64,000 bases of DNA from assembly GCF_001417775.1 (NCBI RefSeq), contig NZ_BBZJ01000014.1:248001-312000 (forward strand), read 5' to 3'. Every line of letters begins with the position of its first letter. Position 1 is the stretch's first letter. This DNA is from Streptomyces sp. TP-A0356. Lineage in GTDB: Bacteria > Actinomycetota > Actinomycetes > Streptomycetales > Streptomycetaceae. The notes beneath the pieces are model-generated. The model saw nothing but the letters and a program-made list of their open reading frames with translations, was not told the DNA's origin and did not search any database. Both the position numbers and the translations under genes were made by a program. This document shows, piece by piece, positions 1 to 64,000 of this stretch.

Positions 1-1
1 G

Positions 2-130
2 CCGGTGCTGCATGCCGCTCGTCCGGCGCTGCCGTACGCGCTGGAGACTCATGTGCGCGACACCCCCGCCGACGCGCTCACCGCCGGGGCGGCATTTCTG
101 CGCTCGGCCGTCCCGGGCGGCGTCGCATGA
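2..130 (+). CDS. C-terminal fragment of an unrecognised protein
   Basis: The window opens inside a reading frame whose last 42 codons are visible and end at TGA 128-130. The tail ends LRSAVPGGVA and has codon use typical of a coding sequence. No family can be assigned from this fragment. Its stop overlaps an ATG at 127-129 in the ATGA arrangement typical of translationally coupled genes, so it was probably followed by a partner gene that is now broken. Confidence 0.5.
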   Translation, partial: PVLHAARPALPYALETHVRDTPADALTAGAAFLRSAVPGGVA

Positions 131-159
131 GGCGGGTACTCGTGATCGGGGGCCGGTGA
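127..159 (+). pseudogene. Truncated start of a nucleotide-binding protein gene
   Basis: ATG 127 overlaps the upstream stop (ATGA) and opens MRRVLVIGGR, then hits TGA at 157-159. A basic residue, a hydrophobic strand and GG is the classic beginning of a Rossmann-fold or NAD-epimerase protein. I infer that the 5' end of such a gene survived while the rest was removed, so a deletion or insertion junction probably lies near 155. With only ten codons the family is a guess. Confidence 0.35.
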
Positions 160-232
160 GGTTGGCGCCAAGCTCCTTCGGAATCCGATGGCGCGATGCA
201 GCTCGTGCGTCAAGAACTACCGGGTGCATGAA

Positions 233-875
233 GTGACGCTGTCCGACCGGATCATCGCTCTGTCCCCGCTGCGCTTGGACGATGCGGAGGCGCACCTTGC
301 GGGGGGGGATGAGCCGCTGGTTCGCTGGCTCAGCGGCGGTCCCGGCACACGCGAGGGCGTCGAAGCGTACATCTGGCACTGCCGGGAACAGTGGGAGACC
401 GTTGGGCCACTCCGCGCTTTCGGCATCCGCATAGGCGCCGACGAGGCGCTCGCGCGGACGATCGACCTGCGGTTCGCAGCAGAAGGCTTGGCTCCCGGCC
501 AGGTGAATGTCGCCGACGGGCTCTACAGGTCCTGGAGGGGGGCGCGGCCTGGCCACCCGCGCGGTCCTCGTGGTATCCCGGTACGCGGCAAGTGAGGGCG
601 GGAAGGATGCGGTGATCCGGGTAGAGCCGGATAACGCCGCATCTGCCGCAGTAGCCCAGCGGGCGGGGTTCACCCCCGGCAAGCGCACGCACGGCGAGGA
701 CGGGACACGTCTCGACTGGTACATCCGGGACCTGTGCAACGAGACCAGTGACGACCCCGCTGCCCCAAGCCGGCATGAGGGCGTTTGGCAACGCGTGACC
801 CGCGATTACGGGACAACCCTTTGCCGAACCCTTAGCCGTTCTCAGAACATCCCTTCGTTTGCGGCTCGGCCGTGA
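233..875 (+). pseudogene. GNAT-family N-acetyltransferase, frameshifted
   Basis: Two overlapping frames together give one GNAT acetyltransferase (acetyl-CoA-dependent transfer to an amine). The first frame, from GTG 233 or ATG 188, runs through the N-terminal strands to LYRSWRG. The second continues with GRGLATRAVLVVSRYA, the acetyl-CoA-binding Q/RxxGxG/A-type loop and helix, then EPDNAASAAVAQRAGF, the typical GNAT C-terminal signature. The switch falls at a run of six G (537-542). Five G would restore one frame, so this is either a recent one-base insertion or a sequencing error. The substrate cannot be told. The second frame continues about 45 residues past the domain, which is longer than usual. 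Confidence 0.7.
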
Positions 876-924
876 CAGCATGATCGGGCACTGACTCCAT
901 TCGGACGCTCCGGGAGGTTCGCAC

Positions 925-1722
925 GTGCCTATATGGCGCAGTCACGGTTCCAGTCACCAATTGCGACGGCCTGCCCTCACGGACGAACAGCTTCTGGCCC
1001 TGAAAGTCCGCGAGCGGATGAGCCCGGCCCGCGGCGATAAGGCCTATGCGCTCCTCGCGGACCTCCGGGACGCCCTTGAGGATGCGCTCGACGGTGCGGT
1101 GGGTGAGTGGCTCGACTACGGTGCTGGTACTGCGCCTTACCGCAGCCTGCTCGGAGGGGCAAAGCTACGGACAGCAGATCTGGAGGAGGCTCGCGGCCGT
1201 CCGGTCGACTATGTGGTGAGTCCCGATGGACACCTTCCGCTTCCTGACAGTTCCTTCGATGGAGTTCTTTCCACTCAAGTCCTGGAGCATGTTCAGGACC
1301 CTGCTGTCTACCTCAGCGAATGCCGGCGCGTTCTCAAAGACAGTGGCACCCTCGTTCTCAGCACACATGGAACATGGGGCGATCACGGGCAGGTAGATCT
1401 GTGGCGCTGGACGGCAGCAGGGCTTACCGCCGAGGTCGAACGTGCAGGTTTTCACGTTGACCGTTGCCTGAAGCTCACTGGCGATGCCCGGGCAATGTTG
1501 ACGCTACTTCGACGGCAGATGAGATTTACAGAGTGGCCAGTGTTTCACCCCGTCGGCCTGCTGCTGAAGGCTCTGAAGCTCCTCGATGCTGCCCGACCCT
1601 CACTCTTCGATGACTATTCAGATCGTTACTTCCCTCAATCGGAGCAGGGCTCCACCGATCACCGCTTGTACCTTGTGGTGTTGATCGTTGCAAGACCGGC
1701 GAGGGCCACAGGGGCGCTGTGA
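925..1722 (+). CDS. Class I SAM-dependent methyltransferase
   Basis: This 265-residue protein has the Methyltransf_11-type SAM fold. LDYGAGTAPY is motif I (the SAM glycine loop). LPLPDSSFDGVLSTQVLEHV is the motif II/III block, and VLKDSGTLVLSTHG is the post-motif strand. The first 50 residues are a helical cap. The acceptor is not evident. The gene is followed closely by a glycosyltransferase on the same strand, so it probably modifies a glycosylated small molecule made by the facing minus-strand operon; that link is inferred from position only. Codon use is less GC-biased than in the right half of the window, which suggests transfer. Confidence 0.82.
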   Translation: MPIWRSHGSSHQLRRPALTDEQLLALKVRERMSPARGDKAYALLADLRDALEDALDGAVGEWLDYGAGTAPYRSLLGGAKLRTADLEEARGRPVDYVVSPDGHLPLPDSSFDGVLSTQVLEHVQDPAVYLSECRRVLKDSGTLVLSTHGTWGDHGQVDLWRWTAAGLTAEVERAGFHVDRCLKLTGDARAMLTLLRRQMRFTEWPVFHPVGLLLKALKLLDAARPSLFDDYSDRYFPQSEQGSTDHRLYLVVLIVARPARATGAL

Positions 1723-1753
1723 TATCGCTCGTACTGGGAGTCAGGGGACGCGG

Positions 1754-2803
1754 TTGAAAATTGCTGTCATCGCTCCACCATGGTTCACGATCCCGCCTGT
1801 TGGGCAGGGAGGCGTCCAATCCATCGTTGACGTACTGGTGGAAGAGCTTGTTCGGCAAGGGGAGCGTGTCCTGCTCTACTCGGTGGGAGGTACCCGTACC
1901 AGTGCCGAGTTGCGATACCTCTTCGACCGGGAACAGAAAGACGTCCTGGCCACGAAACCTCAGTCAGCTGTAGATAGCGCCCATGTGGCATTCGCCTTGA
2001 GTGACGCCCGTGCCTCAGGGGTTGACGTCATCCACGACCACTCAGGACGCATCGGCCCGACGGTAGGCGCATTCGCCTCGGGGCTACCGATGCTGCACAC
2101 GGTGCACACTTCGCTCCACGGGGCGGCAAAGCTGCTCTACGGCTCGCTGCCTCAGCGACCCGGCTTCGGGCTGAGCGCAATCAGCGAACGCCAGCGCGCT
2201 CAGGCACCGGAGGTGCCCTTCCTCGGTACCGTGCACAACGGCATCGAGGCTCACGCGTTCCCCTTCCACCGAGCAAAAGGGGACTACTTGGTGATGCTCA
2301 GCCGGATTACCCCGGACAAGGGGTGCCACATCGCCATGGACGTCGCCCGAAGGGCTGGCATCCCGTTCAAGCTCGCCGGGCGTCCTGAGCCAACCGCCCT
2401 AGGCCGGGCCTACTTTGAGAACGAGATCACGCCGCGGCTCGGTGAAGGTCTCGAGTATCTGGGGCCGCTGGGGCCGGAGGAAAAGGTCCCATTGCTGGCG
2501 CACGCCCGTGCGTTGCTGCTGCCCGCCCAGTGGGAGGAACCATTCTCTATGGTTGTCCTGGAAGCATGGGCGTGCGGCACGCCGGTGATCGTGAGCTCAC
2601 GGGGCGCATTGCCCGAACTGGTCAGAGACGGTGTGGACGGCTTCGTCCGCGATGATCCAACTGGGATGCTGGATGCCATCGACCATCTGTCTGAACTGGA
2701 CCCGGCACACTGTCGGGAGCGGGCCGAACGCGACTTCAGCCCGAGCAGGCTCGTCGCTGGGTATCGCAAGCTCTATGGCCAGCTACTCAGCGATGGACCA
2801 TGA
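1754..2803 (+). CDS. Family 4 glycosyltransferase (GT-B)
   Basis: GT-B glycosyltransferase of the GT4/Glycos_transf_1 type, about 349 residues. The N-terminal domain begins KIAVIAPPWF and has the glycine-rich GQGGVQ loop. The C-terminal domain carries the nucleotide-sugar site, including LSRITPDKG and EEPFSMVVLEAWACGTPVIV with the EX7E arrangement. I chose TTG 1754 because AGGGGA lies five bases upstream and the protein then starts at the first beta strand; ATG 1688 would overlap the methyltransferase and add 22 unlikely residues. The sugar donor and acceptor are unknown. It probably acts with the upstream methyltransferase on the product of the convergent operon. Confidence 0.83.
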   Translation: MKIAVIAPPWFTIPPVGQGGVQSIVDVLVEELVRQGERVLLYSVGGTRTSAELRYLFDREQKDVLATKPQSAVDSAHVAFALSDARASGVDVIHDHSGRIGPTVGAFASGLPMLHTVHTSLHGAAKLLYGSLPQRPGFGLSAISERQRAQAPEVPFLGTVHNGIEAHAFPFHRAKGDYLVMLSRITPDKGCHIAMDVARRAGIPFKLAGRPEPTALGRAYFENEITPRLGEGLEYLGPLGPEEKVPLLAHARALLLPAQWEEPFSMVVLEAWACGTPVIVSSRGALPELVRDGVDGFVRDDPTGMLDAIDHLSELDPAHCRERAERDFSPSRLVAGYRKLYGQLLSDGP

Positions 2804-2819
2804 TATTGCGGCCTTGAAT

Positions 2820-2859
2820 GCGTTGTGAGTGCGAGCCGCGTGGCCCGCACCCACAACGC
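2820..2859. terminator. Bidirectional hairpin terminator
   Basis: An 18-bp stem with two G-T type mismatches (left arm 2820-2837, right arm 2842-2859) closes a 4-base loop. It lies between the stop of the glycosyltransferase and the stop of the convergent seryl-tRNA synthetase, so it can terminate both units. There is no T-tract, as is common in Streptomyces. Confidence 0.75.
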
Positions 2860-2876
2860 GATGACAGTTAGGTCCT

Positions 2877-4115
2877 TCAGTCCTGGCGACCGATGTACTC
2901 AGGTGCCCCATACGCGTGCAGAACTTCAGGGACGGTGACCGCTCCGTCTGCGTCCTGGAAGTTTTCCAGGATAGCTAGCAGGGCACGAGCGGTGGCTCCT
3001 GTCCCGTTGACGGTGTGAACGAAATCGCGCTCGTCACCGCGCTGATAGCGGATGTTCAGCCGACGCGCCTGGTAGTCCGTCGTGTTCGAGCAGGAGGTGA
3101 TTTCGCGGTACTTACCCTGAGTGGGGAACCATGCTTCAATGTCGTACTTCTTGGCGGCTGGATTGCCCAGGTCACCAATTGCGATATTCAGCACGCGGTA
3201 GGGAAGGCCCAGTGCCTGCACAAATTCCTCTTCGTAGGAGAGGAGGCGCTCATGAATTTCTTCGGACTGCTCTGGCAAGCAGAACGCAAACATTTCGACC
3301 TTGTCGAACTGATGCTGGCGCAGCATGCCCCTGGTGTCGCGGCCTGCCGCACCAGCTTCGCGCCGGAAGTTCGTGGAGAACGCCGTGTAGAAGGCCGGAA
3401 GCTCCGCCTCGTCCAGACGTTCATCAGCGTGAATGCCCGCGAGAGTTACCTCGGATGTACCGGAGAGGTACAGGTTGTCCCGCTCCAGCTTGTAGAGGTT
3501 GCTCTCCTCAGTGGGCAGATATCCCGTCCCGAACAGTGCGTTCTCATTGACGAGCACCGGCGGCAGTACCGGCATGAACCCACGCCGGACAACCTGGTCC
3601 ATGACGTAGCGGTACAGCGCCATCTCGGTCAGTGCGATATCGCCGAACCGGTAGGCGAAGCGAGAGCCAGCAACGCGCGCACCTCGGCGGGTGTCGATCC
3701 ACCCGCGAGGCGAGCGGATCTCCATGTGATCACGCGGAGTGAAGTCAAACTCCGGGATTGTCCCCCACTCGCGGAGGACGACTGAGTCTTCTTCGCCACC
3801 GTCTGGCGCCGACGCAGCGGGAAGGTTGGGCAGACTGATCAGTAGCCTGTCGCGCTCCTGCTCGGCCTGGCCGAGGGACGTCTCCGCGCTCTGCAGCTCG
3901 GCCTTGATCCGCTGCAGTTCAGCGACGTCCTCGGGTGACGGGCGCCCCTTGGACCGCTTCTTCTGCTCCGCGCGCAGCTGCTGCACGACCTCGGTGAGCT
4001 TCCGCCACTGGACGTCGGCTTCGAGGAGTGCATCGAAATCTTGCGCGGCCCCCCGGCGGTCGAGGGCGGCCCGGAAAAGCTCTGGCTCGGCACGAGCTGC
4101 CTTGATATTGATCAC
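2877..4115 (-). CDS. serS: Seryl-tRNA synthetase, cluster-associated copy
   Basis: This 412-residue class II synthetase charges tRNA-Ser with serine. An N-terminal antiparallel coiled coil (about residues 30-100) is followed by the catalytic domain. Motif 2 is visible as TNFRREAGAAGRDTRGM, the serine-pocket region as EITSCSNTTDYQARR, and motif 3 as NGTGATARALLAILENFQ. The start is GTG 4115, ten bases after the preceding gene's stop, so it is the last gene of the operon. It sits among natural-product enzymes rather than housekeeping genes and is therefore probably a second copy. Known precedents are a supply of seryl-tRNA for tRNA-dependent biosynthesis (VlmL in valanimycin) or self-resistance to a seryl-adenylate mimic (albomycin). 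Which applies here is not visible. Confidence 0.9.
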   Translation of the reverse strand: MINIKAARAEPELFRAALDRRGAAQDFDALLEADVQWRKLTEVVQQLRAEQKKRSKGRPSPEDVAELQRIKAELQSAETSLGQAEQERDRLLISLPNLPAASAPDGGEEDSVVLREWGTIPEFDFTPRDHMEIRSPRGWIDTRRGARVAGSRFAYRFGDIALTEMALYRYVMDQVVRRGFMPVLPPVLVNENALFGTGYLPTEESNLYKLERDNLYLSGTSEVTLAGIHADERLDEAELPAFYTAFSTNFRREAGAAGRDTRGMLRQHQFDKVEMFAFCLPEQSEEIHERLLSYEEEFVQALGLPYRVLNIAIGDLGNPAAKKYDIEAWFPTQGKYREITSCSNTTDYQARRLNIRYQRGDERDFVHTVNGTGATARALLAILENFQDADGAVTVPEVLHAYGAPEYIGRQD

Positions 4116-4125
4116 TCTCGGGATT

Positions 4126-5157
4126 CTACCCTTCCCTCACACCGCTTCTTCTGGCGGAGGGCACTCGGTCAACTCTGGCCGAGGCCCGCCAATGATCAAG
4201 TACGCGGGCATTGCCCACGCAATCGTCGCCCCGCATGCCGAGAGCTCCGGGTTTCCTTCCTCTCACTGCGGCCGTGAACTCGTGGATCTCGTGCTCCCGA
4301 GCTGTGGCCGTGCCGGCGACCGGTACTCGTTCAGTCGTTCCTTCCCGGTGGCGGGTGACGATCAGCGTGTTCGTGCCTTCCGGCCGCCAGGGGTCTGGCA
4401 CTGTTATGGATCCCTCGCTCCCGTAGAGGCGCAGGCGGCCCGGCTGTCGCATGCTGATGCTGACGGAAGCTGTCGCTAGGAGGCCTCCCGGGAACCTGAA
4501 GGTGCCTACTGCCGACTCGTCCACACCTGTGCGGCCGATCCGTGCAGCCCCTGCGACCGTGTCGGGTTCGATCACCCCGACTCCCTGTGCCGCCCCTGCC
4601 AGCATCCTGATCATGGAGGTGGCATAGCAGCCGATGTCGAGGATTGCGCCCCCACCCAGCGACGGGGAGAAGTGTCGGCCATGCGGTTCACCGGAGGCTT
4701 CGTAGCCCAGCGTCGCTTCGATCTGGAGTAGCGTGCCGATGCGTCTCTCCTGGACCATTGCGGCAAGCTGGCGGGTCTGAGGATGGCTGCGATATGTCAT
4801 TGCTTCCATGAGGATCACGCCTGCCGCCTCGGCAGCATCTACCATCCGTCGAGCCTGGGCTGCGTCGACCCCCAAGGGTTTCTCGCACAGGATGTGCTTC
4901 CCCGCCTCAGCGGCCCGCACAACCCAGTCGGCGTGAGCTGTGTTCACCAAGCCGACGTAGATCGCGTTGATGCGACTGTCGACCAGGACGTCGGCCAAAC
5001 CGGACCAATCCACGTGGCGCCCTTGGCTGGCAGCTAATGACTTCGCCGAGGATGGGGTACGGCTGCCTACTGTTCGTAGGGTGCCGGTTTCGGAGCGTGC
5101 GAGCGCGTGAGCGAACGACGATGCCGCTCCGCCGCTGCCCAAGATTCCCCATTCCAT
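4126..5157 (-). CDS. Gfo/Idh/MocA-family NAD(P)-dependent oxidoreductase
   Basis: Sugar or cyclitol dehydrogenase of the Gfo/Idh/MocA family, 343 residues from ATG 5157. The Rossmann loop is WGILGSGGAAS, and the signature ILCEKPLGVD carries the family's catalytic EKP lysine. The C-terminal half has the usual open-faced sheet domain. ATG 5157 has an AGGG site and avoids overlap with the preceding gene; ATG 5211 is an alternative overlapping it by 23 bases. A TTA codon is present at + positions 5035-5037 (codon 41), which in Streptomyces makes translation depend on bldA tRNA-Leu. It is one of two such dehydrogenases in the operon; together with the TIM-barrel protein they suggest oxidation of a sugar or cyclitol. 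Confidence 0.85.
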   Translation of the reverse strand: MEWGILGSGGAASSFAHALARSETGTLRTVGSRTPSSAKSLAASQGRHVDWSGLADVLVDSRINAIYVGLVNTAHADWVVRAAEAGKHILCEKPLGVDAAQARRMVDAAEAAGVILMEAMTYRSHPQTRQLAAMVQERRIGTLLQIEATLGYEASGEPHGRHFSPSLGGGAILDIGCYATSMIRMLAGAAQGVGVIEPDTVAGAARIGRTGVDESAVGTFRFPGGLLATASVSISMRQPGRLRLYGSEGSITVPDPWRPEGTNTLIVTRHREGTTERVPVAGTATAREHEIHEFTAAVRGRKPGALGMRGDDCVGNARVLDHWRASARVDRVPSARRSGVREG

Positions 5158-5188
5158 GATCGGCCCTGTGGCCTGTTCGCCTGTCTCG

Positions 5189-6073
5189 TTAACCGTGGAA
5201 GACACTGCCATCCCCCCCGGTGGTGGCGACGCCGTCCGGGATGTCGATCCATGCCTGTGAGGACCATCCCTGAGTGAGCTCGGCCCAGCCCGGGATGCGG
5301 GCTGACTGGTGCGGCTGGCAGACCCATTGCGGGACGGGAGTGTGCGAGCTCTGCCATCGGAAGTCAGCTGACAGTCGGATCCGGTCACCTGATTGGTTGG
5401 GCTGTCCCGCGTGAACGGTGAGGCAATGGAAGACGATGACATCTCCCACGCGATAATTTGCTGAAACCCAATTTCCATTATTGACGCTCAGCTCGCTCAC
5501 CTGATCTTCTTCAGGAATATCTCGGTGCGAGCCTCGGAGTATCTTGAGGCCTCCCAGGTCCTGCGGGCAGTCGACTAGTGGTAGCCACGCCGTCAGCATT
5601 CCGGGAATTCTGAAGGCCGCGTAATCGCGATGTATGATCTTCTTGAGCTGCGCCGTGTAGGGCCTGACCATGCGCAGCACCTTCAGTGGCAGCGTGAACG
5701 ACTCGGGCCCTAGCACGGCCTCACGCACGGCCGCGAGTTCAGCACTGTGACCGAGGCGGTGAAACTCCTCAAGGCTCTGAACCGCGGCATAGGTCTGCCA
5801 GTAGTCCTCGTCTTCCACATGCCGGTCTGGGGGCGGAGCCGCCCACGCGGTACGAGGTGCCTGACCGACACCTGTCAGCCAGCCCCGCTCACCCAATTCG
5901 GCCAGCACCGAATCTGCTACACCATTCACCTGTGTTTCCGGAAGGAGATCTCGGAAGAATAGATACCCGTCTACCTCGAGCCGGGCTGAGAGACGTTCAG
6001 GATACGCGAGGAGTTCTGAGGAGTCTGTGGCTACGAGCAAGACAGAGAGTCCTTCCACGACCTGCGAGGCCAA
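5189..6073 (-). CDS. Phytanoyl-CoA dioxygenase (PhyH) family oxygenase
   Basis: Fe(II)/2-oxoglutarate-dependent oxygenase, 294 residues from the TTG at 6073. The first metal ligands are in IHRDYAAF (HxD) and the distal histidine is in FHCLTVHAGQPN. IRLSADFRWQ supplies the arginine expected to bind the 2-oxoglutarate carboxylate. The family hydroxylates, desaturates or epimerises small molecules in the cytoplasm; the substrate is unknown. It lies 31 bases before the first dehydrogenase start and 28 bases after the AroE-like gene. The start is uncertain because the TTG has no clear ribosome site; a later GTG or TTG about 5-12 codons downstream is possible. Confidence 0.8.
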   Translation of the reverse strand: MASQVVEGLSVLLVATDSSELLAYPERLSARLEVDGYLFFRDLLPETQVNGVADSVLAELGERGWLTGVGQAPRTAWAAPPPDRHVEDEDYWQTYAAVQSLEEFHRLGHSAELAAVREAVLGPESFTLPLKVLRMVRPYTAQLKKIIHRDYAAFRIPGMLTAWLPLVDCPQDLGGLKILRGSHRDIPEEDQVSELSVNNGNWVSANYRVGDVIVFHCLTVHAGQPNQSGDRIRLSADFRWQSSHTPVPQWVCQPHQSARIPGWAELTQGWSSQAWIDIPDGVATTGGDGSVFHG

Positions 6074-6101
6074 CTGTTCAAGGACCAGTTATGTTCAGTG
6101 G

Positions 6102-6941
6102 TTAGCAAGTGCTCTCGGATCTACGACCCTGAAGGGCGTGGATCGCTGCTTCGAGCATCTGGGCATGTGGCGGTGTCTCGCACCCTGTCTGCAGCTCGAC
6201 CTGGCGTGCAGCCTGGTGTACGAGCATTGGCAACCCTCCGATCACAACCACTCGAGCCCCATGAAGGGCGGAGCCCAGGACGGTCGGCCAGGGCCGGTAG
6301 ACAACGTCCATAAGAGTGCCGCAGCGGCCGCCGGCCGCCGCAGTGACCAGTGTGTCAGCAGCGTACGGCGGCAAGGCCGACACGACGAGCTTCCGTTGAA
6401 AGGCCTCGACAGCCCTGTCCCAGCCGACGACTTGCAGGCCCATCCCCAGACGCTCCGCCGCTGCGCGGAGTTCTCGGATCCTCGAAGGTGCCCGCGCCAC
6501 GACAAGTGCGGACTGGAGGCCAAAGTTGGAGAGGACAGCGAGAGCAGAGGCGGCTGTCGCTCCGGCGCCCAGAACCGCTGCGTCCTCGGGTGCTTCCACG
6601 CCTGCCTCTCGCAGGGCGCGTTCCATGCCGGCGACATCGGTGTTGTCGCCGACTAGACGTCCTTCGCGGACGACAACAGTGTTGGCCGTGCCTGTGACCG
6701 TGACGGTGTGGGATACGTCGTCGAGCAGGGGCACTGCGGCTCGCTTCAGGGGCATCGTCAACGACAGGCCAGCCCACTGGCCGTTGGTCGCGAACTTTGC
6801 GAAATGGGAAGGTAGTTGGTCTGGTGAGCATTCAATCGCTTCGTATCTCCAGTCCAGCCCAAGTGCTGTGTAGGCCGCGCGGTGGAGGACTGGGGAGAGC
6901 GCACCACTGATGGGTGAGCCCAATATGGCGAGTCGCTTCAT
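6102..6941 (-). CDS. aroE: Shikimate dehydrogenase-like protein (AroE family)
   Basis: NADP-dependent dehydrogenase of the AroE/quinate-shikimate family, about 279 residues. The substrate domain has AILGSPISGALSPVLHRAAY (the SxS shikimate site) and LSLTMPLKRAA with the catalytic lysine. GDNTDVAGMERAL supplies the NTD catalytic aspartate, and LGAGATAASA is the NADP loop. GGLPMLVHQA is the conserved C-terminal helix. ATG 6941 is preferred because AAGGA lies upstream; the alternative is ATG 6962. Inside a cluster it may act on shikimate, quinate or an aminoshikimate-like compound rather than serve primary aromatic synthesis. All obvious catalytic residues are present, so I expect it to be active. 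Confidence 0.85.
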   Translation of the reverse strand: MKRLAILGSPISGALSPVLHRAAYTALGLDWRYEAIECSPDQLPSHFAKFATNGQWAGLSLTMPLKRAAVPLLDDVSHTVTVTGTANTVVVREGRLVGDNTDVAGMERALREAGVEAPEDAAVLGAGATAASALAVLSNFGLQSALVVARAPSRIRELRAAAERLGMGLQVVGWDRAVEAFQRKLVVSALPPYAADTLVTAAAGGRCGTLMDVVYRPWPTVLGSALHGARVVVIGGLPMLVHQAARQVELQTGCETPPHAQMLEAAIHALQGRRSESTC

Positions 6942-6968
6942 GGCGCTGTCCTTGTTCCACATCGAATC

Positions 6969-8486
6969 TCAGGCGAAGAGATTCTCGTACTTCCAGTACT
7001 GGATGTCCCACTGCGTGGCGAGCGGATCATCGACAGCGGTATGAGGGACCAGGCCTCGAGTCACGAGCTGCCTTTGAATTCCTGCGAACTCATGCCAAGC
7101 CCAAGTCAGGAATGCTTCCGTATCGCGAAGCGCCCCGGCGGCCTGCGGCGTGGTGAGCATGTCGATCTGCCGCTGTTCCAGGAATGACAAGGTTCTGGCA
7201 TCCCAGTTGCCCACTGGGGGTGAATAGGTTCCATGGAGCCGAGCCCATGCTTCCACCAGATGCTCGACGGCCTGGAGTTGGTACCAGAGGCGGGTGAGTG
7301 GCTGGCCGCGTTTCTGAGCCTTCGGAATGACCCGCAACTTTCGCCAGATGACGAAGTTCAGGTAGAGCCAGCGCCTGCGTTGAATGACACTGTCCTGCCT
7401 GGTCAGGGCCTGGCCGGCGAGCCACCGAAGTCCGTCTGAGACTCGCAGGTTTCTGTCGTAACTGCGTTCACCAGATCGGAGGTGGTCGGCTCCCATCTCC
7501 TCGGCGAGATAGACGTGCGCGCCTTCTCCCGCCGCGGTTCTCGCGGCAGCGTGAAACGCCTGGCTGGGTGCTCGCTCTCGCGCGACCCATACCCGCGTGG
7601 GGCCGTCGGTGAATGCGTCGGCGTGTTGAGCCAAGCATCCATCCCAGTCGATTGCTGGCTCGTGGGGGTTCGGGGCCTGGGTGGCTCTGTGGCCAGCAAG
7701 AGTCTCAGCGAGGGAGGCAGGCTCGTCTTGGGGGCTAGCCAGTGCTGTTGCGAGGTGATCAACAGCTGCCAACGCGGCCTCTGCCGCATGGTGTCCGGTG
7801 AGCAAGCCGGCTGCTTGAGTGTGCCGCCACTTGGGGTGAGGGGCGTACTGGTCCGCAGCCAGGTAGGCGATGTCAAGGCCGGCGGTGGCGGCGTGGCAGG
7901 ATGCCCGGAGGGCTGGGAATGTGACGCCATTCTCGTCGAGTGCGAGGAGAGCACGGCTTGTCCACGTCACCACCCGGGTCTGCGCGGCAAGCTGTCGTTC
8001 TTGGCGTATGGCGGCGGGCCACTGGCCAGCGACCCGGCTGAGCCGTTCGTGAACACCGGCTGGGTCATGGATAGGTACGGAGTCGATGAACCACCGCAGT
8101 AGCCACTCGGTCTGCTGGCGCCACTGCGCAGCCCGCTTGGGATGATGGTAGAGCTGGCTGAGGTCAGAGCGAGGCAGGCTCTCCAACTCGAAGCGCACAC
8201 CCTTGTCGCATACGTTTCCGTAGACGTCGTCGAGGCGCAGTCCGTCGATCAACTTCGCGAGTGCGTCCGCGTATAGGCGGTAGTCCCGTTCGGTTCGAAA
8301 CACGATGAACACGTCGAGGTCCGAGTGGCTGTCTGCCGTCCCGTACGCGACGGAGGAAGTGATGAGGACGGTGATCAGGGTCTCCACCTGGGGAAGTTCG
8401 CTGCGAATCGCGGGCAGCGCGTAGTCGTGGAACGCTGCGGTGGCGATGTCACGCAGTCGTAGCGAGTCTGCCGATGCCGATGTCAC
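6969..8486 (-). CDS. Nucleotidyltransferase-fold protein with large C-terminal region
   Basis: A 505-residue protein starting at GTG 8486. Residues about 40-65 carry SSVAYGTADSHSDLDVFIVF, a DNA-polymerase-beta-type nucleotidyltransferase motif (GS-like turn followed by DxD at 56 and 58). A third acidic position is likely in RFELESL. The remaining 350 residues are mostly helical and not recognised; they contain several Trp/Arg-rich segments. Related enzymes adenylylate antibiotics, proteins or RNA, so transfer of a nucleotide to a cluster metabolite or to a tRNA is conceivable but not shown. It is ten bases from the radical SAM gene and six from the AroE-like gene, clearly in the same transcript. 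Confidence 0.6.
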   Translation of the reverse strand: MTSASADSLRLRDIATAAFHDYALPAIRSELPQVETLITVLITSSVAYGTADSHSDLDVFIVFRTERDYRLYADALAKLIDGLRLDDVYGNVCDKGVRFELESLPRSDLSQLYHHPKRAAQWRQQTEWLLRWFIDSVPIHDPAGVHERLSRVAGQWPAAIRQERQLAAQTRVVTWTSRALLALDENGVTFPALRASCHAATAGLDIAYLAADQYAPHPKWRHTQAAGLLTGHHAAEAALAAVDHLATALASPQDEPASLAETLAGHRATQAPNPHEPAIDWDGCLAQHADAFTDGPTRVWVARERAPSQAFHAAARTAAGEGAHVYLAEEMGADHLRSGERSYDRNLRVSDGLRWLAGQALTRQDSVIQRRRWLYLNFVIWRKLRVIPKAQKRGQPLTRLWYQLQAVEHLVEAWARLHGTYSPPVGNWDARTLSFLEQRQIDMLTTPQAAGALRDTEAFLTWAWHEFAGIQRQLVTRGLVPHTAVDDPLATQWDIQYWKYENLFA

Positions 8487-8496
8487 GGGGCTCCTG

Positions 8497-10194
8497 TCAG
8501 TCGAGTGTCTGGTGGCCTATGGAGTACGACAAGGTCCGAGGCCGCGCAGACACTGCGCCGAGGAGGCGTCCCCGTTCCTCCTTGCTGGGCACGTGCCACC
8601 ACTGCGGATCGATATTTCCGTTAGGGCGTACCTGCTCGAAGAGGTCTTCAATGAAGAGCTGATTGAATCGCTGCGTGTACTGGCAGCTGCGGGTGTCGAT
8701 CGCCATTTCGTCACCACTGTGGATCATGGCGTCATAGGCACAGCCGTTGCCGCACATGCCTCGTGCCGAGCAGCCATCGCAGTGCGTGTAGTAGATCGGC
8801 GATCTTTTCCGCCACTCGCTGACCACCGCTGTCTGGTATTCCTCGATGTCGAGGTTGCGCATCGCAAGTCGATCCATGACCAGGAAGCTCTTGCAGGGGC
8901 CTACGTTGCCCTTCGCGTCGACGTTCAGGTTGGTGCCGCCCGCCGCGCCGCAGTCGTGGAAGCGGTATCGCTGCTCCACGAACGGCTGGAGCTTGCGGTA
9001 GACGAGTTCGAGGAAGAGGCCTCGGTCCCGGAAGGTCTTGTGGATTGCGTACATGCGGTCGGCGTAGCCATCCGGGTCGATGAGCTGATCGTAGTCCTTC
9101 TGATCGGGGGTCGGTGGTTTCATGAAGTTCACGCCCAGCCCAGTAGGTTGGTACTGGTCCATGAACCATTCGATGATGCTGTCGGCCCGTTCGAGGTTGT
9201 GCTGGCCGAGCACCATGGACAGGGAGACTTCAGCACCAGCGGCCTTGAGCCTGCGAATCCCTGCGTCGACCATGCGCCAGGAGCCGCGGCCTCCGTGGTT
9301 CTTACGCAACTCGTCGTGGATCTCCTCGGGACCGTCCATCGACACGATGCATTTGACGTCGTGCTCGGCGAGGAAAGCGGCGTGGGGGTCGCGGATCAGT
9401 GTGGCGTTCGTTCCGATGACGAACCAGAAGTTCTCACCTGGCCGAGCAGCTCGCTCGGCGGTAGCGACGATGTGTTGGATCTGGTGGAAGAAGAGGGTTG
9501 GTTCACCGCCAGTGATGTGAATTATCTTCGGGCGGTCGACCTGGGAGTGTGCGAAGAAGAAGTCGATGACTTCGGCCAATCGGTCGCTCGCGGTTGGCTC
9601 GGCCTGTGGCGCGAGGACGTTCGGGATCACTTTGCAGTAGTCGCACGAGAGGTTGCACACGTCGGTGAGCAGGATTCGTAGAAGTGTGAACGAGGGGGTG
9701 ACGTCCCGTTTGGCGTCCTCGGTGAGCATGAGCTGCCGGTGAAACGCCTCTGGCGCTTGGCCCGGAGCGACGGCGAAGCCTTTTTCTATCAGAGTGCGCG
9801 TGATCGATTCGTCAACGGGATTCCGCCCGCTCCTCAATGCCTCATAGGCATCCTTGAGCACCGCGCCGCCGTAGATCTGTTCTTGCCGTAGAGAGTGGTT
9901 CAGGCACCATCCGCCATCGCCCAACTCAAGTAGCTGGGTGTTGGTTTCCAGCGTGGGCATGTCGTCAGTGGTCGCGGTACGGGGAAGGGCTTCGGCACTG
10001 CCATAGACGCGGGTGGCAACGTGCGTTCCGCCGCCGCCAGTGGGGAGTCCATCTCGCCCGTAGCCGAGTTCGCCCTCCATGCCTGCTGAACGAATGCGGG
10101 GTAGGGGAAGCATCACCTGCGTCGTGCTTGTCGTTCCTTGCGTCGGCCCGCACGATCCGCAGCCGCTGGCGCCGTTATCGATGTGCTGAGTCAT
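8497..10194 (-). CDS. Radical SAM/SPASM-domain protein
   Basis: A 565-residue radical SAM enzyme. The cluster motif is CNLSCDYC (Cys 180, 184, 187). IIHITGGEPTLF is the GGE SAM-binding motif. The C-terminal SPASM region has DCGAAGGTNLNVDAKGNVGP, then CDGCSARGMCGNGC and a final Cys, enough for auxiliary [4Fe-4S] clusters. Residues about 85-160 look like a PqqD/RRE-like lead-in. The first 80 residues are Gly/Thr-rich and contain CGSCG (Cys 12, 15), which is unusual. SPASM members mostly modify peptides or proteins, a few act on small molecules. The start ATG 10194 has GAGGAGC nine bases upstream. Confidence 0.85.
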   Translation of the reverse strand: MTQHIDNGASGCGSCGPTQGTTSTTQVMLPLPRIRSAGMEGELGYGRDGLPTGGGGTHVATRVYGSAEALPRTATTDDMPTLETNTQLLELGDGGWCLNHSLRQEQIYGGAVLKDAYEALRSGRNPVDESITRTLIEKGFAVAPGQAPEAFHRQLMLTEDAKRDVTPSFTLLRILLTDVCNLSCDYCKVIPNVLAPQAEPTASDRLAEVIDFFFAHSQVDRPKIIHITGGEPTLFFHQIQHIVATAERAARPGENFWFVIGTNATLIRDPHAAFLAEHDVKCIVSMDGPEEIHDELRKNHGGRGSWRMVDAGIRRLKAAGAEVSLSMVLGQHNLERADSIIEWFMDQYQPTGLGVNFMKPPTPDQKDYDQLIDPDGYADRMYAIHKTFRDRGLFLELVYRKLQPFVEQRYRFHDCGAAGGTNLNVDAKGNVGPCKSFLVMDRLAMRNLDIEEYQTAVVSEWRKRSPIYYTHCDGCSARGMCGNGCAYDAMIHSGDEMAIDTRSCQYTQRFNQLFIEDLFEQVRPNGNIDPQWWHVPSKEERGRLLGAVSARPRTLSYSIGHQTLD

Positions 10195-10225
10195 TGGGCG
10201 TGCTCCTCATTGGGGTCTTGGGCGA

Positions 10226-11263
10226 TCAGACACGGACAGGTATGCCGTCTCCTTCCGCAGATTGGGCGCATGCCGCCAGTACGGCGGTTACGGCGAGGAG
10301 ATGCTCAGGGCCAGTGACCGTGGGTCTCATCTCACGGCAAGCCTTGGCGAACTCTTCGAGTTCCACCCGCAACGGCTCGGGGTAGCCGATGGCAGCTTCC
10401 CCCCGCACGTCGCGACCGCAGCCGTGGAAGAGAACGTCCCGGTCGAGCGGTCGGCCGTCGTTTCGTGTGGCGTTCAGATAGTCGCTGCCTCTGCCGTGCC
10501 GGTAGGTGAGAGTCCAGTCTTCGGCCAGCACCCGAAGGGATCGCTTCGCGCCAGGGTGCCTCCATGCCACGTAGATCTCGCCGCGGGCCCCGGAGGCGAA
10601 GGACAGGTCTATCGTTGCCGTGTCCCAGCGTTTCCCTCCCGGAAAGACGTGTGCTCGCGTAGAGACCTCAATGATTGGCTCGTCCATGAGGTAGAGCAGG
10701 AGGGAGATGTCGTGGGGTGCTAGGTTCCACAGCACATCGCAGTCAGCCCGCCGGCGCCCGCCCAGGCGTTCGCTACGCAGCACCCATGGACGGCTTGGAG
10801 CACACTCGCGGATCCAGGCTGCCACGTTGCGGACCGGCTGCGCGTAGAGAAAGGTATGCCCGGCTGAGAGTTGCAGGCCACTGGCTTCCGCTAGATCGAC
10901 AAGCCGCTGAGCCTCCGTTCGGGCGGTCGCAGCAGGCTTTTCGACAAGGACGTGTCGCCCGCTCAGCAGGGCCTGCTGGGCTACTTCGGTGTGGGTAGAA
11001 GCGGGCGTCGCGACGACTACTGCTTCGACGTCGGGATGGTCAAATGCTTCGCTGATGTTAGTCCAGCACGGAATGTCGTACGTCGCCGAGGCGAAACTCC
11101 TACGGCCCTCCTCTGGCTCGACAACACCGACGAGCCTGACTCCGTCTGCCTCGCCTGCGGCGCGGGCGTGGTTGGCTCCCCATCTGCCAAATCCGACAAG
11201 GGCGATGCCGACCGACGACGTAATGGTCGAGGCGTCAGTCAGCGGCAGCACTGGCGCCTTCAT
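10226..11263 (-). CDS. Gfo/Idh/MocA-family oxidoreductase (second copy)
   Basis: NAD(P)-dependent dehydrogenase of about 345 residues. ALVGFGRWGANHARA is the dinucleotide loop and HVLVEKPAATA contains the EKP lysine. WNLAPHDISLLLYLM has the histidine-aspartate block seen in sugar dehydrogenases of this family. ATG 11263 overlaps the upstream TGA as ATGA, so the two genes are translationally coupled; ATG 11275 is a less likely alternative. The C-terminus ends in a helix typical of the family. Coupling to a sugar-isomerase-like protein resembles inositol and 3-ketosugar modules, in which oxidation precedes isomerisation or dehydration. The actual substrate is unknown. Confidence 0.85.
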   Translation of the reverse strand: MKAPVLPLTDASTITSSVGIALVGFGRWGANHARAAGEADGVRLVGVVEPEEGRRSFASATYDIPCWTNISEAFDHPDVEAVVVATPASTHTEVAQQALLSGRHVLVEKPAATARTEAQRLVDLAEASGLQLSAGHTFLYAQPVRNVAAWIRECAPSRPWVLRSERLGGRRRADCDVLWNLAPHDISLLLYLMDEPIIEVSTRAHVFPGGKRWDTATIDLSFASGARGEIYVAWRHPGAKRSLRVLAEDWTLTYRHGRGSDYLNATRNDGRPLDRDVLFHGCGRDVRGEAAIGYPEPLRVELEEFAKACREMRPTVTGPEHLLAVTAVLAACAQSAEGDGIPVRV

Positions 11264-12066
11264 GCGACACCCCACCCCCGTAGGGCTCGAATCGAGGCAG
11301 CGATTCCAGCGCGGTCACCACGGAGGTGCGACTCCAGAGTGACAGGCCCTGCATACTCCTCGCCCGCGAGCCGTTCAATGATCGCGGGCCAGGCCAGGGT
11401 GCCAGAGCCAACCGGAACGTATGCACCGTTGAACCGATCCTTGACGTGGACATCGACGGCTCGCGCGATCAGCCTGTCAGTGAGACCCGACAGCCCGTCT
11501 CCGCCCTTGGCGACGTGCTCGTTACATGGATCGACAACCGCGGCCAGTTCACTGGACTCGCAGAATTCCTGCAATTCACTAAGAGTCCGCACATAGCAAA
11601 CGAACTCGTTTTCAACGCCGACGTTGACACCGCGCCATGAACCGACCGTGTCGACGATCACTGTCCTGCAGTGAGGAGGCTGCGGGCCCACGATGCCGGC
11701 ATACGTGAAGGTGAAGATTCGAACGGTCGGAGCGCCAAGTTGTTCAGCGATGACGGGCAACCGTTTCGCCTCGGCGAGGTGCCTCTCATACGAAGGTGGG
11801 AAGCCCACGAAGTGAGGATCCTTGAGGTCCTCCTGGTCCCTAGCCTCTGGCGGACACTTGAAGAGCGGCGAGAGGATAGAGGACACAGTGAGCTCGTAGC
11901 GGCCTAGCACCGATGCGAGCCTCTCAAGATCGCGATCGGTGCACTGCATAATATTGCGGCCCCACATGGAGCGAATGGCCACCTGGTGTACGCCGTGGTC
12001 CACGGCGAACTCGGCTGCCTCTTGGGGGTTTTGACTCACTTCGTCTGTTATGAGCGACAGGCGCAT
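11260..12066 (-). CDS. Xylose-isomerase-like TIM-barrel protein
   Basis: A 268-residue AP-endonuclease-2/xylose-isomerase-like barrel. It begins MRLSLITDEVSQNP and carries the family's metal ligands in VGVENEF, AVVDPCNE and VHVKDRF, with a final TLESH. Relatives include sugar-phosphate epimerases, inosose dehydratases and 3-dehydroshikimate dehydratases. With an AroE-like enzyme downstream, a dehydroshikimate-type reaction is attractive but unproven. ATG 12066 is preceded by AAGGGG five bases upstream; an in-frame extension to 12117 is unlikely. It is the first large gene of the operon and ends in ATGA overlap with the next gene. Confidence 0.8.
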   Translation of the reverse strand: MRLSLITDEVSQNPQEAAEFAVDHGVHQVAIRSMWGRNIMQCTDRDLERLASVLGRYELTVSSILSPLFKCPPEARDQEDLKDPHFVGFPPSYERHLAEAKRLPVIAEQLGAPTVRIFTFTYAGIVGPQPPHCRTVIVDTVGSWRGVNVGVENEFVCYVRTLSELQEFCESSELAAVVDPCNEHVAKGGDGLSGLTDRLIARAVDVHVKDRFNGAYVPVGSGTLAWPAIIERLAGEEYAGPVTLESHLRGDRAGIAASIRALRGWGVA

Positions 12067-12162
12067 TGAGCCCCTTGGGCTATTCGTTTTCAGGGTCGGA
12101 ACACGAACTCGAACCATCCGTCACGGTTACTCACACACCGGGCGAATCGGGCACCGCGACTA

Positions 12163-12255
12163 TCACGGCTGTCGAGTTCGGAGGTCGCGGGCTCGGTATC
12201 CCATGGGCTCCGCGAGCGGCTGCGCCGCTGGCAGCTCGTTGTAAACCGGCTTCAT
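12163..12255 (-). CDS. Possible small peptide, operon leader
   Basis: A 30-codon frame starts at ATG 12255 with AAGG six bases upstream and stops at TGA 12163-12165. The peptide begins MKPVYNELPAAQ, continues through EPMGYRARDL and ends RTRQP. It lies 96 bases ahead of the operon's first large gene. A small Tyr/Arg-rich peptide upstream of a radical SAM/SPASM operon is where a peptide precursor would be expected. The length is near chance for this GC content, and an upstream ATG at 12276 gives 37 residues. Treat it as a candidate only; a translated leader with no product role is equally possible. Confidence 0.3.
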   Translation of the reverse strand: MKPVYNELPAAQPLAEPMGYRARDLRTRQP

Positions 12256-12309
12256 CGCCCACCTTCGCCCTTCCATGACTGATCGATTACAGCTCAGTAC
12301 TGACCGTAT

Positions 12310-12331
12310 GATGATCCGGAGCCGGATGATC
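12310..12331. promoter_or_regulatory. Inverted repeat upstream of the cluster operon
   Basis: Arms GATGATCCGG and CCGGATGATC (9 of 10 pairs) flank two bases, with a second small palindrome CAGTACTG at 12296-12303. The position is upstream of the peptide frame and the eight-gene operon, so it is a plausible operator or promoter-proximal site. No regulator gene is adjacent. Confidence 0.4.
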
Positions 12332-12748
12332 GGCAGTTGAGAGAATCCGTACTGCCACCGCCCAGGCCAAGTCGCATATGTCGCCTGATGGCAGGTCGCG
12401 AGGCCCCCGCGCCCGCCGCCGGCAGCAAGCCAGCCACCTTGATCCGATGCTCACCCAAGCCCAACCAGTTCGCCCTATCACCGATCTCGCCGCCCCGCAG
12501 TGCTGCCGGTTCAGCCGACTGTTGCAACTCTGCTTGAACCAACGAGAGTTGACACATCACTGCTAGTGACATCACGCAGGTGATGCGACGCTCCGTGAGG
12601 ACGGAGGCCTGCGGTTGCGTCCTGAGAAGTGGTGTACCGGTTCCCACCTGATCCGGGCGTTTGCCCCGGCGTCGGAGTGAGTGTCCGGATACAAGAACGG
12701 CCACCGGCTGATCTTCGAGTTGTCGAAGGCTCGAAGGAGATCAGCACG

Positions 12749-12934
12749 ATGACCGCTCCAGATAGTGTGCCCTTGCACGCCCTGGCGGAAGACAACCTCG
12801 CCGCGGCGAGTCCCGATCTGCTGCGCGCGATGGTCAAAACGTTCGCCGACGCCCTCATGTCCGCGGAGGCTGACGCCCTCTGCAACGCCGAGTACGGGCA
12901 GGTCAGCGACGAACGCGTCCACCACCGCAACGGT
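12749..12934 (+). pseudogene. IS256-family transposase, N-terminal remnant
   Basis: ATG 12749 opens a protein with NLAAASPDLLRAMVKTFADA and ADALCNAEYGQVSDER, the characteristic start of Mutator/IS256 transposases in Streptomyces. Similarity ends at HHRNG about 62 codons in, exactly where an opposite-strand integrase remnant begins. The DDE domain is absent, so the element is dead. About 120 bases of upstream sequence (from near 12630) may be the left end of the element. Confidence 0.7.
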
Positions 12935-13373
12935 CCAGGCGGTCGGAGAAGAGGTGCCCGTACGTGTCCAGGGTCAGCGTCGCGAACGTGTGGCCCAGCA
13001 TCGTCTGTACGACATTGACGTCCGCGCCACTGGCGATGGCGAGCGAGGCCGCCGTATGCCGCAGCTTGTGCGGGGTGACCTTGAGGTGCCCCAGCCCGGC
13101 CTTCACGACCGCCGGCGCGAAGAACCGCTGCCGGAAGTTCCGGGCCCGCAGCGGTCCTCCCTGCGGGGCCGTGAAGAGCAACTCCTCATCTCCCCGGCCC
13201 TGGACATGGGGCTTCAACTCCTCGGTGGGTGTGTCGAGGTAGAGCTTGCGGGTGTCCTCGGCGTACGCCTCGACGATGTGTGCCCGGCAGGCATCCAGGT
13301 CCACGCGGCCCACCTTCAGCGTGACGCCCCGCCCCAGCGCAGGCCGGTGTAGGCGGGCAGCAGGGATGAACAC
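12935..13373 (-). pseudogene. Tyrosine recombinase (integrase), C-terminal remnant
   Basis: The minus strand encodes the catalytic end of a phage-type integrase: FFAPAVVKAGLGHLKVTPHK, then LRHTAASLAIASGADVNVVQ, TMLGH and LTLDTYGHLF. These carry the HxLRH box, the second histidine and the tyrosine nucleophile. The N-terminal arm-binding and core domains are missing, and the upstream codons (from about 13330) match a separate relict seen again near 23.55 kb. The 3' end abuts the IS256 remnant. It suggests that an integrative element once occupied this site. Confidence 0.7.
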
Positions 13374-13506
13374 CGGTAGACGCCCGACGTCGCATCAATA
13401 CGGCGGCGCTTGCGGTGGATGCCCACCACTTGGTGGGCGAGCGTGGGCTTGATCCGCTTTGACAGACATCCGAGATCAGGGGTTCTGCCCCGGAAGGATG
13501 TCCATC

Positions 13507-13815
13507 ATGGAGAGCATGGGGAAGAAGAAGCCTCGGCCTCGCCGTTCGTTCACGCCGGAGTTCAAGGCCGAGATCGTCGAGCTGTGCCGGCGTGGTGACC
13601 GCTCGGTGGGCCAGGTCGCCAAGGACTTCGACCTGACTGAGACCGCGGTGCGGCTGTGGGTCAGCCAGGCCGGGGTCGATGCGGGTGAGCGTGACGGGCT
13701 GACCAGCAACGAACGTGAGGAGCTGGCCGCGCTGCGGCGGGAGAACCGCCGCCTGCGGGAGGACGTGGAGGTCCTCAAGCGGGCCACGGCTTTCTTCGCG
13801 AAGGAGACCCGGTGA
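13507..13815 (+). CDS. IS3 transposase OrfA (helix-turn-helix subunit)
   Basis: A 102-residue protein with an HTH_Tnp_1 domain: RRSFTPEFKAEIVELCRRGD, VGQVAKDFDLTETAVRLWV, then a leucine-zipper-like helix ending EDVEVLKRATAFFAKE. It recognises the IS ends. ATG 13507 has GGAAGG eight bases upstream; ATGs at 13498 and 13516 are alternatives. Its stop overlaps the OrfB start as GTGA, so OrfB is made either by coupling or by programmed frameshifting, as is usual in IS3 elements. Confidence 0.88.
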   Translation: MESMGKKKPRPRRSFTPEFKAEIVELCRRGDRSVGQVAKDFDLTETAVRLWVSQAGVDAGERDGLTSNEREELAALRRENRRLREDVEVLKRATAFFAKETR

Positions 13816-14684
13816 CGGTGCACCCGTTCATCGAGGCGGAGAAGCGAGACGGTCACAACGTCAAGCGCGCGTGTGAACTGCTGCAGGTCTCCCGAGCCGC
13901 CTTCTACGCCCGCCGCGCCGACAGGCCCGGTCCGCGGGCGGTCCGTGATGCCGAGCTGACCGAGAAGATCACCGAGGTTCATGAACACTCCCGCGGGACC
14001 TACGGCGCCCCGCGCATCCATGCTGTCCTGCAACGACAGGGCGAGGAGTGCGGGCGCCGCCGCGTCGCCCGGCTAATGCGAGGTGCCGGGCTGCAGGGCC
14101 GGCACCGCAGACGACGGCAGTTGACCACGATTCCCGACCCGCGGGCCGCGTCCCGGCCCGACCTCGTCGCCCGCGACTTCGCTCCCGCCCCGGACAAGCT
14201 GAACACCCGCTGGTGCGGCGACATCACCTACATTCCGACCGAGGAGGGCTGGCTCTATCTGGCGACCGTCATCGACATTGCCTCCCGCCGCGTGGTCGGC
14301 TGGGCTACCGCCGACCACCCGCGGACCGAACTGGTCGCGGGCGCCCTCCAGTCCGCCTGCCGCAGACGTCGTCCCGCCCGGCCGGTGATCTTTCACTCGG
14401 ATCGCGGCTGTCAGTACACCAGCCAGCAATTCGCCTCTCTGGCAGCAGAGTTCGGCGTTCGCCTGTCGGTCGGCCGCTCCGGCCAGTGCTGGGACAACGC
14501 GCTCGCCGAGTCGTTCTTCGCCACCATCAAAAGGGAGTTGCTCGACACGAGAACCTGGCTCAGCCGGGCCGCCGCCCGCACCGCGATCTTCGACTTCATC
14601 GAGGGCTGGTACAACTTGCACCGACTGCACAGCAGCCTCGGCTACCGCAGTCCCGCCGAATACGAGACCGCACTCGCAGCCTGA
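13812..14684 (+). CDS. IS3 transposase OrfB (DDE integrase domain)
   Basis: The 290-residue catalytic subunit has an N-terminal HTH_21-like region (YGAPRIHAVLQRQGEECGRR) and an rve integrase core. TRWCGDITYIPT holds the first Asp, IFHSDRGCQYTSQQF the second, and GQCWDNALAESFFATIKREL the Glu, giving an intact DDE triad. The C-terminus ends HRLHSSLGYRSPAEYE, as in full-length family members. Nothing is missing, so this copy may still be active. Confidence 0.92.
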   Translation: MTVHPFIEAEKRDGHNVKRACELLQVSRAAFYARRADRPGPRAVRDAELTEKITEVHEHSRGTYGAPRIHAVLQRQGEECGRRRVARLMRGAGLQGRHRRRRQLTTIPDPRAASRPDLVARDFAPAPDKLNTRWCGDITYIPTEEGWLYLATVIDIASRRVVGWATADHPRTELVAGALQSACRRRRPARPVIFHSDRGCQYTSQQFASLAAEFGVRLSVGRSGQCWDNALAESFFATIKRELLDTRTWLSRAAARTAIFDFIEGWYNLHRLHSSLGYRSPAEYETALAA

Positions 14685-14718
14685 CCACCACACCGACGGT
14701 GTCCGTCAAAGCGGAACA

Positions 14719-15200
14719 AACTCAAGCGGGAACAGCAGCCCGTTGACGGTGACGCCCTTCACCTCTCGGATCTCCTCGCGACCGTGCCCGCGGTCGCGGG
14801 AGCGGTGCACGACGGGCACGTCCTTCCAGGGCAGGATCCCCAACTGCTTGGTCAGGATGGCTGGTTGCTTTGTGCGGAGAGCAAGTAGCGGGCTCGCGGG
14901 GTCTTCGACGAGGTAGCGGGCGTGGTCTGTCTGGGCGTGCGGCGCGTCGACCGTGATGGCGGCGTCGGAGAGTTGGGCCTCATCGACGGTGTCCGGCAGG
15001 GGACGGAACTCGGGGATTTCGTTGGTCTTGGCGCCGATTTCTCGCAGCGCGGCGGTGAGCGTGTCGTCATGGCGAACGGCAGTCATGACGAACACGCGGC
15101 TGCCGTCGGCGCGGACCGCTCCTGCGCAGGTCCGTACCGTCGACGGCGCAGGCCCGTACCGTCAACGGCGCAGGCCCAGCGTCGCGGCGTCGCTTCCTCG
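14719..15200 (-). pseudogene. ISAs1-family transposase remnant
   Basis: The minus strand encodes ADGSRVFVMTAVRHDD, LREIGAKTNEIPEF, APHAQTDHARYLVEDP and LPWKDVPVVHRSRDRGHGRE, all from the middle of ISAs1 (H-repeat) transposases. The 3' end is cut at GLLFP by the IS3 element. Upstream of about 15120 the frame is broken and a 22-bp unit coding for the AVDG region is duplicated. The start and C-terminus are absent, so this is a dead fragment. Confidence 0.75.
15124..15177. repeat. 22-bp tandem repeat inside the ISAs1 remnant
   Basis: Two full copies (15124-15145 and 15146-15167) that differ at two positions and a partial third copy share the core GTACCGTC. They lie where an intact ISAs1 transposase would have its single VDGKT segment, so they look like a local duplication after inactivation. 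Confidence 0.7.
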
Positions 15201-15599
15201 TCCTTGCGGCGGTCGGCTGCCCGGTGCGCCCGGGGCGCTGTTTGCCTCCGGCAATCCAGGCGGACTTCGACACGTGTCGGGGGAGACCCCGTGCCGCCAA
15301 CGGTGCACAAATGCTCCATGAATGTCGCGCCAACGCTGCCCCCGAGACCTTTTCGACGCGCATAGACACGGCGACCATCGTCATGTCATGTACCGGCCCA
15401 TCGAGCCGAAGGGCGCGCCGGTGTCGAAAGGTGGAGCACCACCAAATTCGGGGGGGCGCGCCGCGATGGCGCTGGTGCCCCCCGGGCCGAAGGCAGGCAC
15501 GATCGACCGTCGACATCAGGGGTGGTGGCCCCTCCCAGGCGAAGCTCTGGGGGAGTCCGGGGGCGAGAGGGACACGTTCTGTGTTGGAGGCGGTTCTTC

Positions 15600-18305
15600 G
15601 TGATCAGATGGAAGTGGAGAGGCGCGGGCGCCTTGGCCGCCGCTCTCTCCGTCAGTTTGCTCGCAGGCCCCGCGGGCCTCTCGACGACCAAGGCCGAAGC
15701 CAGCGCCCATCCGGCGGCAGGCGTTGGCTCGTGCACCATCAAGAACTGGAAACCCAGTGCCGACCCCGACGACGCCCCCAGACTCCCCGAGGGCAAGCGT
15801 CCCCAGTCGTACAAGCCTGACGACTTCGACTGCGTCGGTGCCACCTTCGCGAAGAAGGGCGTGGAGTTCGCGAAGTTCCCGCAGCCGCACAACTTCCACA
15901 TCACCAACAGGAAGACGGTCCGGTCGGTCTCGCAGTGCCGGACGGGGGTCTGCCCGGCCACGACCAGCGTGATGCAGCCGACCGCGGCGGCCAACCCGCT
16001 GGCCCCCTACTTCCCGCCGTTCAAGCACGTCGTGGTCGTCCTACGGGAGAACCACACCTTCGACGACTACCTGGGTGACTGCGCCACCGCGATCGCGGCG
16101 GGCTGCAACGGCGTCATGCAGAGCACCAACCACGTCAGTTCCGTGCCCAACCTCCACACGCTCGCCAAGACCTACGGGCTGTCGGACGCCTACAGCACGG
16201 GCACACAGCCCCCCAGCGGCCCCAACCACTGGTGGCTGTTCTCCGGGCAGTCGGCGTCCAGCTCGCAGCAGCAGTCGTACCCCACCGCCACCGGCACCCA
16301 GTTCGACCGGTTCCTCAACGGCACCGGCGGCAAGACCTTCCCGTTCGTCACCAACGGTGACATCTACTGGATGGTCAACAGCGGCAGCGGGTACTGGCGC
16401 AACCCGTCCACCGGCAACGTCGAGTGGCTGCCCGTCAACCGCCCCGGCACCACCGTCCCCGAGGAACTGCACTACAACGAGTACACCACCAAGGGACAGA
16501 ACGTCTCCGACCAGACCATCGCGAACGACTACCTGAGCTACGTCAGCGCCAACGGCCTGCCGGCCTATTCCTACGTCGAGTTGTTCAACGACCATCCGGG
16601 CACGTACCAGGACATCCCGACGAACGACGCCACCACCAAGCAGGTCGTCGACTCGATCATGGGCAACGCGGCCTACAAGGACAACACGCTCATCGTTGTC
16701 ACGGAGGACGACACCCAGAACGGCAGCAACGGCCCCGACCACGTCAGCAACACCTACCGCGTGCCGCTGGTCGTCATCGGGTCACCGACCTACGTGAAGC
16801 AGCACCACCTCTCGCACGTCGCGTACAGCACGGACAACGTGCTGGCCGCGATGGAACGCGTGATGGAGAACAACAACCCGGGCATCATCGACCCCAACAA
16901 CAACATCGGCCTGTCGTCCTTCCCCATGACGACGGCCGACCAGGCGGCCCTCGGCGATCCCCTCGAGGACTTCTGGGTCCAGGGCTCCACCCCGCTCACG
17001 GCCACGGCCTCCGCGTCGCCGACGTCGGGCAACGCGCCGCTGAGCGTGAACTTCAGTGGCTCGGCCACGGGCGGCACGTCCCCCTACTCCTACAACTGGA
17101 ACTTCGGCGACGGGTCGGCGGCGAGCACGGCCCAGAACCCCGGCCACACCTACAACTCGGCCGGCACCTACACCGCGACCCTCACCGTCACCGACAGCTC
17201 CTCACCGGCGAAGACGGCCCAGTCGACGGTCACCGTGACGGTCAGCGCCGTCGGCAGCGCGCTCACGGCCTCCGCATCCGCCACGCCGACCTCCGGACAG
17301 GTCCCGTTGAACGTCTCCTTCAGCGGCACGGGCACCGGCGGAACCCCGCCGTACTCCTACAGTTGGAACTTCGGCGACGGCTCGGCGGCGAGCACGGCCC
17401 AGAACCCCAGCCACACCTACAACTCGGCCGGCACCTACACCGCGACCCTCACCGTCACCGACAGCTCCTCACCGGCGAAGACAGCCTCGTCGAACGTCTC
17501 GATCACGGCCTCGCCGGTCGCCGGGACCGTTCCTGACGCGCCCACCGGCCTGACCGCGACCGGCGGCAACGGCCAGGCGTCACTGTCGTGGACGGCTCCC
17601 GCCAGGGACGGGGGTGTCTCCATCACGAACTACCGGGTCTACCGCGGCACGTCCTCCGGCACGGAGACGCTCCTGACGTCGGGCGGCTGCAGCGGCCTCG
17701 GCGCCGTGCTCTCGTGCACGGACACCGGCCTCACCAACGGCCAGAAGTACTACTACAAGGTCAGCGCGGTGAACGCCATCGGCGAGGGCGCGCAGAGCAA
17801 CGAGGCAACCGTCACCCCGGGCAGCAGTTGCGTGGCGAAGCAGTTGCTGGGCAACCCCGGATTCGAGACGGGTACCGCGTCGCCGTGGTCGGCGACCAGC
17901 GGCGTGGTCAGCAACAAGACGGCACAGCCGCCGCACTCCGGGTCGTGGGACGCCTGGATGGACGGCTACGGCAGCACCCACACCGACACGCTGTCGCAGT
18001 CGGTCACCCTGCCGACCGTGTGCACCACCTACAACGCCAGCTTCTGGCTGCACATCGACACGGCCGAAACGAGCACGACAACCAAGTACGACACCCTGAA
18101 GGTGCAGGTGCTCGACAGCTCCGGAACGGTGCTGTCCACGCTGGCCACCTACTCCAACCTCGACCACAACACCGGATACGTCCAGCGCAGCTTCAACCTG
18201 GCGCAGTACGCCGGGCAGAACATCACCCTGAAGTTCACCGGCGCCGAGGACTACACGTACCAGACGTCGTTCGTGGTCGATGACACGGCGCTGAACGTGA
18301 GCTGA
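15600..18305 (+). CDS. Secreted phosphoesterase with PKD and FN3 domains
   Basis: A 901-residue exported protein. A basic start and hydrophobic stretch (residues 1-36, GAGALAAALSVSLLAG) form a signal peptide. The phosphoesterase domain (phospholipase C/acid phosphatase AcpA family, about residues 140-460) has HVVVVLRENHTFDDYLGD, SGPNHWWLFSG and VVTEDDTQNG with family metal-binding residues. Two PKD domains (about 465-640, each with WNFGDGS), one FN3 domain (about 645-740) and a jelly-roll-like C-terminal domain follow. It probably releases phosphate from extracellular substrates while the tail binds a polymer or cell surface. GTG 15600 has GGAGG nine bases upstream. The two PKD units are nearly identical in DNA, indicating recent duplication. 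Confidence 0.88.
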   Translation: MIRWKWRGAGALAAALSVSLLAGPAGLSTTKAEASAHPAAGVGSCTIKNWKPSADPDDAPRLPEGKRPQSYKPDDFDCVGATFAKKGVEFAKFPQPHNFHITNRKTVRSVSQCRTGVCPATTSVMQPTAAANPLAPYFPPFKHVVVVLRENHTFDDYLGDCATAIAAGCNGVMQSTNHVSSVPNLHTLAKTYGLSDAYSTGTQPPSGPNHWWLFSGQSASSSQQQSYPTATGTQFDRFLNGTGGKTFPFVTNGDIYWMVNSGSGYWRNPSTGNVEWLPVNRPGTTVPEELHYNEYTTKGQNVSDQTIANDYLSYVSANGLPAYSYVELFNDHPGTYQDIPTNDATTKQVVDSIMGNAAYKDNTLIVVTEDDTQNGSNGPDHVSNTYRVPLVVIGSPTYVKQHHLSHVAYSTDNVLAAMERVMENNNPGIIDPNNNIGLSSFPMTTADQAALGDPLEDFWVQGSTPLTATASASPTSGNAPLSVNFSGSATGGTSPYSYNWNFGDGSAASTAQNPGHTYNSAGTYTATLTVTDSSSPAKTAQSTVTVTVSAVGSALTASASATPTSGQVPLNVSFSGTGTGGTPPYSYSWNFGDGSAASTAQNPSHTYNSAGTYTATLTVTDSSSPAKTASSNVSITASPVAGTVPDAPTGLTATGGNGQASLSWTAPARDGGVSITNYRVYRGTSSGTETLLTSGGCSGLGAVLSCTDTGLTNGQKYYYKVSAVNAIGEGAQSNEATVTPGSSCVAKQLLGNPGFETGTASPWSATSGVVSNKTAQPPHSGSWDAWMDGYGSTHTDTLSQSVTLPTVCTTYNASFWLHIDTAETSTTTKYDTLKVQVLDSSGTVLSTLATYSNLDHNTGYVQRSFNLAQYAGQNITLKFTGAEDYTYQTSFVVDDTALNVS

Positions 18306-18369
18306 ACGCAGGACTGGAGTACAAGCCGTACCCGAGCTGAGTCCCAAATGCGAGTCGAACGGAATTGGC

Positions 18370-18400
18370 GGGCCGACCGGCAACTGGTGCCGGCCGGCCC
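18370..18400 (+). terminator. Hairpin terminator after the phosphoesterase
   Basis: Arms GGGCCGACCGGCA and TGCCGGCCGGCCC (12 of 13 pairs) enclose a 5-base loop, 65 bases past the stop codon. The rest of 18306-18785 shows no convincing gene. Confidence 0.65.
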
Positions 18401-18785
18401 GTCGCCGTTCGTCGGTCGGCAAGGCTCGCGCGTCCGCTCGGAGCCAGTCGCTCGATGTTCGACATCACGACCATTTCTGCATCCGTCTTCAGTACGCTGA
18501 CCTCACCGGTCGGGGTTTCGATGCCGGCGTGCACTCGGGCAGAGCATCGTTGAACGGGTACGCGTGGAACTCCTGGAGCACCGCGACCGGACGCGGCACT
18601 CGTGTGGGTGAGCGAGCCGGCCCTGCGTCGAGCGTCCACTTCCCACCCCCGAGGTGCTGTGCCCCGCACAGCTGATCGCAAGCACTGCCCTGTCGGCGAG
18701 GCAGGTGACACCTCTGCTGACGCCAGCTGTGCCAGCGACAGCCCGGCAGCCGAGCCGACTCGTCGCTCGCACTGTGTGGTGGTCG

Positions 18786-19082
18786 TCAGCCAGCCGCCTT
18801 GGCGATGATGCTCTCCATCTCCTCTCGGTCGAAGGCCCGCAGAGTCGTGGAACGGACGTTGCCCGCCCCACCGAGCTGCAGGAGTGCTGCTGTGGCCGTT
18901 TCGTCGTCGGGCGCCTCGACGATGGCCACGAGGTCGTATGGACCGACGGTCCAGTAGATACTCAGGAGCTTCGCCCCGAGCTTCTGTACCGCTGAGCCGA
19001 AGGTCTCGGCGCGCTTCGCGGTGTCCTTGTAGTTTCGGACTCCTTGATCAGTCCAGCTCAGCAAAGCGACGTACGTCGGCAT
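18786..19082 (-). CDS. GYD-domain protein
   Basis: A 98-residue protein of the GYD family (dimeric alpha/beta-barrel fold, function unknown). It has the expected YVALLSWTDQGVRNYKDT opening, WTVGPYDLVAIVEAPDDETA in the middle (here GPYD replaces the usual G-x-YD) and LRAFDREEMESIIAKA at the end. Full length for the family. It stands alone between a secreted enzyme and an IS relic, with no operon partner that would suggest a role. Confidence 0.8.
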   Translation of the reverse strand: MPTYVALLSWTDQGVRNYKDTAKRAETFGSAVQKLGAKLLSIYWTVGPYDLVAIVEAPDDETATAALLQLGGAGNVRSTTLRAFDREEMESIIAKAAG

Positions 19083-19325
19083 GTTCTTCCACCTTCTCGA
19101 GAAGACACATCACGAGGTCAAGCCTGGGCATCTAGTCCAGAACCCGCACGAGATACGCGCCCGAACGAGCATATGAGCGACCACAGGCATCGAGGGGCGG
19201 GCTGACATCCACGCCTGACATCGACGAAAGCGGACACCACCGGATCGCCGCGGTTCTCGGCAAAGTAGGTGCAGCCATGCAGCCACAGCGATCCAGAGCC
19301 GCAGTTATCGCGGATCGAACTCCTA

Positions 19326-19782
19326 AGACGTCGTCTCATTTGGTGAGTCTGCGGTAGCAGATGAGGCTGCAGGCGATGGCGGTGAAGGCGAGGAAGTGTT
19401 CGGCCTTGCGTTCGTAGCGGCAGTGCAGGCGGCGGCAGCCGCCCAGCCAGGACATGGTTCGCTCGATCGTCCAGCGTGCCGGCCCAGTCGGGTGGAGGAC
19501 TCGATGCCCTTGCGGGCGATGCGGTGCCGGATGCCTCGCTTGCGGAGCCATCGGCGCAGGTGGTCGTAGCCGTAGCCCTTGTCCGCGTGGAGCTTGGCGG
19601 GCCGCCGTCTGCGCGGGCCGCGGCGGGAACGGATCGGCGGGATGCCCCGGACGAGCGGCTCGAGCGCCTGGCTGTCGTGGAGGTTCGCTCCGGAGATGCC
19701 GATGGAGAGGGGTAAACCGGTCCGCTCGGTGATCAATCAGCACCAGCCCAGACTACCGATCACGCCAAATGAGACGACGTCT
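19326..19782 (-). mobile_element. Internally deleted IS5-like element with intact ends
   Basis: Perfect 18-bp inverted repeats (AGACGTCGTCTCATTTGG at 19326-19343, its complement at 19765-19782) bound only 457 bp. Inside is the 3' half of an IS5/DDE_Tnp transposase in two frames: TERTGLPLSIGISGANLHDS and LHADKGYGYDHLRRWLRKRG, then, after a frameshift near 19480, RWTIERTMSWLGGCRRLHCR and FLAFTAIACSLICYRRL. The first half including the first Asp is missing. It therefore cannot transpose by itself but keeps both ends and could be moved by a related full-length copy. Confidence 0.82.
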
Positions 19783-20064
19783 GAATGCGGATGTCACTTC
19801 CCCACCCGGCCCGGCTCGAACGGGCTGGTCCCCTCTCGACGACGGCCGAACCCTGACCCTCCACAACGGGCCGACATTGAAGGAAGCAGCCGCCGACCGA
19901 CGCAGGCCACGTCAATCGCACGGGTGCGTGACCGGCAAGGGCCACCAACGGGGTAGCTGGTAGCTCATCAAGGGCGAGGCACGGCGCTTGGTCATCGCGG
20001 ACCGGTTCCTGTCACCGTGCGGCGATGAGCAGGGCAGGCCGGACGACTGTGATACAGGGCGCGG
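19783..20064. other. Spacer with no recognisable gene
   Basis: About 280 bases between the IS relic and the TetR gene. No coding frame, hairpin or repeat stands out; it may be what remains of sequence lost with the IS insertion. Confidence 0.4.
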
Positions 20065-20781
20065 TCAACGTGCACGCTTGTCGATGAGTGCGGCCAAGCC
20101 GTCCAGGATGCGTTGCAGGCCGAACTCCCAGGCCTGATCCTGCCCGTCGGACTGGGCTGCTGACGCGAGGGCCCCAGTGAGCGCGGGAAATCGCTCGCCG
20201 TGTGCCTGCATCAGATCGCCGAGGAAGGCGCCCAGCTGGGCCTCGGGGTCGCCTGCGGGGCCTGCTGCACGGGCCTGCTGGGTGATAGCACGTACGTGAC
20301 CCACCAACAGGACAGCCGCGTCGATCCGTTCGGCACCGCTCAGCCCCGTACCATCCAGGGCCGCGACGGCGTGCTCCAGCCAGGACAGCTCTCCAGGCCC
20401 CGGGATCCGCGGCCCGACGGTGGCGTCCAGCGCCCAGGAGTGCCGGCCAAAGACGGTGATCAGCTGCCGGGCCCATTCCTCCAGCTGCTCTCGCCAGCCA
20501 CCGCGCCGTGCCCTCGCCGCCGGGTAAGGGCCGATCGCAGCGTCCACCATCAGAGCGACCAACTCCGCCTTGCCCGGCACGTAGCGGTACAGCGCCATCT
20601 TGGTCACGCCCAGTTGCGCGGCGACCCGCTGCATGGACACCTCGGCCAGCCCGTCCGAGTCGGCGATCTCGATCCCGGCGCGCGCGATGCCGTCCAGGTC
20701 GAGTTTCGGTCGGGGGCCCCGCGCGGGCTTAGGGCGCGGACCCCACAGCAGCCGCACCACCTCGGCGTGCTCGCCACCCAT
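20065..20781 (-). CDS. TetR-family transcriptional repressor
   Basis: A 238-residue regulator from ATG 20781 (GGAGGGG nine bases upstream). The N-terminal helix-turn-helix reads MQRVAAQLGVTKMALYRYVP. The C-terminal ligand-binding part resembles the TetR_C family that includes tetracycline-responsive repressors (WLEHAVAALDGTGLSGAER, VLLVGHVRAI). It is divergent from a FAD monooxygenase, and the 100-base gap holds two palindromes sharing GTGTC. The simplest model is repression of the monooxygenase and itself, released by the monooxygenase substrate. Confidence 0.87.
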   Translation of the reverse strand: MGGEHAEVVRLLWGPRPKPARGPRPKLDLDGIARAGIEIADSDGLAEVSMQRVAAQLGVTKMALYRYVPGKAELVALMVDAAIGPYPAARARRGGWREQLEEWARQLITVFGRHSWALDATVGPRIPGPGELSWLEHAVAALDGTGLSGAERIDAAVLLVGHVRAITQQARAAGPAGDPEAQLGAFLGDLMQAHGERFPALTGALASAAQSDGQDQAWEFGLQRILDGLAALIDKRAR

Positions 20782-20820
20782 GTCTGCCGCCCCTCCTGCC
20801 CTGGCCTTGCCGAACCATCT

Positions 20821-20861
20821 GTGTCTACGGTACACAGTAATTATCAGTGTCCGTAGGACAC
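20821..20861. promoter_or_regulatory. Paired TetR-type operators in the divergent promoter
   Basis: GTGTCCGTAGGACAC (20847-20861) is a palindrome with 6-bp arms and a 3-base centre. GTGTCTACGGTACAC (20821-20835) is a weaker copy 26 bases away. The pair lies between the TetR gene and the FAD monooxygenase, 22 bases before the latter's start, where bound repressor would block both promoters. Confidence 0.7.
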
Positions 20862-20882
20862 AGTTTTTGGAGGGGAGAACCC

Positions 20883-22076
20883 GTGAACAGGAACGTCCTC
20901 ATATCCGGTGCGAGTATCGCCGGCCCGGCGCTGGCTCACTGGCTGGGACGCCACGGCTTCAGGCCCACCGTCGTCGAACTGGCCCCGTCCCTGCGCCAGG
21001 GCGGCCAAGCCGTCGACTTCCGTGGTGAAACACATCTGACCGTGCTGGAGCGCATGGGCCTGATCCCCGAACTACGCCGTATCCAGACCGGCGGCAGCCC
21101 GGTGCGATTCGTCGACGAACTCGGCCGGACGCTGCTGCATCTGCCGGCCGAGTTCACCGGCGGCGAGATAGAGGTACTCCGCGGAGACCTGGCCCGAGTG
21201 CTGTACGAACACAGCCTCCCCTACACCGAGTACATCTTCGGCGACTCGATCACCAGCCTCGCCGAGACCTCCTCCGGCGTGCGGGTCGGCTTCCAACGCG
21301 GAGCCTCGCGCGACTTCGACCTGGTCATCGGCGCGGACGGGTTGCACTCCAACGTCCGACGCCTCGCCTTCGGCCCGGAGGAGAACTATGTGAGCCACCT
21401 CGGCTACTACGCCGCCACCTGGCAGCTGCCCAACGACCTGGGCCTGGGAAAGGGCTCGATCGGCTACAACGTCCCGGGTCGGTTCGCCTCCGTCGGTGCC
21501 GACCACCGGAACCCGGCCCAGGCAGGGGCGTTCTTCGTCTTCGCCGCACCTGAGCTGTCGTATGACCGCCGCGACCCCGAACAGCAGAAGCGTCTGATCG
21601 ACCACGCGTTCTCCGGCCTCGGCTGGGAGGTGCCCCGCCTGCTCGGCACGCTGCACCAGGCCCCCGACCTGTACTTCGACTCGATCAGCCGGGCGGACGT
21701 GGATACCTGGTCCACTGGGCGAGTGTGCCTCGTCGGCGACGCCGCCTGCGGGGCGACCATCGGCGGGATGGGCACGGGAACCGCCGTCGTTGCCGCCTAC
21801 GTACTGGCCGGCGAACTCGCGCGAGCCCAGGGCGACCACCGGGTGGCCTTCACCCGGTACGAGAGCAGGCTCCGCAAGTACGCCAGGGGCTGCCAGGCCG
21901 GCGGCGACCGCACCGGGAAGTTCCTCGCGCCCGGCACCGCAGCCGGCATACGGTTCCGCAACACTGTGTTGTCCCGTCTTCTGTTCCTGAACGGAATGCT
22001 CAGGCTGGGGGAGAAAGTCAGCAGCACCGTGGCCCTGCCCGACTATCCAGCCGGCCCCAGCCGCGTCAGCCGGTGA
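20883..22076 (+). CDS. FAD-dependent aromatic monooxygenase
   Basis: A 397-residue class A flavoprotein monooxygenase (FAD_binding_3 / PHBH fold). LISGASIAGPALAHWLGRHG is the N-terminal GxGxxG-type FAD loop. DLVIGADGLHSNVRR is the DG motif that contacts FAD and NADPH, and GRVCLVGDAACGATIGGMGT is the GD motif. Members hydroxylate polyketides and aromatics or inactivate tetracyclines and rifamycins. GTG 20883 follows GGAGGGG. The divergent TetR gene suggests inducible detoxification of an aromatic antibiotic or catabolism of an aromatic, but the substrate is not visible. Confidence 0.87.
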   Translation: MNRNVLISGASIAGPALAHWLGRHGFRPTVVELAPSLRQGGQAVDFRGETHLTVLERMGLIPELRRIQTGGSPVRFVDELGRTLLHLPAEFTGGEIEVLRGDLARVLYEHSLPYTEYIFGDSITSLAETSSGVRVGFQRGASRDFDLVIGADGLHSNVRRLAFGPEENYVSHLGYYAATWQLPNDLGLGKGSIGYNVPGRFASVGADHRNPAQAGAFFVFAAPELSYDRRDPEQQKRLIDHAFSGLGWEVPRLLGTLHQAPDLYFDSISRADVDTWSTGRVCLVGDAACGATIGGMGTGTAVVAAYVLAGELARAQGDHRVAFTRYESRLRKYARGCQAGGDRTGKFLAPGTAAGIRFRNTVLSRLLFLNGMLRLGEKVSSTVALPDYPAGPSRVSR

Positions 22077-22112
22077 CTCGGCTACCTTGGTGATGCCCGG
22101 GGACGCGGCGCG

Positions 22113-22445
22113 TTGAGGCGGGAGATCAAGGCGAGCGCCGTGTCCCAGCACTGGCCGGTCCGACCGAGCGACAACCGGATGGCCGAACTCGCAGGCAGGG
22201 ACGGCGAATTCGCGGCTGGTGTATCGGCGTCCGCGGACAATCCGATTGGAAGATCACCGCAGCGGCCGGGCGGCGGCTTCGGCACGCAGCCCGCGGTGCC
22301 TCGGCGACCAGAACGGTGCGTTGAGAGAGCCGTGGCCCGCTTGAGGGTCTCCACGTCCTCCCGCAGCCGGCGGTTCTCCCGGCGCGGTGCGGGAACTCAG
22401 GCGTGAACGAGCGGCCAGGACGCGGCTTCTTCTTGCCATTCCCAT
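22113..22445 (-). pseudogene. Heavily deleted IS3 remnant
   Basis: Reading the minus strand, KKKPRPGRSFTPEF (start of OrfA) is followed after a deletion by RRENRRLREDVETLKRAT (end of OrfA), and then by IRLSLGRTGQCWDTALA (around the catalytic Glu of OrfB), in changing frames. The pieces are closely related to the complete IS3 at 13.5-14.7 kb. At least two internal deletions have reduced about 1.26 kb to 0.33 kb. Confidence 0.75.
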
Positions 22446-22524
22446 GCGTCAGCCGGATGGCTGATCGGTATCCCGGCTTCTGAGTCAGCCCGACGTTCTC
22501 GTCTGCACCCGTTAGGACTGCGTG

Positions 22525-23301
22525 TCAGCTCTTGCCCGCGGCTTGCAGAATGAGCCTGGCGATCGCTTCCGGGTGCGTCACGAGCGAGAGGTGACCTGCG
22601 TCGACCTCGATGGTCGTGGCCTTCATGCGCTGGGCCATGAAGCGCTCAAGCTCGGGATTGATGGTGCGGTCGTTCTTCGAGACCGCGTACCAAGACGGCT
22701 TCTGATGCCAGGCGGCGACGCTCGTGGTGGGCGGAGCGGTCGACAGCGGCACTTGGGCCGCGTAGAGCACGAGGGCCTCCTTCCTGGGCACGCCGTTCGC
22801 GAAGTCCTGGAGGAACGCCGGCTGGCTCAGAAACCTGAAACCGTCCGAGGTGATGATTCCTGAGCTGACCGGAGGGGTTGGGAACTTCGCCGAGAGCGCG
22901 GCGAAGTCCTCGCCGGCTTCTGGGGCGCGGGCGGCGACGTAGACGAGTCCAGTGACGTTCGGTGCGAGCCCGGTCTGGGAGATGACGGTGCCGCCATAGG
23001 AGTGTGCGACCAGGAGAGTGGGCCCGTGCTGCCGGGCTAGTACGAAGTTCGTGGCGGCGACATCGTCGGCGAGAGAAGTAAGAGGGTTCTGCACCGCGGT
23101 GACGTTCAATCCGGCCGCTTGCAGCAGCGGGATGACCTTCGCCCAGGAAGAGCCATCCGCGTAGGCACCGTGTACGAGTACGACATTGCGTACTGCGGGC
23201 TTGCGGCTACGGGTTGCCGCCCGGGCCGTCGGGGCCCCGGAGAGCGTGGCTGCTGCGACTCCCGCGCCCAGAGCAGAGAACTGACGACGACTGATCACCA
23301 T
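22525..23301 (-). CDS. Exported alpha/beta hydrolase
   Basis: A 258-residue alpha/beta-hydrolase-fold enzyme. ATG 23301 gives SRRQFSALGAGVAAATLSGA, a twin-arginine-like signal with RR and a hydrophobic core ending in AxA. The oxyanion strand is VLVHGAYADGSSW, the nucleophile elbow is VAHSYGGTV (Ser), and the catalytic His is in DAGHLSLVTHP. Close relatives act on small esters or amides, and some confer stress tolerance; the substrate is unknown. An upstream in-frame extension to 23349 would bury the signal and is rejected. It stands alone between IS relics. Confidence 0.85.
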   Translation of the reverse strand: MVISRRQFSALGAGVAAATLSGAPTARAATRSRKPAVRNVVLVHGAYADGSSWAKVIPLLQAAGLNVTAVQNPLTSLADDVAATNFVLARQHGPTLLVAHSYGGTVISQTGLAPNVTGLVYVAARAPEAGEDFAALSAKFPTPPVSSGIITSDGFRFLSQPAFLQDFANGVPRKEALVLYAAQVPLSTAPPTTSVAAWHQKPSWYAVSKNDRTINPELERFMAQRMKATTIEVDAGHLSLVTHPEAIARLILQAAGKS

Positions 23302-23515
23302 CGGTACCGTCCCGTCCCTTACCGGTACGCATATTTCTTGGGCCTCCAATGGCGCCTACTTTTGAGCGCCGAGCCGGAGAGTGCTACCTGGGATACGCCG
23401 TTCGTATGGCGCCCCCAGTGGCTGCCCTCTCGGCACAAGGACCGGTGCCGGTTGGTTGCAACGACGTGCGCGGGGGCTTCCACGAAGTTCCACCGACGAA
23501 GGGGTCCGTGCTCCA

Positions 23516-23615
23516 TCCGTGGTGTCGAGGTGGAGCTTGCCGTTGTCCTCGACGTACGCCTCGCCGATGTGTGCCGGGCAGGCGTCGAGGTCGGCACGGC
23601 CCACCTTCCTGGGCC
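23516..23615. repeat. Relict also present near 13.3 kb
   Basis: About 90 bases here match 13240-13335 in the same orientation at roughly 80% by eye. In the minus-strand frame both encode a segment like VGRxDLDACxAHIxEAYxED followed by KLxLDT. The rest of 23302-23779 has no clear gene. The shared source gene is not recognised. Confidence 0.6.
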
Positions 23616-23779
23616 AGGAGCAGGATGAACATGTTCGGCCGGCGTCGCCTTCGGCGCGTGACGGAAGCCGGGAAGTCGGGCCTTCGAGGTCGCCCCGGGA
23701 CAGACGCGCGATGGGGAGGTCCGCCTCTTCCAACCGCTCGTCACTTACACTGTGGCCGTTACACACCGTGAGGGATCAT

Positions 23780-24331
23780 GTGAGAGACGTAACCGAATCA
23801 CTACGAAGACTGCAGCCCCACCTCGTGCTCCGCGGAGCACTGATCGCCGCGCTCGTCGCACAGTCGGCCGCGCTCGTCGCCCAGCAAATGCAGATCGACG
23901 ATCTGCAGACACAGCACATCGATCTGCAGGGACACCACGTCCAGACCGGACCCTCTGGCCCCTCCGGTCCACCCGGCCCCGCTGGCCCGCCCGGCCCTGC
24001 CGGCCTGAAAGGCAAAGACGGGAAGGATGGGAAGGAAGGGAAGGACGGGAGAGAGGGGACTCACGGAAGGGAGGGGAAAGAAGGGAAGGAAGGAAAGGAA
24101 GGCAAGAACGGCAAGGATGGGATGAACGGGAAGGATGGGCAGAACGCTGTCGCCAGACCAACGCCGACCGAGTCCCGCGGCCACCGTTGGAACAACCCGA
24201 ACAGGGCCCTCCCGGGCAACTCCTCCGTCCTGCCCGAGGACCATTGCATGACAGAACGGGGATACTCGCAGTTGCCGACGGCAACGCCCGACGAACTGCA
24301 GCACCAGCGCGAGTGTCGACCGGACCGGTGA
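23780..24331 (+). CDS. Collagen-like repeat protein
   Basis: A 183-residue protein from GTG 23780 (GAGG upstream). Residues about 1-18 are charged, 19-37 form a hydrophobic alanine/leucine segment (GALIAALVAQSAALVAQ) that could be a membrane anchor, and a short coiled coil follows (QIDDLQTQHIDLQGHH). Then about 22 uninterrupted Gly-X-Y triplets run from GPSGPSGPPGPAGPPGPA into a Lys/Asp/Glu-rich block (GKDGKDGKEGKDG). Collagen-like triple helices in bacteria are surface fibres or trimerisation stalks; the oppositely charged triplets here favour stable trimers. The C-terminal 55 residues carry one Cys-containing motif and no known domain. An in-frame GTG at 23768 is possible. Confidence 0.7.
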   Translation: MRDVTESLRRLQPHLVLRGALIAALVAQSAALVAQQMQIDDLQTQHIDLQGHHVQTGPSGPSGPPGPAGPPGPAGLKGKDGKDGKEGKDGREGTHGREGKEGKEGKEGKNGKDGMNGKDGQNAVARPTPTESRGHRWNNPNRALPGNSSVLPEDHCMTERGYSQLPTATPDELQHQRECRPDR

Positions 24332-24722
24332 CCAGGCGGGTTTGCTCGCTGCGGGAACGGGCCCGCGAACTCCTCGTCACGAATCAGGGGCCCGGCTCGT
24401 CCCGGACCCGGATCGCCGGACTCCCCTTCGGAACCCGGTCGGCGCCGGCCGCGCCACCCGCGCCGGACTCACCGGGACCTCGTCCCTGAGGTGGTGGGCA
24501 GTGCGGTTGCTGTACAGCAGGGAAGTACAGCAACCGCGGCCACAACCAACCGCCACCAAACCCGGGCGACCGTCTGATGTGCCCGGCAGATCTCGGGGAC
24601 CGCCGCACCCATCGGAGACGTACAGCCACGACGCGGTCCGTGTAACCTGCTGGGCACCCCGGCGCCATGTCTCGCCTGGGACGATCGGGTTCGCAACGAT
24701 CATCTTTCGGCTTGGAGGACGG
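24332..24722. other. Spacer before the TrmH-family gene
   Basis: Nearly 400 bases with no supported gene. A plus-strand frame is open through it but lacks a ribosome site and family similarity. It ends in TTGGAGGACGG, the ribosome site of the following gene. No strong hairpin is apparent. Confidence 0.45.
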
Positions 24723-25553
24723 GTGGCGTTACAGCGGATCTCGACCCGCAATGCCCGTTTCCAGCAGCTGCAGACGCTGCTCAACAACCGCACGAAGCGA
24801 CGGCGCGCCAAGGAGTTCCTGGTCCAGGGTGTCCGGCCGATCACGATGGCCCTGGAGCACGGCTGGACCATTCATTCGCTCCTCTACGACACCAGCCGCC
24901 CCCTCTCCCGATGGGCCGAGGATCTGCTGCGCAACGCTGGTGCCGAGCGCGTCGCGGTGACGCCGCAGTTGCTCGCGGAGCTCAGCGAGAAGGCCGACGG
25001 GGCTGTGGAAGTGCTGGCGGTGATCGGGATGGCGCCGGACAGCCTCTCCCGGATCAAGGTTCACGACGCCTTTCTCGGGCTGGTCTTCGACCGGCCGACG
25101 CAGCCCGGCAACATCGGAAGCATCGTGCGGTCGGCCGACGCGTTCGGTGCCGACGGGCTCATCGTGACCGGGCATGCTGCGGACCCTTACGACCCCAAGT
25201 CGGTACGTGCCTCCACGGGATCCTTCTTCGCCGTGCCCGTGGTGCGCAGCCAGTCGCACCACGAGGTCATGGAGTGGCTGGAGAGGGAGCGCGCTCATGG
25301 GCGGCCGGTGGCCGTCGTCGGCACGGACGAGCACGGTGAGGCCGACGTCTCGGAATTCGACCTGACCCAGCCGGTCCTGCTGCTCATCGGCAATGAGTCC
25401 GCGGGCCTCAGCGCGGCCTGGCGTGAGGTCTGCGACCACGTGATCAGCATTCCGATGACGGGCTCGGCCAGCTCCCTGAACGCGTCGAACGCCGCCTCCG
25501 TCGTTCTCTACGAGGCGCGCCGTCAGCGCCTGGCGAAGCAGCGCACGGCGTGA
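24723..25553 (+). CDS. TrmH/SpoU-family RNA 2'-O-methyltransferase
   Basis: A 276-residue SPOUT methyltransferase that probably methylates a ribose in rRNA or tRNA. The N-terminal substrate-binding domain (FQQLQTLLNNRTKRRRAKEF) precedes the knotted SAM domain: RPTQPGNIGSIVRSADAFGA, LLLIGNESAGLS and SASSLNASNAASVVLYEA are motifs 1, 2 and 3. Related enzymes include housekeeping RlmB-type proteins and the thiostrepton/nosiheptide resistance enzymes, so a resistance role is possible. GTG 24723 has GGAGG upstream. Codon 3 is TTA, so expression probably requires the bldA tRNA, which is unusual for a housekeeping enzyme. Confidence 0.87.
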   Translation: MALQRISTRNARFQQLQTLLNNRTKRRRAKEFLVQGVRPITMALEHGWTIHSLLYDTSRPLSRWAEDLLRNAGAERVAVTPQLLAELSEKADGAVEVLAVIGMAPDSLSRIKVHDAFLGLVFDRPTQPGNIGSIVRSADAFGADGLIVTGHAADPYDPKSVRASTGSFFAVPVVRSQSHHEVMEWLERERAHGRPVAVVGTDEHGEADVSEFDLTQPVLLLIGNESAGLSAAWREVCDHVISIPMTGSASSLNASNAASVVLYEARRQRLAKQRTA

Positions 25554-25820
25554 CCTGCCGAGGTCGTGTCCAGACCTCGCCGCTGACTGCCAGCGCTTCC
25601 ACCACCAGGCGTTCCCAGCGCGAGACCGGGGGCGGGCTCGGTGGGGGTCTCGGGATCGCCCGACACCCTTATCACCATCTGCGGCGTGTGCGGCCGCCGC
25701 CACCGCCGCTCTTGACGGAATTCTTGCAAGACGCTGGGCTGCGAATTGCGGGAGTGATAGAGATCACGCACCCTACTTGCCGTACGGGTGTTTTTGTCAC
25801 CCTTGTACCCGCTGCACATC

Positions 25821-25837
25821 TGCCTCTAGAGGAGGCA
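25821..25837. promoter_or_regulatory. Palindrome upstream of the LysR gene
   Basis: TGCCTC and GAGGCA flank five bases, 40 bases before the LysR start. The surrounding 25790-25860 is A/T-richer than its neighbours and is a likely promoter. The rest of 25554-25876 shows no gene. Autoregulation by the LysR protein is the natural guess. Confidence 0.45.
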
Positions 25838-25876
25838 TGATCGTTGTAAAAAAGCGTCTCACCGCTGGGGGGAACG

Positions 25877-26782
25877 ATGGAAATTCGCCATCTGGTCACT
25901 TTTCAGAGAGTGGCGGCTCTGATGAGTTTTACTCGTGCGGCAGAGGAGCTCAGTTATGCTCAATCGAGCGTGACCACACAGGTACGTGCGCTGGAGACTT
26001 CTCTGGGGGTGGAACTCTTCGACCGGCTGGGCGGAAGGATTCGCCTCACGGCGGCGGGCGAGAAGCTGCTCACGTACGCCGAGCAGATCCTGACCCTGAC
26101 CGAGGAGGCCCGGGCGGACGTCGCCGGCGGTGACGGGCCCTCGGGAACGCTGGTCATAGGCACCATGGAGAGCATCACCTCCTACCGGTTACCCCCGCTC
26201 CTCGAGCTCTTCCACCACCGCCATCCCAAGGTGCAGCTGTCGCTGCGGCCCAGCCTGTGCGCCGAGACCTGCCACGCGCTGCGGCAGGGCACGTTCGACA
26301 TCGGCTTCCTCATGGAGGCGGAGACCCGGCAGCAGGGGCTGGAGATCGCCGTGCTGGCGGAGGAGCCCCTGGTCCTGGTCGGGGCCCCCGGCCACCCGCT
26401 CGCCCAGCGGGACGAACTGTCGCTCGACGATCTGCGGACGGCATCCATTCTGGCCACCGAGGCCGGATGTTCATATCGCGACCTCTTCGAAGAGGAACTG
26501 CGGGGTGGAGTGGAGACCGTTTCCTTCCTGGAATTCGGAACGATAGAGGCCATCAAGCGGGGGGTCATGTCCGGGCTCGGCATCTCCCTTCTCCCCGAGG
26601 TCACCGTCTCGACGGAACTGGACAAGGGCGAGATGATCCCGCTGCCCTGGGAGGCCCCGTTTTCCGTGTACACGCAGTTGGCCTGGCGCAGCGGCAAACG
26701 GCTGACCCGTGAGCTGAAACTGTTCATCGACCAGACGATTCGACTCCTGCGCGAGGAGACCCCGCTCGCCGAATCCTCCTGA
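25877..26782 (+). CDS. LysR-family transcriptional regulator
   Basis: A 301-residue LysR regulator. The winged helix-turn-helix is MEIRHLVTFQRVAALMSFTR, then AAEELSYAQSSVTTQVRALE and LGVELFDRLGGRIRLTAAGE. The C-terminal half is the periplasmic-binding-like effector domain. Codon 105 is TTA (26189-26191), so translation depends on bldA and is probably delayed to the onset of differentiation. It faces away from the glutamate-mutase cluster only by the width of one gene, and no other regulator lies there, so it may control that cluster. Confidence 0.88.
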   Translation: MEIRHLVTFQRVAALMSFTRAAEELSYAQSSVTTQVRALETSLGVELFDRLGGRIRLTAAGEKLLTYAEQILTLTEEARADVAGGDGPSGTLVIGTMESITSYRLPPLLELFHHRHPKVQLSLRPSLCAETCHALRQGTFDIGFLMEAETRQQGLEIAVLAEEPLVLVGAPGHPLAQRDELSLDDLRTASILATEAGCSYRDLFEEELRGGVETVSFLEFGTIEAIKRGVMSGLGISLLPEVTVSTELDKGEMIPLPWEAPFSVYTQLAWRSGKRLTRELKLFIDQTIRLLREETPLAESS

Positions 26783-26810
26783 ATGCCCGTCAGGTGGCGG
26801 GGCGGCTGCG

Positions 26811-27377
26811 TCACGCGGGCACCAGCTCGGGGGCGAACACCGAGACCCGGTCGGTGACGTCGTCCGGTACCCGCCTGCGCAGCGGCCGCCCCGGCTCCGG
26901 CGTACCGATGTACAGCCACCCCAACAGGCGTTCGTGCCCTCGCACACCGAGTAACCGCCGCACGCCGTCCGACTCGGTGAATCTCCCGGTGCGCCAGATG
27001 CCGCCGAACCCCCGCGAGTGCAGCAGGAGCATCAGGTGGCCGGTCATGGCGCTGGTGGCGGCCAGTTGCTCCCACTCGGGGACCCGGTGGCCCGGGGCCG
27101 GGCTGAACACCAGCGTGGCCAGCAGCGGCGCCCGCCGGGGCTTGGCCTCGGTGGCGTCGCGGCGCGACGCGGAGCCCGGATCCTCGTCGGCGAAGCAGCG
27201 GCCGAGAGCGTCACGGCCCTCGCCGCGCACCAGGATCCACCGCCAGGGGCGGAGGTGGCCGTGGTCGGGTGCCGTGGCGGCGGCCCTCAGCAGATAGGTG
27301 AACTCCTCGTCGCTCGGGGCCGGTTCGACCAGCCGGTGTTCGCTGCGGCGGGTCAGTACGGCGGTCATGACGTCCAT
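26811..27377 (-). CDS. Nitroreductase-family flavoprotein
   Basis: A 188-residue FMN-dependent nitroreductase of the small YdjA-like type. The FMN-binding RRS motif is in LTRRSEHRLVEPAP, APDHGHLRPWRWILVRGEG is the flavin/NADH loop, and GFGGIWRTG is the conserved glycine block. Such enzymes reduce nitro groups, quinones or enones. It is on the same strand as the methylaspartate cluster but is separated from it by a strong terminator and a tandem-repeat tract, so it probably has its own promoter inside or after the tract. Confidence 0.83.
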   Translation of the reverse strand: MDVMTAVLTRRSEHRLVEPAPSDEEFTYLLRAAATAPDHGHLRPWRWILVRGEGRDALGRCFADEDPGSASRRDATEAKPRRAPLLATLVFSPAPGHRVPEWEQLAATSAMTGHLMLLLHSRGFGGIWRTGRFTESDGVRRLLGVRGHERLLGWLYIGTPEPGRPLRRRVPDDVTDRVSVFAPELVPA

Positions 27378-27426
27378 CGACGGTCCTTTCGCGCTGTCCG
27401 CGTCTGCGCTGTCGGGGGTGTGAGGT

Positions 27427-27640
27427 GGGTCTGTCGTGCCTGTGGGTCTGTCGTGCCTGCGGGTCTGTCGTGCCTGCGGGTCTGTCGTGCGTGTCGTGCC
27501 TGCGGGTCTGTCGTGCGTGTCGTGCCTGCGGGTCTGTCGTGCGTGTCGTGCCTGCGGGTCTGTCGTGCGTGTCGTGCCTGTGGGTCTGTCGTCCCTGTCG
27601 TGCCTGCGGGTCTGTCGTGCCTGTGGGTCTGTCGTGTCTG
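27427..27640. repeat. Tandem repeat tract with GGGTCTGTCGT core
   Basis: Ten copies of GGGTCTGTCG occur at 17- and 26-base spacing. The 26-base unit adds a second GTGTCGTGCCTG to the 17-base unit; copies 4-7 are the long form. The tract lies between the terminator of the upstream cluster and the start of the nitroreductase gene, and keeps several frames open, so antisense Cys-rich or Thr-rich frames across it are artefacts. Confidence 0.9.
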
Positions 27641-27670
27641 GGCTGTCGTGGGTCCGTGGTGCACAAGACG

Positions 27671-27712
27671 GGGGGTGGAGCGCCCGGCCGGTTGTCCGGG
27701 CGCTCCACCCCC
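27671..27712 (-). terminator. Strong terminator of the methylaspartate operon
   Basis: A perfect 17-bp stem (27671-27687 with 27696-27712, arm starting GGGGGTGGAGC) and 8-base loop lies ten bases past the oxygenase stop on the minus strand. It marks the end of the mut-ask-asd-oxygenase transcript. Confidence 0.85.
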
Positions 27713-27722
27713 AGTGGCGGGC

Positions 27723-28751
27723 TCAGTAGTGGACGCGGCGGTCCTCGGCGGTCTGCCGGTAGCGGATGGTCCACTGGCTGCGGCGTACGTAGGTCCGCTG
27801 GAGCCAGCGGTCGGCGCCGTCGTAGCGCGCGGTGAACGGGGTGCGGGCGTGGAGTCCCTTGCGGTTGTTGATCAGGAGGGCCTCGCCGGGGCGGAGGAAC
27901 ACCTGGTGGGCGACCTCCCGGCAGGCGGCCTGGAGCCGGTCCAGGGCGGCCTGCGCGGCCGTCGTCATGGCCCGTACGCCGTTGGCGGAGCAGGCGATCT
28001 CCGGGGAGCCCTCGGGGCCGTTGATCATCGCCACCGGGTCGGAGAGCACCTCGCCGCCGCCGGCCACGTCCCGGATGTAGCTGCCGGGGGCGTTGAGGCG
28101 GAAGAGCGGGCTGCGCAGCAGTTCCAGCGTGCGGGGGTCGAGGACGGAGATGATGTCGCGGGCGTCGGCGTAGTGGGTGGCGGCCATGCCCTCGTGGTCG
28201 GCGCGCAGGCAGCTGAGGACGAGGAAGTCGGGGTTGCTGACGTCGTAGCGGCCGATGGCGTCGTGAACGATGTCGTTGTGGAAGTTCAGGAAGACCGTGG
28301 AGCCCTGGTTGGTCTGGGTCATCGCCCCGCCGGGGACGGGGATGACATCGTGGATCAGCTGCCCGTTCTTCTCGGTCCGGAAGCCGACCGGCTCACCCAG
28401 CAGGCCCGACAGGCCCAGCAGGACGCCCTCGGCGACGAACGTCGGCTTGTCCGGCGCCGGGCCGCCGTTCGACGGTGTGGCGGGCAGTCGCTCGTCGACG
28501 GGCAGATTGCGCACGTAGCCGACGCCCGGGGTGTCGGTGTGGCGGCCGAAGTCGAGGATCTGCTGCAGCAGGTCGAGCGGCAGGCCGGCGAAGATCTGGT
28601 GGTAGCGGGCCATCGCGCGGTCGATGTTCAGGGTCGGATCGGGCTCGGCGGCCAGCTGCGCGCCGATCGAGTCGCGCACGCTGTCGGGGAGTTCGGTCGT
28701 GCCGAGGGTCTGGACGGTGCGGGCGGCGGTCTCGACGGTGGTCGCGGTCAT
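27723..28751 (-). CDS. Clavaminate-synthase-like 2OG oxygenase (TauD superfamily)
   Basis: A 342-residue Fe(II)/2-oxoglutarate oxygenase of the group that contains clavaminate synthase and the arginine/asparagine beta-hydroxylases. The first ligands lie in FLNFHNDIVHDA (HxD). LVLSCLRADHEGMAAT follows as in VioC/AsnO-type enzymes, while LLINNRKGLHARTPF holds the distal His and WLQRTYVRRS the 2OG-binding Arg. Family members hydroxylate or desaturate free amino acids. Here the likely substrate is a methylated aspartate-family amino acid, which is inference from the neighbours. It is the last gene of the operon, 26 bases after the kinase. Confidence 0.85.
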   Translation of the reverse strand: MTATTVETAARTVQTLGTTELPDSVRDSIGAQLAAEPDPTLNIDRAMARYHQIFAGLPLDLLQQILDFGRHTDTPGVGYVRNLPVDERLPATPSNGGPAPDKPTFVAEGVLLGLSGLLGEPVGFRTEKNGQLIHDVIPVPGGAMTQTNQGSTVFLNFHNDIVHDAIGRYDVSNPDFLVLSCLRADHEGMAATHYADARDIISVLDPRTLELLRSPLFRLNAPGSYIRDVAGGGEVLSDPVAMINGPEGSPEIACSANGVRAMTTAAQAALDRLQAACREVAHQVFLRPGEALLINNRKGLHARTPFTARYDGADRWLQRTYVRRSQWTIRYRQTAEDRRVHY

Positions 28752-28777
28752 GGTCGTGACTCCTTCGTGGTGGTGGT

Positions 28778-29860
28778 CTAGAGGGCGCGGAGGGCGGCGG
28801 GAGCGGGCAGTGCGTCGTGCAGCTTCTGCGCGAGCTGCCGGGCCTGTTCGGGGTCGGCGGCGATGTGGGTGGTGGCGCGGGCCCCGGTGATCTCGGTGAC
28901 CGGGATGCCCAGCACCCTCGGCTGGGGCAGGTCCTGGGTGCGGTGGAAGAGTTCGATGTCCAGGTAGCCGCCGACGACGGCGAGGTGCGGTTCGCCCTCC
29001 AGCCGTACGGTGTCGATGCCCTCGGCGTGGAAGACGCTGTGCGCGTGGTCGGCCTGCGCTGCGGTGTCGTAGGCGAGGGCCTGGGACTTGGTGTTGAGGA
29101 CGACGCTCGCAGCCGGCGCGCCGACCGAGCTGATCACCGTGCCGGTGCGGAACGGCTCCCGGTTGTGGCGACAGACCAGGGTGATCCCGTGCTGCCGGGC
29201 GGTCCGTACGGATCGCCGGTGGAGCACCTTGGCCCCGTACAGCGACATCAGGGAGGCCGTGTCATAGGTGACGTCGGGCAGGAGGCGGGCTCCGGTGACG
29301 GCGTTGGGGTCCGCGCTGTAGATGCCGTCGACGTCCGAGTGGATCTCGCAGCGGTCGGCTCCCAGGGCGGCGGCGACGAGCACCGCCGACAGGTCCGAGC
29401 TGTTCTTGCCGAGCCAGGTCGGGCGGCCGTCCTTGTCGGCGGCCTGCCCGCCGGGGATGAGGATCACCTGGTGCTCCTCGAAGGCCCGCCGGAGCGGTTC
29501 CGCGTCCAGGTGCCCGACCTTGGCCCACATGAACGTGCTGTCGGTGACCAGTCCCTGCTGGTGTCCGGCGAGGACGGTGGCCGTGACTCCGGTGCGGTGC
29601 AGGGCGGCCGCCAGGAGGTGGGCGCTGGTGGTGTCGGCGAGGGTGAGCAGGCCCGCGACGGTGGCGTCGGCCGGCTCCGGGGCGACCTCGTGGAGCAGGG
29701 CGCGCAGCTTCTCGGTCTCGCCCGGCATCGCGCTGACGACGACGGCGAGCGGGCGGCCCTCGTCCTCGATCCGGCGGCGCAGGGCCCCGGCGAGGTCGGC
29801 GTAGGCCTGGAGGGTGGGGAAGGTGGACCCTCCGAACTTCAGGACGGCTGGGGTGGTCAC
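28778..29860 (-). CDS. Aspartate kinase-like amino acid kinase
   Basis: A 360-residue kinase making an acyl phosphate from the side-chain carboxylate of aspartate or an analogue. AVLKFGGSTF is the ATP/aspartate KFGGS motif; VVVSAMPGETEKL and the WLGKNSSDLSAVLVAAALGA block (usually GRGGSD) build the active site; CEIHSDVDGIYSADP is the family signature. The C-terminal about 120 residues form a shortened regulatory region. GTG 29860 overlaps the upstream stop as GTGA. In primary metabolism this gene would stand with lysine/threonine genes; here it is coupled to asd and glutamate mutase, so a 3-methylaspartate substrate is likely. Confidence 0.83.
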   Translation of the reverse strand: MTTPAVLKFGGSTFPTLQAYADLAGALRRRIEDEGRPLAVVVSAMPGETEKLRALLHEVAPEPADATVAGLLTLADTTSAHLLAAALHRTGVTATVLAGHQQGLVTDSTFMWAKVGHLDAEPLRRAFEEHQVILIPGGQAADKDGRPTWLGKNSSDLSAVLVAAALGADRCEIHSDVDGIYSADPNAVTGARLLPDVTYDTASLMSLYGAKVLHRRSVRTARQHGITLVCRHNREPFRTGTVISSVGAPAASVVLNTKSQALAYDTAAQADHAHSVFHAEGIDTVRLEGEPHLAVVGGYLDIELFHRTQDLPQPRVLGIPVTEITGARATTHIAADPEQARQLAQKLHDALPAPAALRAL

Positions 29861-30900
29861 AGGACACCTCGCTCGGTGAGGACTTCGGCGATCTGCAGGG
29901 CGTTGAGGGCGGCGCCGATACGGACGTTGTCGGCGACGATCCACATCCAGAAGCCGCGCGGGTTGTGGCCGGCCACGCGGACCCGGCCCACGTGCACCTG
30001 GTTGGGGTCCCCGGCGGTCCGGGGGGTGGGGAAGGCTCCCACGGTCTCGCGATCGTGGACGGTCACCTCGGTCTGCCCGGCCAGCAACTCGACCAGTTCG
30101 GCCCGATCGACCGGGTTGTGGCACTCGACCCAGGCGGCCTCGGAGTGGCTGTTGACGACGGGGACACGGACGCAGGTGGTGGTGACGTCCAGGTGCGGCA
30201 ACCCGAGTATCTTGCGGGACTCCTGGAGCATCTTCTGTTCCTCGAAGGTGAAGCCGTCGTCGAGGAGCCGGTCGATGCGGGGAATGACGTCGAAGCCGAG
30301 GGACGGACTGAACGTCTCGGACACGCCGGGGCTTTCGGGGTCCTCCAGTACGGAGCGGGCGGCCGCGCGCAGTTCGTCGATGCCGGAGTACCCCGCACCG
30401 GACGCCGCCTGGTAGGTGCTGACGACGGCCTGGCGGATGCCCCAGCGCTCCTCGACCGGCTTGAGCAGGCGGACGAGGGGGATGGTGGAGCAGTTCGGGT
30501 TGGCGATGATGCCGCTGACCGGACGGGCGTCGAGTTCGTGGGAGTTGACCTGGGGGACGACCAGAGGCGTGTCGGGGTCCATCCGGAAGGCGCTGGTGTT
30601 GTCGATGACCAGTGCTCCCTGGGCGACCGCCTTCGGGACCCAGGTGGTGCTGACGCTGCCGCCGGCGGAGAAGAAGGCGACGTCCACGGAGGAGAAGTCG
30701 AAGCCGTCCAGGTTGTGCACCCGGTAGGTGCGCCCCTCCACGGTGATCTCGCGCCCGGCCGAGCGGGCGGAGGCCACCAGGTGCAGATCGCGGTAGCGGA
30801 ATCCGCGGTCCTGGATCAGCTGGAGGAGGGTGGTGCCGACGACTCCGGTGGCGCCGACGACGGCGATACGGGGTGCGGTGGGGTCGGTGACGTAGGGCAT
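29857..30900 (-). CDS. asd: Aspartate-semialdehyde dehydrogenase
   Basis: A 347-residue NADPH-dependent enzyme that reduces aspartyl phosphate to the semialdehyde. AVVGATGVVGTTLLQLI is the NADP loop, IIANPNCSTIP contains the catalytic Cys, YQAASGAGYSGIDEL is the family signature, and VNSHSEAAWVEC has the active-site His. ATG 30900 follows AGAGGAAC. Its stop overlaps the kinase start (GTGA), so the two are made together, matching consecutive reactions. It is probably a dedicated copy working on 3-methylaspartyl phosphate; the housekeeping asd would be elsewhere. Confidence 0.9.
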   Translation of the reverse strand: MPYVTDPTAPRIAVVGATGVVGTTLLQLIQDRGFRYRDLHLVASARSAGREITVEGRTYRVHNLDGFDFSSVDVAFFSAGGSVSTTWVPKAVAQGALVIDNTSAFRMDPDTPLVVPQVNSHELDARPVSGIIANPNCSTIPLVRLLKPVEERWGIRQAVVSTYQAASGAGYSGIDELRAAARSVLEDPESPGVSETFSPSLGFDVIPRIDRLLDDGFTFEEQKMLQESRKILGLPHLDVTTTCVRVPVVNSHSEAAWVECHNPVDRAELVELLAGQTEVTVHDRETVGAFPTPRTAGDPNQVHVGRVRVAGHNPRGFWMWIVADNVRIGAALNALQIAEVLTERGVL

Positions 30901-31005
30901 GTGAGGGGTTCCTCTCGGGACGCGGTACGTGATGCCGCTGGGTTGGCTGTCCGTGCGTGGTGCCGTTCGGGAACTCGCTGAGCTGTGGGGGCTTTCGGGT
31001 GCCCG

Positions 31006-31983
31006 TCAGGCCGTGGTGCTGTTGCCGGATACGCCGGCCTGCTGCGGTTCCGCGGGGGCCGCGACGCTGCGTGAGGTCGGGGTCAGGCGCGGGCGCCAGC
31101 CGAGGTTGGTGCCCAGGGAGGCGGCCACGATGAGCGGGACACCGAGGGCCTGGGTCCAGGTGACGTGGTGGCCGTACACGGCCCAGTCGCAGACCATCGC
31201 GGCGGCCGGGTAGACGAAGGCCAGGACGGCGATCTTCGAGGTGGGCAGCTTCTGGTACGCGGAGTACATCAGGACGTACATGACGCCGGTGTGGATGAAG
31301 CCGAGGCCGACCAACCAGGCCCAGCCGGAGCCCAGGTGGGTGCTCTGTCCGAGCTGGGTGAAGGGCAGCAGGAGCGGGATGCCCAGCAGGACCTGGACCA
31401 GGGCGATCAGATGGGGCTTCACGCCGGTGACGCGCTTGGTGATGATCGTGGACAGGCCGTAGAAGAGGGCCGCGATCAGGGCGTAGCCGAGGCCGACCAG
31501 GTAGCTGCTGCCGCCGGAGAGGTCGGAGGCGGAGACGCCGGCGACGAGGATGAGTCCGAGGAAGGCGACGAGCAGCCAGCCCGCCTTCTGTGCGGTGATG
31601 CGGTCCTTGAACAGGAGGGCTCCCAGGAGCACCACGAAGAAGGGCTGGGTGTGGTAGACGACGGTGGCCACGGAGATGGACGTCTTGCTGTAGGACTCGA
31701 AGAGGAACGCCCAGTTGAAGACGATGAACACTCCGCCCAGGGCGGCCAGGCCCAGCTTCTTCGGGGTGAACCCGTGGTTCTTGAAGAAGCCTCGGAGCAA
31801 GCAGTACAGGCCGAGGAACAGAGTGCCGAAGACACACCGGTAGAAGACCACGTTGAACGGTGAGGCGCCCGACTCGACGACGAAGACGCCGATCGTGCCG
31901 GACAGCAGCATGGCCGCCGTGAGTTCGATCGGGCCGCGCGTCTCCTGCCGCGCCGCCGCGTCCGCCGTACTTGAGGTGCTCAT
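31006..31983 (-). CDS. EamA/DMT-family transporter, probable exporter
   Basis: A 325-residue integral membrane protein with about ten hydrophobic helices and two EamA repeats (for example IELTAAMLLSGTIGVFVVES near the start and YLVGLGYALIAALFYGLSTI in the second half). The family exports amino acids, nucleosides and metabolites. It lies between the solute-binding homologue and asd, so it probably exports the cluster product and provides self-protection. The last 30 residues are cytoplasmic and polar. ATG 31983 is about 210 bases after the preceding gene, across a repeat-rich spacer. Confidence 0.85.
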   Translation of the reverse strand: MSTSSTADAAARQETRGPIELTAAMLLSGTIGVFVVESGASPFNVVFYRCVFGTLFLGLYCLLRGFFKNHGFTPKKLGLAALGGVFIVFNWAFLFESYSKTSISVATVVYHTQPFFVVLLGALLFKDRITAQKAGWLLVAFLGLILVAGVSASDLSGGSSYLVGLGYALIAALFYGLSTIITKRVTGVKPHLIALVQVLLGIPLLLPFTQLGQSTHLGSGWAWLVGLGFIHTGVMYVLMYSAYQKLPTSKIAVLAFVYPAAAMVCDWAVYGHHVTWTQALGVPLIVAASLGTNLGWRPRLTPTSRSVAAPAEPQQAGVSGNSTTA

Positions 31984-32039
31984 GTCATACTCCTGCTCTG
32001 CGGGTGAGGGTGTCCCCTGGCCCGGTCCGGTCCAGGGCT

Positions 32040-32195
32040 TGGCGGGTCCGGTCGGGGTCGGGTCGGGTCGGGTTCGGGTCGGGTCGGGTTCGGGTCGGGT
32101 TCGGGTCCCGGCCTTCTCAGGTCCGGGCCGTCTCAGATGCGGGCCTTCTCAGGTCCGGGCCGTCTCAGATGCGGGCCGTCTCAGGTCCGGGCTTG
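32040..32195. repeat. Two simple-repeat tracts between binding protein and transporter genes
   Basis: The first part (32040-32105) repeats TCGGG(T) in 5-6 base steps. The second (32115-32185) repeats about 30 bases containing CTCAGGTCCGGGCCGTCTCA. Both are in the spacer of what is otherwise a tight operon. They could form structured RNA that lowers downstream expression, or may be slippage products. Confidence 0.75.
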
Positions 32196-33170
32196 TCAGC
32201 CGAGGGGGAAGGCGTAGTGCAGACCGCCGTCGGTCCACAGCGCGTTCAGGCCGCGGGGCACACCCAGGCCGGAGGCGGGGCCGAGGTTGCGGTCGTAGAG
32301 GTCGCCGTAGGTGCCCACGGCGTCGAGGACGCGGTTCGCCCAGTCGGTGTCCAGGCCGAGCGCCGGCCCGTGCTTGCCCGCCTGGGCGGCGGCCTCCCGC
32401 GCGGCCCGGTCCGCCTCGCCGGGCGGGGCCGAGGCGGCGACGTGTTCGGCGACCAGGAGGAAGTGCAGCACCCACCGGCACACGCGGAACCAGGCGGGAT
32501 CGGCGTCGGTCACCGCCAGGGCCATCGGCTCCCTGGAGATGGTGGTCTCCAACAGGGTGTGCTCCGCGGGGTCGGGCAGCGAGGCGCGGATCCCCGCCAG
32601 GGCCATACGGTCGAGGACGTACGCCGCGCACGTGCCGTCGGCGTAGGCCGCCAGGGTCTCGGCGGGGGTCGCGTACGCGACCGGCTCCACCCGCAGACCG
32701 CGCGGCCCGAACCAGGCGTCGAGGTTGCCGACGGTGGTGGTGCCCGCCTGGACGGCGACCCGCCGGCCGGCCAGCTGCTCCGGCGAGGAGATCCCGTCGG
32801 CGGTCCGGACCAGGAAGCCCTCTCCGTCGTAACAGGTGACACCGGCGAACAGCACCGGCTCGGTGGCCTCGCGCCCCAGGGTCCACGACAGGTTGCAGGT
32901 GGCCACGTCCGCTTCGCCCGACACCAGGCGGGTGAGCCGCTCGGCGGGATCGGTGGGCAGCCAGGACACCGCTTCGGCGTCACCGGTCACCGCGGCCGCG
33001 ACGGCACGGGCGACATCGGTGTCGAGCCCCCGCCACACGCCGTCCGCGTCCCGCAGGGACAGCCCGCGGATCCCCTGGCTGACCACGGCCCGCACGGTGC
33101 CGCGGGCGCGCACCGCCTCCAGCGTTGACGTCCGCTCCGAAGACACGGTCGCCGTCGCAGATCCGGTCAC
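32196..33170 (-). CDS. Solute-binding-protein homologue without signal peptide
   Basis: A 324-residue protein homologous to AapJ/BztA-type general amino-acid-binding proteins (SBP_bac_3): TLEAVRARGTVRAVVSQGIR, GLDTDVARAVAAAVTGDAEA, VAVQAGTTTVGNLDAWF and RGLNALWTDGGLHYAFP match the family end to end. It lacks any N-terminal hydrophobic segment or lipobox, and no ABC permease or ATPase is nearby. Its GTG overlaps the mutE stop as GTGA. A cytoplasmic member coupled to a biosynthetic enzyme is more likely catalytic, as in cyclohexadienyl dehydratase (PheC), which evolved from this fold, or a ligand sensor. The reaction is unknown. Confidence 0.8.
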   Translation of the reverse strand: MTGSATATVSSERTSTLEAVRARGTVRAVVSQGIRGLSLRDADGVWRGLDTDVARAVAAAVTGDAEAVSWLPTDPAERLTRLVSGEADVATCNLSWTLGREATEPVLFAGVTCYDGEGFLVRTADGISSPEQLAGRRVAVQAGTTTVGNLDAWFGPRGLRVEPVAYATPAETLAAYADGTCAAYVLDRMALAGIRASLPDPAEHTLLETTISREPMALAVTDADPAWFRVCRWVLHFLLVAEHVAASAPPGEADRAAREAAAQAGKHGPALGLDTDWANRVLDAVGTYGDLYDRNLGPASGLGVPRGLNALWTDGGLHYAFPLG

Positions 33171-34492
33171 AGCATCCCCCTCACGGCCGACCCGACCAAC
33201 TGCTCACGGTCGAAGCGGCGTTCGTTGTAGCCGAGCATGTCGATGAGCGAGCGTGCCGACACCGGCTGCACGGCGCCGTCCGAGCCTGTGGACACGGGCA
33301 TCGCGCCCGCATGGGACCAGCGCAGTGTTCCGCCGGGTCCGATGGTCGCCCGCGACCGGTTGGCGTTGTCCCCGTGCAGGCAGTACGGCACGTCCAGATG
33401 GCCCTGGGCGAAGGCGTTGACGAGGGCCGTGCCGACGTCGTCGCCGAACCGCAGCGTCGAGGCGATCAGCATGAGCGCTTCCTCGTAGATACCGGTCCCC
33501 GGCACCGGTCCGGCGTCCTCGCCGTGGCCCCGCTCGTCCTCGGCGACGGCGGCGGCGAACTCCAGGGCGTCGATGTTCTCGTCGATCGTGGGGATGCGGT
33601 GGGCTTCCACCGCGGTCTTCACGATGAGCCGTTCCGTGCCGCTGCGCACCGCGAGACGGGCGCTGTCCTCCAGCATGCGGAACGCCCCGACCGAGGTCCT
33701 GGGGAAGACCCCCATGTACGTGTAGAGGACCACATGCCAGTCGACGTCCCCCAGCCACTCCCCGGCCAGGCGGCGCAGCGCCATGAGCGCTTCGAGGTCC
33801 TGCTCCGGGTGGGTCTGCTGGGCGTAGCTGACCGAGATGCTCCGCAGGCCGTGCTCCCGGAAGAACATCCCCTCCAGGACGCTGAGCGCGACCAGCAGGC
33901 TCGGCGGGCACAGCTGCCCGAGCATGCAGCCGCCGAAGCTCTCCAGGTGCATGACCTCCGGCCGGTCGGCCAGGATGCGGCAGCACTCGGCCCACGCCGC
34001 GGTCGCCTGCGGCAGCGGTACGCGGCTGTAGGGCAGACAGTACGAGACCGGGCCTCCCTCGGTGGCGTCCGCGCCGACCGCGGCGAGGGCCCGGAACAGC
34101 TCCTGCGGCAGCGCGGAACCGTGGCGGAACTGCACCGGGAAGTCGTCGTCCGCCACACCGGCGAGAAGTCGGCGGGTCTCGTCCGTGCCGTGGGCCACGA
34201 CCGGGTAGCCGTTCAGGTCGTCGCCCCGGTCGAGGGCTCTGCGGGCCGACGCGTGGTCGTTCACCCGGGTGTAGCTGTCCACGGTGACCGTCCCGACGGA
34301 CGCGCCGCGCACCGCGCGCACGGCCTCGAGGCCCCGCCGCATGGTCGCCGAGTCGGCGAATCCCATACGCGGCTGGATCACCAGCCGTCCCTGCTCATGG
34401 CTGCGCCTGACGAACCGGGAGAACCGGCCGACGGGCGGTGCGGAAGACGTGCGCGCTTCCTCCGCATAGCCCACGATCGATTCGCTGCTCAC
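33167..34492 (-). CDS. mutE: Methylaspartate (glutamate) mutase subunit E
   Basis: A 441-residue catalytic subunit of coenzyme-B12-dependent glutamate mutase, which rearranges L-glutamate to (2S,3S)-3-methylaspartate. Recognisable blocks are LVIQPRMGFADSATMRRGLE, YTRVNDHASARRAL, LNGYPVVAHG, PVQFRHGSALPQELF and ISVSYAQQTHPEQDLEALMA. RHG and YAQQTH-type motifs bind the substrate carboxylates. It begins at GTG 34492, one base after the sigma subunit stop, and overlaps the downstream binding-protein gene. In Streptomyces such pairs supply 3-methylaspartate for antibiotics such as vicenistatin and friulimicin. Confidence 0.9.
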   Translation of the reverse strand: MSSESIVGYAEEARTSSAPPVGRFSRFVRRSHEQGRLVIQPRMGFADSATMRRGLEAVRAVRGASVGTVTVDSYTRVNDHASARRALDRGDDLNGYPVVAHGTDETRRLLAGVADDDFPVQFRHGSALPQELFRALAAVGADATEGGPVSYCLPYSRVPLPQATAAWAECCRILADRPEVMHLESFGGCMLGQLCPPSLLVALSVLEGMFFREHGLRSISVSYAQQTHPEQDLEALMALRRLAGEWLGDVDWHVVLYTYMGVFPRTSVGAFRMLEDSARLAVRSGTERLIVKTAVEAHRIPTIDENIDALEFAAAVAEDERGHGEDAGPVPGTGIYEEALMLIASTLRFGDDVGTALVNAFAQGHLDVPYCLHGDNANRSRATIGPGGTLRWSHAGAMPVSTGSDGAVQPVSARSLIDMLGYNERRFDREQLVGSAVRGML

Positions 34493-34493
34493 T

Positions 34494-34967
34494 TCACACC
34501 TCCTTTCCCGAGAGGGCGAGCCGGCGGCCCGCGCCCGATTCCACTTCCATGGAGCTGAGGAACGCGTCGAATTCCGAGAGGCCCGCGTCGGCCTCGAAGG
34601 CGGAATCGAATCCGGCCGCGACGAGTTCGGCGCCGAACCTGACGTTCTCGCTTCCCTTGATTCCGAGCTTTCCGCCGATGACCACGCGCATCCCGGCGAG
34701 TTCGGGGTCCGCTCTGATCTTCTGGATCAGCCGGAGTCCGTCCAGGTGCCCGTGACCGTTGACGGTGCTGACCACCAGGGCGTCCGGGCGGCTTCTTCGG
34801 CACTCCTCCATGATCACGTCGTCCGGGACACAGGCCCCGAGGTTGATGACAGTCCCCCCTCGTTCTTCCAGCAGCAATTGCAGAAACACGAGGTTCCACA
34901 TATGGGCGTCCGACGAAACGCTGGTAACGACGAATCGTGCGGTGCGCACCGGAGTTATCTCGTCCAT
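34494..34967 (-). CDS. mutS: Methylaspartate (glutamate) mutase subunit S, B12-binding
   Basis: A 157-residue cobalamin-binding subunit. SSDAHMWNLVFLQLLLEERG contains the B12-ligand DxH, followed by INLGACVPDDVIMEEC, ALVVSTVNGHGHLDGL (the SxL/GG-type loop) and VVIGGKLGI. The usual DxHxxG has W-N where G is expected, a pattern I associate with actinobacterial members. ATG 34967 is chosen because the protein then begins just before the first strand; an upstream start at 35042 would add 25 residues. It is the first gene of the operon, so the promoter lies in 34968-35328. Confidence 0.88.
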   Translation of the reverse strand: MDEITPVRTARFVVTSVSSDAHMWNLVFLQLLLEERGGTVINLGACVPDDVIMEECRRSRPDALVVSTVNGHGHLDGLRLIQKIRADPELAGMRVVIGGKLGIKGSENVRFGAELVAAGFDSAFEADAGLSEFDAFLSSMEVESGAGRRLALSGKEV

Positions 34968-35328
34968 CACTCCCGTCCGATGTTCCGTGCGGCTGACGAC
35001 ATTGAAGTTACGAGCCGTGGATGTGCCGCGTCCACAATCCACTGGGGAACGGAATCGATGCCTGCATCAAACGCGTCGATGGGGTGCGGGAACACGGGCA
35101 GAACCGCAGGTGAGGGAGCCGGCGACGCGGCGCAGGGGCCCGGCCCGAGCGTCGACCGGGGGCGCTCGGCAGGCCGATCGTGAGCGTCTCGTCGTGGACG
35201 GGAAGCCGGCGCCCGGAGGCGCGGCAGAATCTTGACGAAGTCATGACGCCCGCGCCGCATCCGAAGATCGGTTCCCGGGTGTCCCCTTGGGTGTCCCAAT
35301 CGACACCCTGTGAGGGAAGTGAAGTGCC
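34968..35328. promoter_or_regulatory. Divergent promoter region between mutS and the band-7 gene
   Basis: Some 360 bases separate the divergent start codons. An inverted repeat GGGTGTC/GACACCC with a 6-base centre lies at 35289-35308, just before the band-7 gene, and could be an operator. No B12-riboswitch hallmark is evident before mutS, and no small gene is supported. Confidence 0.5.
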
Positions 35329-36210
35329 ATGGTAGGCACCTTCGTCGTGGTCGTACTGCTGGCCGTGCTGGCCCTGCTCGTACTGCGCAGCGGGATGCGG
35401 GTCGTCAACCAGGTGGAGCGCGGCGTCGTGTTCCGCTGGGGGAAGGCGCTGCCGCAGCACCGGCAGCCGGGCATCACGTTCCTGATCCCGTACGCCGACC
35501 GGATGCGCAAGGTGAACGTGCAGGTGGTGACCCTGCCGATCCCGACCCAGGAGGGCATCACCAAGGACAACGTCTCGGTCAAGGTCGACGCCGTCGTATA
35601 CTTCCGGGTCACGGATCCGGTACGGGCCGCGATCGAGGTCCAGGACTACGTGTTCGCCGTCGGGCAGGTCGCCCAGTCCTCGCTGCGGTCCATCATCGGC
35701 AAGAGCGACCTCGACGATCTGCTGTCCGACCGTGAGCGGCTGCACGAGGGGCTCGCCGTGATGATCGACAGCCCGGCCGCCGGCTGGGGCGTGCACATCG
35801 ACCGGGTCGAGATCAAGGACGTCCAGCTGCCGGAGTCCCTGAAGCGGTCCATGTCCCGGCAGGCCGAGGCGGAACGGGAACGACGGGCACGGGTCATCAC
35901 GGCGGACGGTGAGTTCCAGGCGGCCCAGCAGCTCGCGAACGCGTCCCGCATCATGTCGGACACGCCCGAGGCGATGCAGCTGCGTCTGCTCCAGACGGTC
36001 GTGGAGGTCGCCGCCGAGAAGAACTCGACGCTGGTGATGCCGTTCCCGGTGGAACTCCTGCGGTACTTCGACCGCGCGGCCCGTAACCTCGGCGCCGGTC
36101 AGGAGACCGCGCCGGCGCCGACCGGGGCCCCTTCGCCCGACGCCCGTCCGGCGCCCGCGCCCGCCGCGTCACGCGACCCGCGCGTCACCGAGCCTCCGGC
36201 CCAGGCGTAA
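35329..36210 (+). CDS. SPFH/band-7 (slipin-like) membrane protein
   Basis: A 293-residue stomatin/slipin-type protein. An N-terminal hydrophobic segment (VGTFVVVVLLAVLALLVLRS) anchors it; the band-7 domain follows (VNQVERGVVFRWGKALPQHR, VSVKVDAVVYFRVTDPVRA, LRSIIGKSDLDDLLSDR), then a coiled coil (SRQAEAERERRARVITADGE) and an Ala/Pro-rich disordered tail. SPFH proteins form membrane rings that scaffold proteases or signalling complexes. A second, diverged SPFH-like protein is encoded 1.4 kb away on the other strand, so the two may share a membrane assembly with the intervening DUF4407 protein. Confidence 0.9.
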   Translation: MVGTFVVVVLLAVLALLVLRSGMRVVNQVERGVVFRWGKALPQHRQPGITFLIPYADRMRKVNVQVVTLPIPTQEGITKDNVSVKVDAVVYFRVTDPVRAAIEVQDYVFAVGQVAQSSLRSIIGKSDLDDLLSDRERLHEGLAVMIDSPAAGWGVHIDRVEIKDVQLPESLKRSMSRQAEAERERRARVITADGEFQAAQQLANASRIMSDTPEAMQLRLLQTVVEVAAEKNSTLVMPFPVELLRYFDRAARNLGAGQETAPAPTGAPSPDARPAPAPAASRDPRVTEPPAQA

Positions 36211-36253
36211 CGGCACCGGGCGCCCGCCGAACGCGGGCGCCCACGGCCGTCGT

Positions 36254-37600
36254 TCACATCCTCCCCGGCCCCAGGATCCGCGCCATCCTCGCCTCCAGTT
36301 CCGCCCGTTCGTCGGCCGCGCGCTCGCTCCGCAGGGCGCGGTACTCGTGTTCCAGGCCCCGCATGCGGTCGGTCGTCTCCTGTTCGACCCGGTGGCGCTG
36401 CACCTCGTGTTCCATGCGCGCACACGCCTGCTGGACCTGGAGTTCCTCGGTGTGCAGACGGCGGCTCGCCTCGAAGCGGGCGCCGAGCAGGGTGTCGTAC
36501 GTCGTGGCGCCGCTCATGAACTTGGCCAGTACGGGCAGCGAGTCGAGGGCCACCAGCAGCAGGTGGAGGACGACCGTCAGGAAGAAGGCGAAGCCGTCCG
36601 AACCGGCGACGCTCTTGAGAGCGTGCGCCCGGGTCAGGATGCCGTCGGTGTCGAGGTCGCCCGCCCGCTGCCGCGTCTTGGCGTCGATGGCCTTCTGCAG
36701 CACCGGCTGGTACGCGTCGGCCGCCCCGTCCTTCTGAGCGGACAGGGTACGGCCCTTGGCGACCAGGTCCGCGAGCTCCTTCTCGTACGTCGACACCTTG
36801 CTGGTGGTGCGGTACGACGACGAGTCCTGGCGTGCCCGCTCGCAGGTGATGGTGACGTCCCTGCCGCCGCCCCGCCAGATCCAGTGGTCCGGCCCGCACT
36901 CGCGCTGCTCGGTGGCCATCTTGTCGTTCAGCGTCTTGTTGATCGCGTCGACCTGGGTCTGGAGCGCCTTGGTGCGGGCGGCGTTGCTCTGGATCTGCGC
37001 GGCCAGCTCGGCGGGCGAGCCCGCCACCTTCAGCTGGTACCGGAGGCACTCCGGTCGGGCTGCCGTGGACGCGCCGTCGGTGGGGTTGCAGGAGACGAGC
37101 ATGCCGCGGTAGTCGGCCACCGTGCGTTCGTTGCCGACGGCGACCTCCTGGCGGATCTCCTTGTCGAAGATCTGGAAGAGGATCGGCTCGGCGATGAACA
37201 CACCGAGGAGCACCGACAACAGGAAGCGGAGTATGAGTGTCCACTTCTTCACGGCCGTGCCATGGGTGCTCGACACCAGCCAGCTGTCCATCGCGAGGAT
37301 CACCCAGAACCACACCACGGCGACCACGAGCACGGCCGGCAACGGCAGATCGGGACGGAAGCTGGTGAGCGCCAGGCTCATGGACAGGGCCCCGAGCAGC
37401 GCCGTGTTGCCGACGAGCGCGCCGTACCAGGTGTAACGGGCGCGTTCCTCCGGCACCCAGGCGAGCAGCTCCTCGTCGATGCCGATGAGCCGACGCAGCC
37501 GGACCGGAAGGCCACGGCCGCGCGGCACCGGGCGCACGGATCCCCGGTGGTCGTCGAAGGAGGCACTGTCCGGGGGCCGGACCGGAGTGTCAGTGGCCAA
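36254..37600 (-). CDS. DUF4407-family membrane protein
   Basis: A 448-residue protein from TTG 37600 (GGAGG six bases upstream). The front has GIDEELLAWVPEERARYTWY and four transmembrane helices in two pairs (around YGALVGNTALLGALSMSLAL and LILRFLLSVLLGVFIAEPIL), with LAMDSWLVSS between them as in other DUF4407 proteins. A long soluble, partly helical loop with several Cys (SCNPTDG, ECGPD) lies between helices 3 and 4, and the C-terminal 100 residues are a charged coiled coil. The function of the family is unknown. It overlaps the upstream gene by 11 bases and ends the cyclase operon. Confidence 0.8.
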   Translation of the reverse strand: MATDTPVRPPDSASFDDHRGSVRPVPRGRGLPVRLRRLIGIDEELLAWVPEERARYTWYGALVGNTALLGALSMSLALTSFRPDLPLPAVLVVAVVWFWVILAMDSWLVSSTHGTAVKKWTLILRFLLSVLLGVFIAEPILFQIFDKEIRQEVAVGNERTVADYRGMLVSCNPTDGASTAARPECLRYQLKVAGSPAELAAQIQSNAARTKALQTQVDAINKTLNDKMATEQRECGPDHWIWRGGGRDVTITCERARQDSSSYRTTSKVSTYEKELADLVAKGRTLSAQKDGAADAYQPVLQKAIDAKTRQRAGDLDTDGILTRAHALKSVAGSDGFAFFLTVVLHLLLVALDSLPVLAKFMSGATTYDTLLGARFEASRRLHTEELQVQQACARMEHEVQRHRVEQETTDRMRGLEHEYRALRSERAADERAELEARMARILGPGRM

Positions 37601-39131
37601 GGGACGCCTCCGAGTCCGTACCGCCGAGGTCGAGGTCGCCGTCGTCGCCGCCGTCGTACTCGACCGCGTCGCCCTCCTTGGCCGGCTGCGGGATGCGCTG
37701 CAGCTCGCCCTTCTGCAGCTCCCGCTCTCCACCCTGGCGCAGCGGCTGGGCCTGGGTGTACGGGATGTCGCCCACGTTGTTGATGAAGGCGCCGGCGTCG
37801 TACATGGTGCTGTCGATCAGGCCGCGGTCGATGACCTGCTTGCTCAGCCCGACCTTGGCCGCCAGTTGCTCCCGGCGCCACTCGCGCTGGTCGTGCTGCA
37901 GCCGCTGGGCGTCCTCCCGGTTCTCCTGGCGCTGGCGCAGCCGGTCCTCGCGCTCCAGATCCCAGCGGCGGCTCTGCTCCTGTTGCCGGGCGGCCGCCTC
38001 GTCCCGTTCCGCCTGCCGGGTCAGCGCCAGGCGCTTCTCGTCCCGTTCCACCTGCCAGCGCTGGTCCTCCCGGGCGAACGCACGCTGCTTGAGCTGCTCC
38101 TCGCGCTCCAGCCGGGCCCGTTCCGTCTGCTTCTGGTCCCGGTACTGCTCCGCCTCGCGCAGCCGCCCGGCGAGTTGGTCGGCGGTGATGTCGCCGTTGC
38201 GCCAGGCGTTGAAGTCCGCGGCCAGCGGGTCGGAGCCGATCACCTCGAAGTCGGCGGCGAGCTGGTCGCGCACGAAGTGGTTGCGCTCGGCTTCGAGGGT
38301 GAGGTCGTGCCTCTGGCGTTCGGTGCCGGCCCCGAACTCGTAGTGCGTCCGCAGCGTCTCGTACTCCTGGCGGTTGCGCTCCTTGCTGAGCTCCTCCTCC
38401 TGCCGGTTGCGCTCCTTGAGACGGGCGTTCAGGTTCCGGATCTCCTCCTGCTTCAGCTCCAGCTCGGCCTCGGCGAGGGCCTTGTCCAGGGCCCGCTGCT
38501 GCTTCAGGTCCTCCAGCTCGCGGTCCAGCTCCCGGGCCCGCCTGGCGTCCTGGATCTGCTTGAGGTGCGCGGCGAGTTCCTCCGGAGTGAGGACCTCGAC
38601 GAGGCCGCTGCGGGCCCGCAGGCCCGACACGACGGGCGGATGCATCTCGTGATACGCCGTCAGGCGGGCGGATATCCGGTCGCGTACGGCGGCGGACTCG
38701 ACGATCGGCCGGTCGCCGCCGTCCTCGGTGAGTCCCGGCACCCTGCGGAGGTGGCTGAGCAGCAGCGCCTCCACGTCCGTGATCCCGTCGCGCACGACCG
38801 CGCAGGCGTCCGTGACCGTGCAGTAGAACGTGACCCGTACGGTGAAGTCGCCCGCCTCGGCGGACGGGATGCGTGTCTCCACGACTACGGGCACCTCGAC
38901 ACGCCGGTCGACGACCGTGACGGAGCCGGCCTCGACCACCACCGGGTCGTCGGGCCGCAGGTGCCCCTGGTCCTCGACGTACTGCTCGCCGACCCGGAAG
39001 ACCCTCACATGGTGCGCGGCGAGCCGGGGCAGCTCGTCCGCCTCCCGCATCGCGCGCCTGTTCAGCCAGCCGCCGCGCTTCTCCGGCGGCCCGTACTCCC
39101 GCTGCTCGACCAGCGGGTATCTCTCGGCCAT
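37590..39131 (-). CDS. SPFH-like coiled-coil protein
   Basis: A 513-residue protein. Residues about 40-190 resemble a diverged band-7 domain: strands around VRVFRVGEQYVEDQGHL, VEVPVVVETRIP, FTVRVTFYCTVTDACAVV, then GLVEVLTPEELAAHLKQIQD. Residues 190-460 are almost entirely charged coiled coil rich in Glu, Arg and Gln. The C-terminus is acidic and Gly-rich. No transmembrane helix is visible, unlike typical SPFH proteins, so it may assemble under the membrane with the DUF4407 protein. It starts five bases after the NTPase stop. I infer a structural or scaffolding role. Confidence 0.65.
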   Translation of the reverse strand: MAERYPLVEQREYGPPEKRGGWLNRRAMREADELPRLAAHHVRVFRVGEQYVEDQGHLRPDDPVVVEAGSVTVVDRRVEVPVVVETRIPSAEAGDFTVRVTFYCTVTDACAVVRDGITDVEALLLSHLRRVPGLTEDGGDRPIVESAAVRDRISARLTAYHEMHPPVVSGLRARSGLVEVLTPEELAAHLKQIQDARRARELDRELEDLKQQRALDKALAEAELELKQEEIRNLNARLKERNRQEEELSKERNRQEYETLRTHYEFGAGTERQRHDLTLEAERNHFVRDQLAADFEVIGSDPLAADFNAWRNGDITADQLAGRLREAEQYRDQKQTERARLEREEQLKQRAFAREDQRWQVERDEKRLALTRQAERDEAAARQQEQSRRWDLEREDRLRQRQENREDAQRLQHDQREWRREQLAAKVGLSKQVIDRGLIDSTMYDAGAFINNVGDIPYTQAQPLRQGGERELQKGELQRIPQPAKEGDAVEYDGGDDGDLDLGGTDSEASLGH

Positions 39132-39136
39132 ACGTG

Positions 39137-41347
39137 TCAGTCCTCCGTGCTCAGTACGGCGGTAAGGAAGGTGTCGATCAGGGGGGCGGCCGGCTCGTCG
39201 GGGCGCGCCGCGATCGGCCGCAGGACCGTGCTCAGCAGCCGGCGCTCGGTCGGCTGGAGGGCCGTGCCCAGGGCGTCACCGAAGCGCGCGGCCACCGGCT
39301 CCGGCTGCTCGCACACGGTGGGCAGGGCGCGCAGGGTGGCGTTGAGGCCCCGCAGCGCCAGGGCCTGGCGCGGCCGGTTGCCCAGCACGCCCGCCCACAA
39401 CTCGCCCAGCTTGTCGATCAGTTCGGGTTGCCGCTCCATCACTTCGGCGCAGACGAGCCGTCCGGTACGCGTGTCGCGCGCCCGCAGGACGGTCAGCACG
39501 GCGTCCAGGGTGCTCTCCTTGCGGTGCCCGGCGGCCAGCGTTCCGCGCTGGACGGCGAGCCGGTAGGCGAGCGCACGGAACACCACGCCGGTGTCCTCGT
39601 GGCACTCCGCGAGGACGGAGACGAGATCGGCCAGGGCGGCCGCCGCCTCCATGGGCCGGCCGGCGCGCCGGCCGATCAGCCGCAGCAGTGTGTGCACGGC
39701 GTCCGTGGGGAAGCGCACGCCGAGCGCCCCGCTGAACACCGTCGTCGCCGTCGACCACAGCGCCGGGTCGGGTGCGCGGACCCAGTCGCGGGCGACGCCG
39801 AGCGCGATGGCGGCCAGTCCCTCGTCCAGGCACATCCACTGCAGCACCAGGGTGGCCGTGGACTGTCCGGCAGGGCCCGCCGCGCCGCCGGCCCAGGGGT
39901 GCAGACAGCTCTCCGCGACCTCGTCGAAGGCGGGCCGGGCGAGCAGGGCGAGACCGGCGGCGACGGACAGCTGCAGCCCGGGGTCGGGCTGGGTGCGCAG
40001 GAGTTCGGTGAGCCAGTTCCGCACCCCGTTCCAGTACGAGGTCGACCGCGTGGCCCACAGCTCCTCCAGTACCCACTGCCGGTACTGGGGGTTGGGGAAG
40101 ACCAGCACCGTGCGGGTCAGCGCTCCCTGCTTCCGCTTCTCGACGGCGACCAGGGTGTTGCGGTTCAGCGAGAACCGGCGGTCGACGGCCGGCCGGGGCG
40201 CGTCGGCCGCCGCGCCCTCGGCGGGCGGTTCCCACACGGCCGGGGCCAGCCACTCCTCCAGCCGCTCCTGGCAGGTCTCGAAGTCGCGGTAGCCGGCCCC
40301 GGTGACGAAGGCCAGCGTGGTCACCTCGGCCAGCTCCTGCAACGAGCGCTCCGCCGCGAACCAGTCGCGCACGGGCCTGGCCGCACTGCTGCCGTACTCC
40401 CGCCAGACCTCGGCGGGGTCGGACCCGCGCGCGATCCGGTCGGCCGCCACGGCGACCTCCGTGATCCCGCACCCGGCGGGCAGCAGGGCGACGGCCTGCT
40501 CGACGGTGTCCCCGGCGCAGCCGGCCCGCACCAGCCGCACCCGCAGGACGGCCGCCAGGTCCGGAAGCTGCCAGGGCACATGGCGTACGGAGCCGGGCGC
40601 CTCCCCTTCCACCTGGTGGACGGTGGTGACCACCAGGTGGGCGCCGCTCTCCCGCACGGTGTCCCGGACGCGACGCCAGTCGAAGTCCGCCGTCCCGGAC
40701 GGTCCGTCGTGCATCCGGTCGAGCAGCACATACCCGACGCCCTTCTCGAAGGCGGGGCGCCCGGTGGCGAGATCCTCCAGGCTGCGGCCCGGGGAGAGCA
40801 CCACGTACTCCCTGCCCCCGGCGACGGCGGCGACGAGGGCCACCGCCCCGGACCGCTTCCCGGTGCCTGGCGGCCCGACGAGGACCACCACACCGTCCTG
40901 CTGAAGGGCGAGCACGGCCTCGTCGAAGCACGGGGGCTCCACATAGGACGCCAGCACCACGTCCGCCTCACCCGCGTCGAGGCGGCCGACCGCGCGGCGC
41001 CGGGCGTTGGCGGAGTCGGCGGAGCCGATGCCGAAGAGGGCCTGCGTGGCGTCCAGGGCACCGTAGAAGTACTGGTTGACGTTGTTGTGGTGCACCTGGC
41101 CGGCGGCCCCCTCGGCGCGGGAACCCTGGTCGGCGGCCCCCTCGTCCCGCGGACCCTGGCCGTCGGCGCCGGGGACTGGTCCCTCCTGAGCGGGGGCCAC
41201 CGGCTCCTGCGTGGGCGCTCCTTGCGTCGGGGCCCCGTGGTCCGGGGGCGGGACGACCGCCCCCGCGAGGTCCTCAGGGGCGGATCCGGCTTCCGGCTGT
41301 CCGCCCTGGGCTCTCGGTTCGCCCTGTTCTTTTCGTTCCTCGTACAT
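39137..41347 (-). CDS. STAND-like P-loop NTPase with N-terminal signalling motif
   Basis: A 736-residue protein. Residues 1-84 are disordered and Pro/Gln/Gly-rich. Residues 88-108 form a motif shared with the C-terminus of the adjacent cyclase. An NTPase domain follows: Walker A GPPGTGKRS (158-166), a Walker-B-like GYVLLDRMHDG, and further STAND-type helices (LPDLAAVLRVRLVRAG, WLTELLRTQP). The C-terminal 300 residues are helical repeats. No enzymatic effector domain is fused, so it probably works as the sensor or switch, passing a signal through the shared motif. It is 18 bases downstream of the cyclase stop. The recognised trigger is unknown. Confidence 0.75.
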   Translation of the reverse strand: MYEERKEQGEPRAQGGQPEAGSAPEDLAGAVVPPPDHGAPTQGAPTQEPVAPAQEGPVPGADGQGPRDEGAADQGSRAEGAAGQVHHNNVNQYFYGALDATQALFGIGSADSANARRRAVGRLDAGEADVVLASYVEPPCFDEAVLALQQDGVVVLVGPPGTGKRSGAVALVAAVAGGREYVVLSPGRSLEDLATGRPAFEKGVGYVLLDRMHDGPSGTADFDWRRVRDTVRESGAHLVVTTVHQVEGEAPGSVRHVPWQLPDLAAVLRVRLVRAGCAGDTVEQAVALLPAGCGITEVAVAADRIARGSDPAEVWREYGSSAARPVRDWFAAERSLQELAEVTTLAFVTGAGYRDFETCQERLEEWLAPAVWEPPAEGAAADAPRPAVDRRFSLNRNTLVAVEKRKQGALTRTVLVFPNPQYRQWVLEELWATRSTSYWNGVRNWLTELLRTQPDPGLQLSVAAGLALLARPAFDEVAESCLHPWAGGAAGPAGQSTATLVLQWMCLDEGLAAIALGVARDWVRAPDPALWSTATTVFSGALGVRFPTDAVHTLLRLIGRRAGRPMEAAAALADLVSVLAECHEDTGVVFRALAYRLAVQRGTLAAGHRKESTLDAVLTVLRARDTRTGRLVCAEVMERQPELIDKLGELWAGVLGNRPRQALALRGLNATLRALPTVCEQPEPVAARFGDALGTALQPTERRLLSTVLRPIAARPDEPAAPLIDTFLTAVLSTED

Positions 41348-41365
41348 CCTCAGCCGTCACTCGGG

Positions 41366-42118
41366 TCACTTGGAGATTCCGAAGACGGCGCCCTCGGCGT
41401 GGACGGTTCCATGGAAGGACTGAACTACCGTGTCTCTGGGAGTAGTTGGCGCACTCAGGGGGCGCGCGCCGGCCCCTTCACCACCCCCGCCCCCACCACC
41501 ACCGCCGGCGTGCGGCCCGTCGCCGTCCAGACCCAGCGCCCGGACGTCGTATCCGGGCACCCAGACCCACGCCCGCCCCGCGTACTCCTTCTCCTCGATC
41601 AGCACCTCGCGGAACTCCTGCGCCCGGATGGTGGTGTAGGCCTCGCGGACCACGTCGTTGAAGACGGTCGCCGAGACCGCGACGGCCAGGCACGCCCCCG
41701 GTGCCGCGGCCAGGGCGGCCCGCAGCACCCTGCTGTCCAGCATCCGGCCGATCTCGACGGGGGCGCGGCCGACGAAGCCGTTGGCCGCCGGGGACGCCGT
41801 GCCGAAGTGCACCACGGCCCGCAGGCGCAGCCATGCCTCCGGCAGCCGACCGTGGTTGAAGGCCCGCAGGCCGGCGTCCAGCTGCCGCATGAAGGTGTCG
41901 ACGAGGGCCGGCTCCGAAGCTCCCTCGGGCAGGACGGCGAGCACCGAGTCACCGGCCTCCTGTGTGCTCCACCGCTCCCGCTGCAGACCGGCCACGGCGG
42001 CGGCCTCCCCGAGCAGCCGCTGGATGGCCTCCTGCAACTGCCGCTGCGTCAGGACGTCGACGCCCCCGTAGCCCTTCGCGTCGACCGCCAGCAGCAGTCT
42101 GCGCCCGAACGTTTCCAT
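41366..42118 (-). CDS. Nucleotidyl-cyclase-like protein with C-terminal amyloid-like motif
   Basis: A 250-residue class III cyclase-like protein. LLLAVDAKGYGG has the first metal Asp (13), QEAGDSVLAVLP the second (57), and LRLRAVVHFGTA the conserved strand of these cyclases; the product nucleotide cannot be told. A poly-Gly/Ala linker (about 204-222) leads to residues 229-249, which align without gaps with residues 88-108 of the neighbouring NTPase. A Pycsar-effector-like membrane protein is encoded divergently 400 bases away, so a pyrimidine cyclic nucleotide is a reasonable guess. It is the first gene of the four-gene operon. Confidence 0.72.
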   Translation of the reverse strand: METFGRRLLLAVDAKGYGGVDVLTQRQLQEAIQRLLGEAAAVAGLQRERWSTQEAGDSVLAVLPEGASEPALVDTFMRQLDAGLRAFNHGRLPEAWLRLRAVVHFGTASPAANGFVGRAPVEIGRMLDSRVLRAALAAAPGACLAVAVSATVFNDVVREAYTTIRAQEFREVLIEEKEYAGRAWVWVPGYDVRALGLDGDGPHAGGGGGGGGGEGAGARPLSAPTTPRDTVVQSFHGTVHAEGAVFGISK

Positions 42119-42523
42119 GCTTGAACTCCCCGCTCACTCAATGGAGTCACACCCCAGTGCCCCTCGGGTCCGGGGCGCGCTCCGGAACACGGCCGGCGTC
42201 CGCTCCCCCGGGCGCGGACGCCGGTACGCCAGTGGTACACGTCGCGCCCCGCGCGGACCCCGTCGAAATACGGGATGTGGTAGAAGGCGAAAACATACAA
42301 GGGCCGACGGACGTTACGGGCGGGTTCAGGAAGAGGGGAGTGCGGAATCGGACAGGGGGTTCACCACACGACCAGCCGAGCCCCGGAGCCCAAACGCCGA
42401 GGAATCCCGCAAGGCGGCCGCAGGCCCGCAAGAACGCCGAATCCCGCCCAAATGCCAGGTCCTTCCGCCGGCGAGCGGGTGTACTCGGTGACGACGAGCG
42501 TGCCACCGACCCGAGGAGGCCGT
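42119..42523. promoter_or_regulatory. Divergent promoter region, cyclase operon and membrane effector
   Basis: About 400 bases separate the two divergent starts and should hold both promoters. GAGGAGG at 42513-42519 is the ribosome site of the effector gene. I could not identify a convincing Crp-type palindrome by eye, although a Crp-family gene is close by. Confidence 0.4.
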
Positions 42524-43051
42524 ATGCCGTCCGCCGGTGCCGACCCGGACGACCGCCCCGCGCGGTACATGTTCACCGCCCTGCAAACCGCCCACCAGCA
42601 CGCCGACACGAAGGCCGGGATCCTGGCGGCCGCGCAGGCGGCGCTGGTCGGCACGGCGGGCTCCTGGAGCGGACAGGCCCTGCACACCGCGGAACGCGGC
42701 GGGGCGGCGGGGGTGCTCGCCGGATCCCTGCTCGCGCTGTTCCTCGTCGGGCTGTTCGGCGGTGCGGGCTTCCTGGCCGCCACCCTGCGGCCCAGGGTGC
42801 TGCGCTCCGCCGAGGCCAACCGGTACGGCTTCGCCCATCTCGCGACGGGACCCGACATCCTTCCGGCAGAGGGTGCGGAGGATCCGGACGGTGACGTGGT
42901 CGTGGAGCGGCGGGAGTTGTCGCGGGCGATCCGGTTCCTCGCCCGCGTGGCCCTGCGCAAGTACCGGTGCCTGACCGGCGCTGTGGTGTGCACGACCGTG
43001 ATGGGTGTCAGCGCCGGGCTGCTCGTGGCGCTGTGCCCGTTGCTGTCCTGA
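42524..43051 (+). CDS. Pycsar-effector-like transmembrane protein
   Basis: A 175-residue membrane protein. It opens with a helix HQHADTKAGILAAAQAALVG whose DTKAG motif is characteristic of the Pycsar effector TM (PycTM/DUF5706-like) family. A strong hydrophobic hairpin (AGSLLALFLVGLFGGAGFLA) and a C-terminal membrane helix (CTTVMGVSAGLLVALCPLL) follow, with a soluble acidic loop between. In Pycsar systems such proteins permeabilise the inner membrane when they bind cCMP or cUMP made by a phage-activated cyclase. A cyclase-like gene is divergent from it. The assignment rests on the motif, topology and context. Confidence 0.65.
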   Translation: MPSAGADPDDRPARYMFTALQTAHQHADTKAGILAAAQAALVGTAGSWSGQALHTAERGGAAGVLAGSLLALFLVGLFGGAGFLAATLRPRVLRSAEANRYGFAHLATGPDILPAEGAEDPDGDVVVERRELSRAIRFLARVALRKYRCLTGAVVCTTVMGVSAGLLVALCPLLS

Positions 43052-43069
43052 CCGGCGCCGTGGGCGGCC

Positions 43070-43768
43070 TCACTCCTCGGGCCCCAGATCCGCAAGCCAT
43101 CTGAGCCGGGGCAGATCACGGATGGTGGTGGAGCGGTAGCCGGTCTCCAGCAGGCCGTCCTCGCGCAGTTCCCGCAGCGCCTTCTGGACCGTGGACTCGG
43201 CCGCCCCGGTGAGCGCGGCGATCTCCGGCTGGGTCAGCCGGCAGCCGACGACCACGCCACCGTCGACCGGCTGGCCGTAGGCGGTGGCGAGTTCCACCAG
43301 CAGCCGGGCCAGCCGTACCTTCGCCGGATAGCCGCGGAACTCCAGGCGCCGCCGGTTGGCCCAGCGCAGCCGGTCGGCGACGATCCTGGTCAGGGCCATG
43401 GACACCTCCGGCCGCCGCATCATCAGGGCGTGCAGCACACCGGGTTGCAGCACCCGGGCCGTCATGGGACCGCAGGCCGTCACCGTGGCGGAGCGCGGCG
43501 AACCGTCCATGGCCGCCATCTCCCCGACCGTGTCACCACCGAAACGGACGGCGAGCAACGACGTCTCCCCGTTCTCCACCCTCGCCGTCACCTTGGCGAA
43601 GCCGGAGAGCAGTACCAGGACGTGCCGGTCGTGCGCGCCCTCGCTCAGGAGCACATCGCCCGGCTCGAACGGTCTCTCCGCCCCCAGCTGGAGCAGTTCC
43701 TGCCGGACCGGCGGCGACAGCACCCCCAGCAGGCTGCGTACGGGCCACTCCGCGGAGCTGTAGGGCAT
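43070..43768 (-). CDS. Crp/Fnr-family regulator
   Basis: A 232-residue regulator from ATG 43768 (GGAG upstream). The cyclic-nucleotide-binding domain keeps the phosphate-binding cassette (TVGEMAAMDGSPRSATVTA, with its Glu and Arg). A helix-turn-helix follows (LTQPEIAALTGAAESTVQKA, LRELREDGLLE). It converges with the effector gene. Because the ligand-binding residues are intact it may sense the product of the local cyclase and adjust expression of the system; this is inference. Alternatively it belongs to an unrelated regulon, since Crp-type genes are common in Streptomyces. Confidence 0.85.
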   Translation of the reverse strand: MPYSSAEWPVRSLLGVLSPPVRQELLQLGAERPFEPGDVLLSEGAHDRHVLVLLSGFAKVTARVENGETSLLAVRFGGDTVGEMAAMDGSPRSATVTACGPMTARVLQPGVLHALMMRRPEVSMALTRIVADRLRWANRRRLEFRGYPAKVRLARLLVELATAYGQPVDGGVVVGCRLTQPEIAALTGAAESTVQKALRELREDGLLETGYRSTTIRDLPRLRWLADLGPEE

Positions 43769-43817
43769 GACGCGCTCTCCCCATGCGACGGCGAATACCC
43801 CTCCATGCTGCCGCTGA

Positions 43818-45044
43818 TCACATCGCCGGGCGACGGACTTGCTCCACACCGTCCTGCGCGGCCCCGGAACCACCCGCGACGCCCCGCGGCCGGCGCCTGG
43901 CCGCCGCCGCCAGCGTCAGCGTCACCCCCACCGACCCGGCAGCCATCACCGTCATCGCCACCGCCGGCGCGGTGAGTTGGGCCACCGCTCCCGCCAGTGC
44001 CGCGCTCACGCCCTGCATCGTGAGCCTGCCCGCCGAGTCCAGGCCCAGGGCGTGACCGCTCAGTCCCTCCGGGACCAGGGCCATCAGGCGCTCCTGCTGG
44101 ACGAGGCCCGCGCTGAAGCCGACCGAGGCCAGAGCCACACAAACGGCCGCCACCGGTACGGCGGGACGCAGGGCGAACAGCAGATACGGGGTCGCCAGGA
44201 GCAGCAGGAGCGGGATGCCGAGGCGGCGGCGCAGGGCGAGCGGCAGGATGCGGCCCGTGGTGACGTCCCCGACGAACATGCCGAACGCCGCGCACGCGAA
44301 CAGCACACCGGCCCGGTCCGGCGCGTAGGACACGTACAGCGACTCGCAGCCGACGACCAGGCCGTTCGGGACCCACAGGAGGAGGTAGACGGTCCAGCGT
44401 TCCCGGGACGACCACAGCAGCGCGTTGGTGCGCCAGGTCCCCGCGACCGAGGGGCGGCCCGCGGTGCGGGGGGCGCGGCGGGTCAGGCCGGACCGGGCCG
44501 CCAGGGCCCCGCCCAGGTGGAGCGCCGCGGCCGTCAGGAGCGTCCCGCGCGAGGAGAGCAGCGCCACCAGGACGCCTCCGGTCGCGTAACCGGTGATCTG
44601 CATGATCCCGTTCATCATGTTGAAGGCCGAACGGCCCAGCAGATAGCCGTTGTCGGGCAGGATCTCGTTCAGCAGGCCCCAGCGGACCCCACCGCCGAGC
44701 GACTGGACCAGGCCGAGGACCAGGATCAGGGCGAAGACCGCCGCGATCGGCAGGCCCGGTGCCGCCAGCAGCGCCGTACCGGCCGCGAACGCGCACGCGA
44801 TGCCCGTCATCGTCGCGCGCGGCGGCAGTCGGTCCGCCGCCGACAGCAGCGTCGTCGCGCCCACGACCTGCGCCAGCTGCGGGCCGAACATGCTGACCGC
44901 GGACAGCAGCGGTGAGTCGGTGGCGCGGTACACCAGTGTGCCGAGGGCCAGGCCGCCCAGGGTCGAGGCGGCCGTCTGGAGGGCGGTGGACAGGAAGAGC
45001 GGGGTGAACTCCCGGGAGCGGAAGAGATCGGAGTAGCTGCGCAT
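43818..45044 (-). CDS. MFS transporter
   Basis: A 408-residue major facilitator protein with about 12 helices (for example AAVFALILVLGLVQSLGGGV, IPLLLLLATPYLLFALRPAV). DRLPPRATMTGI resembles the conserved loop between helices 2 and 3, and GRSAFNMMNGIMQITGYATG is helix 5. Typical of drug-efflux-like members of unknown substrate. It is divergent from an ArsR-like regulator gene, with a perfect palindrome in the 78-base gap, which suggests inducible export. The C-terminus is short and basic. Confidence 0.87.
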   Translation of the reverse strand: MRSYSDLFRSREFTPLFLSTALQTAASTLGGLALGTLVYRATDSPLLSAVSMFGPQLAQVVGATTLLSAADRLPPRATMTGIACAFAAGTALLAAPGLPIAAVFALILVLGLVQSLGGGVRWGLLNEILPDNGYLLGRSAFNMMNGIMQITGYATGGVLVALLSSRGTLLTAAALHLGGALAARSGLTRRAPRTAGRPSVAGTWRTNALLWSSRERWTVYLLLWVPNGLVVGCESLYVSYAPDRAGVLFACAAFGMFVGDVTTGRILPLALRRRLGIPLLLLLATPYLLFALRPAVPVAAVCVALASVGFSAGLVQQERLMALVPEGLSGHALGLDSAGRLTMQGVSAALAGAVAQLTAPAVAMTVMAAGSVGVTLTLAAAARRRPRGVAGGSGAAQDGVEQVRRPAM

Positions 45045-45082
45045 GCGCGGAGTCTGAGCGGGCGCGGAAGGCGGTCGTTATT

Positions 45083-45102
45083 GTTTCGCGTGCGCGCGAA
45101 AC
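45083..45102. promoter_or_regulatory. Operator between MFS and ArsR-like genes
   Basis: Arms GTTTCGCG and CGCGAAAC with a 4-base centre form a perfect palindrome, 20 bases before the regulator's start and 38 bases before the transporter's. GTTATT next to it could be a -10 element. A site bound by the adjacent regulator is the simplest explanation. Confidence 0.75.
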
Positions 45103-45122
45103 ACGGGGAGGGCGGACGGACC

Positions 45123-46091
45123 ATGGGTCTCTGGTACGTCAACGCCGACACCCTCGCCGGGAGCCGGTTCGTGCTGTCGCCGCTCGCCGAGGTCTTCGCG
45201 AGTCTGAAGCTGCTGCACGCGGGCACCGCCTGCCACCCCGGTGAACGCGCCTGGCTGGACGCCCACCTGCCCGCATACCGCCGGCGGCTGGCCGCCGACC
45301 CCGTCACCGCGCTGCTCGTCCGCAGCGGGCTGGGCCAGGAGTGGATCGCCGACTTCCTCACCCCCACCCCGAGGGACGGGGAGACCTTCGAGGAGGGCGT
45401 CGCCCGGGTGCGCGCCGCCTCACCGGCCGGGGCCCGCGCCCATCTCACCGTCTCGCTGCGCGGCCCGCTCCCCGCCCCGCTGGACCGTGACGACCTGCCC
45501 CGGCGCGCCGCCGATCTGCTGACCTACGTGTGGACGCGGACGGTACGCCCGTCCTGGGACCGGCGGCGGCGCGTCCTGGAGGCCGATGTGGTCGCGCGGA
45601 CCGCACGGCTCGGCCGGGGCGGCTGGGCGGCCGCGGTGGACACCCTGCGGCCTGGCCGCACGCGCTGGCTCGGCGGGAACCGGCTCCAGGTCAACCTGCA
45701 CGAGTACCCGCCGCGCGAGATCTCCGGCGCGCAGCTGGTCTTCGTCCCCGTCACCCCGCAGCGGACCGGCTGGGTGTCCTGGGAGGAGCGCGATCGGTAC
45801 GCCGTCGTCTATCCGTGCGCGGGAGTACTGGCCCAGGGGCCGCGCGAGGCGGTGCCAACCGGCCTCGGCGCGCTGCTCGGGCCGGCCCGGGCCGGGGTCC
45901 TCGTCCTTCTCGACTCCCCCATGAGCACGAGCCAGTTGGTCGCCGTGACGGGGCAGGGCCTCGGGTCGGTCGGGCGCCACCTCAAGGTGCTGCTGGACGC
46001 GCGGCTGGTGGAGCGGCGGCGGGCAGGGCGGTCGGTGCTGTACTCGCGTACCGTCGCCGGTGAGGTGCTCGTCACAGCGCAGCGGGTCTGA
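45123..46091 (+). CDS. ArsR-like winged-helix regulator
   Basis: A 322-residue regulator. The first 230 residues form a DUF5937-like domain (WYVNADTLAGSRFVLSPLAE, LDAHLPAYRRRLAADPVTAL) of unknown fold. The C-terminal 85 residues are an ArsR-type winged helix (LLDSPMSTSQLVAVTGQGLG, SVGRHLKVLLDARLVERRRA, GRSVLYSRT). Such proteins usually repress a neighbouring transporter. ATG 45123 follows GGAGGG ten bases upstream, and a palindromic operator lies just before it. It is divergent from the MFS gene. The inducing ligand is unknown. Confidence 0.82.
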   Translation: MGLWYVNADTLAGSRFVLSPLAEVFASLKLLHAGTACHPGERAWLDAHLPAYRRRLAADPVTALLVRSGLGQEWIADFLTPTPRDGETFEEGVARVRAASPAGARAHLTVSLRGPLPAPLDRDDLPRRAADLLTYVWTRTVRPSWDRRRRVLEADVVARTARLGRGGWAAAVDTLRPGRTRWLGGNRLQVNLHEYPPREISGAQLVFVPVTPQRTGWVSWEERDRYAVVYPCAGVLAQGPREAVPTGLGALLGPARAGVLVLLDSPMSTSQLVAVTGQGLGSVGRHLKVLLDARLVERRRAGRSVLYSRTVAGEVLVTAQRV

Positions 46092-46126
46092 CGGGCCCGT
46101 CACGAACCGGAGTTAGCATCCGCTTC

Positions 46127-46636
46127 ATGACGACTACTGACAACACCGCCGGCTCCGTCCTCGACGTCGAGATCGACGCCCTGCGGGGCGGCCCCGCGAA
46201 CCTGTCCCAGTACACGGGCAAGGCCGTCCTCGTGGTGAACGTCGCCTCCAAGTGCGGGTTGACGCCGCAGTACGCGGGCCTGGAGCGGCTGCAGGAGCGG
46301 TACGCGCCGCTGGGCTTCACCGTGCTCGGGGTGCCCTGCAACCAGTTCCTCGGGCAGGAGCCCGGGACCTCCGAGGAGATCGCGGAGTTCTGCTCGGCCA
46401 CGTACGGCGTGACCTTCCCGATGACCGAGAAGATCGAGGTGAACGGCGAGGGGCGGCACACGCTGTACGACCGCCTCGTCGGATTCGCGGACGCCGAGGG
46501 ACACAGCGGGGACATCCGCTGGAACTTCGAGAAGTTCCTGATCGGGAAGGACGGCCGGGTCGCCGCCCGCTTCTCGCCGCAGACGGAGCCGGAGGCGGCG
46601 GACATCGTGGCGGCGGTGGAGAAGGCCCTCGCCTGA
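46127..46636 (+). CDS. Glutathione peroxidase-family (thiol) peroxidase
   Basis: A 169-residue thiol peroxidase reducing hydroperoxides. NVASKCGLTPQYAGLERLQ contains the peroxidatic Cys (Cys rather than selenocysteine), GVPCNQFLGQEPG provides the resolving Cys/Gln block, and IRWNFEKFLIGKDGR supplies the catalytic Trp-Asn. Streptomyces lack glutathione, so mycothiol or thioredoxin is the probable reductant. ATG 46127 is 35 bases after the ArsR-like gene; they may be cotranscribed, but a shared role is not evident. Full length, with all catalytic residues. Confidence 0.93.
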   Translation: MTTTDNTAGSVLDVEIDALRGGPANLSQYTGKAVLVVNVASKCGLTPQYAGLERLQERYAPLGFTVLGVPCNQFLGQEPGTSEEIAEFCSATYGVTFPMTEKIEVNGEGRHTLYDRLVGFADAEGHSGDIRWNFEKFLIGKDGRVAARFSPQTEPEAADIVAAVEKALA

Positions 46637-46698
46637 CGCCGGGCCCCACGGGCGGCCGCCGGGCCGGACACCCGACCGTCCGGCCCGGCGGTCGACCT

Positions 46699-46734
46699 TG
46701 CCCCTGGGGCAGAGTTGACCCTGCCCCTGGGTCA
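46699..46734. repeat. Duplicated palindrome between convergent genes
   Basis: TGCCCCTGGGGCA (46699-46711) is a perfect palindrome and TGCCCCTGGGTCA (46722-46734) is a near copy 23 bases further on; the flanking bases are repeated too. The position between two convergent stops favours a termination or mRNA-end role over an operator. Confidence 0.6.
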
Positions 46735-46808
46735 GAGGGGAGCGTCCTCGTCACCGGGCGGAAGGCGTCCGGTGGGCCGGCCGGGGTTGCCCGCGAGGCG
46801 GGCAGCCC

Positions 46809-48854
46809 TCACCGCAGCTCCGGCGGGCACGGTGTGCCCCGGGGGAGCTGGTAGGGAGCAGCCAGACGGTAGGTGCCCGGGCGGGGGGCCACCAGTTCCG
46901 TCCACTTGTCGCCCGACGCGTCCTGAGCCGTCTCCATCAGACAGCCGTTGACGTTGTCGTACGTCTTCGGCGTGCCCTCCGGGCGGTGCTTCGACGTCTC
47001 CGTCTCCTGCGGCGGCTTGACGCCCTTGCCCTGTGCGTCGACCAGGCCCAGCCACGGCGAGTACGGGACGCGGATGAGCACGCGGCCCGCCTTCTTCACC
47101 TCGATCGTCAGCTCGCCCTGCTCCGCCCGGTCGACGACCGCCGGCGGATCCACCAGCGGAGTGGGGTCGGTGACCGCGAACAGCTGCCAGTTGGCGTCGC
47201 CCCAGATCTGCGTCAGATACGGCATGCCCCGCTGGACGAGTTGGCGCTCGCGCTGACCGCCGTCGCCGTCCGGCTCCCCCTTCGGCAGCACCACGTAGTG
47301 CACCGCCCAGCGCTGCAGCCAGGAGTGGTAGTTCGCGGAGTTGAGCGTGTCGTCGTAGAAGAGCGGGTTGCGCTCCATGTCGGCCTGACGGTTCCAGCCA
47401 CGCGCGAGGTTCACGTACGGGGCCAGCGCCGACGCCTCTCGGTGCGAGCGCGCCGGCACGACCTCCACGCGGCCCTTCTCGGCGCCGACCACCTGCAGCT
47501 GGTTCACCAGCGGTGCCAGCTCGCGCGCCCAGGACGCCGCCGGGGTCGTGTGGACGATGTCGTCGACCGTCTTGAAGCCGATCCAGCCGGCGAAGCCCGC
47601 GACCGCGAGGACGAGGGCGTACCACTTCCGGCTGCGCGGCACCGCGAACGGGAGCGCCGCGACCAGCGCCACCCCCGCGAACAGCATCGCAAGCCGTGTG
47701 ATGTTCGAGCCGATCTGCGAGCTGATCAGCCAGACCAGGAGCACGGAGAGCCCGTAGACCGCCGCCGTGATCCGTACCGTCTTCCACTCCGTGGGGACCA
47801 GCAGGAAGACCAGGACCGCGAAGAGGAAGGGCAGGGTCGCCGACGCCCATGTCATCGGCTGCGTACCGGAGAACGGGAACAGCCAGGCCGACAGCGCGAC
47901 CACGACTGCCGGCGCCAGGCCCAGCGCCCAGGCGCCGGGGCGCCGCTTCTGGAGGAACAGCGCCACCGCCACGAGGCCGACGAACAGGCCCGCCACCGGG
48001 GACGACATCGTGGCCAGCGCGGCCAGCGGCGCGGCGCAGAGCGCCTTCGCCCAGCGTTTGTAGCGCCAGCGGTAGGGCCAGCAGAAGACGACCGCCGTCG
48101 CGCCCAGCGCGAACATCGTGCCCAGGCCGAACGTCACACGCCCCGAGATGGCGTTGCACAGCAGCCCGAAGACCCCGGCCAGGGCCGGCCACCACGGCTC
48201 ACTGACCGCACGGCTGCGGATCAGGACCAGCGTGAGCAGCCCGGCCGAGATCGTCCCCGCGATCATCATCGTCGTACGGACGCCGAGCACCGACATCAGA
48301 TACGGCGACACCACGCTGTACGACACCGGGTGCATGCCCCCGTACCAGGCGAGGTTGTACGCCGAGTCCGGGTGCCGTCCCACGAACTCCGCCCACGCAT
48401 CCTGCGCGGCGAGGTCGCCGCCACTGTTCGCGAACGTGAAGAACCAGACGAGATGCAGCAACCCGGCGAGGGCCGTGACCGCCAGGACGGGGTGCCCGCG
48501 GGCCAGGTCCGCGCCGCGTGAGGACCTCAGGCGGGCGAGCAGGGCGCGGCGACGGGGCGCCGTCGCCGCCTCGTCGGCAGGGGGTTCGGAGCCCCTCGCG
48601 GGGGCCGGGGCCGGTGCCGGGGCCGACGGCCGGGCGGCGCCGCGGGGCGACGCGTCCTCGGCCGTAGACCGGGGAGCGTCGCCGGAGGACGTGTCAGCGG
48701 CCCGGGACCGGGGGCCTTCGCCGAGGGCCCCGGTGGCCGGGTGCCGCGTCGGGCCGGCGTCGGGCGCGCGCAGCGGTATTCGCGAGTCGGCCGTCCGGCC
48801 CGGTTGACGGCCCGGATCGGCGTCGTCGGCGTGTGTCGGCTCCGCTGTGGCCAC
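46809..48854 (-). CDS. Multi-pass membrane protein, GT-C-like or unknown transporter
   Basis: A 681-residue protein. The first 115 residues are disordered and Ala/Pro-rich. About 12 hydrophobic helices follow (VLAVTALAGLLHLVWFFTFA, VGLVAVALFLQKRR, LPFLFAVLVFLLVPTEW). A 200-residue extracytoplasmic C-terminal domain follows, with NPLFYDDTLNSANYHSWLQR and WAVHYVVLPKGEPDG. That layout resembles GT-C glycosyltransferases (membrane domain plus outer domain), and SGGDLAAQDAWAEFVGRH could be the first-loop acidic motif, but no diagnostic signature is present. It may belong to cell-envelope assembly with the adjacent carboxypeptidase. The function is not known. Confidence 0.7.
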   Translation of the reverse strand: MATAEPTHADDADPGRQPGRTADSRIPLRAPDAGPTRHPATGALGEGPRSRAADTSSGDAPRSTAEDASPRGAARPSAPAPAPAPARGSEPPADEAATAPRRRALLARLRSSRGADLARGHPVLAVTALAGLLHLVWFFTFANSGGDLAAQDAWAEFVGRHPDSAYNLAWYGGMHPVSYSVVSPYLMSVLGVRTTMMIAGTISAGLLTLVLIRSRAVSEPWWPALAGVFGLLCNAISGRVTFGLGTMFALGATAVVFCWPYRWRYKRWAKALCAAPLAALATMSSPVAGLFVGLVAVALFLQKRRPGAWALGLAPAVVVALSAWLFPFSGTQPMTWASATLPFLFAVLVFLLVPTEWKTVRITAAVYGLSVLLVWLISSQIGSNITRLAMLFAGVALVAALPFAVPRSRKWYALVLAVAGFAGWIGFKTVDDIVHTTPAASWARELAPLVNQLQVVGAEKGRVEVVPARSHREASALAPYVNLARGWNRQADMERNPLFYDDTLNSANYHSWLQRWAVHYVVLPKGEPDGDGGQRERQLVQRGMPYLTQIWGDANWQLFAVTDPTPLVDPPAVVDRAEQGELTIEVKKAGRVLIRVPYSPWLGLVDAQGKGVKPPQETETSKHRPEGTPKTYDNVNGCLMETAQDASGDKWTELVAPRPGTYRLAAPYQLPRGTPCPPELR

Positions 48855-49030
48855 CTGAAGGCACTCCCCGTGTCCCGTTTCCGTTCTCGCCCCGCGTCCG
48901 GTTCCGTTCTCGGCCCGTGTCCGGACATCCGCAAGAGTTCCGTCACCGTTCCGTCGGGGTTCTTCCGGGGGTCCGTCCCGGGCCAGGATCGACTGCTACA
49001 GACCTGCCCCGATCTCGCGACGCTAGCACG

Positions 49031-49075
49031 CACCCCGCCGACGGGGCCCCGGGTGGGGGCCCCGTCGGCGGGGTG
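49031..49075 (-). terminator. Terminator after the carboxypeptidase gene
   Basis: A perfect 20-bp stem (49031-49050 with 49056-49075) with a 5-base loop lies 33 bases past the carboxypeptidase stop on the minus strand. It isolates that gene from the membrane-protein gene downstream. The remaining bases up to 48855 show no gene. Confidence 0.85.
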
Positions 49076-49107
49076 CGGGTGCCCGACCGGACGTCCGGTG
49101 CGCCGGT

Positions 49108-51774
49108 TCAGCCCAGTCGGGTGAACTTCGCGCCGTAGCCCGGTTCGGTGAGGTCCTTCTGCAGGGCGACCGGGATGGTCACCGCATGGCCGGAGCCGTC
49201 GCCGACCGTCAGCTCGCCGACCACCTTCCCGGCCTTCGCCTCGTGCGGGACCGCTGAACCGCCGTCACCGATCGTGATCCTGGTCCGCAGGCCCGGCCAG
49301 CCGATAGCGGTCATGTCCTTGGTGGCGACCACGGGGGCCTTCCCGCCGAGCCGGTCGTCCACGTACCCGACGACCTGGCCCTTCTTCACCACCGTCGCGG
49401 TGGTCAGGCTCTGCTGGATCTTGCTGATCAGCTTCTGGCTGTTGGTGAGCGCCAGCTGGAGGCTGTCCCAGACGCGACCGGTGTGGGCGTCCTGGTTGAG
49501 GACCACGCCGTAGATCGTCTGCGTCTTGCCGTCGACCACCTTCGTGGCCGCCCACACCAGGTTGCCGCCGGCCGGGGTCGACGAACCGGTCTTCAGACCG
49601 ATCACTCCGACCTGCTTCACCAGCAGGTCGTTGTTGTTGTAGATCGGCTTGGACAGCCCCGGGACGTCCGCCTTCGCCATCCCGACGATGCTGCGGAAGA
49701 CCTGGTTCTGCATGACCGCCTTCGCCAGCTTCAGCTGGTCGACGGCCGTGCTCACGGTCGTCTTGTTCAGGCCGCTCGGGTCCGTGTACGTCGTGCCCGT
49801 CATGCCGAGCTTCTTGGCGGCGGCGTTCATCTTGCCGACGAAGGTCGCGTTGTCGGAGTCCCAGCGGGCCAGCAGCCGTGCCGCGTTGTTCCCGGACGGG
49901 ATCATCAGCATCTGCAGCATCTGCCGCTCGGTGAACTTCTGGCCCTTGGAGATGGCCGCCGTCGATTCGTCCGGGTTCTTCGACTCGTCCGCGGCCTGCT
50001 GGTCCACCGTGATCTGGGGGCCGCCCTCGTTCCCCTTGAGCGGGTGCTCCTGGAGGGTGACGTACGCCGTCATGATCTTGGCGACGCTCGCGATCGGCTG
50101 CGGGGCCTGCTTGCCCTCGGAGCCGATCGTGCCGACGCCGTCGACCTCGACCGCCGACTGGCCCTGTCCGGGCCAGGGCACGTCGAGCTTGCCGCCGCCG
50201 AAGGTGTACGTGGCGTCGGCGGTCAGCGCGAGGGTGGGGGTCGGCAGCGGCCGGACGGCCTGCACGATCGCAAAGATGATCAGTAGCAGGGCGGCGAGCG
50301 GCGTCCAGATCTTGACCCGCCGCAGGATGGTGCGGACCGGGGTCTCCGGGGGCGGCGGGGTGTTCGTCAGCTCGGCGAGCAGGTCCAGCGGGGGCTTCGG
50401 GGGAAGCGGCTGCTGGGCGGTGCGCTCCGGGCCGACCTGGGACAGCGCGGCGGTGGCCTCGGCCGGGCTGATGGCGGGCTTCGGCTGCGCGGGCTTCGGC
50501 TGCGCGGGCTTCGGCTCGTCCAGCGGCTTCAGAGCGACGAACTTGCCGGGGCGCTCGGCGCCGGACTCGGCGGTCGGCTTCTCGGTGGACTTCGCGTCGG
50601 TGGACTTCGCGTCGGTGGCCGACGCCTCGGACTCGGTCTTGTCGGCCTTGTCGGCCTTGCCGGGCCCGGGGGCGCCCGCCTTGTCACCGGCCGCCCAGCT
50701 CGGCCTGGCGGCGGACTTGTCGGACGACTTGGTACCGCCGAGCTTGAGCATGGTCGTGGGCTGGTCCACGGGGGGCTTCGCGTCGCCCAGCTTGAGCATC
50801 GTCGTGGGCTGGTCCACGGGGGGCTTGGCGTCGTCCTTGTCGGCGGGCTTGTCCGACGGCTCGTCGGCGAGCTTGGCGGCGGTCTTGGCGTCGCCCAGCT
50901 TGAGCATCGTCGTGGGCTGATCCACCGGGGGCTTGGCGTCGTCCGCCTCCTTGCCCGATGGCTCGTCGGCGAGCTTGGCGTCGTCCTTGTCGGCGGGCTT
51001 GTCCGACGGCTCGTCGGCGGACTTGGCGGCGTCCTCAGTCTTGGACTCGGCCTCGGACTCGGCCTTCGACTCGGCCTTCGACTCGGCCTCGGCCCCCGCG
51101 GCAGCCTCGGCAGCCGACCCCTCGTCCTTCGCGGCCGTCTCGGAGTCGTTCTCCCCGGACTCCGCAGACTCCCCGGACTCCGCCGACTCCGCCGACTCCC
51201 CGGACTCTGCCGACTCTGCCGACTCCGCGGCCTCCGCGGCCTCCGCGGACGACGCACCCGCGGTCTTCCCCCCCGACGTCTCCGCGCCCCTCCCGGCGGC
51301 CGCCTCCTCCGCCTCACCGGAAGCCTCGCCATCCGAACGGCCCTCCGCCGCACCCGACTTGGGCTGCGAGTCCGCATCGGACGCGACGTCCTCCTGGTCC
51401 TCGGTGTCCTCCGCGCTGTGCACCCAGGAAGCCAGCGACGCACGTTCCCGGGCGTCGCCCCGGCCGCCGGAACCGGCGTTCGCGCGCGCCGAGTCGTCCT
51501 TCTCACCCGACTCCTCGGAACCCGCGGAACCGGCCGAACCCGCGGCCTCCTCGGACACCGCACCGGCCTTGTCCACGGCCCCGCCGGCGGAGTCATGCGA
51601 CGCCCGCTTGGAGATCACCGCTGTCGCCTGGTCGACCCGCACCTTCTCGCCGGCCATCACGAGCCGGGGATCGCGGTCGCCGGTGGCCGGCGCCGGAACC
51701 GGAGCCCCGCTCCCCGACGTCCGTTCTGCCGACGACTCGTGCTGCTTCGACCTGTCGGGGGACTCGCCCGCCAC
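49108..51774 (-). CDS. D-alanyl-D-alanine carboxypeptidase with long disordered N-terminus
   Basis: An 888-residue S11-family penicillin-binding protein that trims peptidoglycan pentapeptides. Residues 1-490 are disordered, dominated by Ala/Glu/Ser/Asp and by copies of VDQPTTMLKLG. One transmembrane helix follows (WTPLAALLLIIFAIVQAV), then the extracellular serine peptidase domain: SVAKIM (SxxK), SGN (SxN) and KTGSS (KTG) are all present. GTG 51774 is chosen because AAGGAGG lies five bases upstream; ATG 51858 has a poorer site. The cytoplasmic region has many Thr in acidic context and is probably a Ser/Thr-kinase target. It is much longer than the usual 400 residues. Confidence 0.9.
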   Translation of the reverse strand: MAGESPDRSKQHESSAERTSGSGAPVPAPATGDRDPRLVMAGEKVRVDQATAVISKRASHDSAGGAVDKAGAVSEEAAGSAGSAGSEESGEKDDSARANAGSGGRGDARERASLASWVHSAEDTEDQEDVASDADSQPKSGAAEGRSDGEASGEAEEAAAGRGAETSGGKTAGASSAEAAEAAESAESAESGESAESAESGESAESGENDSETAAKDEGSAAEAAAGAEAESKAESKAESEAESKTEDAAKSADEPSDKPADKDDAKLADEPSGKEADDAKPPVDQPTTMLKLGDAKTAAKLADEPSDKPADKDDAKPPVDQPTTMLKLGDAKPPVDQPTTMLKLGGTKSSDKSAARPSWAAGDKAGAPGPGKADKADKTESEASATDAKSTDAKSTEKPTAESGAERPGKFVALKPLDEPKPAQPKPAQPKPAISPAEATAALSQVGPERTAQQPLPPKPPLDLLAELTNTPPPPETPVRTILRRVKIWTPLAALLLIIFAIVQAVRPLPTPTLALTADATYTFGGGKLDVPWPGQGQSAVEVDGVGTIGSEGKQAPQPIASVAKIMTAYVTLQEHPLKGNEGGPQITVDQQAADESKNPDESTAAISKGQKFTERQMLQMLMIPSGNNAARLLARWDSDNATFVGKMNAAAKKLGMTGTTYTDPSGLNKTTVSTAVDQLKLAKAVMQNQVFRSIVGMAKADVPGLSKPIYNNNDLLVKQVGVIGLKTGSSTPAGGNLVWAATKVVDGKTQTIYGVVLNQDAHTGRVWDSLQLALTNSQKLISKIQQSLTTATVVKKGQVVGYVDDRLGGKAPVVATKDMTAIGWPGLRTRITIGDGGSAVPHEAKAGKVVGELTVGDGSGHAVTIPVALQKDLTEPGYGAKFTRLG

Positions 51775-52002
51775 CGATGCCTCCTCCTTGCGCCGCGCAC
51801 CCACTCGCGCGCCTTGCCGAACCGTGAACCGCCGCCCGGACAGTGCTGTCCGAACCATGTACCAGTGTCCTGTGTGAGGGATTGACCCCTGGGCTAGACG
51901 AGAACGACATACCTACCGGTTCCACTACATTCCGGTCACGCACCCTCGACAGACCAATGTGAGAGGGGTCACCCTGTCATTCATCCACGCGGGGAGGCAT
52001 GG

Positions 52003-52755
52003 ATGGGCAGGAGCCGCAGAACAATTCCGGAGGAGCTTCTGCTGCTGGCACTGGACCCGACCACGGGTACCACTGCGCAGCCGCAGTCGCTCGACCTCGG
52101 TCTGGCCGGAGCACAGCTAGTGGAGCTGGCGCTGGCCGGACGGATAGCCCCAGACGGGGATCGTATCGCCGTGGTCGTGCCACGGCCGACTGGAGATCCA
52201 ACCCTGGACAGCGCGTTGGAGTTGCTGCGCAGGCGCGGCGCTCCCGTACGAGCTGTCCACTGGATCGGCGGACCCCGTCTCGGGCTCCGCCAGATCTACC
52301 TGTCGCACCTGGAACGGTGCGGCATGGTCCAGGCCGTCCCCGGCCAGATGTGCGGGGTGCTGCCGACGACTCGGTACCAGGCCACCGACACGGCCATCAG
52401 CCGGGAGATCAGGTCCCGGCTGGATTCCGCGATCCGTACCGGCGTCCCGCCGGACCCACGGACCGCGGCGCTCGCCGCGCTGGCCCACGCGGTCGGTCTC
52501 GGCAAGCACCTGTATCCGGGCAACGAGGGACGCTCGTCCCGCTCCCGGCTGCGGGACCTGATCAGGCACGACCCCATGGGCGGTCTCGTGGCGCACGCCG
52601 TGATGGACGTCCAGAGCGGCGCGGCCGCACAGCCCCGCCGCGGGCCGGCCCCGGCCGGCCGTCCGGCCGCCACGGCCAGGCCCGCAACGGAACCCGCTGG
52701 CGGTGTTCCGATGCAGCCGCGCCGCGGATCCATGGCGCGCGTCGTGGCCCACTGA
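52003..52755 (+). CDS. GPP34 (GOLPH3)-domain protein
   Basis: A 250-residue protein of the GPP34 family, which in eukaryotes binds phosphoinositides; bacterial members are of unknown function and are common in Streptomyces. RRTIPEELLLLALDPTTGTT is the family start, then LGLAGAQLVELALAGRIAPD, YLSHLERCGMVQAVP and RTAALAALAHAVGLGKHLYP. The C-terminal 50 residues are disordered and Pro/Arg-rich. It stands divergent from the carboxypeptidase. Membrane-lipid binding at the cell surface is possible by homology only. Confidence 0.87.
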   Translation: MGRSRRTIPEELLLLALDPTTGTTAQPQSLDLGLAGAQLVELALAGRIAPDGDRIAVVVPRPTGDPTLDSALELLRRRGAPVRAVHWIGGPRLGLRQIYLSHLERCGMVQAVPGQMCGVLPTTRYQATDTAISREIRSRLDSAIRTGVPPDPRTAALAALAHAVGLGKHLYPGNEGRSSRSRLRDLIRHDPMGGLVAHAVMDVQSGAAAQPRRGPAPAGRPAATARPATEPAGGVPMQPRRGSMARVVAH

Positions 52756-53079
52756 GCCGCAGCCCCACGGCCCGCAGGACCACGGCACGACCACCGGCTG
52801 AACCTGCAGGATCGGTACAGCAGGCTTGGGCGCCCACGGGCGGACAAGCCGGAGAACACAGTCCCGGTTCGGGAGCCGCCGGCCCGCGCGGGGCGATGAG
52901 ACCGTACGTCCGGACGACGACACGGTCCCACCGCCCCGCGCGGCCGCATGCGTGCGTCGCGCGACGGCGTTCGGCGTACGGCAACCAGTACGACGGGACG
53001 CACTGCTGTACGACAACGGTGGCATCCTGAGCCCAACCATGGCCAAGGAACGGCCAAGTGGCGGGCAGCCACCGCATAT

Positions 53080-53134
53080 CCGCTGTTTCCCAGCGGTAGG
53101 TAGCACCTTGGTGGCAATCTGCTCAACAGCAGAT
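53080..53134. promoter_or_regulatory. Two palindromes upstream of the XRE regulator
   Basis: ATCTGCT and AGCAGAT with a 4-base centre (53117-53134) form a perfect palindrome, and CCGCTG/CAGCGG (53080-53096) a second. They are 38 to 92 bases before the regulator's GTG and are plausible autoregulatory sites. The rest of 52756-53171 shows no supported gene. Confidence 0.5.
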
Positions 53135-53171
53135 ACGCAAAGTAGAGGCACGCAGCCGGAGGTGCACGTCC

Positions 53172-54029
53172 GTGGCGTCGAATGTCAATCCCACCGTCCG
53201 GCGGCGTCGGCTGGGCCAGGAGCTGCGCCGGCTCCGTGAACTCAAGGGCATGACGGCCGAAGAGGTCGCCGAACGGCTGCTCGTCTCCCAGTCGAAGATC
53301 AGCCGTCTGGAGAACGGCCGCCGCAGCATCAGCCAGCGTGACGTCCGCGACCTGTGCGGAGTGTACGAGGTCGAGGACCAGCGCATCGTCGACTCCCTGA
53401 TGGAGATGGCGCGGGACTCACGCCAGCAGGGTTGGTGGCACGCGTTCGGGGACATCCCCTACAGCGTCTACATCGGCCTGGAGACCGATGCGGAGTCGCT
53501 GCGGGTGTACGAACCCCAGGTCATCACCGGCCTGTTGCAGACCCGTTCCTACGCCGAGGCCCTCATCCATGGCGCGCTGCCCGAGACGTCGCCCGCCGAC
53601 ATCGAGAAGCGCGTCCAGGTGCGGATGCGCCGCCAGGAACGTATCGCCGCCGAGAACAACCCGCTGCGCCTGTGGGTGGTCCTGGACGAGGCGACGCTGC
53701 GCCGGGTCGTGGGCAACAACCTGGTGATGCGCGAGCAGTTGGAGCACCTCGCGGAGATGTCCCGGCTGCCGCACGTCACCGTGCAGGTGCTGCCGTTCGA
53801 GGTGGGAGCGCATCCGGGCCTCAACGGCCAGTACGCGATCCTGGAGTTCGCCGACACGGCCGATTCGAGCGTGGTGTACCTGGAGGGCGTCACGAGCGAC
53901 CTCTATCTGGAGAAGGCGCCGGACGTGCAGAAGTACGCCGTGATGTACGAGCATCTGCGGGCGCAGGCCCTCAATGTGGAGCAGTCCCGTCAGTTCATCG
54001 CGGACGTGGCGAAGGAGTACGCGCGCTGA
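53172..54029 (+). CDS. XRE-family regulator with DUF5753
   Basis: A 285-residue regulator. The XRE helix-turn-helix is LRRLRELKGMTAEEVAERLL, then VSQSKISRLENGRRS. The C-terminal DUF5753 domain has QVITGLLQTRSYAEALIHGA, RMRRQERIAAEN and a region around VTVQVLPFEVGAHPGLNG. These regulators are abundant in Streptomyces and usually pair with a small DUF397 protein, here 230 bases downstream; together they act like a regulator and antagonist in development or antibiotic production. GTG 53172 has GGAGGTG upstream. Confidence 0.92.
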   Translation: MASNVNPTVRRRRLGQELRRLRELKGMTAEEVAERLLVSQSKISRLENGRRSISQRDVRDLCGVYEVEDQRIVDSLMEMARDSRQQGWWHAFGDIPYSVYIGLETDAESLRVYEPQVITGLLQTRSYAEALIHGALPETSPADIEKRVQVRMRRQERIAAENNPLRLWVVLDEATLRRVVGNNLVMREQLEHLAEMSRLPHVTVQVLPFEVGAHPGLNGQYAILEFADTADSSVVYLEGVTSDLYLEKAPDVQKYAVMYEHLRAQALNVEQSRQFIADVAKEYAR

Positions 54030-54256
54030 GCGCCTGGGCCATGGACCGGCGAATTTTACACCAGTGAGATCTTCGCGCGTAAGGCCTCACTGGAATATGC
54101 CATCCAGTCGAGTGAACGAGCCCTCCGGACAGGGATGTTGACGAGTAGCTTCGATCACGCCATCAGTCAGAACCAGTTGGCGCGAATCGCACCGCGGGCA
54201 CCGATTGGAACCCGTGGCGCGATGACAGCACTCAGCAACTCGCTACCGGAGTGAAC

Positions 54257-54445
54257 ATGGCAGTTCTCCAGGGGGCCACGGCAACGTGGACCAAGTCGTC
54301 GTACTCAGTCGGCAACGGCGCCTGCGTCGAGGTCAAGTCGCCCACCCGATCCGAGCTGGCGGTACGCGACTCGAAGGCTCCCGAGGGCCCCACGCTCGCC
54401 TTTCCGCCCGAGGCATGGACGGCCTTCGTGGCGTCCATCAAGTAG
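54257..54445 (+). CDS. DUF397 small protein
   Basis: A 62-residue DUF397 protein: ATATWTKSSYSVGNGACVEV, then AVRDSKAPEGPTLAFPPEAW. Family members are small partners of XRE/DUF5753 regulators (as with the upstream gene) and probably bind or titrate them. ATG 54257 has GGAG six bases upstream; the GTG at 54251 would add two residues. The 220-base gap to the regulator suggests it has its own promoter. Full length for the family. Confidence 0.9.
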   Translation: MAVLQGATATWTKSSYSVGNGACVEVKSPTRSELAVRDSKAPEGPTLAFPPEAWTAFVASIK

Positions 54446-54595
54446 ACCGAGCAGAGGATCCCCAACAGGCCCACCAATAGAGCCCTCTCGACTGGTCCGC
54501 CGTCCCGGCCGAGGGGGCCCGCTCGTCTCTACCGGGCTCGGTCCGCCTCCGGTCGCCGAGTCCCCGCTCGCCGCATGAGCCGCATGGCTGAGCCG

Positions 54596-55435
54596 TCAGC
54601 GGAGGTCGTCCACGTACCGGTCCGTCCCCGGCACCGTGGGAATGAACGGCGCCACCAGCTCCACCCTCCCCAGCCCTCCTTCCGCCACCGCCGCGTCCAG
54701 CCCCGTGAAGTGCTTCTCCCAGCACTCCCTCGGATCCGCCTCCAGGAACCACAGCAGGGTCAGGCGCGTGTCCACACCCTCCACCTGCTTCACATACGTC
54801 ATACGGTCGCCGGGCAGCGGGGTCGGCCGGAAGACCGTGACCATGGCCGCCGGGGAGCCCGCCAGGCGCCCCGGGAGGTGACGGGTGCCCAGCCACTCCA
54901 GCAACGCGGCACGCTCCTCGGGCCCTTCCGCGTCCACCACCTCCAGGACCAGCCCCGCGTACGGGTGGTCCAGCGCATGGACATCACGCGGGCCCGCGGC
55001 GCCGTCCCGGTACACGGTCACCTCATGGTCCTGGAAGGCCGTGAAGACATGGGTGCGGTCCCGGTAGACCCGAGCGTCGCGGTTGAGACGCTTGTTGATC
55101 GCGACGGTCCAGCGCATGTGGTCGTCGTAGCGCCCGTCCGTGATCCAGTACGTCGAGAGGTAGCAGCCCGTGGTCACCGGCCGCGCCACCGCCGACTTCT
55201 CGGGACGGCGCAGGAGTTGCAGCTCCCGGGTGGCGACCCAGCGGCGGCCCGCGAACATCCACGGCATGGCCATCGCGCCCGCGTAGTAGTGGTCGTCCTC
55301 GTACCAGCGGTTGTACGCGTACTCGCGCCCCGGGTGCGGCTGCACCATGGTGATCAGGGCATGGCCCGGACGGACGCCATAGGGCCCCACGGCCGCCAGT
55401 TCCGCGTACACCTCACTGCGCGTGTCCTCACCCAT
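54596..55435 (-). CDS. Conserved hypothetical protein, EthD-like dimeric barrel
   Basis: A 279-residue protein. YNRWYEDDHYYAGAMAMPWM and WVATRELQLL resemble EthD/ABM-type dimeric alpha/beta-barrel proteins; the second half (AAMVTVFRPTPLPGDRMTYV, LTLLWFLEADPRECWEKHF) may be a second such unit, giving an internal pseudo-dimer. Related barrels act in polyketide tailoring or in degradation of aromatics, but many have no known activity. It is divergent from an SDR gene, sharing a TetR-type palindrome in the gap, so the two are probably co-regulated. Confidence 0.65.
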   Translation of the reverse strand: MGEDTRSEVYAELAAVGPYGVRPGHALITMVQPHPGREYAYNRWYEDDHYYAGAMAMPWMFAGRRWVATRELQLLRRPEKSAVARPVTTGCYLSTYWITDGRYDDHMRWTVAINKRLNRDARVYRDRTHVFTAFQDHEVTVYRDGAAGPRDVHALDHPYAGLVLEVVDAEGPEERAALLEWLGTRHLPGRLAGSPAAMVTVFRPTPLPGDRMTYVKQVEGVDTRLTLLWFLEADPRECWEKHFTGLDAAVAEGGLGRVELVAPFIPTVPGTDRYVDDLR

Positions 55436-55472
55436 TGCCGTACCCCTTCCTTCCTCCGCCGCACAGCCCTAC

Positions 55473-55489
55473 TCTGACGCTTCGTCAGA
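55473..55489. promoter_or_regulatory. TetR-type operator in the divergent promoter
   Basis: TCTGACG and CGTCAGA flank CTT, a perfect palindrome with a 3-base centre in the 97-base gap between the EthD-like and SDR genes. The pattern resembles TetR-family sites, but no TetR gene is adjacent, so the regulator is probably encoded elsewhere. Confidence 0.7.
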
Positions 55490-55532
55490 TAATTGGCCAG
55501 AGTCGCGACCGCCGCCGGGACGAGGGGGCTCG

Positions 55533-56318
55533 ATGTCACTGCTCCAGGGCAAGACCGTCGTCGTCTCAGGGGTCGGTGCCGGACTCGGCCACCAGGTCGC
55601 GGCGGCCGTGGTGCGCGACGGCGGCAACGCGGTGCTCGGCGCGCGCACGGAGGCGAATCTCGCCAGGTCCGCCGCCGAGCTCGATCCGGACGGAGCGCAC
55701 ACGGCGTACCGGACGACGGACATCACCGACGAGGCGCAGTGCGAGGCGCTCGCGGCGCTGGCGCTGTGTCGGTTCGGGCGGATCGACGCGGTGGTCCACG
55801 TCGCCGCCTGGGACAGCTACTTCGGTGGCCTTCAGGACGCGGACTTCGCCACCTGGCACTCGGTCGTCGATGTGAACCTGCTGGGGACCCTGCGTATGAC
55901 GAGAGCGTGCCTGCCGGCCCTCAGGACATGCGGAGGCTCGGTCGTCTTCATCGGCACTCAGTCGTCCGTGGCCGCGCCCTCCCAGGTACGGCAGGCGGCG
56001 TACGCGGCATCGAAGGGCGCACTGACCAGCGCGATGTACTCGCTGGCCCGGGAGCTCGGCCCGTACCGGATCCGGGTCAACACCGTGCTGCCCGGCTGGA
56101 TGTGGGGCCCGCCCGTCGAGGCGTACGTGCAGTTCACCGCGCACGCCGAAGGCCTGCCGGAGGCGGAGGTGAAGCGGCGCCTGACGGACCGGATGGCGCT
56201 GCCCGAACTGGCCACGGACGGCGATGTGGCGGACGCGGCGGTGTTCCTGGCCTCCGACCGGGCGCGGGCGATCACGGGGCAGTCCCTGCTCGTGAACGCC
56301 GGAGAACTCATGCGCTGA
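55533..56318 (+). CDS. SDR-family oxidoreductase
   Basis: A 261-residue short-chain dehydrogenase. VVVSGVGAGLGHQVAAAVVR is the TGxxxGxG cofactor loop (here SGVGAGLG), VNLLGTLRMTRACLPAL the NNAG-like region, and the active site is Ser in FIGTQSSVAAPSQ with YAASKGALTSAM (YxxxK). VNTVLPGWMWGPPV is the conserved PG motif. ATG 55533 follows a GAGGGGG site. The substrate is unknown; the shared operator with the divergent EthD-like gene suggests a two-gene catabolic or steroid-like regulon. Confidence 0.88.
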   Translation: MSLLQGKTVVVSGVGAGLGHQVAAAVVRDGGNAVLGARTEANLARSAAELDPDGAHTAYRTTDITDEAQCEALAALALCRFGRIDAVVHVAAWDSYFGGLQDADFATWHSVVDVNLLGTLRMTRACLPALRTCGGSVVFIGTQSSVAAPSQVRQAAYAASKGALTSAMYSLARELGPYRIRVNTVLPGWMWGPPVEAYVQFTAHAEGLPEAEVKRRLTDRMALPELATDGDVADAAVFLASDRARAITGQSLLVNAGELMR

Positions 56319-56690
56319 CCCGGTGAACCCCTGGGCAGGAAGGGTGCGTCGGCCCTTCCATCACGTCCCGCGACTCCTCTCCGGGCCGCACGGGACCCGC
56401 ATCCCGTAAGCCCGATCCCTCGGATGTCCTCACTGGCGAAGTGCCCGCTCATGGTGTGTTCCGCGTCACGGGCGCGACAACCGCCACGAAGGCCAAGAGA
56501 AGGTAAATTTGTTCGCCTCACTGATCTGTGTTCACATCCGTGACCGGGAAAGGTCTTGACCGCCCGCCTGACCGGCGGTTCAATCCTCCAAGTCCCCCGC
56601 TCCCGCACGGGGGCGCCGCCCGTGTGCTCGTACTGGCGAAGTGCCGTCCGGTATCTGCAAGTTCACAAGGCGGACCCCTGGAGGGGGCAC
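56319..56690. other. Spacer upstream of the symporter gene
   Basis: About 370 bases. Stem-forming stretches GACCGCC/GGCGGTT and CCCCCG/CGGGGG lie near 56558-56620 and could fold in the leader of the symporter mRNA. GGAGGGGGC directly precedes the ATG at 56691. No riboswitch class is recognised. Confidence 0.4.
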
Positions 56691-58262
56691 ATGAACGGTC
56701 TCGACTGGGCCGTCCTGGTCGCGTACTTCGGCGTGATGACCGCGATCGGCGTCTGGTCCCACAAGCGCGTCGACGACGTCAGCGACTTCTTCACCGCGGG
56801 CGGCAGGATGCCGTGGTGGCTGTCCGGCATCTCGCACCACATGTCGGGCTACAGCGCCGTGATGTTCACGGGCTACGCCGGCATCGCCTACACCTACGGC
56901 ATCACGTCCTACGTCACCTGGGCGCTGCCCATCGCCATCGGCGTGCTGATCGGCGCGAAGCTGTTCGCGCCACGCCTGAACCGGCTGCGCTCCCGGCTGC
57001 ATGTGGCCTCGCCGCTGGAGTACCTCAAGGACCGCTACAACGTGCCCACGCAGCAGGCGCTGGCCTGGTCCGGCATCCTGCTGAAGATCGTGGACGTGGG
57101 CGCGAAGTGGGCCGCGATCGCGACGCTGCTGAGCGTCTTCACCGGGGTCTCGCTCACCCAGGGCATCATCATCACCGGCGCCATCACGGCCGTGTACTGC
57201 ACGATCGGCGGCCTGTGGGCCGACGCTCTGACGGAACTGGGGCAGTTCGTCATCCAGTTGCTGGCGGGTCTGGCGATGCTGATCATCGCGCTGAACAAGA
57301 TCTCCGACCAGGGCGGTCTGTCCAAGGCGCTGGACTCGCCGAAGCTGGCCGGGCACGGGCACGGATTCGCGGGCCCCTACATGACGGTCTTCTTCATCGC
57401 GTACCTGTTCATCAAGCTGTTCGAGTACAACGGCGGCATGTGGAACCAGGCCCAGCGCTACATGGCGACGGGCAGCGCCGGGCAGGCGACCCGATCGGCG
57501 CTGCTGTCGGCGGGTCTGTGGTTCGTCTGGCCGGTCATCCTCTTCATCCCGATGTGGCTGTCGCCGCTCCTGGTCACGGCGAAGAAGCCGGACGGCTCGG
57601 ACGCGTACGGCCTGATGACCGAACAGCTGCTGCCGCACGGTCTGCTGGGCCTGGTGGTCGTGGGCTTCTTCTCCCACACGATGGCCATGTGCTCCTCCGA
57701 CGCCAACGCGATCGCGGCGGTCTTCACCCGGGACGTGGTGCCGGTGCTCTCGAAGGCGGCACGGGCGTGGAACGCCCGCACGGGCCTGATCGCGGGCCGG
57801 GTGACCACGGTCGCGTTCCTCGGCCTGTCGATGGCGGTGGCGACGCAGGTCAACTCCCCCACGTTCAAGGACATCATCACGGTGGTCATCAAGTGGGTGG
57901 CCGGCCTGATGGGCCCGATCGCGATCCCGTTCATCCTGGGCCTGCTGCGCCCGTTCCGCAGGTCGGGCCCGACGGCTGCGCTCAGCAGCTGGGCGGCCGG
58001 TCTGCTGGCCTTCTTCGTCGTCAACTACCACCTCGACTTCTCCCAGCGCACGGATGTGAAGCTGGAGTACCAGGTGGCGCTGCCGATGGTGATCTCGCTG
58101 CTGCTGTATGTCCTGATCGGCCTGGTGAAGCCGGAGGACACGCCCGAGAGGGACGGGATCATCGAGAAGGTCAACACGGACGACGACGGGGCTTCGGCGG
58201 CGCTGCCGACGACGGATGCCGTTGAGCCCGCTCCGGGCACAACCAGCCCGTCCGGCGCTTGA
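56691..58262 (+). CDS. Sodium:solute symporter (SSS family)
   Basis: A 523-residue SSS-family transporter, with about 13 membrane helices (LVAYFGVMTAIGVWSHKRVD at the start, GIAYTYGITSYVTWALPIAI, GRVTTVAFLGLSMAVATQVN). FFTAGGRMPWWLSGISHHMS is the conserved first-helix signature with the sodium site. It imports a small solute (sugar, inositol, proline or urea type) with sodium; SGYSAVMFTGYAG suggests a sugar-type member but is not decisive. The C-terminal tail is acidic and polar. ATG 56691 has GGAGG upstream; in-frame extensions are not supported. Confidence 0.88.
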   Translation: MNGLDWAVLVAYFGVMTAIGVWSHKRVDDVSDFFTAGGRMPWWLSGISHHMSGYSAVMFTGYAGIAYTYGITSYVTWALPIAIGVLIGAKLFAPRLNRLRSRLHVASPLEYLKDRYNVPTQQALAWSGILLKIVDVGAKWAAIATLLSVFTGVSLTQGIIITGAITAVYCTIGGLWADALTELGQFVIQLLAGLAMLIIALNKISDQGGLSKALDSPKLAGHGHGFAGPYMTVFFIAYLFIKLFEYNGGMWNQAQRYMATGSAGQATRSALLSAGLWFVWPVILFIPMWLSPLLVTAKKPDGSDAYGLMTEQLLPHGLLGLVVVGFFSHTMAMCSSDANAIAAVFTRDVVPVLSKAARAWNARTGLIAGRVTTVAFLGLSMAVATQVNSPTFKDIITVVIKWVAGLMGPIAIPFILGLLRPFRRSGPTAALSSWAAGLLAFFVVNYHLDFSQRTDVKLEYQVALPMVISLLLYVLIGLVKPEDTPERDGIIEKVNTDDDGASAALPTTDAVEPAPGTTSPSGA

Positions 58263-58319
58263 GGACGAGGCCGTTCAGACCGAAGGAGGCTGGGGGCGCA
58301 GCTCCCGGTACGGCCCTTA

Positions 58320-58512
58320 AGAGCTCCGAACAAAATGGGCGCCCGGCTCGCGGCGCCTGGCACGCCCTCCCCCAAGCTCTTCGAGCAGGGGGGACCCCCA
58401 GCTGCGTTGCCGAAAGGCCCTAGTAGCTCCGCTACGAGGACCTTCCGGCGCCTTGCGATCGCACGCACCAGACGCCGCGAGCTGATCGGACTCCCATTTT
58501 GTTCGGAGCTCT
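58320..58512. repeat. 193-bp element with 20-bp terminal inverted repeats
   Basis: AGAGCTCCGAACAAAATGGG (58320-58339) is repeated exactly in inverse at 58493-58512. The interior has no gene and contains GGCGCC repeats, CCAAGCTCTTCGAGC and a run of Cs; very similar sequence is, as I recall, frequent between Streptomyces genes. It looks like a MITE-type or long-hairpin repeat and lies between two convergent genes. Its right end supplies the last two bases of the neighbouring stop codon (TAG). Confidence 0.8.
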
Positions 58513-59671
58513 AAGCCCGGGGGTAGCGCGCCAGCCATCCCGGCGCGGATCCCGTAGGGCCGTGCAGCGCAGCGCCCTGCGTCATCTCCATCGCGAAGTC
58601 GTCCGCCAGCACCAGCAGCGTGGAACGGCCCTCCAGCTCGGCCAGCCAGGCCGGCGGGAGGGCCGTTTCGCCGTACAGTGCTCCGAGCAGTCCGCCGGCC
58701 AGCGCCCCCGCGGTGCCCGAGGGCCCCCCGTGGTTCACCGCCAGGCACAGCCCGTGCCGGACGTCCTCCCCCACCAGCGCGCAGTACACGGCGACGGCCA
58801 GCACCCCCTCCGCCGTACCGGCCCCGGCCAGCTCCTCGATCCGTTCGGGCGTGGGCATCCCCTGCCGCATCGCGCCCAGCGCGTGCTGCAGCGCATCGGC
58901 GACCGGCTGCTGCCCCGGCCGGGGGGCCAGCAGTGCGAGAGCCCGCTGCACGGCCCCGTCCAGGCTCTCGCCGCGCGCCAGCGCGTGCACGATCACGGCG
59001 TACGCGCCCGCCGACAGATACGCCGTGGGGTGCCCGTGGGACTGGGCCGCGCACTCGATCGCGAGCTGCAGCACGAGCTGCGGATCCCAGCCGACGAGCA
59101 GCCCGAACGGCGCGGAGCGCGCCGCCGCCTCGGGCCCCCGCTCGCCGGGGTTCTTGGGCGCGTCCAGCGTGCCCATGATGTCGTCGCCGAAGCCGAGCAG
59201 ACAGGCCCTGGCCGGGGAGCGGCGGGCGTACAGCCACTCCTCCCGGGCCAGCCAGCCGTCGTCCTTGCGGCGCTCGTCCGGCCCCCAGTCCCGCTGGGTG
59301 GCCGCCCAGCGCAGATACGCCCGGTGCAGATCGGTCGGCGGATGCCAGGCGCCGGTGTCCCGGCGGACCTGGGCGCGCACGAGCCCGTCGACGGAGAACA
59401 GGGTGAGCTGGGTGAGATGCGTGATCGCACCGCGTCGGCCGTGCCCGAACGCGAGGTCGCGGAGCCCCTCGTGACCGTGCGCCTCACGGATCTCCTCCAG
59501 CGTGAGTCCGTCGAGCGGCGCGCCCAGGGCGTCGCCGACCGCAGCGCCGAGCAGCGTCCCTCGCACGCGACTGCGAAAGTCCTGCTGCTCGGTGCGGCCC
59601 CAGACGGCACCGGCTGTCGCACCCACCCAGGCCTCCTCAGGGCACCATCCGCATGTCCGACAGTCCAGCAC
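58511..59671 (-). CDS. ADP-ribosylglycohydrolase-fold protein, probably inactive
   Basis: A 386-residue protein of the ADP-ribosylglycohydrolase (DraG) family: RVRGTLLGAAVGDALGAPLD is the typical start, and later NHGGPSGTAGALAGGLLGAL matches the C-terminal block. Known active members bind two metals through TDDT and DxDT motifs. Here they read ITHLTQLT and GPSGTAG, so the aspartates are missing. The fold is kept but hydrolysis of ADP-ribose is unlikely; a binding or regulatory role is more plausible. The upstream about 30 residues, with three Cys, are outside the domain. Its end abuts an inverted-repeat element. Confidence 0.75.
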   Translation of the reverse strand: MLDCRTCGWCPEEAWVGATAGAVWGRTEQQDFRSRVRGTLLGAAVGDALGAPLDGLTLEEIREAHGHEGLRDLAFGHGRRGAITHLTQLTLFSVDGLVRAQVRRDTGAWHPPTDLHRAYLRWAATQRDWGPDERRKDDGWLAREEWLYARRSPARACLLGFGDDIMGTLDAPKNPGERGPEAAARSAPFGLLVGWDPQLVLQLAIECAAQSHGHPTAYLSAGAYAVIVHALARGESLDGAVQRALALLAPRPGQQPVADALQHALGAMRQGMPTPERIEELAGAGTAEGVLAVAVYCALVGEDVRHGLCLAVNHGGPSGTAGALAGGLLGALYGETALPPAWLAELEGRSTLLVLADDFAMEMTQGAALHGPTGSAPGWLARYPRA

Positions 59672-59969
59672 TGTAATCGAACGGGAACGGCCGCTTCAGC
59701 GGGCGGATCCGTATACGGTCCGTGACCTCCTCGTCCCCGACCGGCCGGTGGTCAGCCTCACCTGGTCACGCTGCGCACGGATCCGCCACTGAGCGTGTTC
59801 ACCCCTGCGGGTGATCACCGCCGCGTCGGGCGTCAGTCTGCGACGGCCGCGCCCGCGCCACTCGTACACCCCCTCCACCGCCCCCTCCACCCGCACCGGA
59901 GCCCGTCCGGCTCCAATTCTGGCTCAATGTGCGCGGGCCGCACCCGGCCGCGCGGGGAAGGCCCCTGTC

Positions 59970-60464
59970 ATGACCACCACCTCACGCACGCTCCCCCTGA
60001 CCGCCACCCTGCTCATCAGTACCGTCGCCCTCTACATCGCGCTCGTCGCGTTCGGCAACATCACCGACTTCGGGACCAACCAGCAGTTCGTACGCCATGT
60101 CCTCGCGATGGACACGACGTTCAAGGACCACGACCTGATGTGGCGGGCCATCACCTCGGGCGCCTGGCAGGACGCGGCCTACGTGGCGATCATCGCCTGG
60201 GAGACGCTCGCGGCGCTGGTCCTGATCACCGCGACCTGGCTGTGGGCCCGCCGCCACCCCCGCGCCCGGCAGCTCTCCACCCTCGGCCTGCTCATGCTCC
60301 TGCTGCTGTTCGGCGCCGGGTTCGTCGCGATAGGCGGGGAGTGGTTCGCGATGTGGCAGTCCAAGACCTGGAACGGCCTGGACGCGGCCACCCGCGTGAT
60401 CGTCCTGGCCGGGGTCACCCTCCTGGTGACGCATCTGCCGGGGGCGGCCCCGGAGAACGGCTGA
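59970..60464 (+). CDS. DUF2165-like small integral membrane protein
   Basis: A 164-residue membrane protein with four hydrophobic helices (LPLTATLLISTVALYIALVA, LGLLMLLLLFGAGFVAIGGE, TRVIVLAGVTLLVTHLPG) and the family motifs TDFGTNQQFVRHVLAMDTTF and WRAITSGAWQDAAYVAI. Members are predicted small integral membrane proteins of unknown function. ATG 59970 is preceded by a weak site; longer upstream frames start in Pro/Arg-rich sequence and are rejected. It converges with fbiC. Confidence 0.8.
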   Translation: MTTTSRTLPLTATLLISTVALYIALVAFGNITDFGTNQQFVRHVLAMDTTFKDHDLMWRAITSGAWQDAAYVAIIAWETLAALVLITATWLWARRHPRARQLSTLGLLMLLLLFGAGFVAIGGEWFAMWQSKTWNGLDAATRVIVLAGVTLLVTHLPGAAPENG

Positions 60465-60496
60465 ATCCGTCTCCGTCCCACCCGGTGCGCCATTGC

Positions 60497-63085
60497 TCAG
60501 TCGCCCAGCACCGGCAGCAGCTCCGGCAGATGACCGTCCGACGCGGTCGCCGCACGCTGCCGCTCCGGCGGGACCTCGCCGTACAGCGTGGTGCGCGGCC
60601 TGGCGGGGCGGCCGGCCGCCTCCGCCACCGCGACGAGGTCCCGGACGGACTTGTACGAGCCGTACGACGAGCCCGCCATACGGGAGATGGTCTCCTCCAT
60701 CAGGGTGCCGCCCAGGTCGTTGGCGCCGGAGCGGAGCATCTCCGCCGCCCCCTCCGTGCCCAGCTTCACCCAACTGGTCTGGATGTTGGGGATGTGGGGG
60801 TGCAGCAGCAGACGCGCCATCGCCGTCACCGCGCGGTTGTCGCGCATCGTCGGGCCGGGGCGTGCGATGCCCGCCAGGTACACCGGTGCGTTGGTGTGGA
60901 TGAACGGCAGCGTCACGAACTCCGTGAAGCCGCCCGTCCGCTGCTGGATCCGGGAGAGGGTGCGGAAGTGGCCCAGCCAGTGGCGGGGCTGGTCCACATG
61001 GCCGTACATCATCGTGGACGACGAGCGGATGCCCAGTTCGTGCGCCGTCGTCACGACCTCGATCCAGGTCGCCGTCGGCAGCTTGCCCTTCGTCAGGACC
61101 CAGCGGACCTCGTCGTCCAGGATCTCGGCGGCCGTTCCGGGGATCGTGTCGAGACCCGCCTCCTTCGCCGCCGTCAGCCACTCGCGGATGGACATGCCGG
61201 TGCGTGTCGCGCCGTTGACCACCTCCATGGGGGAGAAGGCGTGCACGTGCATGCCGGGGACCCGGGACTTGACCGCCTTCGCGATGTCGAAGTACGCCGT
61301 GCCGGGGAGGTCGGGGTGGATCCCGCCCTGCATGCACACCTCCACCGCGCCCACGTCCCACGCCTGCTGGGCGCGGTCCGCGACCTGCTCCAGGGAGAGG
61401 GTGTACGCGTCGGCGTCCGTGCGGCGCTGGGCGAAGGCGCAGAAGCGGCAGCCGGTGTAGCAGACGTTCGTGAAGTTGATGTTCCGGGTGACGATGTACG
61501 TGACGTCGTCGCCGACCGCCGACCTGCGCACGTCGTCCGCGACCCGGCACAGCGCGTCCAGCGCGGGGCCGTCCGCGTGCAGCAGGGCCAGCGCCTCGTC
61601 GTCGGTCAGCCGGGTCGGGTCGGCGGCGGCGGTGCGCAGCGCCGACCGTACGTCCGTGTCGATGCGCTCCGGGGCCATGCCGGGGGCCGCGGCCTCGCGC
61701 AGCGCCTCCCAGTCGCCGTACACCTCGTCGAAGTCGTCCCGGCGGTCGCTCGTGCGCCCGTCGGTGTCGATCGTACGGTGCAGGTCCGTACGGCCGGACG
61801 CCCGGAACACCTCTTCCGGCTCCTGCCAGGGGTGTCCCTCGACGACCGCGTCCTCGCGCGCGAGGCCCGTTCCCGGGTCCGCCAGCGCCCTTACGTGCGG
61901 CAGCAGCCGGGGATCCAGCCACGGTTCCCCGCGCCGCACGAACTCCGGGTAGACGCACAGCCGTTCGCGCAGCTCGAAGCCCGCCGCCGCGGAGCGCTCC
62001 CGCAGCAACTCGATCTGTGGCCAGGGACGCTCCGGGTTCACATGGTCGATGGTCAGCGGCGAGACCCCGCCCCAGTCGTCGATGCCGGCGCCGATGAGCC
62101 GCTCGTACTCGTCGTCGACCAGGTTCGGCGGTGCCTGGAGACAGGCGCTCGGGCCCATGATGTGCCGGGCCACGGCGATCGTGGCGACCAGTTCGTCCAG
62201 TTCCGCGTCCGGCATGCCGCGCATCGCCGTGTCCGGCTTGGCGCGGAAGTTCTGGATGATCAGCTCCTGGATGCCATGGTGGGCCCGCGCCACCTTCCGC
62301 AGCGCGAACAGGGACTCCGCGCGCTCCTCGTACGTCTCGCCGATGCCGATCAGCAGCCCGCTGGTGAAGGGCACCGAGGAGCGTCCGGCGTCCTCCAGGA
62401 CGCGCAGCCGGACCGCCGGTTCCTTGTCGGGTGAGCCGTGGTGCGGGCCGCCCGGCTCGGACCACAGCCGTTGAGCGGTCGTCTCCAGCATCATGCCCAT
62501 CGACGGGGCGACCGGCTTGAGCCGCTGGAAGTCCGTCCAGGACATCACGCCGGGGTTGAGGTGCGGCAGCAGGCCCGTCTCCTCCAGGATCCGGATCGAG
62601 ATGGCCCGTACGTAGGCGATCGTGTCGTCGTACCCGTGCGCGTCCAGCCACTCGCGGGCCTCGGGCCAGCGGTCCTCGGGCTTGTCACCGAGGGTGATCA
62701 GGGCCTCCTTGCAGCCCAGGGCCGCGCCCTTGCGGGCGACGTCGAGGACCTCGTCCGGGGACATGAACATCCCGTGCCCGGCCCGGCGCAGCTTGCCCGG
62801 CACCGTGACGAAGGTGCAGTAGTGGCACTTGTCGCGGCACAGACGGGTGAGCGGGATGAAGACGCTCTTGGAGTACGTGATGACTCCGGGCCGGCCGGCG
62901 GCCCCGAGGCCCGCGTCGCGCACCCGGGCGGCGGACACGGCGAGGTCGTCGAGGTCCGCGCCGCGGGCCTGGAGAAGCACCGCTGCCTCGGTGACGTCGA
63001 GCGCGACGCCGTCGCGGGCACGTTTGAGGGCGCGACGCATGGAGTTCTCGGTGGGGCCGGTTCCGGAGGTCGCGGAAGTCGTCAT
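60497..63085 (-). CDS. fbiC: FbiC, F420 deazaflavin (FO) synthase
   Basis: An 862-residue fusion of CofG and CofH, the two radical SAM enzymes that build FO, the deazaflavin chromophore of coenzyme F420, from tyrosine and 5-amino-6-ribitylamino uracil. The N-terminal CofG half has [10 protein letters not shown] (CxxxCxxC) at about residue 80, and the C-terminal CofH half has [22 protein letters not shown] and [11 protein letters not shown] precede the clusters as expected. F420 is a housekeeping redox cofactor of actinobacteria. ATG 63085 is used; the upstream 200 bases hold no gene. It appears complete. Confidence 0.95.
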
Positions 63086-63309
63086 CCTCCGAGCATACGT
63101 TTGCGGTGATCAGGGCCCCCGGGGCGGATGTGTGTCGGCGGGGCGGACCGGGCGTCACGCCGTGTCAGGGCCGCCGGGGACACCGGGTGTTCCACCGGAC
63201 GTGGCCGCCGATCGGCCTCCCGTGGAGCGGCGTTCACGGGTGGGCATCAGAGTGGTACGCACCATCACTGCACACCACCCCTGTCATCCGACACGCTGGG
63301 AGCAGCAGC

Positions 63310-64000
63310 ATGTGCGAGGACGACCACGGCATCGGCAGACGCGCACTGTTCGTGACGGGTGCGGCCGCCGCGCTTACGTTGGGAACCGTGAGCTTCCCCA
63401 ACGGCCCCGCCGCCGAGGCGGCGAGCAACCAGGAGACGAGGACGGTGCGCGGCACGCTGCCCACCGGCTCTCCCGACTTCGTGTATCTCCCCGTCGACGT
63501 CCCCGAGGGCGTCCGGGAGATCAAGGTCGCCTACACCTACGACAGGCCGTCCGTCCCGGCCGGCACCCCGGGCAACGCCCTCGACATCGGCATCTTCGAC
63601 GAGCGTGGCACCGCGCTGGGCGGCAACGGCTTCCGCGGCTGGTCCGGCGGCGCGCGCACCGAGTTCTTCGTCCGTGCGGACGACGCGACCCCGGGGTACA
63701 TCCCCGGCCCGGTCCGCCCGGGCACCTGGCACATCGCCCTGGGCCCCTACACGGTGGCGCCGCAGGGCCTCGGCTACGAGGTCACGATCACGCTCACGTA
63801 CGGCGAGCAGGGCAGGACCCCGGCGCCCGGGTACCCGCCGTCCCGGGCGAGGGGCCGGGGCCGCGCCTGGTACCGCGGCGACTGCCATATGCACTCCTGG
63901 TACTCGGACGGCCGCCGTACGCCCGCCGAGATCGCGGCGCTGGCGCGGGCCGCGGGCCTCGACTTCATCAACAGCTCGGAGCACAACACCCACTCCTCGC
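63310..64000 (+). CDS. PHP-domain hydrolase (CehA/McbA-like), truncated by window end
   Basis: At least 230 residues; the 3' end lies beyond the window. GRRALFVTGAAAALTLGTVS with its RR pair is a twin-arginine or Sec signal. A beta-rich region follows to about 180. The start of a PHP phosphoesterase domain reads RGDCHMHSWYSDGRRTPAEI, then AGLDFINSSEHNTHS, giving the HxH metal motif and the SEHN block. CehA/McbA-type proteins of this layout are exported metal-dependent hydrolases. The substrate is unknown. Confidence 0.82.
   Translation, partial: MCEDDHGIGRRALFVTGAAAALTLGTVSFPNGPAAEAASNQETRTVRGTLPTGSPDFVYLPVDVPEGVREIKVAYTYDRPSVPAGTPGNALDIGIFDERGTALGGNGFRGWSGGARTEFFVRADDATPGYIPGPVRPGTWHIALGPYTVAPQGLGYEVTITLTYGEQGRTPAPGYPPSRARGRGRAWYRGDCHMHSWYSDGRRTPAEIAALARAAGLDFINSSEHNTHSS

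What the first reader, a model, noticed from the sequence alone, without database searches (positions are those of the whole stretch)
41024..42118. Gapless motif shared by the cyclase C-terminus and the NTPase N-terminus
NTPase residues 88-108 and cyclase residues 229-249 align over 21 positions without a gap. Nine are identical (V, Q, F, G, A, A, F, G, I at matching places) plus two L/V pairs. In both proteins the motif is attached to the globular domain by a disordered or poly-Gly linker, at opposite termini, with nothing else alike. Published bacterial amyloid signalling motifs sit in this arrangement: at the ends of an NLR/STAND protein and of a neighbouring effector. The inference is that the NTPase templates the cyclase through the motif.
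Basis: partly seen in the sequence, partly recalled or inferred. Interest (0 to 1): 0.95.

Follow-up and report, generated by a model that had tools for sequence, protein, structure and literature searches.

The report
Swappable motif wires ATPase to cyclase
In Streptomyces, a STAND-type ATPase and the nucleotide cyclase encoded next to it carry closely similar short motifs near opposite ends, and related gene sets change both copies together, so the ATPase likely switches on the cyclase of a Pycsar-like, presumed defence system by motif-to-motif assembly.

Summary
In detail: NTPase 88-108 and cyclase 229-249 align without a gap with nine identities. Alone that is not significant (124 of 200 whole-protein shuffles reach nine). 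Homologues decide it. The motif pattern is found in 94 of 100 NTPase and 56 of 120 cyclase homologues, 0 when reversed. The two profiles align gaplessly (hhalign E 1.3e-7, score 44.5; best of 50 column-shuffled controls 15.5). A profile of NTPase motifs from other strains, run over the 8.4-Mb host genome, finds the NTPase, then the cyclase tail, then only E 5.2. The strongest evidence lies outside the window: related cyclases carry unrelated tails, and the adjacent STAND protein carries the matching motif. One STAND-TPR family shows three motifs, each matching its own cyclase. The cyclase has a class III fold and sits beside a PycTM (Pycsar effector) gene and a Crp-type cyclic-nucleotide regulator. 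I read this as a STAND-gated, Pycsar-like signalling system in which the motif pair likely co-assembles to activate the cyclase. Amyloid nature, direction, nucleotide and antiphage role are untested. Covariation inside the window's own motif class was not significant.

The parts
41372..41434 (-). C-terminal motif of the cyclase, residues 229-249 (DTVVQSFHGTVHAEGAVFGIS)
   Evidence: Sequence; pattern G(8-9)FG[ILVFTA] in the last 45 residues of 56 of 120 cyclase homologues, 0 of 120 reversed; one of the 56, P0107, is a chance hit and P0011 is a near miss with Glu for Gly
41024..41086 (-). N-terminal motif of the NTPase, residues 88-108 (NNVNQYFYGALDATQALFGIG)
   Evidence: Sequence; motif pattern in 94 of 100 NTPase homologues, 0 of 100 reversed; alternating conservation as in a beta strand
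41366..42118 (-). Class III nucleotide cyclase-like enzyme with Gly-rich linker and C-terminal motif
39137..41347 (-). nSTAND3 NTPase, candidate sensor, motif near the end of its N-terminal linker
   Evidence: Pfam nSTAND3 E 2.5e-6, residues 135-184; P-loop VGPPGTGKR in the sequence
42524..43051 (+). PycTM-type membrane effector, divergent from the cyclase
   Evidence: PADLOC PycTM E 1.1e-9; Pfam PycTM E 3.2e-6 for the longer ORF 42452-43051
43070..43873 (-). Crp/Fnr-type regulator with cyclic-nucleotide-binding domain
   Evidence: Pfam cNMP_binding E 1e-16, HTH_Crp_2 E 1.1e-14; Crp-like ORF in 61 of 68 fetched cyclase loci, strain duplicates included
37590..39131 (-). Protein of unassigned family, looks like a long coiled coil (by eye, not tested), follows the NTPase
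   Evidence: No Pfam match below E 0.1; homologue in 19 of 21 class A loci (two misses lie at contig ends), 10 of 10 A-prime loci, L091 and L089, and in 0 of 34 other loci
36254..37732 (-). DUF4407 membrane protein, last gene of the cassette
   Evidence: Pfam DUF4407 E 1e-55; same distribution as the previous gene, plus L082

Best explanation
A STAND NTPase and an adjacent class III-type nucleotide cyclase share one short motif near opposite ends, and the NTPase is predicted to switch the cyclase on by motif-to-motif, likely cross-beta, co-assembly. Proposed sequence: the nSTAND3 NTPase senses a trigger and oligomerises (inferred from the STAND family); its clustered N-terminal motifs nucleate an ordered beta assembly (inferred); cyclase tails join it, bringing cyclase domains together, and since class III sites form at dimer interfaces (established for that family, recalled) this would raise activity (inferred); the cyclic nucleotide would then act on PycTM in the membrane and on the Crp-type regulator (inferred from their families). 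Shown by calls: the motif, its conservation and specificity, the class III fold with invariant Asp pair and Arg, the PycTM and Crp neighbours, and the joint exchange of tail and partner motif between gene sets.
For: Conserved motif beside variable linkers on both sides. Profile-profile E 1.3e-7 and, for pre-cut motifs, 1.3e-10. NTPase-only profile without window rows hits, in the whole host genome, the NTPase (6e-13) and the cyclase tail (4.8e-4), next 5.2. Own partner outranks all partners of other families in 34 of 52 loci; about 1.8 expected if ranks were random (my arithmetic). STAND-TPR partners 68-75% identical between classes carry three motifs B, C, C2; each tail scores best with its own class: 81-103 and 51 within a class, 26-53 across. 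Ten changes of tail class at the least on a quick catalytic-domain tree, 122 of 128 rows labelled, eight if C and C2 are merged. Beta-strand-like alternation of conservation on the NTPase side, most extreme of 462 splits with the pattern-fixed position left out; charge and proline depleted in motif against linker. PycTM model hits in 9 of 9 preselected proteins; Crp-like ORF in 61 of 68 loci; class III fold.
Against: Pair alone within chance of an open search. Within class A, 32 pairs, no significant covariation once relatedness is removed: partial Mantel r 0.096, p 0.14; matched versus permuted p 0.11. A cyclase-only profile finds the cyclase but not the NTPase in the host genome. In 18 of 52 loci the own partner does not rank first, 6 of them class D (of 8), one class A and one A-prime; L112 ranks first without beating shuffles, p 0.29. 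No significant similarity of the window motif to published amyloid peptides. On the cyclase side the alternation is only a trend (54 of 462). PADLOC's PycC model matches 1 of 30 family members, E 0.005, and not the window. The class III Asn is Val121 here, so activity is unproven.
Confidence: 0.6

Rival explanations
1. The motif is a homotypic docking element without amyloid: a pair of beta strands that joins one cyclase to one NTPase in a finite complex, tethering or inhibiting the cyclase until the NTPase changes shape.
For: Everything that shows pairing and swapping fits equally. The window motif does not resemble the amyloid peptides compared.
Against: Near-identical sequence on both partners at flexible ends, low charge and low proline, and many unrelated motifs doing the same job are the published pattern of amyloid signalling motifs (passages of PMC7889193). 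A finite dock would more readily use complementary than alike partners (inference).
Confidence: 0.25
2. Both motifs bind the same third partner, for example the conserved coiled-coil-like or DUF4407 protein, which brings NTPase and cyclase together.
For: These two genes follow the NTPase in 19 of 21 class A loci and 10 of 10 class A-prime loci.
Against: Classes B and C show the same tail-partner match in loci where no homologue of these genes was found, and no third carrier of the motif appears in the host genome below E 0.44.
Confidence: 0.08
3. Shared descent without function: the tail and the NTPase N-terminus are relics of a fused ancestor or of recombination across the gene boundary.
For: The genes are adjacent, so exchange across the boundary is easy; within-class covariation is not significant.
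Against: Linkers vary while the motif stays; the match recurs with several unlike motifs (A and A-prime, B, C, C2, L104 type, L105), with different partner families, and at partner C-termini in L104, L107 and L110.
Confidence: 0.05
4. Chance similarity of Gly/Ala-rich low-complexity ends.
For: Nine identities are common in shuffles of the whole proteins.
Against: Profile comparison with column-shuffled and reversed controls, and whole-genome search.
Confidence: 0.02

Closest known systems
Bacterial amyloid signalling sequences (BASS), NLR/BELL gene pairs
   Same: Short motif at the N-terminus of a STAND/NLR protein and at the C-terminus of the adjacent gene's product; many unlike motif families; [quoted passage not shown]
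   Different: Receiver is a nucleotide cyclase, probably with a second-messenger output, not BELL, CHAT or TIR as named in those passages; window motif does not match the two BASS3-type peptides compared; BASS profiles were not available here
[quoted passage not shown]
   Same: Class III-fold cyclase next to a PycTM effector gene
   Different: Additional STAND NTPase, Crp regulator, coiled-coil-like and DUF4407 genes; PADLOC's PycC model misses 29 of 30 family members including the window; substrate unknown
Effector-associated domains (EADs) of VMAP and iSTAND systems
   Same: Homotypic element shared by a core component and an effector or cyclase, often of the adjacent gene (passages of PMC7159879 and PMC8195603)
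   Different: EADs are described there as small, mostly alpha-helical domains; here about 22 residues with beta-like conservation beside a disordered linker

Membership tests
BASS amyloid signalling motif | Motif shared by N-terminus of a STAND/NLR protein and C-terminus of the adjacent gene's product | tested here: met
BASS amyloid signalling motif | Sequence belongs to one of BASS1-10 | tested here: inconclusive
   No significant similarity to two BASS3-type peptides; the ten profiles could not be obtained
BASS amyloid signalling motif | Forms amyloid and cross-seeds | not testable with these tools
   Only indirect signs: alternation, low charge, low proline
Pycsar | PycTM or PycTIR effector beside the cyclase | tested here: met
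   PADLOC PycTM E 1.1e-9 for 42524-43051
Pycsar | Cyclase of the PycC clades | tested here: inconclusive
   PADLOC PycC model: no match for the window, 1 of 30 relatives at E 0.005; no PycC chain was compared directly
Pycsar | Makes cUMP or cCMP and protects from phage | not testable with these tools
   The position four before the second metal Asp (base-recognition site in known cyclases, partly recalled, partly) is Gln53, invariant in 110 rows; this does not tell the nucleotide
Class III nucleotide cyclase | Class III cyclase fold | tested here: met
Class III nucleotide cyclase | Two metal-binding Asp and transition-state Arg | tested here: met
   D13, D57, R125 invariant in 30 of 30; their roles are recalled from the family
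Class III nucleotide cyclase | Asn four residues before that Arg (recalled) | tested here: not met
   Val121 in the window; Asn in L109, L111 and L112 of the same family
STAND NTPase (nSTAND3) | nSTAND3 domain above Pfam cut-off | tested here: met
   27.7 bits against cut-off 27.2: marginal; relatives L098 and L105 are below it
Effector-associated domain | Small folded, mostly helical domain | tested here: not met
   22-residue motif; residues 201-250 of the cyclase have block-mean pLDDT under 60 and no secondary structure in the model

The most novel reading that the evidence does not exclude
Actinobacteria run a modular family of Pycsar-like systems in which an interchangeable set of amyloid-type address motifs wires each STAND sensor to its own second-messenger cyclase; the motif works as a barcode that is replaced on both proteins at once, keeping parallel immune circuits insulated, and it is the switch by which these cyclases are turned on.
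Probability: 0.42. Interest if true: 0.9.

Novelty: new variant of a known kind. Interest (0 to 1): 0.78.

Why it matters
How Pycsar-type cyclases are switched on is, as far as I recall, an open question; here a candidate sensor and a candidate switch sit in one operon with a one-motif test. It would extend amyloid-type immune signalling to second-messenger enzymes, and the natural motif swaps supply ready-made specificity controls (classes A, B, C, C2). In the listings of my ten library searches (most show only the top of a longer list) I saw no paper describing a STAND-cyclase pair joined by such a motif. The library lacks most subscription papers, including the Pycsar founding paper; the BASS founding paper was known to me only through passages citing it.

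Tried and rejected
Chance match: kept alive, made unlikely. Covariation inside class A: tested, not significant (39 pairs used; protein pairs were taken as neighbours because their longest contigs have the same length; rows dropped: P0042/P0123 for a one-residue insertion, P0033/P0162, L093 and L094 for no pattern hit, L011 and L019 as duplicates). Cyclase-side profile finding the NTPase: weak in relatives (17 of 100 at E<0.01) and failed in the host genome. Similarity to published amyloid peptides: 39 comparisons, best p 0.028, for a class B motif, not significant. Phage-borne copies: no match in 50,697 records. PDB by single sequence: the 60 rows shown are nearly all scFv chains, matched through the poly-Gly linker. 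First AF2 model from 23 rows was poor, pLDDT 52, and was not used. I saw no PycC chain among the listed PDB rows, which excludes nothing. Class D tails: own partner not first in 6 of 8 loci; a weak recurring match inside the NTPase was seen and left open. Automatic partner choice failed or gave none in several loci (for example L107, L102, L091, L096); one search found the L091 and L096 partner motifs by pattern. My first count of motif alternation and of tail-class changes held a position fixed by the search pattern and one mislabelled row; both were redone.

Full report
Check of the observation. The cyclase ORF 41366-42118(-) ends in DTVVQSFHGTVHAEGAVFGISK and the NTPase ORF 39137-41347(-) holds NNVNQYFYGALDATQALFGIGS at residues 88-109. 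On this pair alone the match is not beyond chance: shuffles of both whole proteins reach nine in 124 of 200 trials, while shuffles of the motif against NTPase 1-160 do so in 2 of 5000.

Homologues. Protein searches gave 188 cyclase relatives (120 listed) and 100 NTPase relatives; all that bear a source name are Streptomyces. The motif pattern is present in the last 45 residues of 56 of 120 cyclases (one, P0107, by chance; P0011 is a near miss) and in the first 330 residues of 94 of 100 NTPases; reversed sequences give 0 of 120 and 0 of 100. The stretch between residue 190 and the motif varies from 24 to 72 residues in 54 cyclases. hhalign of 54 cyclase tails against 73 NTPase N-termini (of 97 that the script could cut out of 100; 24 with a GPQY-type motif were set apart and align more weakly, E 8.1e-4) aligns 24 columns without a gap, E 1.3e-7, score 44.5; the reversed control scores 10.4 and the best of 50 column-shuffled controls 15.5. 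Two 12-row motif profiles without window rows align at E 1.3e-10, though those rows were cut to the motif beforehand.

Specificity in the genome. A profile built from both sides finds, in the 8.4-Mb host genome, the cyclase tail (4e-13) and the NTPase (2e-11), then E 0.44 (the window rows were in that model). The NTPase-only profile without window rows finds the NTPase (6e-13), the cyclase tail (4.8e-4) and then E 5.2. The cyclase-only profile finds the cyclase but not the NTPase; its next matches, from 0.16, lie elsewhere.

Swapping. Cyclases 65-74% identical to the window's in the catalytic domain carry unlike tails, and L022 (class C) and L080 (class D) do so at 82%. Class B (L023, L024): tail SLHSGDGSAIVVGNGGNASVTNG, partner YLRSGEGSAIVVGDGGTATAIN. 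Class C (L022, L087): tail YTLHVASGGAAAQGPGASAVVNN, partner YEGHASDGGALAQGPGATATVNN. Class C2, on a mobilizable plasmid (L128): tail SFVQNVSGGTGIQAENATLTIT, partner TYVQNVGPDGWGVQSTNATINV. The partners of these three classes belong to one family, 68-75% identical between classes over the part compared (TPR repeats shown for L024 and annotated for L128), yet each tail scores best with partners of its own class: 81-103 and 51 within a class, 26-53 across. More distant loci show the same with other motifs: A-prime (nine loci among L092-L101), L105 and, at the C-terminus of a 151-residue neighbour, L104, L107 and L110; by eye also L106, L108, L109, L112 and L114. In a uniform test on 52 loci (16 of 68 left out: four strain duplicates, one partial contig, ten without a partner ORF by rule, one tail under 30 residues) the own partner beats every partner of other families in 34 of 52: 17 of 18 class A, 8 of 9 A-prime, 4 of 4 B and C, 2 of 8 D, 3 of 13 others; random ranks would give about 1.8 (my arithmetic from that table). 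These loci are not independent: most are relatives. On a quick tree of catalytic domains, 122 of 128 rows labelled with six tail classes need at least ten changes of class, eight if C and C2 are merged.

Limits of the covariation. Over 39 class A and A-prime pairs, matched motifs score 40.2 against 35.0 permuted, p 2e-4, and the partial Mantel r is 0.17, p 0.04; this rests on the difference between the two classes. Inside class A (32 pairs) matched pairs are not better than permuted ones (p 0.11) and the partial correlation controlling for catalytic and NTPase domains is 0.096, p 0.14; for seven A-prime pairs the partial correlation has p 0.007 but matched pairs do not exceed permuted ones, p 0.77.

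Mechanism. Conservation on the NTPase side alternates, odd positions 3-13 nearly fixed and even ones free: the most extreme of 462 splits when position 9, fixed by the search pattern, is left out; the cyclase side shows a trend only (54 of 462). Charged residues make up 6% and 5% of the cyclase (53) and NTPase (23) motifs against 21% and 32% of the stretches before them, proline 1% and 4% against 13% and 17%. This suits a beta-arch that stacks on itself, the published design of amyloid signalling motifs at NLR N-termini and effector C-termini (passages of PMC7889193). I therefore propose: trigger, NTPase oligomerisation, motif nucleation, recruitment of cyclase tails, cyclase activation by proximity, cyclic nucleotide acting on PycTM and on the Crp regulator. 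Each of these steps is inferred; what is shown is the shared, jointly exchanged motif and the kinds of genes.

Comparison. It would work like a BASS gene pair whose executioner is replaced by a second-messenger enzyme, feeding a Pycsar-type effector. It is not filed as BASS: the window motif matches none of the three amyloid peptides compared (letters from the section of PMC8086366 read) and the profiles were not available. It is not filed as Pycsar proper: the PycC model misses the window cyclase and the nucleotide is unknown. Kaur et al. describe homotypic domains linking cores to effectors and cyclases, but as folded domains (passages of PMC7159879 and PMC8195603). Pycsar residue data come from passages of PMC11224242.

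Noticed in passing
   Followed up: no
   Followed up: partly
L029 7986-11356: Both the cyclase and the NTPase of this class A locus are split over two reading frames.
   Followed up: no
L018, L021, L025-L027, L080, L081, L083, L129: Class D cyclases carry a longer tail of about 60 residues with another large NTPase as neighbour; only a weak, recurring similarity to an internal stretch of that NTPase was seen.
   Followed up: partly
L104, L107, L110 and L106, L108: In cyclases of another genus the tail resembles the C-terminus of a small neighbour (151 to 289 residues) instead of an NTPase N-terminus, suggesting an adaptor version.
   Followed up: partly
L128 (plasmid NZ_CP107897.1): Crp, PycTM, cyclase and STAND-TPR genes sit between insertion sequences and an integrase on a mobilizable plasmid; the record names the PycTM gene 'Pycsar system effector family protein'.
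   Followed up: partly
window 35329-36210: Band_7 gene convergent with the cassette; about 90% identical neighbours in L002, L004 and L005 suggest ordinary chromosomal flank.
   Followed up: no
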